From: Monosiga brevicollis MX1
Lineage: Eukaryota; Opisthokonta; Choanoflagellata; Craspedida; Salpingoecidae
DNA length: 64,000 nucleotides
Assembly (NCBI RefSeq): GCF_000002865.3
Contig: NW_001865065.1
Coordinates: 472,181-536,180, forward strand
Reading direction: 5' to 3'
Shown: piece by piece, positions 1 through 64,000 of the stretch
Layout: each line of letters starts with the position of its first letter
How positions within the stretch are numbered: position 1 is the first letter of the stretch
The notes under the pieces: generated by a model
Databases searched by the model: none
The model's input: the letters and a program-made list of their open reading frames with translations, nothing else
Told to the model about the DNA's origin: nothing
Program-made: the position numbers and the translations under genes

Positions 1-1
1 A

Positions 2-1142
2 CGCCTTGGCATTTGCCATCGAATCCTAGCAACGGCGCGCCGTAAACCCCATGTGCCCTACCGCAACAGCAAACTCACCCGCCTCTTAAAAGACAGCCTG
101 GGTGGCAACACACGCACAATCATGCTGGCCAATGTTAGTCCTTCCTATGGCACCTACGATGATACCTTCAACACGCTGCAGTACGCTAAAAGCGCCAAGA
201 ATATCAAGGTACAGTCTGCCGGGAGCTTTTTTTCGCACCTTCTATTTGAGCTTTCAATGTCAAGGTAATGCTAGCGATGCATGGTCAAGCAGAATTCACC
301 CATGTGCGCGCATGTGTGTGGCTGAACGCAACAGGTGCAAATCAAGCAAAATGTGGTCAAAATAAATCACCATGTTGCCGAGTACAAGCGAATCGTTGAA
401 AAGTTGCAGCGCGAGATGGCTGAGCTTCAGGCTCGCTTGCAACAGAGTGAAGCACGCGCGCCTGTAGCAGCACTCCCCGCTGCAGACATTCACGTTCGCG
501 ATGAGACCCTTCAGATGCAGCGAGCTCACCTAGAGCCGCTTTTCAAAGCTCGCCGTGCGGCCATGATGGCCATCGTGCAAGCCGAGGTGCGGAGCCTATC
601 CTACGTACATCCAGCCAGCAGTAGTTTCATCTTTTGACGCACAGCGCTGCTTGGTTGATTCTCACAACGATCCGACATTGCTACTTTGCTATTTGCAGAG
701 TGAAATTCGTTCCAGCGACGTTGATCTCAAGAACAATCAGCGCGAGCAAGATTTGGCACGCACGCTTCGGTCAGATTTCGTGCGATACACTTTTTCGTTT
801 CTCCATGCGATCCCAACCCGATCGTTCTTTCATGTTTATCTGCGCCTGTGACAGTCCCGTGGCTATGGACGTGCCGGATGCCTCGGTGTTTTCAGAAAAG
901 CGCGAGCGCTTGGAGAAGGACCAGACCGCTTTGAAGGATGCGTTGATGCAGGCACAACATCAGTTGGTCAACAGCAATGAAGCCAGTTCCTCTTGGCAAA
1001 CTCAAGCTCAAAGTAGCTTTCCTGAGAATGCATGGCAATTGGAAATGCTAAAGCTTGAGTACTCTTGTCGGTCTCTGCAAACAGAGGTATGAATCTTCCC
1101 AAGCTGCACGTCTCCGCTCGCGTCTCGGCAGATATGAACAAG

Positions 1143-1182
<40 letters not shown>

Positions 1183-2561
1183 TATCAAGAACTGGAGACT
1201 AAGGAGGGGAGACTTTTGCTCTCAATTTCTTGCCTGACAACCCGGTGTTTGGTATAGAACGATGCCATGCAGCAGCGCATTAGCAATCTCCATCGCGAGC
1301 TGGCCTTTGCAAGCCGTACTCAGAAGCAGCAAGGCCGCACGACCAACAAGCTTGTCCAATTGCTCGTGCAGTGCCGCGAGCGTCTGGGGTCCGATGATGA
1401 AGAATTGCGCGACCAAGTGGACAAGGCCTTGCGAGCTTCCATCAGTGGCAAGGTTAGCTCTGCGCTCGCTCCGCACGATTTTTTTTTTTTTTTTCCGCAA
1501 ACGGAAGTCACTCACAATCCTGTTATTCTTGGTCTGATACTTATGATAGGAGGTCGTATGGCCTGACCAGGAAGTCCATGAGCCGCATTCACCAGAGCTA
1601 GTGCCCGCAGCAGCTGCGCCAAGCTCGCTCACTTTTGGCACACCGGATCAACTGCACACCCCACGTTCAGCGCGCTCCAAGGGTCGCACTCCGATGCGTT
1701 CCGTTTTGCGCAGCTCGACCAAAGCAAAGCTGTTCACACCATGTAAGAATAGTGTGGTCTGTTCTGCTGTTCACTTGTGGCCTTGAGATATTTGGGAACG
1801 GAGCACATTGACTCATGTATTGACACGTTGCTGGCAGTGGTTCAACACGAGCCTTTTACGGCCATGCCTGCCGCGGCCGTGGCGGAGGAGTTTCAAGACG
1901 CTCAGCAGATGTCCTTCACACCACCTGGCACCTATAATGTGGGGCGACGTGCGGTTGCGCGCCTGAAACGAGGAAATGATGAGGATGCTATCAGCGAGAA
2001 CATCCGTCCCATGCCCGGCAGCTTGGTCATGGATGAAGAAGACACTGGCGAGCCAGCCAGCAAGCTTGCCAAGGCCGACGTGCTGGACAAAAGCAGCTCG
2101 TGCACGTCAAGCAAGACACCGTCCTCGTCGTCCCGAGGCAGCGCATTGTCACGTGCCGGCTCCAAGCGTACCTCGCTGCGTTCCAGTACTCGAGGCTCCA
2201 CCCGCAAATCGTACCGTGACATGACCAGTGCAGCCAAGAGGGTAGGTCTTCGCATTCGATCGATGTGCTGCGTTTGATGCACGTTGAAACAATATCATGT
2301 TCGGTAGCGAGAGTGTTCTCACAGAGCCTGCAAATGGGATTGCGAGTAGGGCCTGCGCTCTGAAAAGCCTCTCGGCGTCATCAACGGCAACAACAATGCC
2401 TCTGCGTACGTTTGAAATGCGCTTGTTGCTTCAGCTCGTATTTGGTAGCTGACCTTGGTCGTCTTCCTTGTCTTTGGCGCAGGGCCGACAAAATGCCTAG
2501 GTACATGCGACCCACGCTGGCCACGCGTTCGCGATCTCAGAGCAACCTGGCACAGCAGTAA
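2..2561 (+). CDS. Kinesin-8 (KIF18/19-like) motor protein, 5' end outside window
   Basis: This is a plus-end-directed microtubule motor of the kinesin-8 group; family members regulate microtubule plus-end dynamics in spindle and cilia. The frame is open from base 2 and begins in the last part of the motor domain. It carries the kinesin signature [17 protein letters not shown], then [17 protein letters not shown] and the neck entry [17 protein letters not shown], which is characteristic of kinesin-8. Exons 2-208, 335-586 and from 699 join with good GT-AG sites and agreeing phase. Later exons encode coiled coil (about 870-1090 and 1267-1450) and a Ser/Thr/Arg-rich basic tail (1840-2240), and the stop is TAA at 2559-2561. 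Most of the motor domain, including the P-loop, lies upstream. A (GT)n microsatellite lies in the intron near 1147-1181. The family call is secure; the subgroup (18 or 19) is inferred. The gene converges on the HMG-CoA synthase gene. Confidence 0.88.
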
Positions 2562-3416
2562 AGTCGCCTGTAGCCTCGGAGATCATTGCTGAATGTGAGG
2601 AGGCCTCCTTTGCTGCGTGTCAGAGTTCTGCCCAAGGAGTTTGAACTTTCAACCAATGTTGCGTTGTAGTGTGAGTGAATGGCAAGTGCTTGTGTTGTCA
2701 AGCCTTTCTCTGTTTGGACGTTTGGGTTTTGTTTCTTATTTTACCACAGATAGTATTTTTGATGAACGGAAGTGGTGTGGTGATGTGTGTGACTGTTATC
2801 GTTCTCCTTTTCCAGGCAAAGGGAGGGCTCTTGATTCTGTGAGCCTAGCGTGCGTGGAGTTGTGCAAAAGGACATTGGAGACAAGATGAACAGGTGTTGT
2901 GCTCATCTTGTCTCCAGGAATTGAACAGGATCAACATGACACTGTGCCAACCGATGTCTCGTCTCCACGTGTGTATCCACTCACCACAGATCAAATCAGC
3001 ATGGATGGGGACACATCATTTCCGTTGTTTAACGTTGGCGGGCTTTGTGAATGTGAATTGGCGCCAGGCTGAGAAGAGAAGATTGACTTTGTTCAGTTAG
3101 TAGGATTTGTGGTAGAACCAGACTAGATAAAGTAGCTGGTTCATCAGTCGAAGAGGTAACGTCACAAAACAAGGACACGTCACGGTAGGGTAACATTGGC
3201 GATCAGGTACTATGAGATGCGGCACAACAGACCTAGCACAGCTGTGTGTGTGCCGCGTTCTCGAAAGAGATACACACGCATTTGGCACTGGGAACATGCG
3301 GAAAGGAAATAACCAGAAAGGAGAGGTAACTGGCGCAACACGGGGAGAGAACTCAAGAAAGAGACTAGGCACATGAAAGTTGAAGCAAGTCAACAACAAA
3401 AGCACTAAGGCAGAAG
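2562..3416. other. Intergenic region between convergent genes
   Basis: There is no gene I can support here. The stretch separates the 3' ends of the kinesin (+) and HMG-CoA synthase (-) genes and should hold both 3' untranslated regions. The short open frames have no recognisable protein content. Confidence 0.6.
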
Positions 3417-5061
3417 CTATCGCTTGAGGAAGCGGAGGCCACGCAGGGCGGTCGTCATCAGGGACTGGGCGGCCGGGAGGCGGGCAGCGGGTGTGGTAGT
3501 GTGCATGGCGCGGCGGGCCAAGGTGCTGTAGGCGCGGCTGTACTTGCGACGCTCAAGGGCATCGATCTCGGTGAGAAAGTAGGTGCCACGACGAAGGCCG
3601 GCAGCGCCCTGGGGAATTTGATAGTCAAACTTGGTATAGTTGTTCTCGCGGGTCTCCAGTTCCTGTTCGAAAGTTGAGGGCTCAAGCTTGGTGCGTGATT
3701 CCAGACGAGGCTTGACCTGAACGGTGTCCTTGATGAAGCTGACATCCTCGTTGACCTTGATGGAGAACAGGGTGGCGGCGAGCCCGCTGCCGTAGGAGAA
3801 CATCATGATGCGCTTGCCGACGAGGTCCTTGGCCTTGTTATCAATGAGGGAGAGAAGGCCGGCGTAGAGGGAACCGCAGTACGAGTTGCCACACTCTTTG
3901 GTGATGTACTCTGAGTCTTGAACGTACTTTTGGTAGTGGGGCTTGGTGAGCGCGCTGAGCTGCTTTTGGAAGTCACGATCGACGTACGTCTCCTCGTTGG
4001 AGAGCTGGGCAAAGTCCTTCATGGGGGCGAGTTCGGGCAGGGCTTCAGGATGGCGGAGAAATTCCTGGTAAACGAAGCGGCCCATGGACTTTTGCACGAG
4101 TTTGTTGTAAGGGGCGTGGAAGATGGCAAAATCGGCCTTGTCCATGGTCCACGGCTGGCCATGGGCCGCCTCGTACTTGTCAGCGTAACGCTGGTAGCAA
4201 ATGTCGAGGGCGCGGAGGTAGCAGGCGTTGCTGAGATGGCCATCGACGCGGGGGTATTCGGAGACCATGGTGGGCTTGTAAAAGTCCCAGACGTTCTCCA
4301 TGTGGGTGGCACGAAGACGAGGCTCCAAGACGAGCGGAGCCTCGGGCCCAATGAGCATGGCGAAGACGCCAGCGCCGCCCGTGGGTCGGGCCGGGCCCTT
4401 TTCATAAACGGCAATGTCACCGGCAATGGCAATGGCATAGCGACCGTCCCAGGCCGAGGACTCGACCCAGGCGGCCGAGTTGAAGACGGCAGCCGTACCA
4501 CCGTAGCAGGCGTTCTTGCTATCGACACCTTCAATGTCAGTGTTGCCGTGGGCAGCGAACAGGTCCATGAGGGAGGTCTTGACGGCCTTGGACTTGTCTA
4601 CGAGGGACTCGGTGCCCACTTCCAGGCGGCCAATGGCGTCCCATGGAATGTTGTACTTTTCCATGAGGTTGGCGACGGCCGACATGCAGACCGAGTTGAT
4701 GTCCTCTTGTTGGCCACAGACTGCCATGTTGGTTTGGCCAAGGCCAATGGTGTACTTGCCTGTGATGGCCGGGTTAAGTGGATGTGTGAGTGGGCTTCCT
4801 CATCAAGGTGTGGCAGGAGGCAGGAGAGGAGGCCTTGAACGGGACAAGGCAAGAGAAGTAGGCGAGGGCGGGTTTTGGGTATATGCTCGACTGACCTTGA
4901 GAGACGCCGTCGTACTGTTCCAAGTCGGCCTGGGAGACGTACCACTGGGGGACATAGAACTCCATGGCCTTGATACCAACGTTGGCGGGGCGACTGTCGG
5001 TCACGGCGTGGGTGCTAAAGCTGGCCATGCCGGCGGCAGCGGCACTCTTGGTGGTCTGCAT
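3417..5061 (-). CDS. HMGCS: Hydroxymethylglutaryl-CoA synthase
   Basis: The enzyme condenses acetyl-CoA with acetoacetyl-CoA to HMG-CoA, the committed step towards mevalonate (cytosol) or ketone bodies (mitochondria). Exon 1 is 4896-5061 and exon 2 is 3417-4759; the 136 bp GT-AG intron gives an exact 502-codon frame. Visible family motifs are MEFYVP near the N-terminus, VGTES with the general-base Glu (about residue 106), SKNACYGG with the nucleophilic Cys (about residue 140), the IAGDIAVYEKGPARPTGGAG block, and FHAPYNKL with the active-site His region. The start ATG at 5059-5061 is the first in-frame Met after a GA/CAG repeat. The sequence continues about 38 residues past the usual LERRKYSR block with a basic, Ala/Ser/Thr/Leu-rich, acid-free tail. 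The gene is divergent from LTO1. Confidence 0.95.
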
Positions 5062-5169
5062 GCTGATGGTCGTGGCTGCGTCGCTCCGGATCGGGTAGAG
5101 AGACGTTGATGGCTTTAGCAATTGCCACGCGGCTGGGCAGAGAAGCAGGAGGAAAATGCAGCCCAGCCG

Positions 5170-5171
<2 letters not shown>

Positions 5172-5258
<87 letters not shown>

Positions 5259-5317
5259 AGGGAGAAGGAGGGAGAGAGAGAGAGAAGGAGGGAGAAGGAG
5301 GGAGAGAGAGAGAGCGA

Positions 5318-5351
<34 letters not shown>
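5172..5351. repeat. (GA)n / GGAGGGAGAA / (CAG)n microsatellite
   Basis: An almost pure AG dinucleotide run fills 5172-5256, followed by GAAGGAGGGAG units to about 5315 and a (CAG)n tract to 5351. It lies 110-290 bp upstream of the HMG-CoA synthase start codon, so it is in the leader or promoter of that gene. Long Ser-Leu or Arg-Glu frames across it are repeat artefacts. Confidence 0.95.
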
Positions 5352-5353
<2 letters not shown>

Positions 5354-6618
5354 GGATGAGGATCGCGTGAGGTTGAGGGGGAGGCGGGTGAGAAATTGAG
5401 GCGCAGGTGGGGTGATTGACACATCCACCGGTCATCGACAATAACATCAAATGTATCTGCAATAAGTATCATTATCTTTCTGTTTAAATCAGCATAAAGT
5501 GGAAAACGGGTGAGAATAAGTACATCAATAACAACAACACGAGCTTTTTCCATTTCGCACCCACAACAACTTTTTTTAACGATAAACTCCACATGCGGAC
5601 CCTTTATGTGTGTGTGTGTGTGTGTGTGTGTGCTGTGGGGAGGTATCGAATACGAAGCAACAGCGCAGAGAGAGAGAAGTCACACACACACAGACACAGA
5701 GACACAGAGACACAGACACACGCACAGGTGGTGTGATCTTCATACTCAGGGGGGAGAGAGTGCGCATGCGGGCACACGTCGTTCTTGTTCTCGCTTCGCT
5801 GACTGACTGACTGACTGACTGACTTGGGATCAAATGTTCGCGGAAGGGCGATGCAGCTGGATCATGAGATGACGCAGGCGCCGTGGTGGGACTGGCTGGC
5901 ATTCAGGTGGTGAGATGAGGGCATGGGGACGGTGGCTGCCAATGAATTCGGCACCTAAACCGGTGTCCCCTTTTTCTCTTGTGCGCCGGTGCCAGCAGCG
6001 ACCGTTTCTTTGCAATAAGGGGATGGAGCGAGCGTTTATGCCCTGCCCTTTTCTCTCTCCCAATCCAAAGGCGGCCAACGCTCGCCTTGCCAAGCCACCA
6101 TCATCTCCTGCCCCACACCCAGTTGACAGTTGACGCCCGATCGCCGCCCAGCCGACGCCCAATTTGTAAAGTCGCGTGACGTCCGCCAAGACAGACAGAC
6201 GCCCGGCTAGCTCAGGCAAGGTTAGCTAAGGCAAGGTGAGGTAAGGTAAGATAAGGCAATGACGGAGTGATGCCCTACGTCATTTTTGGGCGGGAACGAT
6301 TTGTCGACAACTTTTTTGCCTTGTGTGTGTTGGTGCGAATGTCCCCATCTTCATCATCACACCACTGAACGTGCCTGCTGACAAACAAAACATCCAAGCC
6401 ACGAAAAAGTCGCAGAATGTGCGCATCAGGCGACTTATTCGTTGCCTGAAACTTGTCATCCAACAATGCTGACAAAAGTTGATGAGCAAAAAGTACTTTA
6501 CTTTTTATCCATAAGATAAAGTAAAATACATAATACGACCACAATCCTTGGATGTATTTTACTTCCTGCCTCAAGCGTGCGCACGTTGATTTTTTTTTCT
6601 GCTCATGACACCGAGGAA
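5352..6618. other. Intergenic region between divergent HMGCS and LTO1
   Basis: I see no supportable coding sequence. The region contains a (GT)n run (about 5607-5632), CACAGACACAGA repeats (5683-5725), a GACT tetranucleotide run (about 5799-5823) and a series of AAGGTAAG/AGGCAAGG words at 6214-6258. It must contain promoters for HMGCS (leftward) and LTO1 (rightward), but no specific element can be assigned. Confidence 0.5.
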
Positions 6619-7626
6619 ATGGCAGCGCCAGTGTCGACGACTCCAGAGAGGATGAATGAGAAGGCGGACCAGAGGGAGGTCACAGACATGGATATCGACC
6701 TGGACCGCATGGCCAACCTGCGCTTGCAGAGTCAGTACAGTGCCTTGGACGTCACGGCCGTCGCAAATGGGGACCACGCTGATGACGCTTTTGATCCCTT
6801 TGCTGCCGTGGCCTTTGGCAGCGCCCAGGGTAAGTTGCCCGCAGTGCTCGCGAACCGTCCCGGTGATCTAGCCGCCTATATACTACTTGACAGCGTGCAT
6901 GGCGTGCACAGCGTTGCAGCCTTTTTTGTCTCCTCATTCTTTCTCACCTTGACTTTGACGTTGCTCAGATGACGTGCAGGCCGGCCACACCGCCGGCTGG
7001 CGTGATGGTCAGCGCCAGGGCCTTGCCGACGGCTTTTTAACTGGTTCCAAGACGGCCTTTGACCTGTTCAAAGAGGTCAGCGCCTCCTCCTCGCCAGTTT
7101 GCCATCACCTTCACCCGTTGCTGCAAACCCAAAGCCGCGGTGCACGCCTCACACTCTGCCCGTGTAGATGGGCTATTACCGCGGCTGCTGCCAGTTTTTT
7201 GCTGCTGCATACGCGCCGCTTGCCGCCCCGTGCGTAGACCTCGCTTGCTGTTCTCCCTTTGTCGTGCCTCAGCCCCTATGCCCACCACCCGTGGTTGAGT
7301 GACCCCTCACGCCCTTGCCAAACCTGATAATAAATACCGGCGTCTTTCCGGCCAGGTCTCGTCGCGCCCTGAGCCGCCTTGAAACTCTGCTTGACGAAGC
7401 TGACGCCGTGACCAACGTTGCTCAATTGGAACCAGAGGCCACCATCCGCACTCTCCGCCAAGCCTACAAAGTGGTGGGTCAGACACTGCCCTTCACCACC
7501 ACCACAACAGGAACCCCCTCAACTCACTTTCTTTTGCTGCCTCACCAACAAATTTAGCTTTGTGTCACCCTCAAAGTTGAACAACCCTACACCTTTGAGC
7601 CAACCCAGTCCCAGCTGAGCTTTTGA
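6619..7626 (+). CDS. LTO1: LTO1/ORAOV1 homologue (Yae1-Lto1 deca-GX3 family)
   Basis: LTO1 works with YAE1 as an adaptor that recruits the ABCE1/Rli1 apo-protein to the cytosolic iron-sulfur assembly targeting complex. Five exons (6619-6829, 6969-7075, 7168-7229, 7356-7470, 7558-7626) join with GT-AG borders and matching phases into 187 codons plus stop. The diagnostic deca-GX3 stretch is visible as glycines every fourth residue, GHTAGWRDGQRQGLADGF and onward to GSKT, followed by MGYYRGCCQFF, a helical region RALSRLETLLDEAD, and a C-terminus ending QLSF that resembles the animal GLSF end. The first 60 residues are an acidic, low-complexity leader not shared with the short animal protein. Its 3' end converges on the sulfotransferase gene. 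Confidence 0.85.
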
Positions 7627-7955
7627 AGGCGGCCTTTGGTCCAGAGCAAAGACGGCGCAGGCCCCTCGAGTCAAAAAAAACTTATTTGTCAAGACAAGGC
7701 AGCTTGGCAGCCCCGCCCCGGGCGCCGCCGTGGTCCTTGGCAATCGTTGCCCGGCACTGTTGGGCGATGTGCCCCAGACAAGAGACCTCACGACACTTGT
7801 GGCGGAAGCGGCTTCTTTATCATATCGCGAGAATACGTGTCCTGGAGCAGCCGAAACGTGGCAGACCGACCCAGTTGGTATGCCCGACACCGCTCCTACG
7901 CACCACCCGGGACCCAGGTCCACAGTGCCACACGCACCGCAGCAACGGCATGAGT

Positions 7956-10900
7956 TCAACTCGTCCCTGACATGCACTGCAAAGAGACGCATTCGAGTGG
8001 CTGGCCCGTCTTTCCTTCCCCCTAGCCATCATTCAGGACCCCTGACCCACCTCAAGCCGTGCAAACTGCATTTCCGGATGACGACCCGGTTCACCGCGGC
8101 ACCGCCGCATGGCCTCTGCGTGCAGGGCTCGAAATTGTTTCAGCTCCTCTGCAAACGCCACCTGCAAGCCCATCGAGCCACCGTCAGCAAGCTGACTGTT
8201 GTCATTGTGGCAATTCAAGCCCCGTGTCGCAAGCTCGTTGCCCCGCCCACTTCTCTGCCAAACGCTTTGCGCGAACCTGGCGGTCTATTTTGCCCCATAG
8301 CGTCTCATTGGCACGCATGTAGATTTTGGTGTCCCACGAATTGAGTAAAAGAATGCGCTGCTCCAAGGCTGCTGCGTCCATGCTGGGCTCAACATGATCC
8401 GCCAACTGACACGTGTCCAAAAACAAACAAACTTGGTGGCATGAGGAGGGCGAGACACCCCATTGTGCATGGAATGCCCTCAGCGACGAGAAAGCGGCCA
8501 GAAGCGACTTGTACGTACGCGAAGGGTTGTCGAGGACCGAAACCGTTCGCGATCGAAGATGGCAATCGTCTCTTCTTGCCAGCACATGGTGCGGCGCAGC
8601 ATAACCTGCCGAACCCCAGCCCCAACCAAACCCGTGCATCAGCGCCATTCCATGACACAACAAATCCGCTTCGAAAATATACCGTACCATTGACTCATCA
8701 ATGTGCTCAGCGACCAAAATGTGCGCAAACCACCACAGATGCTTCATCATGTACTCCTCTGCTTCTTTGGTGGGAGCATCGCGAGGAAAGCCCATGCGAT
8801 ACGCTTGGCGATCCAGTAGATGGAAACGCACATCAAAGTCATCCTGCGCGGCGAAACAAAACAATCCACCACGACAACAGCCACCCATCAGCTCTGGACA
8901 GGCCGGCAGCAGACGCGATTCATGTGCGACGCATCCAGCCGCAGGGTCGACGTACCGTGGTAAGCGCTGCGAGGAACCGGTGCGGGTCTAACAAAAACTG
9001 TGCAAGGGAAATGTCGCGCCCCAGCTTGCGTTGAAGTCGCCCCGGCATGTCCAACCGACGCCAAGCATCGAGAAACTCTTGGACGGGGTGACTGCCATGC
9101 CAACACGTTCAACGCGGCAGCAGCAACGCCGGTAAACAATTCGTGGTGAGGCCAGACCGACGAGACATTCAGATTCAGATTCGGGGCGTGGCGTGCCAGT
9201 CGTGCGGGACACACGACACCTGCTCAATCATACCGGAAGACGGCGATGAAGATGAGGCTTGGCACCCAAGAATCCATGTACGGGCGGTCGTAGCGTAGGC
9301 CCGGGACGGCATAGATTTGGGGTCCGGGCTTGGTCCACCATGTAGTTGTGGGCGCATAGATTAGGCCCTGTTCCCGTGCCGTTGCCTTGCTCTCGGCCGG
9401 GACCACCATCGAGGAGCCTGAGGTAATGGACCATTGGGCCAAAAGATTGATAATGACATCATCAGCCGGGTGGTCCGTCACCAGGTTCAGAATCTTGCGG
9501 GCAGGATACGTCGCCCAGCACTCCAGCTTGTCAATCGGATAGCCGTGCTGCCGCTTGAGGTGTTTGACGAAGCCCTTGCTATCAAGCCACATGTAGTGGC
9601 ACTGTCGCTGATCAGTGGTGAGGGTCCTTTCTTCCAATTGGACGCGGTGTGCATCCTCATCCCACATCTGGTAGTCCTGGCACTTGAGGCTCCAAAACTG
9701 TTGGGCGTTGGCAGGCCAAACACATTGAATCGTGTAAGGCGAGGCCCGAGAAGTTGCTTTGGGCAGAAACCGGCAAAGGCAGTGGTGAAACAACGCATGT
9801 GGCCCTGCCTTGATTTTAGCACGAAAGTCGGTCAGTTCCTGCTCAAAGCCTGGTTCCGCAGCGATTTGGCGAAAGAGGCTGGCGTTGAAGTGTTGGTAGA
9901 GGCGCCAGTCGGCCCAGCTTATTTTTTGAATGCGCTCGCTTCTGCAGGTGTCACGCAATAATAGTTGGTGTGGCGCCAGAAGCGAACAGTGCGAGCATCT
10001 ATTGCAAGAGAGTTTGTCAAGCCCCTAACGGCAATGTCTGCAGACCTGGCCTTGATAGTGGCTTGATCAACATTTGTGTGTGGTTTATCGTGAGCTGCCT
10101 TGAGTTTGAGGTACACAATGTCCTCCAAAGTCCAGCAAAACCTGTCGAAGCAAGGTCAAGACGTCGAGTCAGTCGGTGCGTCTGGCTACGCGTGCCACAG
10201 TATTTGCCTCATAGCAGCCAAACACAGGGGCTTCGGACCGGCGCTTGAGGAGCAAAAGGCTTTCGTCCATGTGTTCCGTGATCATGACCATGGCAAACTT
10301 TCGCTCCATCTCCTCGATCAGCTGACAGTCAGGTGAGGGTTAGGGTCAAAACAAATCGCAAAGTGATGTCGACTCGGCAAGCCGAGCCGAGAACATTGGA
10401 TGGTACTTACCTGTGTGACTTGTGCAGGCAGCGGGTCATCGGTCAACCCGAGATCGAATGCGAAACTGTTGATGGTAAGCATGCGGTCTGTCTCTTTCAG
10501 GCGATGCTGATGTTGGGCAAACTGCTGCAAAAACTAGGTCGCCATTCGCACACGTGGCCATCCAAGAGGCAAGCAGACGCTGGGGTCAACGGCGGCCCGT
10601 GTGAGCATGATATGCCTGCGGGCGTTTCTACGCTTGACAAACCTCGTCGGGTGTCAACTTGGGCCCGTTGTTTTGAGCCAAGTGCTCCCACACGTGCCAG
10701 TGGTGCCATGAAGAAAAAAAGTGCGAGGTTGGGTTACGCAGAACAGTGATATAGGTGGCCTGTGGAACCAGCGTCTACAGAGCTTGTGTGAGGAGCAAGA
10801 ACAAGGGCTGGTAACCACGGCGATGGAGTTGGCGATGTGCAGAATGACGACAAACACGCACTTCCAAGGCCTCGGGAACGTAGCGCACATGTGCGCTCAC

Positions 10901-11621
10901 AAGCATATCATATGGGGGCTGGCTCCCGTTGACAGTATCAACACTTTGCATGATTCGATGCGGATCCGCTGCACAGCAAGAAGAGCAAAGACCAGGGCAA
11001 AACATGGGGCCCAGGCGAGACGACAGAGCATGTTTGAGGGATGGCGGGCCGGGTCTAGCTCACGATGACAAGCTGCTTCGGGCAAAAACACGGTTCAGCG
11101 ATATTGGCAGAGCGTACCTTGCGGCCAGGCATAAAACACATTGTCCGTGGGGAGAGCCATCTTGAGGTTCTTGGCCACGCCATAGCGGTGGAGAATGTTG
11201 GTCAAGGTGCTGCTCCCCGTCTTGTGGGTCTGTGCATGGTACAAAGGCGGGGTGAAATGAGGCTGCGTCAGATATTGGAGCAAGACTGCTCCACAGCGGC
11301 CAACAACCAAAGAGAAGCAACCTTAATATAGACCACGCGCCGCCAGTCTGCACACTGTGCAGCGGGCGCTCCATTGGTCGTGCTGCGGAGGGGTGCTGGT
11401 GTGTGCGTTGTGGCACGAGGATGAAGGGCAGCACCACGGTCGGCACCAGTGCCGGTGCCGGCGTTGGCCGGGCGAACCAGGGGCAATTCGGGCGCGTTGG
11501 ATGGATGCAGGCCGGGTGACTGGCAGTTGTGGGTCATGACGAACAGCAAGATGGAAGCCGTGATGGCCCAGCTGGCGAGCAGCGCCACCACTGCCGGTGA
11601 GGTCCAAAGTCGCCCTGTCAT
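7956..11621 (-). CDS. Tandem galactose-3-O-sulfotransferase-like protein (second domain degenerate)
   Basis: Gal3ST enzymes are Golgi type II membrane proteins that move sulfate from PAPS to the 3-OH of galactose on glycolipids or glycans. Exon 1 (11322-11621; an upstream in-frame Met lies at 11684) encodes a single N-terminal hydrophobic anchor. Exons 11118-11229, 10862-10968, 10643-10774, 10411-10533, 10239-10321, 10046-10141 and the start of 9234-9941 build a complete first domain: THKTGSST (5'-PSB loop), ATYITVLRNPTSHFFSSW (3'-PB), TEHMDESLLLL, CWTLEDIVYLKL and YQHFNASLF. The 708 bp exon 9234-9941 continues without a break into a second domain with VTDHPADDV where the KTGSS loop should be, then IFIAVFR|HPVQEFLDAW (exon 8956-9091), VAEHIDESMV and MRANETLW (8843 downwards). 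Splice phases agree throughout the first nine exons. The 3' end is uncertain: stop at 8033 by read-through or at 7956 if spliced. Size is about 800 residues. Confidence 0.78.
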
Positions 11622-11699
11622 GCTGCTGTTAGCGGCGGCACTCGGTGCTATACGACTCTCAGCTTCTTGCCAGATACCGGGCACCCTTCAGGCCCCTAC

Positions 11700-12989
11700 T
11701 ATTCCGTTGGCCAAGGACTCAGCATCCAGTCACGACAACCATTCGACCCGCGTACATTGATCAAATGAACTTTTTTTTTTTTTCTGATGATGCTTGAAAA
11801 AAATTGCATGCATGAAAGCATGAGGTTGAGTGTCCAAATGAAGGAGAGAGTGTGTTCTGTCTTTTCTGGTGCCTGATGTCTGGTAGCTGTGCTGAGTGCT
11901 TGGTGCCTGATGCCTGCGTCTGTGTTTGTGCCTTTGTGTGCCTCTGACTGCGTCTGTGTTTGTGCGTTTGTCTGCGTCTGTGCCTGATTCTGTGTCTGAT
12001 TCTGTGTCTGATTCTGTGCCTGATTCTGTGTGTGTCTGTCACCGTTTGTTAGAAAGGCACTTTGCAGCTTGGCGAGTTAGACCCACATCTGATCATGCCG
12101 GTCATCAACCAGACGTAGCGAGAATGCCAGGTGATGGTGGCGCGCTATGATGGAGGGCTGCAAGTCACTGAATGGATCTGCACCGTAGAAATCTTTTATG
12201 ACATCGGCATGTGCACAAGGCGCGTGCGGTTTCTTGACTGCGGTTTCAGAACAACCCATGACAGGGGCCTGGGGCGGAGAAGAAGAAGAAGAAGAAGAAG
12301 AAGAAGAAGAAGAAAACATACAATGTGATCATACCGATCAACTTCACAGTGTCGCTGTACCGGTGACCATGGCCAGCGGCGTTGCCTCTAATCGTTTTCT
12401 CAGTCTGCCGCGACGACCTGCCTCCATCGCCCATACAAAAGCAGGACTTTTGGACCACAATGTACACGATAACTCGACAACAGCCCTTCTGATTGTCCTC
12501 TGGGGCACGCTGGTTCATCACTTTGGACAAGTGCTCTCAACGGCAGGGGCCTTCCAGCCAATTGCTGGATCTGAGTCTCTCACTTGCCCTCCTTAGGGGC
12601 GCGGTCCAAGCGCACGCAGTACCTGTACTGGTGCAATTCGGGACCTGTGTATAGTGTGTTTGGTGTGTATAGTGTGTATAGTGTGTCTAGTGTGTATAGT
12701 GTGTCTAGTGTGTATAGTGTGCATATGTGTATAGTGTGTCCGTAAACCAATTCATCCTCTCTCTCTTTCTTATAAATCTGCTCTCTTCGTCTCGAACCAA
12801 TTCATCTCTCTGTCTCTCCTTTGTTTCTCTCTGTCTCACTGTCTCTATCTCCCAAACCAATTGATCTGTCTCTCGCGCGCTCTCTCTCTCTGTCAATCGT
12901 TGTCTCTCTCTGTGTCTCTCTGTGTCTCTCTGCATTTGTCTCTCAGCTCTGTCTCTCTCTCTCTCTGTCTCTCTCTCTCTCTCTCTCTG
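11700..12989. other. Gene-free, repeat-rich region up to the assembly gap
   Basis: No coding sequence is supportable. Contents are a poly-T (11771-11782), TGATTCTGTGTC units (about 11980-12035), an AAG trinucleotide run (about 12278-12314), a GTGTATAGTGTGTCTA minisatellite (about 12650-12740) and TCTCTCTG-rich DNA running into the gap. The left end probably holds the promoter of the sulfotransferase gene. The right end may hold 5' exons of the PDZ gene that I cannot recognise. Confidence 0.5.
12650..12740. repeat. GTGTATAGTGTGTCTA minisatellite
   Basis: Tandem, slightly variable copies of GTGTATAGTGTG / GTGTCTAGTGTG are visible by eye. There are at least seven half-units. Confidence 0.9.
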
Positions 12990-13168
12990 NNNNNNNNNNN
13001 NNNNNNNNNNNNNNNNNNNNNNNNNNNNNNNNNNNNNNNNNNNNNNNNNNNNNNNNNNNNNNNNNNNNNNNNNNNNNNNNNNNNNNNNNNNNNNNNNNNN
13101 NNNNNNNNNNNNNNNNNNNNNNNNNNNNNNNNNNNNNNNNNNNNNNNNNNNNNNNNNNNNNNNNNNNN
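12990..13168. other. Assembly gap (179 N)
   Basis: A run of N is flanked on the left by a CT microsatellite that probably caused the break. Frames printed across it are meaningless. The PDZ gene enters or starts in it. Confidence 0.99.
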
Positions 13169-16100
13169 GAGGCTGTTCAAGCTCCGACGCCGGCACCGCG
13201 ACCATCTCCCAGACCGTCACCACGCCCGGCCCGGCGCACCGATTTGCAAGCAAAGCCAGTGCCCGCTGAACGTCCCGCTGTGCTCAATGCGTGGGCCGAT
13301 CCCGAGGCTACCACATCGCCCATACGGCAGAGTGAACCTCCCACGCCACCACCAAAGCCCCACGCTTTCCCCACCGTCTCAGATTCCGTACCCGCTGCCG
13401 GTCCCGTCGACACTACGCAGCCCGAGCCCAGCCAGAACCCCGACCTGGCTCAGCCCAGCGAGAATCAACCCGCGACCATGGCCACGAACAACAACATTGG
13501 ACGCTCCCCCTTTCGGAACATGCTCCGCAAAGGCAACAACAAGTCAGTCATCCTGTTTTTTATTTCATTTTTTATTTTCTTCCATGCCTTTTGCATGCGC
13601 ATCGACACGCGGCCTGGCGCGCTCGTTTTTTTTTTTTTTTTTTTTTTTTTTTTTCTCTCCCTTGCATCTCACAACACATTTCCTCTTTCTTCTTGCCCTG
13701 GTCTTCCTTTCCTCCCCATTCCCCTGGCCTCCTCTCTTTTGCCTCTTGCTTTTTGCTGACGGCGTTTGCTTCTGCTCAGGCGTCTACCCTCAGTTCCGGA
13801 AACCGAGTTCAAGCATCGCATTGGTGAACTCAAGCAAAAACCTGTCGTCCTCGTCGAAGGCCTCCCCGAAGACTGCAAGTAGTATTCGCGAGCATTCCTC
13901 CCTCGCCCCAATCCACCGGGAGCAAAAAGCAGAAGCGATACAATCTGTCACCCTGTCCCGTCTTGATCTTACCTGTCTCCTTCACACATTTTCCACTGCT
14001 GTAGTGCTTCTTCAATCGGGCCGGCTTAAAGAGGTATGCCTTCCCATCATTGCCCGGTGTGATCAGCAGGCTGGCTCATCGCATTATGATTTGCTGTCGC
14101 CTTGATCATGCAGTCCAATCCCACCATTGCCAAGCGCTATGAACGTATCCGAGCTCTGCGCGTACGTCCCCTCTCACCAAACCTTATTTGCACATGGGGG
14201 CAAGGGGAGGGGAAAAGGCATGCTTCAACCCAGGTTCCATCGTGGCCCTTGCCACTCACATCATCCTCACCTTTGATGATTCTCACCTTCTGAGCATTCT
14301 CATCTTCTGTCCCCCCAAACTTGGTTGAAAACCTACTCCAGGCTCTGCTGGCGGAAAAGCAGCAGCGCCGTGAGACATTGGTCGAGCAGGAAGAATCCCT
14401 GCTCAACAAACTCGCCGCCAACGAAATCTCCATGGATGACAGTCGTCGTTTTACCCTCTCCCCGGGCTACATCCCTCGTTCCGACTCGATCGCCAGTGTT
14501 TCTTCGACCGGCACCTCCTATGGTCCGCCACTCGCCGCGTACTGAAGTACCGCTGTCGTGGACAAAGGGCACAGGCACTCCATCGCATTTCACTAATCCT
14601 GCTCTTGCCTCCCCGCTCTCTGCAGGCTGGGGCCGTAGCTTTTCAGATGCCAGCATGCTAGGCCCGCCCAGGTTCAACCTTGCTGTCGCACACTCACACT
14701 TGCGTCAACTCTTTGGGTCAACCCTTGACTTGTTCTGCAACAGGGGTACTAATGTTTTCTTGCCTTGCTCGCCCGCTTATTTCTGTAGTATGGCTGGCGA
14801 GACCCCGCGTGTTGTACGACAAGGCAGTGCGCTCTCCACCGTTCAGACTTCATATCAGGCCGTCGGAGATCGTCGGTGAGTCGGCTGGGAGGCCATTCTT
14901 CCCTTTCTCACAGTGTATTTCATTCCAGAGAAAGACGCACACACCTTTTTATGAAGGTCATTTGTTGGCACCCCTTGTATTGTTCTACCTCATGGCTGCG
15001 ACAACGCAATGCTCGCAGGACCCTTCGTCTGGTTCGCTCCGAACCGGGCATCCCTTTGGGATTTTCGGTCAAGTGTCTCGTCTTGCCTGTGCGCGATCCA
15101 GATACCGGGGTGGCGTCGTTTGAAACCCACCGTGTCACTTTTGTGGAGTCTGTCGAACCCAACTCAATCGCCGAGCAAGCCGGCCTTGAAACTGGTACAG
15201 AGCCTAGCCTACCCACGGTTGCTCAAAACCATGCCTGCCCAAGCCAGCACTCAATCGGCGCCGCTGCCATTCATGTGCCTTTGATACGCCACATGTCCGT
15301 CCCTCTGTTTAGGCCTCTGTGTATCGGATATGGATGGTCATGTGCTTGATAACACGACCGAACAGGACTTTGAAACCTTGCTGCAGGGCAATGATGGCAC
15401 CGTGACACTCACGGTCGTCCGTACCATGGACTACCGCCGTGCCATGTGCTTTCGCCGAAAGGTGGAGCTTGAAGCCCGGCTCTACCAACTCCTCAAACGG
15501 CGCGATCAGCTGGACGTTGAGGAGCAGCAAGTCCAGCATCACCTTGATAAGCAAAACGGCGTTATTCCGGAACCTGATGCTGATGGTCAGTCGGCCCGCG
15601 CGTCGACAGTTTGCCGGAGAGAAACCAGCGGGGGCAACTTGCCAAGCAAGCCAACGCCTGGTCTTTTTACCTTACAATGGACAAGCAATGATCCTGTCCA
15701 CAACTCACACACTCACTTTTCCCCAAACGATCGTGTTTTAGACTCGGATTCCGACTCAGAGTCTGCTGTAGAGACCTTTGGGCCCGCTCCCACCCCCGAC
15801 GACAACGCGGATGCCGGTGCGTACCCCGCATCTGGATCAGTTTTGTATCGGCTGGCCCGGTACTTTCAAGACTATTATGTTCCTCATGCCATCGCTTTTG
15901 GAAATCCTGCACAGCAACACTGCGGATGCTGGCGGCGCGCCTCAATGTGTTTATGCCCAATTTGTTCACCGATGACATTGCCGAGTGCTGCGACACCTTG
16001 GAAGAAGCCAAGGCTGTCATTCGCGTTATGCAGACGCGCGTTGAGCTTGAATGGTACGAGCCTCGGAGAATGGGACAGGCGGCCAGCTGGGTCTCGCAGC

Positions 16101-16544
16101 ATTTCGGTGCCAAAAAAGCAGAAAACAAAAGTGGAGGAATACAAAGAACAAACAAAAGGCACCAATACAGGTTGCAACCCTACAAATTCTCTTTTCTCAC
16201 ATGATGATTGCGTGCCTCTCACCAGGCGAGCCAAAGACGCCATGATTGCTCGGCAAAAACAACAGCTTCAACTGTTACGAGATCGCGTCGCGCACCAAGC
16301 CCACCAGAGTCAAAGCTCAAGCAATCATGTCGAGGATCACGATACCGCGCACCCCGTGCCCGCTCCACGCATCATGTTCGTTCCCAAGACCTGCCCAGCG
16401 CCGCCGCCCACTGAAATGCATGATGTGCTCCCTCACCAATTCGTTTTGTACGGGTTGCCTAGACATTTTGGCTCCTCGGACATTACTGAGGAGTTTGGGG
16501 AGGTCCCGCTGCCCCAGGAAACGCTGAACGACTCTTATGTTTAG
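13169..16544 (+). CDS. PDZ-domain scaffold protein ending in a PDZ ligand, 5' end in gap
   Basis: The first readable exon (13169 to about 13541) is proline-rich (repeated PRPSPRP and PTPPPKP). It is followed by short exons with a helical stretch (SNPTIAKRYERIRAL, then LLAEKQQRRETLVEQEESLL at 14342-14401) and a Ser-rich linker. Exons at about 15018-15200 and from 15313 form a PDZ domain: the carboxylate loop PLGFSVKC, FVESVEPNSIAEQAGLETG, then MDGHVLDNTTEQDFETLL and GTVTLTVV. A coiled coil follows (ARLYQLLKRRDQLDVEEQQV), then an unassigned segment MPNLFTDDIAECCDTLEEA (about 15950-16010) and a final exon ending NDSYV at TAG 16542-16544. The last residues fit a class I PDZ ligand (S-x-V). The function as a scaffold is inferred from the domain. 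Exon borders between 13840 and 14030 are unresolved. Confidence 0.7.
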
Positions 16545-17243
16545 AGTTACAATTTTGAACCTCTTGAATATATTAAGTGCAGTGCATGATTTCGAAAGCT
16601 GAAACGTGAGAGTGTTCAAGGATCAGTCATTCCCCAAAGCAATTGAAACAACTTTGGAGTTCCAGTTCCCATTGAGAGAGCAGCATGTCATGCGGGAGTC
16701 TGGGCCCAAAAGACACGAAACTATGGTTACATACTGTCTTGACTTTGCGCTCAGATCGGACGTGGACAGCCGTCAGCCAAATCTCAGGTGTGGGAATTGA
16801 AACATGGATTCTCGCCTGGCGTTCTTGCGACTCGTGCTGCGAGCTGTTTGCCAACGATGATTGGGGTGGGCCTCCTCCAACGGGGCTCCTCATGCGTGAG
16901 GTGGCTGAAAGCGATTTTGAACTTGCAGCACAAATGCACCTGCCTCGAGTGTGATACTCCCATCTGACGCGCCAGAAAATCCTATTCAGCTGCACCAACC
17001 TTTTGTGTCTTTTGTTTTATGATGCTTTGATTTTGCTGCCAACTATGGGTGGATGGTACCTCAAAGCTTGCATGATGGGTCAGAGCGGAGGTACAATGTT
17101 ACTGTAATAACATCGAATATCATGTCAATTGATTCATCGCATGTTACTATGGGGTGAGCAGCACTCGGCTGGCTGGTTGGGGTGGTATCTGGACAGTTTG
17201 GAGTGATGGCATGATGCCATGATATACCGGCAAACGGGCCTGC
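16545..17243. other. Intergenic region between convergent genes
   Basis: It lies between the 3' ends of the PDZ gene (+) and the ADP-ribosyltransferase end of the next gene (-). I see nothing coding in it. Confidence 0.55.
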
Positions 17244-18627
17244 TCACTGGATGTGGCGAGTACCCATAACTTCCTCGAGCGTTACGACCGTCAGGCCCTT
17301 GGCTTCATTTGACACTTTGCTTACTCGCAGCTCAGTACCTGGCGCCAAGATCAACCTGCGATGAAGTTCGGAGCGTCATCAGGGACATCTTGAAGAGTCG
17401 CTCATTCGAGTCATCTTCTACCCTTTCAGCCAGAACAGAGACCAAAGGCACGTACTCGGCTTCGCCTTTAAACGCGCTGTAGTCCATGATGCTCACAGCA
17501 CTAGGCGCCTTGACCTGGAACAGCATACGCTTGCCAGAGCTACGTGCATGCATTGAGAGGAGAGGAGGCCCATAAGACTTCTGCACCGACCATCTCACAC
17601 GGAGAGAGACGGACAGACGGAGAGAGACAGACAGACGGAGAGAGACAGACGGACGGAGAGAGACAGACGGAGAGAGACAGGGAGAGAGACAGGGAGAGAG
17701 ACAGGGAGAGAGGCAGGAAGAGAGACAGGAAGAGAGAGACAGGGAGAGAGGCAGGAAGAGAGACAGGAAGAGAGAGACAGGGAGAGAGGCAATTGACAAA
17801 GATGGAGTCGTGTGGCTGACCTGCCCGAGCTCATAAAGTTGCGAGCCACGCTCTCCTTGACGGTACACGAAGAAACACCCCACCAGACCACGGTCCGATC
17901 CTGCATGTCCATGTGCGTGCACGTCCGTTGAATAGGTTGGCGTGACAGGCGGGTGGAGACATGCGATTAGCTTCTGGGTGCACAGAGCTGTTTTAAATGC
18001 CAGAACAACGTACTTTGCCGTAAAGCTTGCGCAAGTCGAGGCCCACGCCTCTCCAGAGCGGCTCAAGGTTGGCGCCACGGTGCTTGTGAAGCTTGCCAAC
18101 GGCCTCAAAGAAGAGGCGCAGGTAAAAGTAGTAGGGTACAAGAAGCGCTCGATTGCCGTTGCGCAGCACCTCATTCAGGCGGCGGTAAAAGGCCGAGGCC
18201 TGCGTGTACAGGTTAATGACGGCAATCTCATCGACGCTGAGAATGGCGTCGTTCTGTTCCTTAGCATACTGCAAAGAAGAGTCAATGGCATACTGTGCAG
18301 ACGGCAGCGCTTGAATGATGGCTGCCATCACCGTCGCAAACGGAGGCACTGGCATGTCCATGATTCCAGTGACGGGCGCCAGCTGCTCGTCCTTTTGTGC
18401 AACATCCTGCAGACGCTCGAGATACATTTTGTGCAGATCTGTTGCGGGTAAATTGTGGGGCATGTTGCCACGGTGAGGACTTGAGATGATACGAACCTGC
18501 CGTTAACGTGAAAGCAGAAACAAAGATACGAACCGACTGTGGTGGAGACAAAGTCGCCCATGCGGTCCATGTGCACGGCGTCCAAGCCTAGTGCTGCCTT
18601 CCAACCCTGTCCGATCCAAATCGTCAT
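17244..18627 (-). other. Mono-ADP-ribosyltransferase (R-S-ExE) domain segment
   Basis: The segment resembles eukaryotic arginine-specific ARTs, which transfer ADP-ribose from NAD+. A helical N-terminal part (LYTQASAFYRRLNEVLR) leads to PLWRGVG, GVSSCTVKESVA and GEAEY in the family order. There is no signal peptide or hydrophobic C-terminal anchor, unlike the extracellular vertebrate ARTs, so an intracellular enzyme is inferred. An ATG at 18625-18627 could start it as an independent gene, but there is no room for a promoter or leader. Confidence 0.72.
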
Positions 18628-20096
18628 GAGCAAAGACGGGGCAGATCTGATCCTACCGCGAGTTTCGGTTTGGTTGATCCTGGCGGCGGAGTTACCTCGG
18701 TCGGAAGCCAATCAAACGGCTTGTATTGCAGCGACTCGAGCGCGTCATTAATGTCCGCAAAGTGTGTTCCCTGACAAAAGGCATCCCCCATGGCTGCGGG
18801 ATTGCAGTGGTCGAGCTGGACCACCTGTCGAGAAGGCAGGAGAAGAACACTGAGGTTAAGATGGCCAGGGTGAAAGCCGAGAATGCCTTGATGGCAGTGC
18901 AGGCGCAGAGAGACGGTTGAGAGCGGCAAACCTGGCAATCTGGATACTTGAGCGCAAGTTGGTCGACAATCTTCCGGAGGGCCTTGGCGTGCGAACCCCA
19001 CCAAGCGAAAATGACGCCTTCCTTCTTTTCCGCCTTTTCCGCCATGATGCTCTAGGTGGCGGCGCAAGATGCGGCGGCTTAAGAAACGGGTGCAAGACGG
19101 CAACCGATAACTGCACGTGCGTGTTTGGCTGGCACCGGGCACCGGGCAGCAGTAGGGGCCGGCCGTACCTCAACGATACGAGCCACAATGGGCTTCCAAA
19201 AGGTTGAGTGCTTGGATGTCGCCATGGCCTTATCTGTGCTTGAGGTAAGGCCCGCGTTGAGGAGAAGGCAACCCTGGGCTAGCATGGCTTGAAACCATTG
19301 GTGTGGTGAGACGACCTTTTGTTTCTTGAAGAGGGTGCGCAGCTCGGCCACAGTTGTGGCCTTGGGAACGTCAAACTTCCACATGGATGCGGATTTCATA
19401 ATGCAACGCATGCTGGTCACCGAGCCAAAGCGCTTGTCTTCCCACTGCGTAAAAGTGTTGTCTAGCATGGCCACGCTGTGCAACGGGCGAAAACAGGGCA
19501 GGGATCAACGCCACATCAGATGCCGAGCCCAAGGCAGTGTTTCTGGCGTGCGCTTTGTTTGGGTGTGTGTGCAGGTCCAAGCAAGCAAAGGGTTCATTTT
19601 CTTTTTTGCACACACGCCAAACGTGGACGTGTTGCCATCCTGCAGTAAGATCGCCGTACGCAGAACGGACCCAGTGGCGCTCTCCACGCGGGGGTACGGT
19701 GTTTGACCGAAGATGATGACCTTCCAATTTCCCGGTGCATTTGCCTTGAGCGCCTGGAAGGTGAGCTCGCGGACCGGAACGATGCTGCTTGCCCGCCCCT
19801 TGCCCAGAAAGTCCTGCACGCTGGGTTGAGAGCGGATCGTGCTCTCGAGCAACGGCAGCCACGCCTCGCCCCCATCGTTGAACAAGGCGGGTAGATCTAG
19901 GTCATCTGCTGCCACCGCAGTACATGACGATCGTGTTTTCCGCGAGGGTGCGTCCCCATGAGAGCGTAAGGCAAAAGCGAATCTAGGCCACAAAACAAGC
20001 GCGCCAAGTCGAGAAAGCCAGGCACATCTTACCGGCCGCGGCCGACACCTTGGCCTTTTTGGGCGCCTGTTCGCCCTGCTTCGTCTTGCTCGCCAT
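17244..20096 (-). CDS. Uracil-DNA-glycosylase-like / ADP-ribosyltransferase fusion protein
   Basis: Exons 20033-20096, 19614-19905, 19169-19475, 18932-19051, 18696-18824, 18534-18606, 18014-18438 and 17821-17900 join with GT-AG sites and consistent phases. Two more exons follow, from 17539 to about 17450 and from 17345 to 17244. The first five give a UNG-family fold: VIIFGQTPYP (motif A), QGCLLLNAGLT, FAWWGSHAK and LDHCNPAA, ending PFDWLP. After an 89 bp intron the frame continues without a new start into an R-S-E class mono-ADP-ribosyltransferase: LWRGVG (Arg), WWGVSSCTVKESVARNF (Ser motif), MDYSAFKGEAEY (ExE) and APGTELRV. Predicted length is about 560 residues. The ART active-site triad is intact, whereas the catalytic Asp of UDG motif A is replaced by Thr. 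The last ART splice junction is unresolved: the only phase-compatible sites shift the APGTELRV frame. If split, the UDG stop (18624-18626) would overlap the ART ATG (18625-18627). Confidence 0.72.
17598..17793. repeat. GAGAGACAGACGGA / GGAGAGAGACAG minisatellite in an intron
   Basis: Tandem purine-rich units fill most of the intron between the GVSSCTVKES exon (17821-17900) and the GEAEY exon (ending 17539 on the left). It is transcribed but non-coding. Confidence 0.9.
18696..20096 (-). other. UDG-like domain segment of the fusion gene
   Basis: UNG-type glycosylases flip uracil out of DNA and cleave the N-glycosidic bond. Here the water-activating-loop motif GQDPYH reads GQTPYP, so both the Asp and the His of the classical motif are changed. 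The LLLNA core, the WG strand and an HxxP-like motif (HCNP) remain. The short N-terminus (MASKTKQGEQAPKKAKV) is lysine-rich and nuclear-signal-like. The domain identity is supported by four motifs in the right order and spacing; activity is doubtful. Confidence 0.72.
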
Positions 20097-20235
20097 GATC
20101 CCCCGATCCCACTGTGTCGGATCCACTTGCTGCTGGAGAAAATGCCCCGCCCCCGTGAAATTATTGATTTCTTGTTGAGACAGGAATGCGGAACATCGTC
20201 GACAAGTTGAAACAAGTTTGGGGCCAAGTTTAGAA

Positions 20236-20321
20236 AAAGAGTTTTTTGCTATTGCCAGACACAGACAGACAGACAGACAGACAGAGACAGACATAGACAC
20301 ACAGACACACAGACACATGGT
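20236..20321. repeat. CAGACAGA/CACAGACA repeat
   Basis: A short (CAGA)n and (CACAGACA)n tract lies between the head of the UDG-ART gene and the tail of the P450 gene. It is not CRISPR-like because there are no spacers. Confidence 0.85.
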
Positions 20322-20359
20322 CCATGCCTGGACGAACAACCAACCACGGCATCAACACA

Positions 20360-23073
20360 CTACACGGCTTCCACGAGCTTGCTGCCACGACGAGAAGTGC
20401 GGCGAGCAAAAAACCGCATCGGGAGGTCATCCGAGGCGTGTAGCACAGGTGGTTTGTAGACAACGCGCATCGTGGCGCGATCTCCAAGGTACTCCATGTC
20501 CAATCGTCGAAGTAAGTGTGACACCACCACCTGCAGTTCTGCAATGGCAAAGTATTTGCCCAGACAATATCGACGACCCTTGCCAAAGGGAAAGTACTGA
20601 AACGGGTTTTGCTCCACCTCACCGCCCGGCGCAAACCGAGCCGGACGAAACACCTACACAGGACAGCACAGGCACTTTGAGTCGGGAGCCCAGTGGACAA
20701 ATAGACGGGGGCCATGTTCGCCAGGCATCAGACAACCACCCACCTCCGGCTCAGCCCAGTACTCGGGGTTGCGATGAACGGCTGACATCATGGAGAGCAC
20801 CGGCGTGCCAGGCGACACAACCAAATCACCAATCTAACCATCAGCCGCCAAAGACCGAATGAGATCGGGCCAGCTCATGTGCCGCAGATCTCAAGCTCCC
20901 ATGCCTTGCCTCCCCTCTCTGAGCCCGTGTTCCAAGCACCAGCTTCACGGAGCCCTCCATCTGGCGTTTCATCTTTCCATTTGCCTGCGCAAAAGATGGC
21001 CAATAACAGTTCCCTAGCGCTTCCACGTGCCTGGGTCGTGTGCAGAGGACGGCGCGATGGAAAGCCACCCAAGGGTTCGTGGAGCCGCAGGGCCTCGTGG
21101 ATGGCGTTTGTGAGCTGTGGGACGAGCTTGCTCAAGTCTCCAGGCTGCTCCAGTGCCTCCAAGTCGAGCGCCGCATTCTCGGCCCGAAGCTTGGCCAGCT
21201 CCTGCCGAAAATATCACACAACGGTCCGGGTTATGGGGTTCAAAAGTGATGTGAGGTCCTCTTGTTCACGCGGAATAAATGATGTTTTTTTTTTTTCTTG
21301 GGGGAAGCGGGTTCAATCTGACCTTTGGGTTCACAGCCAACTCGTAGAGGAGCCAGCCCAGAGTCGTGGCCGTGGTTTCCGTGCCCGCAGCCAAAAGTAG
21401 CAAAAGGTTATCCCGCATGGCTGCATCGTCCAGCCTTGATCGATCATCCTCCTCACCATTTGCCTCTAGGATAAGATCGATCAACTTGATTTGACCATCA
21501 TCCTGCTCACCACTTCGTCGACGCGCCACCGCCTGGTCTACCAGGCCATAGAGTCGCTCAAAGCCTGTTTCCAATCGCTGCGTATCTGTCAGGACGTGGC
21601 GCAGCACTGGAATCTGGGTTCGCATACCCCCAGCCACCACACAACGGAAAAGGGCAAATGAAGGCAGGCCAAAAGGGGCTTGGGTTAGTTCACCTCAAGG
21701 TCAGACAAGCAGGCAGGCAGGCAGGCAGGCAGGCACGCAGGCTTCTGGCGTGTGCTGTCAGCCCCATTGCACCGATGGGCCACAACTGACCTGGTGGGCG
21801 AAATTGGTGAATTCATTTGTCATGTAGATAAACTCCTGGGCCATGAGATCTTGCTCGTCAGGTCTGCCACACCAGTGTACACAAACCTGAGCTCAAGGGG
21901 CGTGCACACACACGAAGAGAGCCAGAAAGGCCAGCATCACGAACATACCGCAACGTATTGCCAAAAGCTGTCTCGATGATGACGCTCAGGGTCATCTTTC
22001 CCAGCCAGTGACCCAGTTTGACCGAACCCTCTGTGCCACGTCACGATGCAGAAACTTAGCAAGGTCCTTGGCGCGCCCGGCAGCAAAGCACGCAAAACGC
22101 AAGCCGCAAAGGTCGGGCCGCTTGCGCCTGCAGACGCACCAGCTTGACTGAGCTCCAATAGTGAATGGGCCAGGCGTTCGCCACGATTGGCAAAGGTCGA
22201 CCGAAAGCCCACCAGTTTATCGGGACTGAAAGCCTTGTACAAGATGCGATGTTGACGGCGCCATTCCTCGCCGTTTGCATTGATAATGCTCTATACATGT
22301 GAGCGTGAGAATAGCGGGCGTTTCCAGGCCGCCACCCAGCCGCCACCCACAGCATTCCGATCTTGCTACAAAACCCACCTGACCAATGAACCGGTTGAAG
22401 AGGGCAAAGCTCGAGTTATCCCGTGTGTAGTTGAGGTCATTATCCGTGAGCAGCTGCTTAATGTCCTCAGGGCGCGTGAGGACCACGTTGGGCTCATACG
22501 CAAACCACAGAACAAAAGCCCCAAATCTACCGACGAGAAGAGGGGCGGAGGGTCCATGGGCATACGGGGTGAAAGATGTATAAACTCCCAGTGCGAATGG
22601 CTTGAACTGCAAGCAGCAAGTCGCAAGAGGTGCAATCGTACCCCTTGTTCAGGTCCATGAGGTGCTGCATCGTTCCGTGATATCTCTGGCAAACGTGGAT
22701 GAAGGGTGGCGGCAGCGACATATAAAGGTGAGCGAAAAACGCATGACGAATGTCCGGCTTGCAGGCTCAGGATCTAACCTGCATCAACGCGGTAAACGAG
22801 CCAGCCAGAGGGCTCCAGGGCTGAACCTTGAGGTACGTTCGAAGCCTAAACGCGCCGCGCAAGTCGTGACAACAAGCAGTGGCACGCGCCTCTGATGGTC
22901 GCCGAAAGATTGACGTAAACGCCCTGTTGTTGCCAGCAAAAGCACACCTACCGGGCATTGTAAACTTGTCTAACACGATGCCATTGACGAAGATCAGGCA
23001 GGAACGGGTAGAGCAGGAGCAGGGGCACCAGGACCACCCCTGCCACCACCACCAACGCCACAGCCATCCACAT
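20360..23073 (-). CDS. Cytochrome P450 (membrane-anchored)
   Basis: This is a haem-thiolate monooxygenase of the endomembrane type; the substrate is unknown. The start ATG at 23071-23073 opens a Val/Leu-rich N-terminal anchor (MWMAVALVVVAGVV and onward). Further exons encode VVLTRPEDIKQLL, HRILYKAFSPDKL, the I-helix AAGTETTATTLGWLLYEL, the K-helix NAIHEALRLHEPLGG (ExxR), FRPARF and the haem-ligand loop FPFGKGRRYCLGK with its Cys. The stop is TAG at 20360-20362. All canonical P450 motifs are present in order, so it should be functional. It is paralogous to the P450 at 28411-31013, sharing RILYKAF, RYCLGKY and AAGTETTAT, but it lacks the intron that the other copy has just after the haem loop. 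A (GCAG)n tract sits in an intron at about 21711-21744. Confidence 0.9.
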
Positions 23074-23357
23074 GTCCGATCCTCTGGTGAAAAAGCCCAA
23101 AAGCAAGTCCGACACAAAAGCAAAGCAGTTCCCTTAAGAAAGCATCGCACGCACCAACGAGTAAAGGCAAAGAGACTGGTTTTGTCAGATACTTTTTTAC
23201 TTTTTTCTTTTTTTTTATTGTTTTGGCGGGAAATGGGGAGGATGAATTGTCGACAACAGGGGTGTGTAGCATTTGCGTTTGGGTGACAAGGCGAGAAGGG
23301 TGTGGAAAAGGTTTGCCGGCTGATTGCTTGGAGGGGCGTTCAGGAGCGGTGGCGGTC
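23074..23357. promoter_or_regulatory. Short shared upstream region of two divergent genes
   Basis: The P450 gene (-) and the coiled-coil gene (+) start 285 bp apart, so both promoters must fit here or overlap the genes. A T-rich tract (23191-23221) is the only notable feature. Its role is inferred from geometry alone. Confidence 0.35.
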
Positions 23358-25062
23358 ATGGCGGGTTTGATCCCAGAGGAGATGAAGGGCGATGGATTGG
23401 GATCGACGTCTGCGGCCGCTGCACAGGGGGCGGGCTCCACGCTGGCTGGGTCGTCGTCGCGGAAAGGGGGGGACGATTTTAGGGACGATCCTCAGGAACT
23501 GGTGCAGAGCGTTGTTGACGGCTGGAATAAGCTACGCGGCCTTCTCAGCCAGGTGTGGCAATACTAACAGCAAAATCCAAATGCAAGGGGCTTGAGCCTG
23601 GAGCTTATTTACCACCCGGCTGAGCCATGCTTCCTCTCCCTCCTGTGTGTGTGCGTGCAGGCAGATTCCAGACTCGCCATTCAAGATCAGGCGTGGCAAG
23701 CGCTGCATGGCCGACACCAGGCCCTACTCGAGCAGTATACGCAGCAAAGCCATGCACTCGAAGTGAGAAGCTGGTCAATCATCGTTCACTTTCTTGCGAG
23801 CTCACCAGTCGTGATGGACTAGGCGCTACGCGACGAACAAAAGGCCGAGCGCGCTTGCGCCCACGATGAACTGGAGCAGTTAAACACACAGCTGACCGAG
23901 GCAGCCGCTGCACACAGCTGTGAATTGGTCAGTCATCAATTTTTTCACTCTTCTTCACGCTCTTTGGCCTTTCTCCTTCGCTCTGTGTCTTCGTCTTGCC
24001 TCTGCCTCCTTTTCTATTTTCGCTCGACATGAACTGCCCATGACAATGCAGGAGGATCAACGCGAAACGCTCAAATCAACAGCTCAAGCTCTCGCCATTC
24101 AGGAAGGCGAAAATGTACGTTGCTACGATCAGCAGGGACATCTGGGCGAAGCTAAGGTGTGCCGGGCCCCACAAGTGATTCCGGCATCTCATCGCTTCTT
24201 GGCCCTGCCATGCTCGGTAGAGTGCCCTCTTGGAGGAGCTTGAAGATCAAAAAGCCCTGATTGCCGAGCATGAGGACCGTCAACAGCAAGTTACCCAGAG
24301 GCAAGAACAGCTTGAAGCAGCCCTTCGTCTTGCTACCGAGGAGCGCCACGCGCTCGCCCACGAAGTGCAGGCCGCCCATAAACTCGGTGCCAAGGTCCAC
24401 TTTGCACTGGATAGAGATTCTACTTGCCCCTCCAAACATGCCTTGGCGTCAGCCCAAGACTTTATTATTGCTGTCTGTTGCGCTTCCTCCTCTCGTCCTG
24501 GCAGGCGCAGGAACAAGGCAGCCAGACACGGGCGGCGGTGCATGCGGTTGCTGCACAAGCCGAGGCAATCTTGCAAAGCCTGAGTCATGCCTCGTCTGGT
24601 CCAGACACTTCAACCGCCCTTGACATGCCCGAGCATCCACAAGTTCGTTTCCCCTCAAAACATGCACACTTGAATCGCAGCTTCAGTTGGGTCGCCGTCC
24701 GCTGGCAGCAAGCTCAACCTGAGCCGCCGCGTGTCGTTTTCCGTCGGACTCTTCTCGCACAGAGCGTAGCTAGTCAAGAATGGCATCGGGCCGAGGCCCA
24801 GAGCACTCGCCTGTTGGAACAGCTAAACAGTGAGCGGCAGCAAAAGGCCGACTTGGAACAGACTCTTGCCGAAGTTGGACAGCGCCTGGCTGAGCTACGC
24901 GAGACGGCGGCTGATGCCCTCAAGCTGGAGGCTGAGCGAACCCGTTGGCAAGTGGCCCATGGCGAGCTTGAGCATGAGCTCGCACAGACCGAGTCAAAAC
25001 TACACAAGCAACGCGAGCAAGCGTTGAGCGAGCGCGCTCAACTCGAGTAAGCGTGTGTGCGC

Positions 25063-25093
<31 letters not shown>

Positions 25094-27042
25094 TGTGCGC
25101 GCGCGCGAGCCTTGACGTGCTTCCAGCCCGACCTAAAAGGCAACGCTTTGCCCACTATTCCATCACTGGCTGGCCACAGGTCTGCAACACGTCTGGTAGA
25201 ACAGCAGCTGACAACACAAGGCGATGCGCTGACTGCTTGTCAAAGCCGGCTCGCGGCACGAGACGAGGAGCTTCAAGAAGCCACTCGGAAACTTGAGGGT
25301 GCGTGTCGTGTCCCCACAACCGACCATGCGTTGAAAAGTAACTGGCGGGATGCTTTAAGATCTTTACTGTGGTACCGAATACTTAGAGCTGGAGGTGGAG
25401 CTCAAAAGCCGACGCCAGCGCGAGGATGTGCTAGAGGAGCAGGTCCAGAGCACGTCCCATTGCCTACAAATGCAAGTGCAAGAGCGCACACAGCAAGAGT
25501 ATGTGCCGATGGCAAGCTGACCCCGTCGTTTGCACGCGGGTGTTTCAGACAAAGTTTATCATTGTTGTTTGATGGTTGTTGTTGAGTAGGCATGCGGCAA
25601 CAGATGCTGCACACGCACTCGAGACACTGGGCCAGGATCGAGATCGTTGGCACCGCAAGGTGTGACACTTCTGTGATTGCACTTCAAGCGTCCGTTGCGG
25701 CTTGATCTTCGTTGCTTCTGCTGATCAAAAACTGATGCGGCTGGTGTGGTGACGGGGTGACGGGGCGATGGCGCAATGTCGCAGTATCTGAAGCAAACGG
25801 AGGAGCTCAAGATGGCACGGCAACAGGCAGCAGTGCTGCACCGCGAGTTGGCAGCTGCCCGGCGTGATCTTCACCAGTGCAAGGTGGGGCACCGACGACC
25901 GTGCCTTTCGAAGACACACATGTAGCTCATCGTGGGGTCCCGGACGCATAGGAGCAAGCACTTCAAAATCTGCAGCGGTGTCAGAAAGCCGAGGCGCAGA
26001 TACGACAGGAACAGGTTGCAGCCCGCAGTGCTCTGACCGAGACCAATAGACTGCGCCGCCAGCTTGCCCGGCATACGGTAGGATGTGTCGACCCCTGAGC
26101 CCTGACGTCCTTTGCGAGATGCGTGGTTGGGTGCGTCACTCATCGCGGTGATACGTGGCAGCGACGGCCATTACAGGGACGCCTGGGGTTGCTCAACCCA
26201 ACAGCGGGAGGTGGTGAGAAGAGGGGTGACCAGAACGCGGGCGCCTCAACAAGTGACCCCGCGTGTGTCGTGTCCACCAAAGAGTATGACTACTGCAGTC
26301 CCCCACCAACACCACCGCGCCCAGCACCCAGCTCGCACCCGCAAGGAGAGGTCCAGGCAGCAACAGAAGAAGTGACACCGGCAAAGGCTGTCGTCCCAAA
26401 GACGGCAGAGGCAAAGTCGGTGGGGGTGCTGGCAAGCAGTGGCAAGACTAAGCACATGGCACGAGTCTCATTTGATGAAGGGCAGCTGGAATCTGAGTCG
26501 GACGGTGACTCTGGTGACACGGTGCCCAAGCGCGCGGCGCTGACGGAGGTGCTGGCGCCCAAAGAAGTTACTTGCATTGATCCCCGTGACGTGAGTGTTT
26601 CGCGTAATTGTACTCGGAGGAGAAAGCACAAGTGTTTGGGTAAAGTGTTGCGTTTCACGTCTTGAGTTTAAGTGTCTGGGCTGCGTTGGTCTGTGTGCTT
26701 GGCAGCGGCCGGCCGGGGCACCGCGGCCCGAAGAGTACTTTCCGACGCCCGAGGGTCAAGACTTTTCCTTCAAGGTGTGCCACCCTCTGCTTGATTGTAT
26801 AGCCCAAGGCCGCTTTGATTTCGCCATGTTCTGGGGGAGAAGTCTTTCAGGGCCTCACAGACGCGCACGTGCTATTGTCCACATTACTGGGCTGGCTTTT
26901 GACTGGGTAGGCATTCTTCGACGCCAGTGTAGCAGCCGATCAGGAGTGGCGTGATCGTCAAGAAACAGGCCACGTCTTGCCGGAGGAAGAGGTGCTGGAA
27001 ACGGGGCCACCCCCGGCCGGGCTGTCCCAAGATGCAAGTTGA
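23358..27042 (+). CDS. Long coiled-coil protein, family not recognised
   Basis: The ATG at 23358 begins a Gly/Ser-rich leader (MAGLIPEEMKGDGLGS), then ELVQSVVDGWNKLRGLL. At least twelve short exons follow, most of which encode uninterrupted heptad-type helix, for example DSRLAIQDQAWQALHGRHQA, RLLEQLNSERQQKADLEQTL, SATRLVEQQLTTQGDAL and QTEELKMARQQAAVLHREL. An acidic/proline-rich linker follows (ESESDGDSGDTV near 26493-26524), and two last exons carry RPEEYFPTPEGQDFSFK and a tail ending GLSQDAS with TGA at 27040-27042. Composition suggests a centrosomal, Golgi or cytoskeletal structural protein, but nothing identifies the family. An intron at about 25053-25107 contains an alternating (GC)n(GT)n tract. 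Confidence 0.62.
25053..25107. repeat. Alternating (GC)n/(GT)n purine-pyrimidine tract
   Basis: About 50 bp of strictly alternating purine and pyrimidine lies in an intron of the coiled-coil gene. Such DNA can adopt Z-form; that consequence is inference. Confidence 0.9.
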
Positions 27043-28410
27043 TTGTGCGCTGCTCGACGCCAAAGCCATTTGTCAGCATGCGTGTCAAGGTAGAGAGGTC
27101 TGGAGTTGAAGTGTAGTCCAGTGATCCTCCAGTCAAACAAAGTGATGACATTCTTACACAAGAGCTAGACCCTTCTTTGTCAACCCCATGTGGAGCCACC
27201 GATGCAATGCAAAACGTGATCGTCATCACAAGGATTGGCTGCCTGATTGCCTGGTTGCGGCGCATGCTCCAACCAAGCCGGTCATGCTCAGTGAAGGGGG
27301 ATGGGTTCGGGGGAGGTGCCCGCGCATGCCTTGATGGCGATGGGAAAGGGCCAAAGAGTCAGTTGCGTGGAAGGGAACGTGCTCACGCATGCGCTCGAAA
27401 AGGTCCGCTGGAAGGAGGACAGCCTTGGGCGGTTGCCGCCAAAGAACTTGGGATGGGTTCAGTGGAGTCGCTGGCCCGATTCTGGCAGCAGCCCGGAACG
27501 GGACACAGACCAATGAAGGGAGGCCCCATAGCCGATCAACCCGGCCCCTCACACTCCGACCCTCAAGCCTTACTCGATCGAATTTTCTTCTTCCACTTGC
27601 TTCTTCTTCCACTGACTGGCTGATGATCACATACACACACGTTGAAAGCACTCCAAACGAACAAAAGAATGAGAGACTTTTCTCTTGTGTGACAAAAGAG
27701 ACAGAGATGAGATGAATTGGTGAGAAAGGAGAAAGAGAAAGGCATAAGCAGAGGAAGAGAAGAAAAGGAGGTGTCACGCGCATGTGTCGTCCCTCCAAGA
27801 AATTCGCTGTTGTTTCTTGCTTTCGGTTCTACTCTCTCTCTCTCTCTCTCTCTCTTAAAGTGTGTGTAGTGACTGACACGCGTGTTGTTTCGTATTTTAC
27901 AGCGTTTCCCATTGATCTCGTGTTGTGTGTGTGTGGGCGCTTGTTGGGGTGTATGCGCTGCTGAGACAGACAACGCTTGCTGCTGCTGCTGGTGGTGGTG
28001 GTGGTGGTGCTGCTGCTGCTGCGGATCGTCGTAGCTAAACGGCTTTGCTGCTTGCGGCCTTCTTCTTGGCCGTTGCTTGCCTGCTTCTCGTCGTGTTTGG
28101 TGGAACTGGCATTCGGTGAGTTGCGGCGATGCCATTTGGGGTGATGAACAGCATCATGGAGCAGCCAGAGGCCTCCTTGTCGCACCGTGCGCGCTCGCGC
28201 GACACTGGTTTGCATCTTTCCGCCCTTTCTAGTTCGTGGGTGGACCTTCATCGTGCCTCGCTCACGTTTTCTTTTGGCTGCCCCCTCTCTTCTGCATCTT
28301 TCTGTCGCATCTCTCTGCTTGCTTGACGGGGCTTCAGGTTGGTCATCATCCATGTGCTCTGTCCCTCCTCGCTGACTTTTCATTCTCACTCTTGCCACCC
28401 ATCCGTGATC
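27043..28410. other. Intergenic region with simple repeats
   Basis: No gene is supportable. The region contains a CT run (27833-27854), GCTGCTGCTGGTGGTGGTGG repeats (27979-28022) and CT-rich DNA before the P450 start at 28411. It should hold the 3' end of the coiled-coil transcript and the P450 promoter. Confidence 0.5.
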
Positions 28411-31013
28411 ATGTTTATGTTAGTGTCCAGCGCCATGCTCGAGTACATTCTTTACGCCGTTGGCGGCTTTGTCGCCCTCTGCATCGGCCTCGTGATGTAC
28501 TCGCTCGTGCCCAACCCCATGGGCTACTTTCGCATGCGCCGCGTCTTCAACACCAAGTGCGTATAATGGATTGGCAGACAACCGCCTGTGTCGTGACCGC
28601 TGTTGACCTGTTTTTCTCGACCAGGCGTACACTCAGCCGTGTGGTTCCCACCCTGTCGCTTTTAGGCTCCAAGAATATCTTAAGGTGCCCTTGTGGCGTC
28701 CCATGGATGGTAGCTTTCACGAAATGCAAACGGTGCGGTCCTTTTTTTTTTTTTTTTTTTCCCTTGCGCGCGCCGCCGAATATATCTGCTGCCCATTTTG
28801 TTTGCAACCATTCTTGATGCCGAACAACACTTGCGCTCGTAGGATTTGATTGGCTTTTTCAAGCGCCAGCTTGACTATGGCAACTTGTACGTTTCCCAGC
28901 CTCTTCATGGGCGCTTCTGTGGCATCCCCGTCCTCATCAGTGATTTGCTCTTCTCAGGTTTGGCGTGATCCCTTTGTGGTACGTCTTTGATCCCAACCTC
29001 ATCTTGACCAAGCCCGAGGACATGAAGCAAGTGCTATTTGGCGATGATCTTCAGTATTACCGTGACAACACCTGCTTTTACGTCATGCACATGGTGCTGG
29101 GCAAGGTTAGAGTCAGACCCTTGTTTGTCCATCATCAAGGCATGGCAACCCTCCTCCACATGTCACACCCCTTCCCTCCAAACCCATTTTACATGCCCCA
29201 TCTGTAACCCAAAATAGGGCATCATCAACGTCGGTGGCATGGAATGGCGCAACCAGCACCGCATCCTCTACAAGGCCTTTGCTCCCGACAACCTGATGTA
29301 CTTCCGCCCAGCCTTTGCCGCTCGTGCTCGCAAGATGGTCGATACCTTCAAGGCACACGCTCAATCTGGCGAGCCCATCGATTTGCTCAAGACCATGAAC
29401 GAGATTACTCTCGGCGTGATGATTGATACCGCTTTTGGCAACACTCTCTCGTACGTGACCATCTCTCGTTCTCTCCTTCCCCGTTGACGTACTGCCGCTC
29501 AATTCGGTATACACCACGTCCTTGCCTTGTGCGCTCGATCGATGTGCTGATGAATGGTGCATTTTCCTTTTACCCGCTAGTCACGAGGAGCAGAGTGAAA
29601 TGCGCCATCACCTCATGTATGTCATCAAGCAAACGACCAACTTTGTGCATCAAGTGCCTCTCCTGCGTTACATCTTCGCCGATCACACCCAGCTCAAGCG
29701 CCGTTTGGGCGAGATGCATTCACTTGTCGAGACCTCCTTGATCCGTCGTCGTGAAGGCAAGAGCTTTGGCGAAGTGTGCGAAGTCAAGCGGTGCGTCAGC
29801 CGCCATTCCGCCTGCTCTGTCGTTGCCAAGTACCGGTGCATGGGACAGTTGTGTGGAGCTGGGCGAAGTGTGCCGTTTTGCTCATGCGTACCACGAATGC
29901 CCATGTCGACAGTCACATGATTGATTTGATTATCGAAGCCAACCACAGCGAGTCAGAGGATGGTTACCGCATGTCTGACGAGGTGATGCGTGATAACATG
30001 ATCTCCCTCATGGCCGCGGGCACTGAGACCACGGCCACGGCCATGACTTGGACCCTGTACTTTCTCGACAAGTATCCCGAGGTTTGTTAGACCCTTCCAT
30101 TCGTTCCCACCTGACCTGCAGCACAAGCCGTGCCAAGTACCTCGTGCAAAAGCCTTTTTTTTTATTTTTTTTTTATTTTTTATTATTATTTTTGAATCGG
30201 CTAACCCCCATAACTCGGTGTTGCACTCATGCCCTTGATCCGACAATGGGGCCTGCGCTTGTGCAGGTGTACCGGAAGGTGCGCGAGGAGAACATGAACA
30301 TTGATCTGGAACACTTGGCCGAGCCTGGTGATCTGACCAAGATTGTGCCGTATTTGACTCAAGTTATTCAAGAGTCCATGCGCATGTGCAGCCCGCTGGG
30401 CAACATCCCCGGTCGACGCCCTTTCAAGGACATGCAAGTTGGCGATCTCGTCGTCCCTGCCCACGTTCCCATGCTCACCTTTGCCCACCAAATCCATCAC
30501 AACCCTCAAATCTGGGACGCTCCCGAGGTACGGAAACGCGTGCAAGTTTGTTGGGATCGGAGGCGTCATAGACTGGGTACGTCTTGTTTCGCGCACCCAC
30601 TCATGGTTTGCTTTGGTGACACACTACCTTTCTGTTTCCGTCAGGAGTTCCGTCCTGAACGCTTTGCTAAGGACGGCGAGGCCTCTCGCGACCGCCTTCG
30701 CTTCCAGCCCTTTGGTACTGGCCGAAGGTATTGCCTGGGCAAGTACATGGCCATGGCTGAGATGCAGGTACGTCATCAGCGGTTTCATCTCCTTTCTGTC
30801 CCTCGAGGCCTTGACCTGAGCGAACGAACGTCTCGACTCGTGTGTAACAACGTGTGCTGGGTGTTGTTTTTTTGCTTGCAGGTCGTGCTGTCGCACATGG
30901 TACGCGATTTGCGCTTTGAGTACGCTGGAACAGCGGAAGGCATTACGCCCGCTTTCCGCCCACCAACGATCCAGCCCCGCGATGGCATGCCCATGCACAT
31001 TAAGCTTGCATAA
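28411..31013 (+). CDS. Cytochrome P450 (membrane-anchored), paralogue
   Basis: A second haem-thiolate monooxygenase. Exon 1 (28411-28556) encodes a hydrophobic N-terminal anchor (YILYAVGGFVALCIGLVMYS). Later exons carry LQEYLKVPLWRPMDGSFHEM, FGVIPLWYVFDPNLILTKPE, HRILYKAFAPDNL, the I-helix LMAAGTETTATAMTW, ESMRMCSPLG (ExxR), FRPERF and the haem loop FQPFGTGRRYCLGK. A separate last exon starts VVLSHMV, and the stop is TAA at 31011-31013. Motifs are complete, so the enzyme should be active; its substrate cannot be read. Its nearest relative in the window is the inverted copy at 20360-23073. Both lie in the same 11 kb and may be the product of an inverted duplication. Confidence 0.92.
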
Positions 31014-31611
31014 ATTACCAAGAGCTGCACGCTGGATCTCCGTTGAGATCTGTCAAAGCATAGATGGAGAAGCAACGATGGACATACCAGCATCGCTGCC
31101 TTTGCAACGCGGTTTGGCAGGGCATGGCGCGTATTTAGACACGCTGTTGCGCTTGCCGCTCAAACCAATTGCGGTACCACCACACCACTCTGGTATATTG
31201 AGTGAGTGTGCATGTGTGTTATTGTATCACCATCGTTGCTGATGTTGTCGGTTGTTGGTCGTGCTTGCTCGCCTTGCCAATACCGGCATCCGGAATCCGA
31301 CTTTGGCCGTGGCGCTGCCAGATCGCTTTGCTCCTTGTTCTTGTATTGTTTCTGCTTGTGCAATGTTCGTCGGAAGTCCCCTCGATCAGGATTGATCCCG
31401 GATGGCAAAGCACTGCTCCGTCATCCATCCCAAAGCCTTAGCCTGCCAGCCTGTTGTTTTTATATCCCCCCCCACCTTGTGATCCCATGAATTGAACCCA
31501 CCAAAGAAATGAACGTGCTGCAAGTTTTTGTGGGAAGGACACGAAGAAAAAGAAATGTCAGACGCTTTACACACACATGTCATCTTTTTTCAAAAAAAAA
31601 AAACCTGCATC
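31014..31611. other. Intergenic region
   Basis: It lies between the P450 stop and the ERAL1 start. There is nothing recognisable beyond short A- and T-tracts (31594-31604). Confidence 0.5.
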
Positions 31612-33899
31612 ATGTGGCAGGCAGGAGGGACTGTGCGGCGAATGGTGATGGCTGTGCTCTTGCCGGTGGCGCGGCATCGGCGGGGTGACATGGGGTCATG
31701 CTCGCGAGCAATGGTGAGTCGGGAGTTGGTTGACTTGCGCAGGAAGAGTACCAAGTCACGACGGCCGCGAGAACCAGACGCTGCCGTTGTTGCGCGTATC
31801 CGGGAGGTCTTGCTGGAGCAGAGCCCGTCGGGCGAGGCGGCGGGCCAAACGAGCACCCACCCGTCACCGTCAAGTGCCGATGAGGAAGCCATGGATCAAA
31901 CGAACGGATTTGCCACCGAACCTGCCAGCAGCGCGCTTGGGCTGGCAGGTCCCCACGCTTCCGAAGCATCGATAGAAGCCAGCCATCTATTTTTACCAGA
32001 CCAGCGCGAGCCCGACCAGCCGCCAGATGCCAGGATGTTGCGCGTGGCAGTCATTGGTGTTCCCAACGTGGGCAAGTCAACACTCATCAATGCCATTGTT
32101 GGAACCAAGGTGCGTGATGACTTGCAGCCTGTTTTCACGTGATGCATAATACCTTCATCTTTGGGTGTGTACACGGTCACGGAATTTCCTGTTGAACTGG
32201 TGTATTTTTGGCAGACTGCCGCTGTTTCTCCCAAAGCACACACCACCCGCTACAATGCACGGGCCGTATGGACTCATGGCAACACGCAGACAGTGAGTAC
32301 CTTTACCCATTGGTCATGCGTTAAGTGAGGCACCAGGCTGACGGCAACGTGCAGGTTTTCCTCGATACCCCAGGCATCGTGTCTTTTCAAGAGGGCCGCC
32401 GCCTTCGCGTTCCACGCTCAGTGGTGGTGGATGCGAAAAATTCGCTGTTCGAGGCTGACGTCGCCGTCACCTTGGTTGACGACCGTCATGTCAATGACCG
32501 CCCTTGGTGCGCACGCAGCCCGACTGCGCCCCCCCTCAAAGTTTTAGCTCGCCATGCACCCGTATCTTGTCCACTTGGCTCGTCCTTCATGCTGATGGTT
32601 GCTTTCTATTTGTGCCTGCCTCTGCAAACCGTGCAGGTGGCGCCACCATATCAATCCATTGTCCCTGCTTCCACAACAAGACGAGCTGTTGAGGCAGGTC
32701 CCCAATGTCCTTGTCATCAATAAGGTTTGTGGGTCCTTTGGGTTTGGCTGACCCGTCTACGCCCGTGCCTTTTCCGCATGTGCTTCGCGCTCATTTGGCC
32801 CTCGTTACCCCTCGCTTCCTCCTTGACTCTGGATGCTGCTTGCCTCTTGCTGTTGAGAAAACAGACGGATCTATTGGATCCCAAGCTAGTCGAAGAGTTT
32901 TTAGTTTTTGCGGCATCGGCCACCCTCCCGGATTCCAACCAGGCGCGCTTTGAGGCCATTTATCCAATGGCTGCGCGGGCACTCAAGGGACTCGAGGTCT
33001 TTCAGGTCTGTTTGAGCATGCGGCTCCACATTTGAGATTGACAACGATGATACTCACGGCTGTTTCCACTGGTAATAGGAGGACTTGCTGGCGCGTAGCA
33101 AGCCAGGAGATTGGGAGTTTCATTCATCGCAAGCTTCAGAGCAGAGTTTGGGGGCTCTGATCCTTGAGACACTGCGCGAACAGGTACAATGCTAATGTTT
33201 TTTTGCTCTCTGATAGAGCTGTTTGACTTTTTTAAGTTAATCCTTCATCCCTGCTTGAACGGTGTACCCGGTGGCAGTTTTATGTGCACTTGAATAAGGA
33301 GCTGCCTTACACTTTAAAACAGGTTTGCTGCGCCACAACCAGTTGTAAAGAGGAAGGGGTAGCAAACGGCAGTCTCGAGCCAAGAGCAGCTCGTTTGAGC
33401 ATGGGACATTAATCATTGATACGCAAACCCTCTTGTGATTTTCTGCTTCTTGCGGCAGCGGATTGAGGAAGTCTCTCAAGTGGATGGTCAACTCAACGTC
33501 CTCATCCAAGTGACGACGCGATCTCAATCTCAATTGGTACGTTGGTGGTGGTGGTTGGAGCTGGAATGCGTGCTTTACCCAAGCGATAGTCAGCTCGTCA
33601 GCCGATCAAGGGGATCAAGGCGATGATGGTTGGGGGGTGGGGGACGAAGGGCCTCATTTGTGCTGCTCTGCCATGTTTGCTACTTTGCTGCCGGACTGGT
33701 AGCGTATCGTGATTGGCAAGCAAGGCGCCATGCTTCGTCGCATGGTCCAGGCAGCGGAGGTGAGACTAAATCGCCTGTCAACAGCTGGTTATGAGTGACA
33801 CTCATCCATATGGTGTATCCACAGGCACGGTTGCGAGATCAAACCGGCAAGTCTATAACTCTGCGTGTCAAGCTGGCAGTGGCCAGTCATCCCAAGTAA
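31612..33899 (+). CDS. ERAL1: Era-like GTPase with KH domain (ERAL1)
   Basis: ERAL1 is a GTPase chaperone that binds the 3' end of mitochondrial small-subunit rRNA during ribosome assembly. Exons show G1 GVPNVGKST (about 32055-32081), a switch-I segment SPKAHTTRYNA, G3 DTPG, G4 NK|TD split exactly by an intron (32720/32863 region), the conserved ELPY (33300-33311), and the KH-domain loop IVIGKQGAMLRRM (33709-33747). The protein ends ASHPK at TAA 33897-33899. The first about 140 residues are non-conserved; the basic N-terminus (MWQAGGTVRRMVMAVLL) suits a mitochondrial presequence, and an in-frame Met upstream at 31528 is less likely. There are at least nine exons. The identity is firm; organelle targeting is inferred. 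Confidence 0.88.
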
Positions 33900-35087
33900 C
33901 GCTGGCCATCCCTACTGTCCACTGGCTTTTTTTCGCATTGCATTGAGTCACACGAGACACGCAGAAATACCCCCCCAAAAAAAGCGCCCAACAAGGCAGT
34001 CACCCTCCCGCTCCTCTCCCTCTTCTGGTTATTGTGAGGGCAATACAAAAACACATTCGCCGATGCGATGAGGCGGGACAAAGGAGACGCAACTCAAGCC
34101 ACACATAAAAGACTTCCTTTGGGCAAAACGGAGTGGATGATGTGATGCTGTTCTGGGAACACCACAACGAGTCGGCAGCGAGCGAAGAGGCACGACGTTG
34201 AAAAGTCACGGTCTCTTTTCAGACAGGCATAGAGAGAGCGGGCAAAGAGTCAGAGTCGGAAAGAGATCAGAGTAGAGATCAATCGAATTCACACACACGC
34301 AGACGCAGCAAGAGTTTGGCCGCTGCCAAGCTCTTCACCCTCTCATGCATCAAGGGTTGATTGTGCGTCATGGTCGCACAGCAGGACAAGCGCAGATGGC
34401 TTTAGCATGACCTCCTTCACCCTTTGCGGATAGTTCAATGAAGCTTTCCCAACTTCCAACTCCGACGCCAACGCTGCCGTTTGGCCTCGACGTGCACCGA
34501 CGTTGCTTGGAGCGGAGCCTGCGTGAATGTCGTGTGTGACCCGCCAGTAGTTTATGAATACATTTTTGAAGATTTTGAAGATTCATTGGCAAGAGCAAAG
34601 AAAGTTTATGTTGCAAAAATACCAGTTAAAGACGATACCGTTAGAGAAGGAGCACGTGTGTGGGTGGAGGTCCCAAAGGTGTGTGACATCGGTGCAAATG
34701 TCAGCAACATCGCGTTATGTGCTGTCATTGCAACAGATGTGTATGTGTGGTTGTTGAACACTGTTTCCAGCTTGATATTGAACACGTGTGTATGGGGACT
34801 CTCTTTCAAGAAGTTGGCGATTGCGCAGTTTGTTGCATTTTTCTCTCTCGCCGTGCGACGCTAACGTCTCTCTCTCTCACTCACAAACACACACGCTGTG
34901 CTGGACGTGATTTTGAGTCGCACGCCGTCTTCGTCTTCCTTTGAGGGGGCCTGTGAAGTGTAGAAGGATTGGAGGACACATGGGCAGGGGCTCCTGTTGA
35001 GCTGGCATTGCGTGTTCGCCGTGCCCTCAGCCGCCTGCTTGTGCTGCGGGCACCTGCCAATCAAGTTGGTCGCGTGACACCAAGAGC
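33900..35087. other. Intergenic region with an AT-rich island
   Basis: No gene is supported. The patch around 34548-34650 is clearly richer in A and T than the surrounding DNA and reads as an open frame (EDFEDSLARAKKVYVAKIPV), but neither side continues as a recognisable protein. The right end holds the ABC transporter promoter. Confidence 0.5.
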
Positions 35088-38000
35088 ATGGGTTCCAAAC
35101 ACGATGAGGACGAGCTCCTGTTCGAAGCTTCGCAGAGCTATCGGGAGGCCATGGGTCGCAGTGGTGCTGAGAAGCCAGCGGACTCTGCGTCACAGTCTGA
35201 GCCTGGAGCTGCATCCGCTCCGAGCGCCGAGCCATCACCATATGATGTCAGCAGCTTTTTTCAGCGCGTGACCTTCTCGTATGTTTCACCTCTTCTGCAG
35301 ATTGGAGCCAAGCGGGAGCTGGCCTTTGATGACTTACCTGCGGTGGGTATGCGCCAGCCTCAATGGCCGTGCGTTTTCTTCATGACTTTGTCGCCTCCAT
35401 CCTCCCTGCCCCACGCCCACCTTCGACTCAGCTTGACCCCTCCTGCCGGCAACACAAGCCTCATCAGCGAATATCATAAACAACGGGCCCTAGCACCGTG
35501 CTCCATTTCAGTCTGCAGCCAATCTCATCGCATTTTATCGCTCTCACCGTCTAGCTGGCTAAGCGGGATGCTTCCGAGCGCATTGTGAAGGGTTTACTAC
35601 ACCACTGGCGCCAGCTCCAGGCCGAGACAGGTCATCCAACCCTCCTGCGCGCTGCAGCTCGCTTCTACCGCAAGGAGATCTGGTGGGGGGTCTGGTACAC
35701 TCTGTGCGAGAGCGCTTTTGCTCTGATTCAGCCAGTACTCGTATTCTGGTTTGTGCAATGGCTTGAAGGGAACACCGATTACGGCAACGACTACGGCTGG
35801 GGCATTGTAATTGCCCTGGCTACGGCCAGCTTTATGCAAGCCATCACCCATCACCTGCTTTACTTTGAAACTATGCGCCTGGGTTGGAATATGCGCATTG
35901 GCATGACCGGGCTCGTGCATCATCATCTCCTCCAGCTCAAGCTCTCTGACATTCCAAAGTTTGGCCTTGGTGCCGTGACCAACCTCATTAGCACTGACGT
36001 GCTGCGTTTCGATCAAGCCGCCACCTCCATGCACTTTGGCTGGTCTGCCCCCATCGAAGTCGTCGTTGTCTGTGTTCTTGTCATTACTGAGGTTTGCTAA
36101 CTTCCGTGCGTTTCTCCTCGGCGCGACCCTGCACATCTCTTGACCGCGCAGGTTCACAGCCATGCTCGTGTGTCCCTGCATAGGTGGGCTGGGGTGCTGG
36201 CTTCGCCGGCATTGGCGTGGTTCTATTAGCCATGGCCGTTTTGACGTTCTTCTCCAAGCGATTTGCCACCCGCCGTCGTAAAACTGCGGCCTTTACGGAC
36301 GAACGCGTCAAGAGCACACAGGTTCGCTGAACCATCTCTTGCTGATCTTGTCTTTGTCGATCTTGAGTGTATAATATTTTTTTTTTTTTAAATTTTCATT
36401 TTATTTGATACTCTGCCTCTGTGCCGCTATTTCTGCCCTTGGTAGGAGGTGTTGAACGGCATTGGCACGGTCAAGGCATATACCTGGGAGCAAGCGTTTG
36501 GCGAACGAATCAACGGTCTTCGCAAGTTGGAGGCACGTTCAATTCTCAAGGCGCAGCGCATGAAAGCTATCAACTCCACCATGTACTTTGCCACTCCCAT
36601 CATCGCGTCTCTGGTCACCTTTTCCGTATACAACGCGCAAGGTCGCACTTTCAGTGTAGCCCAGGTACCCTTTGACGAATGTTCTCCTCCTCCTCTGGCA
36701 GTCAAAAACCAAAGGTTGTATGGCGAGATATTGCCATATACCCTCTGACTTACTCCGTGGCCGTTCTAGGTGCTCTTCATCGTTGCCCTTTTTCAAGCCC
36801 TGCGCCTTTCCGTCGGCAAGCGATTTACAAGGCACGGCAATTGTGTTTGTCAAGGATAGAAAGAACCTTTTTTCTTCCAAAACCATGATACGTGTGTGAA
36901 TGTGCACTTGACTCATAGCCCACTGCCTTTTGCGCTCGGATATGCCAACAGATTCATGGAATCCGTTCCGGAGTGCTTCGTTGCACTTCGTCGCATTGAG
37001 CAGTTTCTGGCCGTGGGGGACAATACAGCTCCTGTCGACATGACTGCGTCTGCATCACCGCCGCAGAGTGCTGTTCCAGCCGATGAGGCAACTGAAACTA
37101 CTGATCTGTCTGCAGCAGGCACGGCCTTTGACTTTCGTGATGCCAAACTTGGTCACGGTCCATCTGACAATCCGACCTTTGTGCTGGAGATTGGCAACCT
37201 GCAAGTCCGTGCGAGCGAACTGGTTGGCATTGCCGGCCGTGTCGGAGAGGGTAAAACCACCTTCCTTGAAGGCATACTCGGCGAGGTTCACTGCATTGCT
37301 GGCTCCATTCATCATTGCGGTCATCAACTGGCCTACGCGGGCCAATCCCCCTGGATCTTTGCGGGCTCGCTGCGCGACAATATCCTCTTTGACACGCCAT
37401 TTGAAGCAGCGCGGTATGCATCGGTGCTTGAAGCATGTGCCCTTGTTGCAGATATTGCGGCTCTCCCCAATGGTGAGGACACGGAGATTGGCGAGAAGGG
37501 CGTCAACCTGAGCGGTGGCCAAAAGGCTCGTGTGGCTCTGGCTCGGGCCTGCTACTCGCAGGCCCCAGTGGTGTTGCTAGACGACCCCCTGTCGGCCGTG
37601 GATGCACACGTGGCCGAACATCTTTTTGCACAAGCTATTGCCACCTTCTTGCAGGGCCGCACTGTGTTGCTTGTAACCCACCACCCACACTTTGTGGCTC
37701 GCTGCGACCGTGCCCTCTTGATCGAGGATCACACCGTCCGCGAGGTACCGGTTGCCGACTTTGCCAACGTGGCCTCCACCCTTACTGTCACATCGGGCTT
37801 GTTGGCCAACATCAAGGCAAGCCCGCCTGCCGACCCCGGCACGCCGAGTGATGATACAAGCATCAGCTCGGATGAAGGCGAGGCTGGTCAGAGCGCGGCA
37901 ATCGCCACGGCAAAGAGCACCACCAACACGGCAGCTGGTGCCGACAAGTCAAAAAGTCCCCACCAGCTCGTGTTGGCGGAGGACCGCAAGTCTGGCGACG

Positions 38001-40604
38001 TTGGTTCGGGCACCTACTGGGTTGGTTGACTGGTCCTGGCATCGTGTTTTCATCTATATTTCCAAGCTTCTCACTTTCCACCTTGCACGCCATGACTCTC
38101 CTCACCTTTGCAGGCATATATGAAAGCCGGTGGCCTCCTGCTCGTGTTGCCGTCCCTCATGGGTTTTCTGTTCATGCAAGGCGGCCTCATGGTGTCGGAT
38201 TGGTGGTTGCAGCGCTGGGCTCAGCAATCGGCCGAGGACCAAGACCGTGACAGCAACCTGCACATTTACTTGGGCCTCTCCTTGGGAACCACTGCTCTCG
38301 CCCTGTGCAACGGCATGCTCTTTTTCTCCGCCATCAATCGGGCCAACAGTTCTCTTCACGAGCAGGCGCTGGCACGCGTCATCGGCTGCCCCATGCATTT
38401 CTTCACCGCCAACCCGTTGGGTCGCATCATCAATCGCTTTGCCAGTGACTTGGGCCAGGTCGACGAGCTGCTACCAATCATTGTTTACGATACCCTCATG
38501 TTGGCGGCACAGGCCTTTGGCTCCATCGTGGTCGTGTGCATTGCCTTGCCATGGCTCATCATTGGCGTTCCATTTGTGGTCTGGTATCTTGCTCATGTTC
38601 GAGCGTACGTAACCAAGAGCCTGCGTGCCCTCAAGCGTTTAGAAGGCGTGACCAAGTCACCCGTTTATGCCATGTTCTCTGCCAACCTGGCTGGCCTCAA
38701 CTACATTCGCAGGTGCGTCTTTCATGTCCGATACTCCGATCAATCTCCTGCAACTATGCTCCACCCTTACCCTTCTCTTTCTTGAGATGGCGCGCTCAAC
38801 CCCCACTGTGCACGCCTGTGCTTATCAATATAGTTTCCGTGCACATGAAGGCTGTGAGGAGCGTTACCTGGCACGCTTAGATGAGACGGCCGCCTGCTGG
38901 TTTTGGTGGCTATTGGGGAACCGATACATTGGTTTTCGCTTGGACATGCTTAGCACCTGCGTCGTCACAGCCACAGCCATTGTGGGTATCCTCTTGCGTG
39001 ACACGGTTGACCCTGGCCTCCTGGGTCTGGCTTTAGTCTATGCTGTGGCCCTTTCCGGTCTATTTCAGTTTATGGTCAGTTGGCCCCATGTGATGCTCGC
39101 CCATCGCCCACTGCTGCAAGACTCTGCCATTCCCTCTCCGACCCTCTTTTGAACGATCTGGAGCAGCGCACAGGTGGCTAACACAGTCGTGCTCTTGTTC
39201 TCTTTGCTATCTCGTGGTCAGGTCCGCCTGTCGGCTCAAGTGGAGACTTACATGACTTCAGTGGAACGCATTCTGCACTACGCACGACATTTGACAACCG
39301 AGTCGGACGAGGAGGCTGTTGCAGCTCAGGGCCGCGCCCTGCCAGACGTCGGCCCGGCTTGGCCAGACGCGGGCATGCTGGAGCTTCATGACCTGAGCGT
39401 GCGATACCGCGACGACCTGCCAGACGTTTTACACAGCCTCTCATTGACAATGGAGCCTGGCTCCAAAATCGGGGTGATGGGGCGTACGGGCTCTGGTAAA
39501 TCGTCACTGATTCAAGTACGTATTGTGACTATGTAACATGATTTCTGTTTCTGATGATGTATGTGGTCTATTTGCGTTTTTGCTCATCCTGCTGACATAT
39601 CTCACATCACCCCGACAGGCGCTGCTGCGACTGAACGTCATCTCCAAGGGATCGATCATCATTGATGGATTGGATACTCAAAATGTTCCCCTCTCGGTAC
39701 ACACTCGCATATAGCCCGTGTGCCTGTGCCTTGCTGTTTGGGTTGCGTGATGTGCTCCAATGGTGCTCAAGCAGTGTCAACGATCCATTCCGGGTTGCGC
39801 TGCTCACTGCCTGTTTTGACATCTCCTTGCCATGCTTGTACTTAGCGCCTGCGCCAAGGCTTTGCATTCATTCCACAAACCCCCGATCTCTTTGCGGGCT
39901 CGGTGCGCTTCAATTTGGACCCCAAGGGTGCCTTCTCAGAGCATGAATGCGCTGATGTATTGAAACAAGCGCACCTTGGGAACCTCACTTTGGATAGCCA
40001 GGTTGGTATCCTCACTTGCGAATCCGCCCGTCGAGTGTGCAAATTCCAACCAAGGAATTTAAAAAATGCAATCCCCCCGCCATTAGGTGGATCATCAAGG
40101 GCAAAATTTGTCAACAGGGCAGCGCCAACTCCTGAGCCTCGCGCGCGCCATGCTACATCGCCGCCGTATCGTCATCCTTGATGAAGCCTCGGCGAACATT
40201 GATTACGACACCGACGAGCTGATTCAGCGGTCAGTATCCGCTTTGCAAACAACTCTGCGTCTTTGCCCCTCTTTTCCTTAATCCTCGACGCCCTCTCTCG
40301 TGTGCCATGCCTTCCCTGCGATTGCTCATCTATTCGGTCAACCATGCAGCTACTTGCGTGAGTCAGACTATTTCAAAGGTTGCACCATCATAGTCATTGC
40401 GCATCGTCTCAAGACAATTGAGGATGCCGATACCATCATTTGCCTCAAGGGTGGTAGGTTTGCGTGCTCCGCACCCATGTTTGAACGGGGAATCGCCAAG
40501 CCCCCGCTCTTGTTTCACATTGTTTTGATGAACACTTAGGGCATTTGGAGCGTTTGGAGCAACACAAGTCAGGATCAAGTCAAGAGCCAGGAGTCAGCCA
40601 GTAG
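35088..40604 (+). CDS. ABC transporter, subfamily C (MRP-type full transporter)
   Basis: An ATP-driven exporter with two membrane domains and two nucleotide-binding domains; family substrates are organic anions and glutathione conjugates. The start [15 protein letters not shown] (35088) precedes TMD1 ([20 protein letters not shown], then helices to about 36770). NBD1 (36950-37800) has Walker [10 protein letters not shown], signature [12 protein letters not shown] and Walker [13 protein letters not shown], in which the catalytic Glu is Asp, typical of ABCC NBD1. A charged linker follows, then TMD2 (38114-39240, with [20 protein letters not shown]). NBD2 (39380-40470) has Walker [10 protein letters not shown], signature [12 protein letters not shown] and Walker [13 protein letters not shown] with Glu present. 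The tail ends GVSQ at TAG 40602-40604. There are more than ten exons. No TMD0 is seen. It converges on the giant receptor gene, 351 bp away. Confidence 0.9.
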
Positions 40605-40955
40605 AAAGAGTGAACCAGCCGAGAGGGCTGACGTGATTCAGATTCAGAAAACACGCAGGATGCACCATCATCTTTCCTTCACGAGGGCAAAGGCGTGGTA
40701 GACTTTTGGGCTAGCGATGAGCAATAGAGGTTGTTTGGAGAGTCAAAACTCGATTGATACAGTATCACCCATGGTATTCTGTTCGACACAACACATGTCT
40801 CTTCAAGCAGTCAATAACATGGGAATCTAAACTGGGAGTCAACTCGAAGCGAGCGAGTCACACGACGCATGCGTCAGACGAGAAAAGAAAAGAAGTACAC
40901 ACAGGAACACGGACAAGTGCAAGCGTCGCGCGAGAAAGTCAAAAGGGGAAAGCGG
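40605..40955. other. Intergenic region between convergent genes
   Basis: These 351 bp separate the stop codons of the ABC transporter (+) and the giant receptor (-). It should hold both 3' untranslated regions; no specific terminator or poly(A) element is assigned. Confidence 0.55.
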
Positions 40956-42002
40956 TTATACTGTTGTCTCATCATTAGGTATAGAATCGGTCAGATCGGC
41001 GCTCGTTTCGAGCACCACACGTCGACCAGAGGGTCGCAGAGTTGGTTGAGGGGGCCCAAAAGCCGGGCGAGAAACGGCCACAGGACGCGGCGGCATAGGG
41101 CCGCGCAAGAGTGGCGTGGGTCGATCTCCAAATAGTGGCCGAGGCCGCCCTGGAACCGGACGGCCTTGCATGTAGGGCAAGGAAGGCAGGCTGGTCGGCA
41201 AAGGTGCTCGGGGCAAGGAGGTCATGCGCACCGATGGGCGAGCCGTGGATGGCTCGAGTCGTGGAGCGGGCCACGCGCGAACTGGTGGGGCCAGCCTTGG
41301 CATGGTCTGCGGTGGCCGAGTCGTCGATAGCACTTGACCAGTTTCCATGTCGGTGGCATTCGAGTTGGAAAAGCTGACCTGGCGATGAACTTTTTTGTCA
41401 CCTTTTGCAATTTTCTTCTTGGCTTCCGTCGGAGCGGCTGCATCCACGACAGTTTCCTGCATCTCTGGTGTGGCTGCAAAGTCATCCAAAGCTGCACTGG
41501 CAGGACCGGCCGAGGGTACCTCTGACTCAAACGTAAACGCAGTTTCGGAGTGAACCGGCGCGGCAACAGGCACTGACTGATTCAATTCCAATTCATCGTC
41601 GAGATTGGTGGTCACAGATTGTGGCGTCTGAACACGACCTTGGTCTGACGTGCGAGTCTTAGAGGCAAGGTCGAGGGAGGGCATCAACTCGAGCGCACCC
41701 GATTCCATTTCCAACACATGGGCCTCTTTGAGCTCTTCATCGTTCGTTTCCACTGTGACTGTCGATGACGCCACGCTGATGCGCGCCGAATGCAGGCTGG
41801 CTAAACGCGACTTGTCTGTCATGGGATAAGTTTCCGGGGCCACTGAGGAGCTGCGCCGCCAAGGTGCCTTTTCCTTGGATCGTCCGGCGACCTTCTCGGC
41901 TGTCGTAGTGCCAGCACGCCGACTGCACTTGTAGAGCAAAAGAAGCAGCAAGGCAAGGACAAGTGCCGCGCCAATCGCAACGCCAATCCACATACCGGCT
42001 CG
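40956..42002 (-). other. Transmembrane helix, cytoplasmic tail and PDZ ligand of the giant receptor
   Basis: A single helix, MWIGVAIGAALVLALLLLLL, is followed by a basic stop-transfer YKCSRR. The tail of about 320 residues is first Ser/Thr/acidic, then rich in PxxP (RPVPGRPRPLF, RGPMPPRPV), and ends NDETTV with TAA at 40956-40958. The last four residues fit a class I PDZ ligand. Confidence 0.88.
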
Positions 42003-45000
42003 CTCAGCATCGGCCTGCTGCGTGCTGGAAGCAACGTCCGTCCCATTCACAAAGCTAACAGCCCGCACCGTGTAGCGCGTATAGTCGTAGGCAATGCCAT
42101 CCGTGCCACCCAGAGCCAATATTGACTCGGTCACGGCGTTGGCATCCTGCACGGCGCTGCGATACAGTCCAAATTGCAAGGTAATCTCGCCCCGGCCCGT
42201 ATTGTTTGTCTGCACCACCTGTCGATCAATGGCAACGACGGTGACATTCACAATGGCTTCTGCGACCACGCCCAAAAGGCTCACCAAGTCCGCATGAGCA
42301 GCGCACGCAAACGGCGCCAACCAGGCTGCGCGGTCGTCGTAGTAATTGCGAAAGAAGCGAATGTGAAACAAATCCGTGCCCGCACGAGGCGCAGAGGGTA
42401 GGGTTTCCTGACAGCCCGGTGCCTGTGTGCCAGCGTCCGGCGAACCATCCGCATAAAAGCCCGCGACTATCACATTGAGACGGCTGCAGCGGCACTCGAC
42501 AACGTCAGTGCCGTCCATAATTCGCTCCGCGTAAAAAACACATCCTTCCGCGTTCCAAGTATGCGTGCTGGCTTCGTACACACGGCACTCGAAGCGCGCA
42601 TCCTCGACCGCTCGGCGGCGATCAGGCGTGGCAAAGTGCACGTAGTTGGGCACTTGCACTGGTAAGAACACCTGGACGGGCGGTTGGAAGCTTGAGCTTT
42701 GTACAGTTGTGCCTACGCGCTGATCGATCAGGCGCGCCTCATGCACGACCGTGGCCAGTTGTGTCGAAACGTCATCAAGGTCCGCTGTGGTGACATCGCC
42801 GGCGAATGCCACAGAGGCCACGCACACGCCGCGGCAAGGGGGCCAGCTGCTATGATCACCACATGCCCACGCATCAAACCTCGCGGCAAAGGCCGCTGCG
42901 TAATGCACCTTGGTTGACCATGAGCCCAAGGACGTAGTGGTCGTCGGTGTTCCCATGGCCGTGTCACCATCCGTGACGGCAGCATGGATGGCCACGACGC
43001 TGTTTTGGTACGTGTATGCGGCGCTGTATGGCGTCTGTTGCGCACACTTCACCCGAGCCAGGGCATCGGCAAGTAAATGAAGTCGGCTGCGATAGCGTCG
43101 CTGGGGAGCTGTGAAGACGCTGAAATTGATGAGCCGTGAAAAAGTGCTCACGGCTACCTCGAGCTGAATGGGGTCGAGAGCGGTGGCTGGATCTGCGCTG
43201 GCGGTGATTGTCTCACGACGCTGTCGCTGTGCTGGTGTGCCCTGAGCCGTCGTGGGCAAGGCACGAATGCCGCTTGCCACAACAAGCTCGGCCTCGCCCA
43301 GCAGGTGACCCACCGTATACAATACCAAGTCGGCCCAAGTTTGCTGGGCAGCAAAGCTTGCGCGCGGTAAGGCCGCTTCGCACAAGAGCAGCGCCCCGAG
43401 GGCCACATGCCCCGTGGCGCCATCCCACAGGACTACGTCCTCAACCAACACCGCCGCAAACAGATCGATGGCATTGTCTATGTAGCGACGCTGCTCCGCT
43501 TCCGTAAGGTTCACGATCCGAGTAGCATGAGTGCCAAAAACAGCCAGTACCAGTGTAGCCACGTCGGCTAGCGCTCGCGACCAGTCACCCCGTCGGCGCG
43601 AGTCTTCGGCTTGCATGAGATGTGTCTGCAGCGTGGCTACGTCCGGGGTGTGATGAGATGGAGCCACTCGGGCCTGCACGACACGGCGCACTGCATTGCC
43701 TCGTGCGCTGCTGGCTTCTAAAATCACGGGTAGACTGTGATTTGTGCCCCAGCCAAGCGGCAGCAGCCGCTGAATGTTTGCCAGCGCCATGAACGTTGAT
43801 AGCCAGCGCACGGCGCCATCAGCACCCTGATAGCCAAAGCGGTATAAGACGGCCTCTGTGTTAGTTGCGAACCCTTGCGCTTGAAGTTCAAACGATGTCT
43901 CCGCCTCGGTACCATGACTCGCAATTGTCAATTGGCCCGGAATGACGCTCCGCGTTGTTTCAAAGTTGAGCTGAGCCGCTCCCGCAATCGCAGATGCTGT
44001 AGTGGCGGTCACCGTCAACGTATAGCGCTCTCCCTCCTGCAGCACCCGCATATCTAAATCGATTTCGACGAGGAGACCAGAAGCAGTGCTGCTGCTTGTG
44101 GTCAAAGCCTCTTCGTTCAACGGCAAAGTCGGACTTACCAATGCCGCATGCTCTGCAGACAAAGTCTGCACCTCTCCCCCAGAGGCCTGCAGCGTGGCCT
44201 CGAGTGTCACCAGGCTAGTGCTACTTTGTACTGCTACTGCAACTCGCAAAGCGTGCTCGCGGCGCAGCAATAGGGTCCCATCGTTGTGATAGCGCTTGTG
44301 TCCCTGCCTGGGCTCGGCGCTGACAAAGCTCACTCGAGGCACCTCCACCCCGCTCGGTGCCTCAACAATGGTAAAGTGCGCTGTGGCATGCGCCCGCCGT
44401 GCACCATGGATGTAAAAGCCCACAAACTCATATGTGCCCGCCCAGAACAGACTGGCCGGCAGCTCAATGTGGACTTGACTGGCAAGCAGCAAGGCAGTAC
44501 CATTACGATGCGTGCAAGCCAAACCCGCACGGGTCAAGCAGGTCCATGAAAAACGCGTGGACAGGGCATCGCGGGCCTGTGGAACCAGTGCGTCTTCGAT
44601 GGCTGCCACGGACAAAACCACCACCCCGTCGTGGGCAATGGTCCGGTTCGGTTGCAAAAGAACCACGCGAGGATTCGGCGCCACGACCTGGACTTGATGA
44701 CGAACAATCCCAAGTGAAGTGCCGTTGGCTGTCAAAGTGAGTTGCGCGGTGGTCACGCCGGGTGTCAAAGAGGCTGCAGGAACGGTCAGCATGCTCCCTG
44801 CACCAGACCAGATCACGTTGGAACTGCTTGAAGTGCTGTTCTGCAATGAAGAACCGACCGCTGAGCTCGATCGAATCGACCATGTGAAAGACCAGATCAA
44901 AGAGACTGAAAAATCAAGGCAAGTTGTTGCAGAGTCTTCCAAGCGGGCAAAGAGTCGCAGGTCCTCTGAGCTCACGACCTGGGCTGGGCCGTGCACTGAG

Positions 45001-48000
45001 ACCAAGGGAACGGCAAACGGCACGCGAGTAACAGTGTGGAAGGCAGCCGCACTATCCACACCCAAGAAATTGCGCACTACCAAAGCAAAAGTATACGTGG
45101 CGTTGACCGCCAGCAGAGAAGCTGGGACATGCACGACAGCATCCGAGGCATCACTGAGCCAGTCTTCCAGTTCCGACGTATCAAACCCGTCCACGCTGCT
45201 CACTGACCAGCGCGCGGCCATTGGCCGCAGGGTCAGGCCGGAGCTTAGAGAAGCAGCGTCCAACGTCAAGGTACCCTCACAACTCGAAAGCTGGTCTGGC
45301 CCGCGGATGTACACAACGGGTGCTGCGGGACTTGTCGGGGCTTCGACGGTGAGCCTGGCCAGCAGTGGCAGAGAGTACAATTCATCGGGGGCTGAGACTA
45401 TGGTGCCCGTCAACACGAGCTCGTCGCCCGGTTCAACGGTGGCATTTGGACCCAGGGTCAGGCGAAACTCTGTGCTGTGAGTCTGGCGGCACTCGAGCAA
45501 ATTCAATCGGGGTGTTGCTGTACCCACGGGGGTATCGGGGCGCTGCAGCAATAAGCTAGAAGAGCATTCCTCCGGGCGCAATTGGATGGCAGCTGCAAAG
45601 TGGATGACAAGCTCTGCCCCAGTCTCAGTGATGATGGCACGAGTGGGTAGCGGAGCCTCACGCCACAAGCGAATGGTTCCCTTGGTTGGTAGAAACAACG
45701 AGTCGCTCACCCGCACAAACAGGGCTGCGTCATGACTGTGGGACCAATGACGCCATATATCAGGTGAGCATGACAGCGAGGGCCCCGGCTCTAGGCGAGC
45801 GGGGCCAACCACGACATCCGATTCTTGGGTCGACCAGGCGTAGTCCTTTGATAGGCCCAAAATGACGTCAATCTCGTGGCTCGTGGCCATGCTGCACGGC
45901 TGACGGTTGAGCGTGCTATCAAAGACGATCTCCACTTGAGCTCCGACATGGAGCAACGATTGGTTGCTGAGATTGGGAGTGGCAGCGTTGATATTTACCG
46001 TCATCACGCGTGCGTTACGAGCTTGGAGGAGTTGCAGCAGTTCAGCTTCCGTGCTCAGCGATAATCCAACTGGAGCGGTCTGGACAACAACGCGCAAGCG
46101 ATCGGCCCAGTTTAAAGCATCACACCGCCCGCTAAAAGTCGTCCACAAACCTTCTAAAACGCCAAGCGCCCCATTCCGATTTGACCCTCCAGTTCGCACC
46201 GCAATACAATATAAATCTTCTTGAGCAGGCAGGCCGTGTTGGCTGGGCAAGGGCGCCAAGCCCACGGCAGTGGATTGGTTTGTAGACAGGGTGATGTTAG
46301 TTGGATCGGGCTGGGGAATGTTAGCAAGCCAAACATCTAGGTCCACGGCCGTGTTGTAGACGTCGCCAGAGTCGGGGGCGCGCAGAGAGGCGGGTGTGTC
46401 AAGCACCACCAAATGGGCCTGGCCCACCAAGTCACCAGTGGCCAATTCCAAAGCCACAGCATAGGTTCCGTGCGCCAATGCGGGCAACATACAGGTGACC
46501 AGAGGATGTCCCAGGTCAGCTGACGCTATTGTGGCTCGACTCACAAGCGCTCCCGCACTGGTGGATACCCGACATAGTGCAGACGCTTCCAGAGATGCCA
46601 AGCCAGTGCCATTCACGTGGACAGCACGGCTCACGCCGGCGGGCACGACAGCAGGCAAGAGCCCAGTAACGGACCGGCAAGCGGTCAGATTGAAGGCGCG
46701 GCCTGTGTGACCTCCGACACACGTACCACAACCATCAAGCACCGCGTTACCAAGGCAATCACCATGGCAGTCGAACCAGGCTTCACCACACACAACGTGC
46801 CCCTGATTCTGACACGTGGAATCCCAGGTCCGAGTGCCAAAGCACTTGCCTGCACAATCCTTGGCGCCGTTCACGGCAGCACCAGTCATTCCACCGGTAC
46901 AAAGGCCACAATCATCGATCACTGGGACCGCAGAACGCCAAGGCGGATCATTGCAGACAACCCAGCAGCAAAAATGAGCAGCGATGAGGGAGATGAGGCA
47001 ACTAGTCAAGATCAAGCAGTGAGCAAACAAGACACACACGAGAAAGGGACCCACCTGCAGAACCAAAACAAACTCCATCGCAATCTTGTGCAAGATTGGG
47101 CTGTGTCACATTGGCTGTTCCCCCAAAGCATTCACCGCAGTCGTCCAATTCTGTCCAAGAAACACACGAACACATGAGAAAGGCGGTGAGCGGAGTGCAG
47201 ACCATGTTTGAAAATTCAACAGCAGAGAGAGGCAAGCGGACTGCTCCTAATACTTACCAGCTAGGCCGAAACAGATTCCGGCGCAATCCTCGTCGGCATT
47301 GGACCCCGCACAGACGCCACAGTTGTCCACGCGCGCCGATGAGTTGACCATAAAATCGCAGCCAACGCAGTCAGAGGCGCCGCCACAAACGCCACAAGCG
47401 TCAAGTTTGGCATTGGAACCGTTGAGACCATCGCAACCCATGCAAGCGACGCCATTGCCCCCGCAAACACCGCAAGCATCAACACGCTGCATGGAGCCAG
47501 CCCGGCCGTCGCAACCAAGCCGCAGGACTGAGACCCTCGCCTCGAAAGCAGACAAGGACGGACGAACGATGGCCAACTCCACGTTGCGCTGCCCCACGCG
47601 CCCCAAAGAACGATCCCAGGCTGCAAAATGAAGCTCAGGAGCCTCGGCAAGGGGCCACCACGCCATGGGGTGCGCTCGATAGGCAATCTCCGCTTCGGCG
47701 CCAAGTAGAAGCACGGTCGGCGCAAAATGGCTACCGTTGCCAACCACAAGCCACGGGCTGGTGGGCGAAAGCCGATACACCCATCGACCGGCACAAGCAC
47801 TTTCAAGTTTGCACCCTACGGCCCGCGTGATAGCCAAACCCACAGAGTCACCGTCGACGTCCATCGCACCGGAAAAGGCCAGCAAGTCTCCGGCCCTGGT
47901 GATGGGCGTCGCTTCGGTCCAGTCGTATGGCAACGCCGTCAGATTCCAGGGGCCAGCAAGTGCCAGAACCGGGCGGTCAGGCTGTGGCTCGACCCACTGT

Positions 48001-51000
48001 GTGCAAGTCAAGTTGGCCGAATAGCCCACTCGTCGGTTGGGACTGCTGTGCGAGCCTTGCCGCAAAGCACACGTCAAGTTGGCCCAGCCGTATGCGTTGT
48101 GAGCTGGGACAAAGCGTAGCCGAGCCGAAGCTGGAACCAAGGCCGGGGTGGCATCATCCAGGACCAGTTCGACCCACGCATTACGCTCCTGCGTAAAAAT
48201 CTGCCATTGGCCTGCGGCCGTGCTCAAAGAACTGGTTGCAGGGGCTCCGTAAATGACAAGGTCCCGGTCCGCACTGGCACGGAGGTCATCAGTAAAGGCA
48301 CGAAAGCGTGTCGCCAAGGCTAGGGGGTCACAAGGTGCTGTGCATCCCGGGAGCGTGGTATTGCTTCCATCGTCAAAGCCACTTGCAGCCACTCGGTGGA
48401 GTTCATCAAACGCCGCAACATCTGCCACAAGCTCCAGCACGGTTAGACCTTGAACGGCTTGCGAGCTGACGTCCTCAGTAAGGTCTGGCAATGTGGCCCT
48501 CGTGCTGAGCGCGTAGGGCTCTGGAGCTGCCGGTACTACAGAGGCCAGCATCAGCGCAGTGGTGGCGCTTGAAGCGTAGCGCAGCTCGGTGTCGTTCTGT
48601 TGCACACTGGTCCCGGCTGCGTGGGCGATGCCATTGTAAGCAGACACGTTGAGCCATGCCACCCCAACAAAGTCATGCTGCGCAACAAATTGAAGGGACG
48701 TATTGTGAGGAAGCAGGAAGACGTGCGATGTGTTGCACACTTCTGCTAGCGGTTGCCATGCCATGCGAGCCTCGCTCCAGAACGACCAGGTGCCCCCAAC
48801 ATCGTGGGCGGTGTTGATGCGAAGAATGGCATCGGGATCTCTGGAAAAGGGCCCTGGCACTGCCGCGCTGGCATACCGACCGTTGTACAACACAAACGCA
48901 TCATCTAGCAGATCTGGTCGCAGCGTGACATGGAGTTGAAAATCGGTCGTATTCACTCTCGGCTTTGCACCTCGGTCAGTGGCACGAACGGTCAAGTTCC
49001 AAACTGGGGTGGTCAGGCCATCGAGTGCAGCGCTGAGCCGCAAAATACCAGAAATTGTGTCCACCTCCGCTGGCACTTGCACGGAAGAATCCAGCGTGAA
49101 TCGAACATCCCCGTTCAAACCGGTGTCGGCATCGAACGACTCTGCCACCGTGAGGACCGTTCCTATAGGCGCATCTTCGCGCACTGTGGCCGCCTTGGGC
49201 GTGAGCCACACGCGCGGGGTGTTGTCATTGACATCTTGCACGTGAAGAAGCACCTCAACAATGCGGCTCTTACTGAGGGGACCATGGTCTACCGCACGCA
49301 CAAAGGCGGAATGCGAGATTTGGCGCTCGTAATCCAAGCCAACAGCAAGGTACACGGCACCTGATGTGGCGTTGACCACAATCGCTGTGCCGTTCATCAG
49401 AGTATAGGTGATACGGCGGTCGTCCCCGTCGTGTTGAGCAAGGGCCATCACGTTGGCGATGGTCGCAGATACCGGGGTGTCTTCGGGCACATTCAATTCA
49501 TAGCGGCCTGCCACCAAGTCGGTGCCGGTGAACACGGGTGGTGCAAACCACTGCACCTGGACGAGCAAGTCTCCCGAGGCGTTGAGCCGTGGGAGACCGT
49601 GATCCTGTGCCAGCACAGGTAGCACGTATCGATCCTGTTGTGCGCCGTTCAGCGGTGCAACAACTCGCAGACTGGCCGTGTTGTTACCGTGGTCGATCAA
49701 CTCAAAAGGACCATCTGAGCTCCTCAACGCTAAAGCCAAGCGAGCGTTGGCGCCCACATCGGCATCCGTAGCCGTCAACGTTGTCACCACAGTTCCGGGT
49801 GTGGCCTCCTCGCGCACGACGACTGGTGCGAGTTGTAGCACCGGGGCGTTGTCATTGACATCAGTGACGACTAGCGTCAGTTCCAGCAGAGAGCGCTTGC
49901 GCAATGGACCATAGTCAATGGCCTCCACGGCCACCCGAAGCTCACTGCCCGACTCGCGATCAAGTGGCTGTGCCAGCACTGCCCGCACACGGGTGCCGCC
50001 GTCCACGCCCACCAGATAAAGGGCAGGATTTTCGGTCACATACTCAATCTGGCGATTGACATCATCATGCTGGGGCCAAGCGACCAGCTCACCTAGCGTT
50101 GTGTTGACGGTTGTAGCTTCAGATACGTTCCACCGCAACAGAGCTCCCTCGATGACGGACTGGGGCAGGCTCATGTTGGTCTGGGCATCGACAAACACGG
50201 GTGCCCCAAACTTGACCAAGAGCACGGTGATGGCTACCTCCCCTTCGAGCCCGGTGGGGTCGCCAAGCCGGTCTGTGGCAATGATGCGAAAGTGCAGCAC
50301 CTCATCATCCAAACCAACGACGGACCGTGTCAGTGTGACCATCCCCGTCGTGGCGTTGATGCCAAAGTAAGACGCGTTTGCACCGTCAAGACGATACGAC
50401 ACAGCTGCATTGAGTCCAACATCGGCGTCGGTGGCCACGGTGTGTACGACGACCGTACTTATATTGGCCTCCTCGCGGAGCTGCACGCTCAGCGTAGCCG
50501 ATTCGAAGGCCGGTGCATTGTCGTTCTCGTCTGTAACGCGCAGGTGTATCGTGAGCTCGCTGCTTTTGCTTGGCACACCGGCATCACTGGCTCGCACGCG
50601 CAACTCAATGGCATCCACCAACTCGCGGTCAAGCTTGGGGTCTGCCACAATGACTTGGCCGGCAGCTTCAACGCGCACGCCAGCGATTGGGGAAGACATC
50701 GTCACGTCGAGCCCGCTGCGCCACAACCGCTGAGACAATTGCTCATACACGACACTGCGATTGACAAGATCATGCTGTGGCTGCGCTTCAAGCTGGGCAA
50801 TGACTGCACCACTCGGCGTTGCCTCGGAAACGTTCAGCCGAGCAGGAATCGGAGCCGTGAAAATGGGCGCCTCAAACGCCGTCACTCTGACCTCGACGCT
50901 CAAGAAAGACTCGAGCTGGTCCATATCGAAGGCACGCACGCGCAAGGCCAGAGGAGCATCCGTTGCCCATACTTCGGCCGTCTGCTCGAGCTCTGCCGTG

Positions 51001-54000
51001 GAGGTGTTGATTGCAAAGTAAGGACTGGGCGGATCAAGGCTATACCGCACCACGTTGAAGGGCGGGCCATCCGCATCCGTGGCCTGGGGCAGCGCAAAAA
51101 AGCTACCCACATACGCCGGGCCCTCGCGCAAAACGACAGTGGCATTGGCAACCAAAAAGACCGGAGCACAGTCATTGACGTCCGTCAGCGTAACTACAAC
51201 GGGGAAATTGGCATGCTTGCGCATCGGTCCATAATCTTGCACCTTGATGTCAAAAGCATATTCATCCGTGGTTTCGCGGTCCAGCCCTCCTGAAACGAGG
51301 AGCGCTGTCTCTGCGACGATAAAGGGCACGCTGTCGATCGCGCCGTCGTTGAGCTCAAAGCTGGCGCTTTGATTCAGCCCGTCGTGAAACACCGAAGCCG
51401 ATAGCTGGGTGACGACGGCCTGCAAAGGTGCGTCTTCGGGAATCGCGAGGCGAAGCACGCCGCTCTCGTCGAGAGCCCGAAGCCGCGGTGGGGGAAACCA
51501 CACTACCCCAACCACAACGTTTGTCGTGGACGTAAAAAGGCCGTCCGTTACCGCTACTACCAACGTGTAGTTGGTAGGACTCGCGCTTGCCAACGACGTG
51601 CTCACGGTGAGTTGGCCCGTCCGCGCCCCGAGCGCAAACAACGTCGTGCCGTTGAGCAGGGTGTACTCAAGCGGTGTTTGGGGCACAAGGTCGCGATCGT
51701 TAGCAGACACCACACCCACAACTGCGTTAGGGGTGGCCTCTTCCCGCACCACAAATGCGTAGTCCTGGGTCTCGAATATAGGAGCATTGTCGTTGACATC
51801 CAGCACCAATAAACGAACTTGCTGCGTGCTTTCCTTCTGGAGCGGGCCGTGATCCTGAGCCAACACGGTAAAAACGACCTCGGGTGTCAACTCCCGGTCC
51901 AAGGCAGACTCCAATGCCACGACGCCACTCATTGCCGCGATCGAAAGTTGGCTGGGCACAGGCGGCACTAGGGCATAGGTCAGCCCCTGATTTGCGCCGT
52001 CGTGCCAGGCCTGCGCCTGCATTTGACCCAAAACTGCACCAACAGTTAGGTTTTCCAAGGCAGTCCAATTGATGACTGCCAGCGGAGGCACAAAGGATGG
52101 GGGTGGAAACCAGGTCACATTGAGAACAAACTCGGCCACCGTGCGCCGTGCAGGACTACCGCCATCCGACACAGCAACGCGAACAATCGCGCCATCATCC
52201 GATGGTCCCCGCAAAGCGCGCCGCAGCCAAAGTGAACCTGAGCTAGCGTCAATCTCTACCAGATCCACAGAGCTTATCACCTCAAACAGAAGCACCGCAT
52301 TAATGCCAACATCCGCATCGGTTGCCTGCACCACAGCAAAGGAAGTGTTGACGGCCTGCTCTTCGCGCACGGCCACACTTCGAGATGGGGCCAACACCAC
52401 GGGCGCATGATCATTGACGTCAAGTAGCTCGATGACCACAGAAGCTAGATTCCGTTTGCGCAAAGGCCCAGCATCTGTGGCGCTGACCACAAGCGTGTAC
52501 TCTGACTGCACCTCACGGTCCAAGGGTGCGGCGACCTCCAAGCAAGCATGGCTGGCATTGATCTGGATCAGGCGAAATGGGGCGTTGGAGGTTTCCATGG
52601 CAAAGGTTACCGTTTGATTGGAGAAGTCGTGCTGTGCTGTGGCACTCAGCGCAAGCACGAACGTGCCTAGCGTTGCATTCTCCAGGATGGCTCCTGCGTA
52701 CGAGGAAGCAGAGAAAATAGGGGCGCCAAAGCGCACAATTTCAACCGTAGCGTTGTTCTGCGAGCTCAGCATGGGGCTCCCGTTGTCCTGCACCCGCAAT
52801 TGCATCTGAATGGACGATACATTGATATCTGCCAACGAGGTCCTGGTGCTTATCACACCAGAACTGGTGTTTACAACCAGCAGCCCGGAGGGCTCGGCGC
52901 TGACAATGGAGAAAGACAATTCAGAGGCTTGGGTTCCCGCCTCGTCCGCGTCTGTTGCCGTGATCATCATTATCGGCGCACCAATGGCGACTTCCTCCCC
53001 AATGGCCACAGGCGTTTGATAGCTAAGCACGGGCGCGTTATCATTGACGTCAATGATGCGCACGAACATGACCACTTCGCTCGTCTTGCTCGGCAGTCCA
53101 AAGTCCGTCACAGCCACCACCACTGAAAGATTGTGTGGCACATCCCGATCTACGCTGAGATTAGCATAGACAGCGCCAGTGTCATCGACCGCAAAGGAAT
53201 CCGCTACTCCGCGACTTTCAGCAGCCAGCTGAAGCCATGCCTGGCGGATCGAAAAGGTGAGACTACGATTGTGTTGATCGTGCCGAGGCACCGCCTTCAC
53301 CACGCCCACAAGCTGCTGACCACCCTGCTCCTCGATCAGAGACCCCACCCGACTAGACTCGTTAATGAAGGGTGGCTCGAACCAGATCACCGTAATAGTG
53401 GCATGGGCGTAGCTCATGCGCTGTGGTGTGCCACGATCCGCGACGGAAATGTTCAGGAGATAGCTGTCCATGCGGGCGCCATCAAGTGGGGCCGCAAGCA
53501 CCATAGTGCCTGTGCTGGCATTGATCACAAAAGGACCGACGTTCGCGTTCATCAACGTGTAGCGAAGCTCGGCGTTGATACCCTCATCGGCGTCAGTCGC
53601 TTCAACGACCATGACATCCGCACCAACAGACATCGACTCACGCACAACAGCGCCCAAGGGCAGCGAGCCGGCGATGACAGGTGCGTTATCATTTTCGTCC
53701 AAAAGAGCTACCAGAGCTTGAGCGTATGTGGTCTTGGCCGGAGAACCCGCATCAGTCACAGATACCCGAAGTGTATAATTGGCCTGGCGCTCACGGTCCA
53801 GCAGCCCCGACGGCGCGGCCACTGTCAACGTACCGTGCCTTTCATCCAGGACAAACGGCCGCCCATCATCCGTCGAGCCTTCTGCGTGTAGCCTGTACGT
53901 CAGATTTCCGGACCAACGGTGCGTGCCGTGCGCTGTCAGTACGGCCACCACGGTTCCGGGTGCTGCATTCTCCATGACGGTCAGATTCTGATAACTGGCA

Positions 54001-57000
54001 TCGAATTGGGGGGCGGGTCCCTCAATGGGGCAGGGTTGCACCCACACCGTGGAGGCCTGGCATGTCCTCTGAGCAAAACAAAAGGCCTCCCCAGCGCCGC
54101 AGCTTGCGGCGCACCCTGCCTCCTGGGTCGTGCTCAGTGGCACGCAGCGCCGCCGGCGAAAGCACCACGTGTGGGCTGTGGAGCAACGCGGTGGCAGCTC
54201 ACACCGTGCGCCGGCAAAACCAGCCTCACACATGCACATGAAAGAGCCGCCAGCATTTTGGCACGTGGCGCCATTTTGACACGGAGCGGAGGCGCAATAA
54301 TCAACGGCGAGCGTGCATCGAGGGCCGGAATAGCCTGCATCACAAGCACACGAGTAGTTGAGCACACCAGGCAGGCAGGTCCCGTGTGGGCCGCAGTCGT
54401 GTGCAATACAATCACCCGTAGAATCGCTGAGCAAAATAACACCCGAGGCCACACGCGATACGTCCACAAGCGAGGCGGTGCCGTTGTCGGCTGCACTCAA
54501 AATGACGCTAAACGGAGTGTCAACCTCTGGTATACCATCAGGCAGTGCCAGGAGAGCAAAGGTGTGATTGAATTCGCCCCGAGCAAAGTCCAGACCCCCA
54601 CTTGTCGAGTTGAAGGTCGAGGCGTTGTTTGTGCCTGGCACGATGCTCCATGTGAGATGAATTGGCGCAACACCAATCTCACGAGCAACTTCGACCTCCA
54701 TAATCATTCCTTCGCGCAAGCTGGGACTCGGACTAAGCGCGAGCGAGAAATTGCCACCGTAGGCGTCGCTTGGTGCAATGGCGAGCAGATAGGAAACAGT
54801 GCAAGCCCCAACGTTACAGTCTGGCCCTACGAGTTTCAAAGGAACATGTACAGAGATGTCAAGGTCAAGACCCGCACACCAAAGCTGGAACAAAGGCGAG
54901 CAGCGGTGTACACAAGAGGGGACGAAACATACGTGCTTGACCAAGGACACCGGGCACCTGTTGCTGCAGCGCTAGCACCAGCCGCTCCATTTCGGACACA
55001 TCAAAATCCGCCTACCCGATACGTACGAATGCACCGGATCCGGGAAAAGAAAAGGTCCATGAGCACCAGACTGGCGGCCACATTCTGCTGCTACACGCGA
55101 CAGGCAAAAGGCAAAAGGCATGTCTGCAAGACTGACCTCTGTTTGCGCTTGGGCGGAGACCGCTGCAATAGAACGATTGAGTGCGCTCTCCAGCCAAACG
55201 TTGGCCTCGGCAATTAAGTTGGCCTCACTTTCGCCTAACAAGGCATGGAAATGCCAGAAATATGCCACCAGATGAGTGCAACGCGTGAAACGAATTGATT
55301 TCAGGGGTCAGTTCGGATTGCGTGATTATGCCACTCAAAGCCTACCTGGCGAGACGGTCTCAAACACGCTACCTCCCTCTGGATTGAGGAGGGTCAAGAG
55401 AAACCACTCGAGGCCTTCGCCGACATGGTCGGCGACGACATCGAGCGCAAAGCTGTTCTCGCGCTGGCCGGGTGCAAAGCTGAGCCGGCCCGATGCGTTG
55501 TGTGAAGCAGCAAAGTCCTCGCCAACGCTTGCGGTCAATGAAGTGAGCGCGTAGGACACCGAGACGGCTCCTTCGGTACCCCCATGGCGTTCAATGACCA
55601 GGCGGGTGGTGCTGTCTTCAGACAGCGTGGCATTGAAGCCTGGGGCTAAGCGCAGCACACCAAAGGGATAATCATTTGCGCGGACGACAATATGGCGCGT
55701 GCTCACGCCCGCCATGCGACCAGAACTGGTTGCAACGAGCGTGACGGCCAATATCTCCACATCCTCGGGGTCATCATCGGCCGTTACCGCAATAGTGAGA
55801 TCTGCAGAAGATTGGCCCGGTGCAAAAATCAGGCTGCCGGTGCTTGCAGCAACATCTCGCACGGCAAGGCTCCCATTGAGCCGCACCTCCCAGGAGAGGG
55901 TGACTGCTTCAAAGAGGCCGGCGCTGCGAAACACGGGAAACGTCACATTGATGGCACCCGAGTCGGGCTCCTCTACCGTTATTGAGGCATTGGTGCCAAA
56001 TGCAAAAACGCCCGTGGGATCATCAGATGGGCTCACAAAGAGGTCCAGCGTGGACCTGGAGGCTGCCAATTGAGCACTGTTGTCCACTACAAGCCGCAGG
56101 GTCCCTGATTCGGCTGTTTCCGGGATGCCATCAGCCAAGATGGCAATGTGGACCACCTGCGTGGTCTCATTCACATCAAACGACACGGAAGTGCTGGGCC
56201 AAAAGCCCAGATCATTCAGAGCCAAGTTTCCGCCGGGGGCAAGCTGAAGGGTGGCCGTAACAGGTACCAACGCCCCTCCCTGACGATCAATGGCTACGCT
56301 GAGCGATTCACCCTCATTCACCACAGCAGTGGCCATGTTTAGACCAAAAGTTCCTCGAGCATCATCGTTTTCCAAGACAGTTATACGCAACGTGGCATAC
56401 TGCGGGTCGATGCCCACCATTTGACCCGGTGTGTCAGCAGCCGCATGGTAGACGCGAATGATTTGCATGATAACCGTTTCGTTGAGCTCTGGCGTTGCGT
56501 CGTCGAGGATGACCACGCGAGCCAAGGCCGTCGCTTCGCCATCCACAAAGGTTACGTTGCGGCGCTCGGCCACAAAGTCATTGGCACTGGCGCCGGGTCC
56601 CGCGCGCGTTTCCACCTCCAACGTCACCAAGCCTTGGCGCCCCTGGCGTCGAACGATTGAAATTGAGCGCTCGTTTGCGACCTCCGAGACGGCCAGCCTA
56701 GTCGTCTCAAACCCAAATAGACCGTAGGGATAGTCATCTGCCAACAGTGTGACATTGGCGTGGTCCGAGGATAGCGCCGAGCTCATAACACCGGGCACCA
56801 GCTGCAAGCGATATAGCTTCGTAGGTTCAACCAGGTCATCATCTACTGCCAAGATGGCCAACCGTGCCTCCGCCTGTCCGTTCAAAAATGTGACAGTGCC
56901 CGAACTTGACGCAAAGTCTTGCTCAACAGCCGGCCCTGTCAAGGTCCAACTCAGGTTCTCAGTTCCCCATGCCGCCGGGTGTCGCGTAAGAACGAGGGCG

Positions 57001-60000
57001 CGATCCTCATCCTCCGTCATGACAATGCTCGTCGAGCTCAGAGCGATAGTACAATGAAAACAGGTGTGGATGGTGACGTTACTTTGTGAGATGTTGCCCA
57101 AAACGACGCCTCCGCCGCCCACAGTGAGTTCAAGCGCCACCAATGCCTCAGGCACCGAGGCGCTGGTGATTGCAGGAAGAGACAAGGTGAGCGAGGCCGT
57201 ATCTGCCCCGTCCGCAAAGATGACCGTATGGCCATTGAGTGGAACAAACATGCCAGGATCTGCCGTGATGCCCCGAGTTGAGACCAGCACAGACACGGAA
57301 CCCTCCCTACCAAACTCTCGCGTCAGGCCAATGGAGACGGCGTTGCCGAGTGGGCCTGACGCAACCGCAATGTCCGACCTCGCAAAAGACACGACGCCGT
57401 GTGGGTAGTCAGAGGCCGCCACGAGCAGCTCAGCCGTCACATCAGACCCCAATACAGCCCCGCCGCTCACGCTCACCAGCTGCAGGTGCCACTCTTGTGC
57501 CAGCTCGGGCACATCATCATCAGTGACCACCAGACTAATGACGGCTGAGGTACTACCGTGCGCCATATTGAGGCTGCCCTGACTCGGCTCAACTTGCAAA
57601 GACGCATTGGGGGAGGTAACGGCCCAAACGATTGATTGAGCGCCGTAGGAACCAGCAGTACGCACAACACTAAACTGCACAGAGTCGCCCTCGGTAGCTT
57701 GAAGACTGGGAGGGGCTAGGTTGAGGACGCCATTCGCATGCTCCGTTGTCACTGGCAATGCTGTGGCTACTGTGGATGCCCGTGGCGTGAACCCCGAGTC
57801 GCTGGGAAGTGCTGCAACACCCGAGGCTCGAGCAACCCCGGAAATTTGCACGCAAAGCGTTTCACCCACGAAGAGCACCAGGGCAACCGGCAACTGCCAT
57901 ATCAGCGAGGCACTGGTGCTGCCAGCATCAAAGTGCAGGGCCGTGCTGTTGAGGTGTGTGCTTGCATTGGTATTGGCCGCCGTGCTTTGACAAGGACCAG
58001 TGTAAAGAACAAGCTGGACATCCTGGCCCTCGACTGCACCGCCTGCACGAGTCACAGACGCTGACACGTCACGCTGCCCATCGCGCAATATGAGCATCGC
58101 AGTGTCGAGCGTAAAATAACCAAACACGTCATTGGAGGGCAGAATTTCCACCCAAGCCCCCAAGGCGTTCGAGTCGGCGTCCAAGACAGCCCCTCCCTGC
58201 GGGTTGGAAAGAAGGATGGCAAAAGCTTCCCCAAGCTCGGGGACGTCATCGGCGAGGACGTTGATGGAGAGCGTACCATACTGTTGCCCATCAACAAAAG
58301 GAACGCGACCGGCGGCAAAGCGCACGTCGGCCTCGGTAATCGTGGCGTTGCTGGTGATATGCCAATCAACGGTCACCGCACCAAACAATCCGCGCTGGCG
58401 CTCGAGTGTCACGTTGACAAGAGTACCCTCCAGCCCCACCACGACTTTGCTGGCGGGCCAGACACGCACCACACCACGATAGCCGTCGTTGGGAGCCACG
58501 CGCAGCGTCAAGGCCGCACTGTCGTCTTCAGGCGTCAGGGGCAGTAGAGTCACCGTCAGGTTTTCCTCCAACTCTGGAATTCCATCGGCTAGCACAGTCA
58601 AGCGCAGTGTGTCGTACGATTCGCCCTCGCTAAACACAATGCTGCCACGAGTGGGGTTCACGTCACCAATGGCTTCGCTGCCATCGGAACGCTGCACGAT
58701 GAAGTTGAGCTCCGCTCGCGCCGTGAGATTTCCACTACGCAGGATGCGCAAATCGTGCGTCTCCCCCTCCTCGACCGCCAACGAGGGGGCAACGGCTTCA
58801 AAGTCGAAGATGCCAAACGGATGGTCGGAGAGACTGATTTCAAGGGTAGCCACAGCCCGGGCACCCAGGACGGCGCCACCACAGACGGCAGTCAAATTGA
58901 TAAACAGGGCTTCGGCAAACTCGGGCTCCGTGTCGTCGATGACTGTCAGGGTAAGTGCCTGAGAAAAGTCATCGGTTTCGAATCTGAGCGTCCCCGCGAC
59001 CGGCTGTACATCTGACCCTGCACGAGCCGAGCTTGAAGACAAGGCCCAATCCACGACAATGGTGCCCTTGCGACCGCCTAGGCGATTGACGTAAAAGACC
59101 ACCTCACTCCCCTCGTCGCCCACCAAGAGCTCCGAGGATGCGCTGAACTCAAAGCGGCCGTATGGATCGTCGCTCTTGCTCACAACGACCGGCAAGCTGC
59201 TGTGGTTCACGGCCAGGCTTAAGCCGCCCGTGGGTGTGGACAGCTGCAAGAACCCTTGCTGCTCTTCTTCGGGCAGCAAGTCGGCTGCTAGCATGAGAGC
59301 CAGTCGCGCGCTTTCAACGTTTTCCGCAAAGTCCAGCTGACCACCAGAGGGTGAGAGCTGCGAAAGATTGCCGACCAATTGCCACATGACGGTGCCGTTC
59401 CCAAAACTGCCTTGGCGTCTAAAGATAGACACGTTGATCACCGCCAAACCGGTTGCCGGCTCAGCCAAGATCAATTTGGGAAAAAGAGCTTCATCGATCG
59501 TGGCCACGCCGAATGGGGCGTCACTTCCACTGATGGTCATGTTGAGGGTGTCGCCAGCTGGGTCAACTACACCTGGGTTTGCGACGTCGGCGTCGGCCAA
59601 CACTTCTATGACCAAGACAAAATCTTCGTCGAGCTCAGGGAGGTCATCATCAAAGGCTGTTACCCAAATAACAGCCTCGGTTTGCTGGCTGGTAAAGGTG
59701 ACGGTGCCGTTAGCGACAACGAAATCGCTGCTCGCCAAGATCCCAGAGGGCACGCTGATGAGGCGATACGCCAGCGTGACCGTGCCAAAGAGGCCCCGCG
59801 TGCGAGATACGGTCACGGCAGTTGCGCCCTCGCCCTCCACCAGACGCACAATCGAGGTCCCATCGGTGTTGGTGTTGAGAGCGAAGCGACCACGAGCATC
59901 GTCGTTCATTGGCACAGTTACGTTGCAGACGGCGCGGGACGCATTAATGGCAAGCAAATCCGCACCCACCACGACCCAGGCGCCACCACGCCAAAGTTCG

Positions 60001-63000
60001 GTGCTTGCAATAGCTATGGGCACAATCTCTTCAAGTTCAGGCAGTCCATCTGCGACGACACTCAAGTGCAAGGTGGTGGCTACCTGGCCCGGGTCCAAAA
60101 GGACGCTGGCATTGCTGAGGATCACATCGGCTCTGTGTGCGGTAGCCACACTCACATTGACGCGAATATGACCAAGAGAGCTGCCCGAGCGGTCAACGCC
60201 CAAGTCGAGCGTCATCCCTTCGGCAACGGTAGTCGCCAAGGTGGCTAGGCCCACGGTACCATAGGCCAGGTCACTGGCAGCCACAGTGAAGTTTTCAGCA
60301 GGGCCGGGAGCCTCGTCGCCATCGGCGGCGAAGATGATGGCGTACGCGTGCTCATCCTCCGGCTCAATGTCGGGTACTACAACGAGCGGAATGGGCTCGG
60401 ACTGCACCTGCCCGTGCTCAAGCGATACTTGGCCGCTGGACAGGGCAAACTGCAGTGCCGGTGTGGCACTGGCAGGGCCGGCACTCTGTAAAACGATTGA
60501 CCAGTTGACCAACGCAAGACCGTGGGCGTCGGGGCCCCGGACAAAGGAGAGCGCGACAGCGCCGCCCTCTTCAACGTGGGTTTGATTCAGAGAAGCGTTG
60601 ATCGTGCAGTGAAAGCAAGAGACAATTTCCACAAGGGTGGATGAATTGGCACCGATACGCGCGCCCACCACTGGCGGTGCCAGCGCTAAGGTCAGGACTC
60701 GACGGGGCACGGGCGTCGCGGGGGTGGGAATGCCAATGATAAAAGAGGCATTGCTTTTGCCATTGCGCAGTGTTAATCCTGAGGCGTTGTTGAATGTGTA
60801 GTCGATACCATGCGTCGCCGTGCCATCAAAGCTCAACAGCGTAACGGACACATCCTCAAAGAGGCCCTGCAATCGCTCCACGCCCACGCGCAGCTCAGAG
60901 GCGCGAGACGGTTGCACCACAGCCAAAGGAGCGGCCATTGCTAAAACGCCACGCGCATCATCATTCTCAGAGACGATGATGCGCTTGGTGGCCGTATCCA
61001 AGACAGCCACGCCCTCGATCAGAGCCTGCAAGCCAATGAGAAAGGATTCCTGAAGTTCGGGGACATCATCTGCAGCCACGTAAAAGCGCGCCTGCTCAAG
61101 ATCGTCGGTGCCTTGGAAGGTTAAATTGATTGCAAGAGGATAAATGTCTTCACCCGGCTTGGCATTGACGCTGTTGCTGTCCGCTGAACTCACTTGGAGC
61201 GCAACGACGACTGATCCATAGGTGCCGTCCACGCGCCTGACGGTGACATCAACGGCCGTGTCGGCTGGACCTTCGGTCACACGAACAAAGTTTGTGTTTT
61301 GAATATAAAGACGGCCATTGGCCACCGCAGCTGAGGGCGCCACGCGCACCACGGTGGGACTAGCGGAGGGGCTGATGCCATCAGCGCTTACAACCACGTC
61401 GCCACCCTGCAAGCGATGAACCGATGTGATGATCAAGCAGTATCGATGCTCCATCGCCAAAATCCGATCCTCGGGCACGGGAACATGGACGGTGGTGCGA
61501 GCGGCCCCGGCTGGCATGAGCACCTGGATGGTAGAAGCCAACAAGGTTTGTGCTGAGCACGTGCTGGCTGCCGAGAGGGCTCGGCGAATCTCAACGTGCG
61601 CCACTACGTCCTCCAGGGTGCCGTTGGCTCGGTTCAGATCGATTTGCAGAAAGCGCGTGCCATTGGCCGTGTCAAACTGACTCGTCGTCGCGGGAGCCAC
61701 AGTACCGTAAGGATCGTCCGAGGCGTTGACGACAAGCCAAGCTGTATTTGTAGCGACCTTGATGGTACCACCGCCCAAAACGTCGGTAAGCTTGAGTTGG
61801 TATGTAGCTGCAGCCTCAGGCAAAGCATCGTCGAGGAGCTCAAGACCCAAGCTCGCCCAGGTTTGGCCGTCCCCAAAGACGACAAACCCCGCTGCCTGAG
61901 CAAATTGCCCGGTGCCGTTGATAATTTCCCAGCTCAACACCTGCGTGCCGATTGTGCCGCCGTGGCGAGTGATATTGACGCTCGCCGCGGCATGAGCCGA
62001 CTCGTCCAAGCGCACGCCTGACTGGGCAGCGGTTGCCCAAGCAAAGCGCCCGTATGGATCGTCGCTTGCGTTGATGGTGAGCAGCAACTGACGCGAGGCA
62101 TCAGGCACAATCGCCGTGGAAGAAGAATAGGACACAACGGTCACAACAAGGGCCTCGGCAAGCTCGGGCAGGGAATCATTCAGAGCATGAATGGTGATGG
62201 GCCATGCCGCGCTCGTGGCTCCAGCTGCAATGGTCAAAATGGGGGAACTCACGTTGTAGTCAAGGTCCACTACAGGCGAGAGTCCGAAAGGAGCAAGAGC
62301 AGCAAACGTGAGATGTTCAACCTCAGTCTTCGGAAAGACGCTTCTGAGAACAATCGCAGGCAACGTAGCAAGGCAATGCTGTTTAATAGAGGAGGCAAGG
62401 CTGAAAGGACGTACCGAGCGCCGTGGGACTGGCAACGCGAAGTGCGAGGGAAATGCTAGCCGGTGCAGGTGTGGGCACTGTGGCGGTGAGGGTGAGGCTG
62501 CTGCCCGAGGGGTCCTCAGCGAGACTGACGGTTGAAGGTACAAGAGACACTGGCAAACGATTGAGCCCTGGAGCATGAAGCACAAGACAAATTGCGATGA
62601 GGTGTGACCGGGCAGCAGGAAGCAGCGGATACGGACAATGCTTAAAGCGAGACCTGTGCAAGCTGGACTGGCCGTTGCGACATCAAAGAGAGTGTCGAAC
62701 GACCCCGTGGCGCCATAGTCAAGATGAAGGCCAGCTTCGCCCAAAGAGGTGCAGCGCACAAACACAGGGGTCAAGAGATATTCAGCCTGATCAGATGCCG
62801 CGAAGAGAGAAGGCGATGGGTGAGGATACCGTAGATACATCGGGGCAGACTTGCTTCGCCGTCATTCATGGGCAGCTTGGCGATCACCGGTTTGGCCCCT
62901 CACGATGGCACGGCAAAACAAGTGGGAAGCTTGTACCTCGGGTATGGCCAGGGAGCTGGAGGATCCACTTTGCCAGAAGGAGACGGGCAAGTTTGAGCTG

Positions 63001-63179
63001 CCAGCAAGAGGAGAGGAGCAAACACTATCCTCGAAGAATTCGCACCCCAGGTCATCGCTGGACCGCCACGCCAAAGACCATGTTTGGTTGGTTTGAACAA
63101 AAAGCGAGGCACAAGTATTGGGTTGCAACGACGGCGTGGCGCAATTTCCACCGACGCCGTCGTACTCGGGGCCAAACAC
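40956..63179 (-). CDS. Giant Calx-beta / EGF / cadherin / REJ-like / GPS-like single-pass receptor
   Basis: One gene joined from three huge exons and small ones: 62937-63179 (first recognisable), about 62680-62828, 62415-62552, 55346-62343, 55137-55234, 54958-55011, 47258-54884, 47055-47150 and 40956-46921. Every junction from 55346 downstream has GT-AG sites and agreeing phases. The product is about 7,100 residues: a Cys-containing N-terminal region, 21 Calx-beta repeats, two EGF modules, 16 cadherin repeats, a globular region, DACGVCGG-type Cys-rich units, an REJ-like region (VYIRGPDQLSSCEGTLTLDA), a GPS-like motif, one transmembrane helix (about 41932-42002), a Pro/Arg-rich cytoplasmic tail and C-terminal DETTV. 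It is inferred to be a surface adhesion receptor. The junction between 62415 and 62343 does not fit a simple phase, and the signal peptide and true start upstream of 63179 are unresolved. Confidence 0.82.
42466..45325 (-). other. REJ-like region and GPS-like motif of the giant receptor
   Basis: VYIRGPDQLSSCEGTLTLDA, with a later ARWSV, resembles the start of the REJ module of polycystin-1-type proteins. About 900 residues later come ECRVYEASTHTWNAEGC and ECRCSRLNVIVAGF, with the W and Cys spacing of a GPS motif, close to the membrane. The usual His-Leu/Thr cleavage residues read Arg-Leu-Asn. Confidence 0.62.
46690..47525 (-). repeat. DxCGxCGG cysteine-rich units of the giant receptor
   Basis: Tandem units such as VDACGVCGGNG, LDACGVCGG, VDNCGVCAG, LDDCGECFGG, IDDCGLCTGG and LDGCGTCVGG alternate with GCDG/DCxGxCFG segments. 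They span three exons. Short Asp/Cys repeats of this kind commonly form calcium-binding stalks; that role is inferred. Confidence 0.8.
48915..54015 (-). repeat. Sixteen cadherin repeats in eight alternating pairs
   Basis: Repeats average about 106 residues. Odd repeats end in the calcium-binding linker DxNDNAP (about 53690, 53045, 52413, 51792, 51175, 50523, 49854 and 49228). Even repeats end in a hydrophobic linker such as IWFEPPF, VRFGAPIF, TWFPPPSF, VWFPPPRL, TAFEAPIF, VKFGAPVF or QWFAPPVF. Even repeats carry ATDADxGxN; odd repeats have HDxxN there and carry the LDRE motif. The pair period is about 620-670 bp. Confidence 0.9.
54195..54410 (-). other. Two EGF-like modules of the giant receptor
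   Basis: The first reads DCGPHGTCLPG...CACDAGYSGPRC and the second CASAPCQNGATCQNAGGSFM followed by CMCEAGFAGARCE, each with six cysteines at EGF spacing. They sit between Calx-beta repeat 21 and the first cadherin repeat. A further Cys-rich stretch (54020-54190) follows. Confidence 0.85.
55370..58834 (-). repeat. Calx-beta repeats 11-20 (second copy of the block)
   Basis: The same order of idiosyncratic repeats recurs. Repeat 13 has the Cys pair (GPCQST and ETLCVQI), repeat 15 lacks the acidic motif, repeat 16 opens with TCFHCTI (about 57048-57066), and repeat 18 starts NDDARG. The offset from the first copy is about 3,560 bp. Repeat 21 (ALPDGIPEVDTPFSV, about 54500-54800) lies in the next large exon and matches repeat 11 in position. 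Confidence 0.8.
58835..62570 (-). repeat. Calx-beta repeats 1-10 (first copy of a 10-repeat block)
   Basis: Each repeat ends in a DDxPE-type acidic motif (LNDSLPELAEA, AADDVPELQES, VADGLPELEE, FDDDLPELDED, IDDTEPEFAEA) and the next opens with a DDPYGRF/NDDARG-type start. Repeat 3 has a Cys pair (STCSAQ and HRYCLI), repeat 5 lacks the acidic motif, and repeat 6 opens with SCFHCTI (about 60607-60622). The Calx-beta fold binds calcium in Na/Ca exchangers and in the animal adhesion receptor ADGRV1. Confidence 0.8.
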
Positions 63180-64000
63180 GAGAAGTTGAGCTGAGATTGG
63201 ACTGAAGATGGCCGAGAGGACTGGGTGAACCGAGGAGAATCACGGTGGTCACAAGGAAGCAAGAACGCAGGTCAGCCAAAAGATGAGGTGATGTGATGCA
63301 GCATGACGTTGGTGGGAAAGCCTCGGCCGCCGTGAGTAAAGATGAGATACCAAAGCCGAATGCACTGACCGAACAGGGGCATCAATAGAGCCACGAGATT
63401 ATGGCGAGTCAAAGCAAGCGCCATCGCATCCGCTTCGGGGGTCAGAAAAATAAAAAGTTGTCCAAAGAAGAAGCGGGGTGCCGAGCTATGAGGAAAGCCC
63501 CTCGTGTCTCACGCAGCACGCTATATTTGCTACACGCGTTAAATAGAAGAGACGAGGGTCAGAATGGGGGCCGCTCGCCCGATGCCGAATTGATGACGGG
63601 GGGCGGCCTCCCGCCCTTTGCGCAGTTTCCGGAAGTAAAGGGTCGAGCCAAGGAGAAAAGGTCGGACACGCGATCAGATGGATGCAGCTCTGCGAACACC
63701 AATGCAAGCCTGTCCTGAGCGGCGGCGAAGAATACGGGCACCAGGACAGCACTCTTGGTCTACAAATGAAGCAGCCCTGCCTCGGTCACACAACACCAAG
63801 ATCGCCCGCCATTAGGTTGAAATGAAAGCCTCACTCGACGTTTCTTTTGTTTCTGTGTGTGTGTGTGTGTTGTTTACCCACCACCCCAACAACAGAAGCA
63901 CCGTCAGGCTCGCTTTTCAGCTTGGTGCGCCAGATGTGCATGCATGCGTGCATCACATCAATCTGACAACCAGTCTTCCAGTCTCCTCAAAGACCTCTCT
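63180..64000. other. Unresolved upstream region of the giant receptor
   Basis: It probably holds the first exon or exons with signal peptide and promoter on the minus strand. Hydrophobic stretches can be read in minus frames (HHLIFWLTCVLASL around 63250-63295), but I could not tie one to an ATG and a phase-correct splice. A (GT)n run is at 63855-63872. No other gene is supportable. Confidence 0.4.

Follow-up and report, generated by a model that had tools for sequence, protein, structure and literature searches.

The gene at positions 17244..20096 (minus strand) of the Monosiga brevicollis DNA analysed here, a stretch of 64,000 nucleotides hereafter called the window, encodes a uracil-DNA glycosylase (UDG)-like domain joined to an ADP-ribosyltransferase (ART). 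Judged from its sequence, the UDG-ART fusion is real and the product of one gene, and the protein, not a one-off fusion, is related to one that is conserved in bacteria. The role of ADP-ribosylation in responding to DNA damage is best documented in eukaryotes, and we know of no dedicated bacterial reader-writer-eraser pathway that has been established. In bacteria, a candidate reader, writer, and eraser were found joined or adjoining in 82/84 loci and together in 90/394 genomes of one family, with a recA-type promoter motif; the genera include laboratory strains, which makes the question of such a bacterial pathway directly testable. This bacterial arrangement suggests a damage response that has not been described and whose writer gene a unicellular eukaryote would have acquired. 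Bacterial hints of damage-linked ADP-ribosylation, namely the damage-induced Arr, a Deinococcus PARG, and SCO6735, are mentioned in passages of PMC5087735.

A Single Gene Encodes the UDG-ART Protein

The corrected gene model runs from ATG to TGA in ten exons with nine GT-AG introns and encodes 542 aa; it was built from the reading frame, the intron phases, and the alignment with bacterial homologues. All its features lie on the minus strand. Exon 1 (20033..20096), with the start codon and a basic N-terminus, is the least certain one because only 1/6 residues are identical to the bacterial consensus, whereas the identity of exons 2–10 is 41–67%. The UDG-like domain is encoded by exon 2 (19671..19905; 48/78 identical residues), which contains motif 1, exon 3 (19169..19475; 59/103) with the LLLN motif, exon 4 (18932..19051; 20/40) with FAWWGSH, and exon 5 (18696..18824; 24/43), where the domain ends with a DHCNPAA motif and PFDWLPTE. 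Exon 6 (18534..18606) encodes the linker GWKAALGLDAVHMDRMGDFVSTTV, which aligns with the bacterial linker GWN...RMGAFIASTM (10/24). The remaining linker and the N-terminal half of the ART, including LWRGV with the R of the R-S-E triad, are encoded by exon 7 (18014..18438; 61/138). The gene model and the bacterial alignment place the S of the triad (WWGVSSCT) in exon 8 (17821..17900; 16/24) and the first E of ExE (GEA|E) in exon 9 (17456..17539; 15/28). The ExE motif crosses the exon junction 17456/17355, so that the second E is completed in exon 10 (17244..17355; 15/37), which also supplies the C-terminus and the stop codon. The start of exon 7 was set at 18438 by homology (FVSTTV|DLHKMYLERL). 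A start at 18496 was rejected, as it either breaks the frame or adds 18 residues that have no bacterial counterpart.

The initial annotation had proposed a single fused protein from the splice signals at the junction of the two domains, and these signals are present in the sequence. PFDWLPTE closes the UDG-like exon at 18696 and is followed by the donor GTAACT; the 89-bp intron (18607..18695; GTAACT...ACAG) ends in CAG and is followed from 18606 by an exon in phase 0. This intron is missing from the bacterial genes, in which the same junction is read straight through (DWLPSKGWN in the consensus versus DWLPTE|GWK in M. brevicollis). Both domains and the linker lie in one open frame in all 84 bacterial loci examined, which bears out the proposal of one protein. 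Two separate genes, a UDG-like one with its own stop and an ART gene starting at ATG 18627, had been named as the alternative, and the overlap on which it depends does exist: the read-through TGA (18626-18624) overlaps that ATG as ATGA. Nevertheless, we consider two genes very improbable, since the conservation of the linker and the junction with single-frame bacterial proteins strongly supports the fusion. The 89-bp intron also has no AATAAA, a signal that may not be the one of M. brevicollis.

The UDG-like Domain Is Probably a Reader

The domain search that had been suggested for the predicted protein returned both UNG matches and a PF01129 match. The PDB UNG matches of the UDG-like domain were far above chance (best E 1.7e-13), and the NCBIfam ung profile matched with E 1.2e-20 at 74.3 bits, which is below its cut-off of 185.75. 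Pfam PF03167 was not listed for the M. brevicollis protein at E <= 1, and Foldseek with a low-confidence model gave no UDG among the 50 matches listed.

By sequence, the domain belongs to the same family as UNG of family 1. It keeps the WWGxHA region as well as two residues whose roles are known in UNG, the Asn of LLLN, which contacts uracil, and the His of motif 4, both retained in 84/84 bacterial loci as in UNG itself. In contrast, motif 1, GQDPYH in UNG, has lost its Asp and His: it reads GQNPYPR in 84/84 bacterial loci and GQTPYPR in M. brevicollis (19688..19708 by the UNG alignment, a position derived from the 542-aa model), which places Asn or Thr, respectively, at the site of the catalytic Asp. 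The Leu of HPSPL, the DNA wedge of UNG, is replaced by Ala (HxNPAA), and, unlike UNG, the domain is fused to an ART. As the catalytic Asp is replaced, the domain is probably a reader that has lost glycosylase chemistry. UDG-like matches in phages all showed identities below 60% (20–26% in the best 20 of 55 records), and one PHROG of unknown function matched the domain with E 9.9e-17.

The ART Domain Is of the R-S-ExE Type

The PF01129 match spans exons 7–10 with their introns (17271..18232, a position derived from the 542-aa model). Its E of 1.2e-9 and its score of 38.2 bits, above the curated cut-off of 22.3 bits, were obtained with an earlier 560-aa model having 18 extra linker residues. The R, the S, and both E residues of the R-S-ExE triad are present in 84/84 bacterial loci and in the M. 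brevicollis protein, and PF01129 was matched at E <= 0.01 by 36/36 bacterial members scanned. Among the Foldseek matches listed, all 26 at E <= 0.001 were ARTs, including Vis, HopU1, ExoS, and ART2.2; the AlphaFold models are poor (mean pLDDT 52.3 and 55.2), so these matches lend weak support. No DarT- or pierisin-type family was listed in the Pfam scans or the Foldseek matches. By its matches, the domain would be an arginine-type R-S-ExE mono-ADP-ribosyltransferase. It shares the triad with the PF01129 mono-ARTs (ART2.2, Vis, HopU1, ExoS), which are its neighbours in the structure search, and differs from them in the N-terminal UDG-like module and in the macrodomain partner of the bacterial proteins.

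Bacterial Homologues and Origin of the Eukaryotic Gene

The actinobacterial homologues are intronless and about equally distant from the M. brevicollis protein (49–53% identity). Their sequences mark UDG-ART as a conserved actinobacterial architecture. The combination had been put forward as one not known from any described protein, and no description of it was found among the literature matches listed; of these, PMC13368585 and PMC7824862 hold both ART and glycosylase terms. However, it is not peculiar to M. brevicollis.

The distribution is patchy: UDG-ART was found in 3/396 Actinomycetota genomes, the query genome included, and in 93/394 genomes of one family, with some copies on replicons filed as plasmids. 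A scan yielded 205 loci encoding relatives, of which 80 were kept by their likeness to the bacterial query, and copies closer to the M. brevicollis protein, or ones with no macrodomain, may have been missed in this selection. No relative was confirmed when viral and prokaryote contigs were scanned with single sequences or viral contigs with a profile, and a motif-pattern search found none.

Horizontal transfer is the most likely source of the M. brevicollis writer, to which introns would then have been added; the direction of this transfer is one that we infer. For another ART family, Tox-ART-HYD2, a transfer to choanoflagellates was proposed earlier in passages of PMC3482391. The relatives found are bacterial, as would also be expected if bacterial DNA had contaminated the assembly. 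The chance of this is negligible: the predicted gene has nine introns and adjoins a P450 gene on a 605-kb contig, and the bacterial copies are 49–53% identical at most.

A Macrodomain Protein Is the Partner of Bacterial UDG-ART

A macrodomain was encoded beside UDG-ART or in the same frame in 82/84 bacterial loci, and in the remaining two the contig ends at UDG-ART. The two genes are divergent in 63 loci and co-directional in 11, while in 8 the domains share one open frame. Among the 394 genomes of the one family, UDG-ART occurred in 93, the macrodomain in 93, and both in 90, whereas about 22 would be expected if they were independent. The three genomes having UDG-ART and no macrodomain showed merely partial UDG-ART matches. 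No other family was found in more than 9/84 loci by a crude gene call.

PF01661 was matched by 28/28 macrodomain members scanned. The PDB matches were weak (best profile E 0.0049), and the best Foldseek match of a low-confidence model was 1njr (5.6e-5). The protein is a candidate eraser or antidote, and the weakness of these matches leaves its hydrolase role putative. The classical erasers of arginine-linked ADP-ribose are those of the ARH family, which is distinct from macrodomains. The arginine-specific MavL type of macrodomain was considered and set aside, as its motifs, as given in passages of PMC10951314, were not evident by eye in the module consensus. A PF01661 search of the M. brevicollis genome gave no match, so an eraser of this kind was not detected there.

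The near-obligate pairing raises the possibility of a toxin-antitoxin or anti-phage module, in which UDG-ART, triggered by modified or uracil-containing DNA, would arrest growth or act abortively, the macrodomain would be the antidote as in DarTG, and the eukaryotic copy would be a domesticated effector. The patchy distribution, the copies on presumed plasmids, and the lack of other widely shared neighbours agree with this, as do the partial UDG-ART matches in macrodomain-less genomes and two genomes (G570 and G759) in which the writer is split into two frames next to a macrodomain match with no stops. The opposite case also occurs, since in G471 the writer is whole and the macrodomain match is in two pieces. 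Furthermore, PADLOC gave no match for the two proteins scanned, no relative was confirmed in viral contigs, and the recA-type promoter together with the eight same-frame loci fits a regulated cycle at least equally well. On balance, we regard such a module as possible but rather improbable.

Like the bacterial module, DarTG combines an ART writer with an adjoining macrodomain protein and has a link to DNA. However, the module ART belongs, by the Pfam scans, to PF01129 with R-S-ExE and not to the DarT family, the module carries a UDG-like domain and a damage-type promoter motif, and its macrodomain matches that of DarG weakly (5m31; E 0.17 by profile and 0.93 by Foldseek, the latter from a low-confidence model). 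M. brevicollis differs further from DarTG in that no adjacent macrodomain partner was detected in its genome. Another actinobacterial pair of an ADP-ribosylating enzyme and a macrodomain is that of the Streptomyces phage Moab, presented in passages of PMC9503650 as a toxin-antitoxin; there, a sirtuin takes the place of the ART, and the words glycosylase and UDG have 0 occurrences in that paper.

The Bacterial Module Carries a DNA-Damage Promoter Motif

The bacterial loci were scanned for the RecA-NDp motif using what we take to be its consensus letters. The motif occurred 59 times in 25 kb of DNA upstream of the module, whereas 1.3 Mb of flanking DNA yielded 4 occurrences, and it was found in 3/3 recA genes fetched as controls. 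With <= 3 mismatches, this motif of the actinobacterial DNA-damage (RecA-NDp) regulon was present in 55/82 loci, comprising 19/19 co-directional or same-frame loci and 36/63 divergent ones. A consensus derived from the module itself was matched in 51/63 divergent loci (0/63 after shuffling), and the other 12/63 had no damage motif even at this relaxed threshold. In all 36 divergent loci that have it, the RecA-NDp motif faces the macrodomain, and in 3 of them UDG-ART is faced as well; thus, damage induction in these loci would act on the eraser and not on the writer. LexA boxes upstream of the module showed no clear excess over shuffles. The motif is consistent with an induction of the UDG-ART module by DNA damage.

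SCO6735 of S. coelicolor is likewise a Streptomyces macrodomain behind a RecA-NDp promoter. It is described as UV-inducible in passages of PMC5087735 and as active on thymidine-linked ADP-ribose in the title of PMC9411070. According to the former, its deletion caused no UV or MMS sensitivity despite the same promoter type, which counts against a damage-response reading of the module. Unlike the module macrodomain, SCO6735 is placed there in the ALC1/TARG1 branch, and it did not appear by name among the PDB matches of the module macrodomain. Neither paper uses the word glycosylase in its main text.

A Possible Mechanism of the Module

The initial annotation regarded the fusion as a DNA-recognition module that may deliver an NAD-dependent modifier. 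The recA-type promoter motif and the linked macrodomain support this idea indirectly. We give an even chance to a damage-linked, DNA-targeted module for mono-ADP-ribosylation, in which UDG-ART would be the writer and the macrodomain protein the eraser or antidote, together with a recA-type damage promoter. The UDG-fold reader, joined to the ART by the conserved linker, would keep the enzyme, around DNA damage, at particular places in the DNA, for instance a uracil, another altered base, or a single-stranded stretch. There, the ART would spend NAD to place ADP-ribose onto nearby proteins, arginine being the default of its clade, and the macrodomain would take the mark off or curb its toxicity.

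The base or the DNA itself might be the substrate instead, with base flipping directing the ART and the macrodomain removing the mark. Presenting a flipped-out base is the usual role of the UDG fold. Passages of PMC13036486 and the title of PMC9411070 report that the macrodomains of TARG1, DarG, and SCO6735 remove thymine- or uracil-linked ADP-ribose. We consider DNA modification unlikely, as the ART is of the arginine type of PF01129, no family of the DarT or pierisin type was listed for it, and the macrodomain profile matched the DarG structure with E 0.17 at most.

The preferred protein-directed module may be compared, as an analogy only, with PARP1/PARG, in which a DNA-lesion reader is likewise combined with an ART and the eraser has a macrodomain fold; the reader and the ART clade are different, and the module would presumably perform mono-ADP-ribosylation. 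A more specific proposal, which we find tentative and rather unlikely, is a lesion-directed cycle of actinomycetes convergent with PARP1/PARG: uracil or another altered base would be flipped out by the UDG-fold domain and left uncut, this base or the protein bound to it would be ADP-ribosylated by the attached ART, the damage-induced macrodomain would erase the mark, and the writer would later have been captured by a unicellular eukaryote.

UDG-ART Encodes a Single Fused Protein

The UDG-ART gene was modelled on the minus strand from 20096 to 17244 as ten exons with nine GT-AG introns encoding 542 residues, the model having been corrected with homologues. The initial annotation had placed the junction correctly: the exon encoding the uracil-DNA-glycosylase (UDG)-like domain ends at 18696 with PFDWLPTE followed by a GTAACT donor, and the next exon opens in phase 0 at 18606, beyond an 89-bp intron. 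The two-gene alternative that it had considered, in which the stop codon of the UDG frame overlaps an ATG as ATGA, is also present in the sequence, at 18627–18624.

A tblastn search placed the ADP-ribosyltransferase (ART) half (43–47% identical) and the UDG half (55–56%) in the same four actinobacterial replicons. In each of these, both halves form one open frame, and the linker encoded by exon 6 is conserved. A profile scan of prokaryote genomes gave 205 loci encoding a relative. The best 80 of the 205 were kept and, together with the four replicons, make up 84 bacterial loci; by the genera in their record titles these 80 are actinomycetes. Both halves lie in one open frame in 84/84 loci, and the window protein is 49–53% identical to them. 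Exons 2–10 match the bacterial consensus at 41–67% identity, and exon 1 at 1/6. Because this intronless bacterial template is independent, we regard the single fused protein proposed from the sequence as settled short of a transcript.

Intron 8 holds a CT-rich repeat array (17580–17800), and a TCTG-rich repeat lies upstream of the gene, near 20240–20310. Just upstream on the same strand, at 20360–20653, a cytochrome P450 gene ends; it matches PF00067 (E 2.7e-14).

Domain Identity and Active Sites

The N-terminal half matched solved uracil-DNA glycosylases (best E 1.7e-13) and the NCBIfam model ung (E 1.2e-20, at 74.3 bits, below the cut-off of 185.75), and the C-terminal half matched the Pfam ART family PF01129 (E 1.2e-9, obtained on an earlier 560-aa model). 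No PF03167 match was listed in Pfam at E ≤ 1 for the window protein, and this family was matched at E ≤ 0.01 by just 3 of the 36 bacterial relatives.

The GQDPYH motif of UNG is replaced by GQNPYPR in all 84 bacterial loci and by GQTPYPR in the window, while the LLLN asparagine and the motif-4 histidine are retained in every locus and in the window protein; the HPSPL region aligns with HxNPAA. The ART arginine, serine, and both ExE glutamates are present in 84/84 loci and in the window. With the active sites in this state, we expect the ART half to be a working transferase and the UDG fold to bind without excising. Since asparagine occurs at the altered GQDPYH position in some active UDG-superfamily enzymes, the bacterial form may have weak or altered excision.

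A Macrodomain Gene Accompanies UDG-ART in Actinobacteria

A macrodomain gene adjoins UDG-ART in 82 of the 84 loci; the two exceptions, L043 and L079, sit at a contig end on that side. All 28 partner macrodomains scanned matched PF01661. The two genes are divergent in 63 loci, co-directional in different frames in 11, and in the same open frame in 8. For one of these 8, L028, the annotation gives a single 801-residue protein matched by both PF01661 and PF01129. Outside the cluster that includes both genes, no family of neighbours was found in more than 9/84 loci by a crude gene call.

Among 394 genomes of one bacterial family, UDG-ART (E ≤ 1e-20) was found in 93, the macrodomain (E ≤ 1e-10) in 93, and both in 90 (Fisher p 4e-81, shared ancestry ignored), at a distance of 121–367 bp in the 40 of 90 pairs measured. 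The three genomes with UDG-ART alone have partial matches only, and the three with just the macrodomain comprise two whose matches lie at contig starts and one with a partial match. Exceptions to module intactness run both ways: in genomes G570 and G759 the match to UDG-ART falls into two frames near query position 206–213 and adjoins a macrodomain match without stops, and in G471 the macrodomain match is in two pieces and UDG-ART is intact. The module is sparse in the phylum as a whole (3/396 genomes, query genome included).

A Damage Promoter Motif Upstream of the Module

The recA-type damage promoter motif (RecA-NDp) was searched for with what we take to be its consensus. With ≤3 mismatches, there were 59 occurrences in the 25,357 bp upstream of the modules versus 4 in the other 1,309,809 bp of locus DNA, and none in shuffled module upstream sequences. 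As a positive control, it was found upstream of 3/3 actinobacterial recA genes fetched (3, 1, and 3 mismatches). At the same threshold it is present in 19/19 co-directional or same-frame loci and in 36/63 divergent loci, pointing toward the macrodomain in 36/36 of the latter and also toward UDG-ART in 3. A module-derived consensus, taken partly from the same loci on which it was scored, gave with up to four mismatches a motif toward the macrodomain in 51/63 divergent loci (shuffled, 0/63).

The position of the motif in divergent loci, mostly on the macrodomain side, fits a reading in which damage raises the eraser, and it is the most awkward point for a simple story of a writer induced by damage. 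PMC5087735 describes this promoter type as preceding DNA-damage genes and the Streptomyces macrodomain SCO6735, which is UV-induced and whose deletion conferred no UV or MMS sensitivity.

UDG-ART and the macrodomain probably form a damage-linked module. The UDG-like domain would position the protein on DNA, the ART would mono-ADP-ribosylate a protein nearby, most likely at arginine because of its clade, and the macrodomain would reverse or contain this modification. The main rivals are that UDG-ART modifies DNA itself and that the pair is a toxin–antitoxin or anti-phage module. The nearest described systems are DarTG, SCO6735, and a phage sirtuin–macrodomain pair. Among the matches listed in the open-licence literature, no description was found of an ART combined with a UDG or DNA glycosylase and a macrodomain.

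Stretches similar to the ART half (28–30% identity) occur in Janthinobacterium, Xanthomonas, and Variovorax phages, with morphogenesis or minor head protein annotation in the two annotated. Distant relatives of the module macrodomain (about 31–36% identity) were among the matches listed in plasmid records of Escherichia, Salmonella, and Citrobacter, several of them under phage tail or tail-fibre annotations.

The Choanoflagellate Copy and Its Genome

The introns of UDG-ART, its location on a 605-kb contig, and the adjoining P450 gene argue against contamination. The spread of intronless copies among actinomycetes, together with a single diverged copy here, suggests that the gene may have been transferred from bacteria. 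For another ART family, transfer to choanoflagellates is proposed in PMC3482391.

Searches of the genome yielded no further copy of the fusion. A genome-wide PF01661 search gave no match (its control genomes were all prokaryotes), and the best match of the module macrodomain had E 0.058 with internal stops; divergent macrodomains may be hidden by introns. A separate UNG-like gene on contig C9 is split over exons with the motif DPYHGPGQAHG intact, so the window protein is, by sequence, an additional UDG-fold protein.

Two other PF01129 matches are different genes. That at C35:216692-217210 (stretch L011, 55-3282) lies within a 1075-aa open frame, inside a long protein, and is an ART distinct from the window's. 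The one at C47:717545-717856 (L012, 913-1911) lies downstream of apparent CCCH zinc-finger motifs, seen by eye, and is a candidate RNA-binding ART. At C32:402048-402548 (L017, 1264-2799), an intronless 511-aa frame carries a UDG-like stretch (GADPPGNLWGPHATGVAF ... CAHPSD; TIGR00628, E 3e-5) followed by an alanine/lysine-rich tail; the frame has no Pfam match at 0.01 and is possibly another non-canonical UDG-fold protein. A PF03167 match at C27:500890-501015 (L001, 1423-1581) contains a GINPG-type motif and by eye resembles TDG/MUG-type members of the UDG superfamily.
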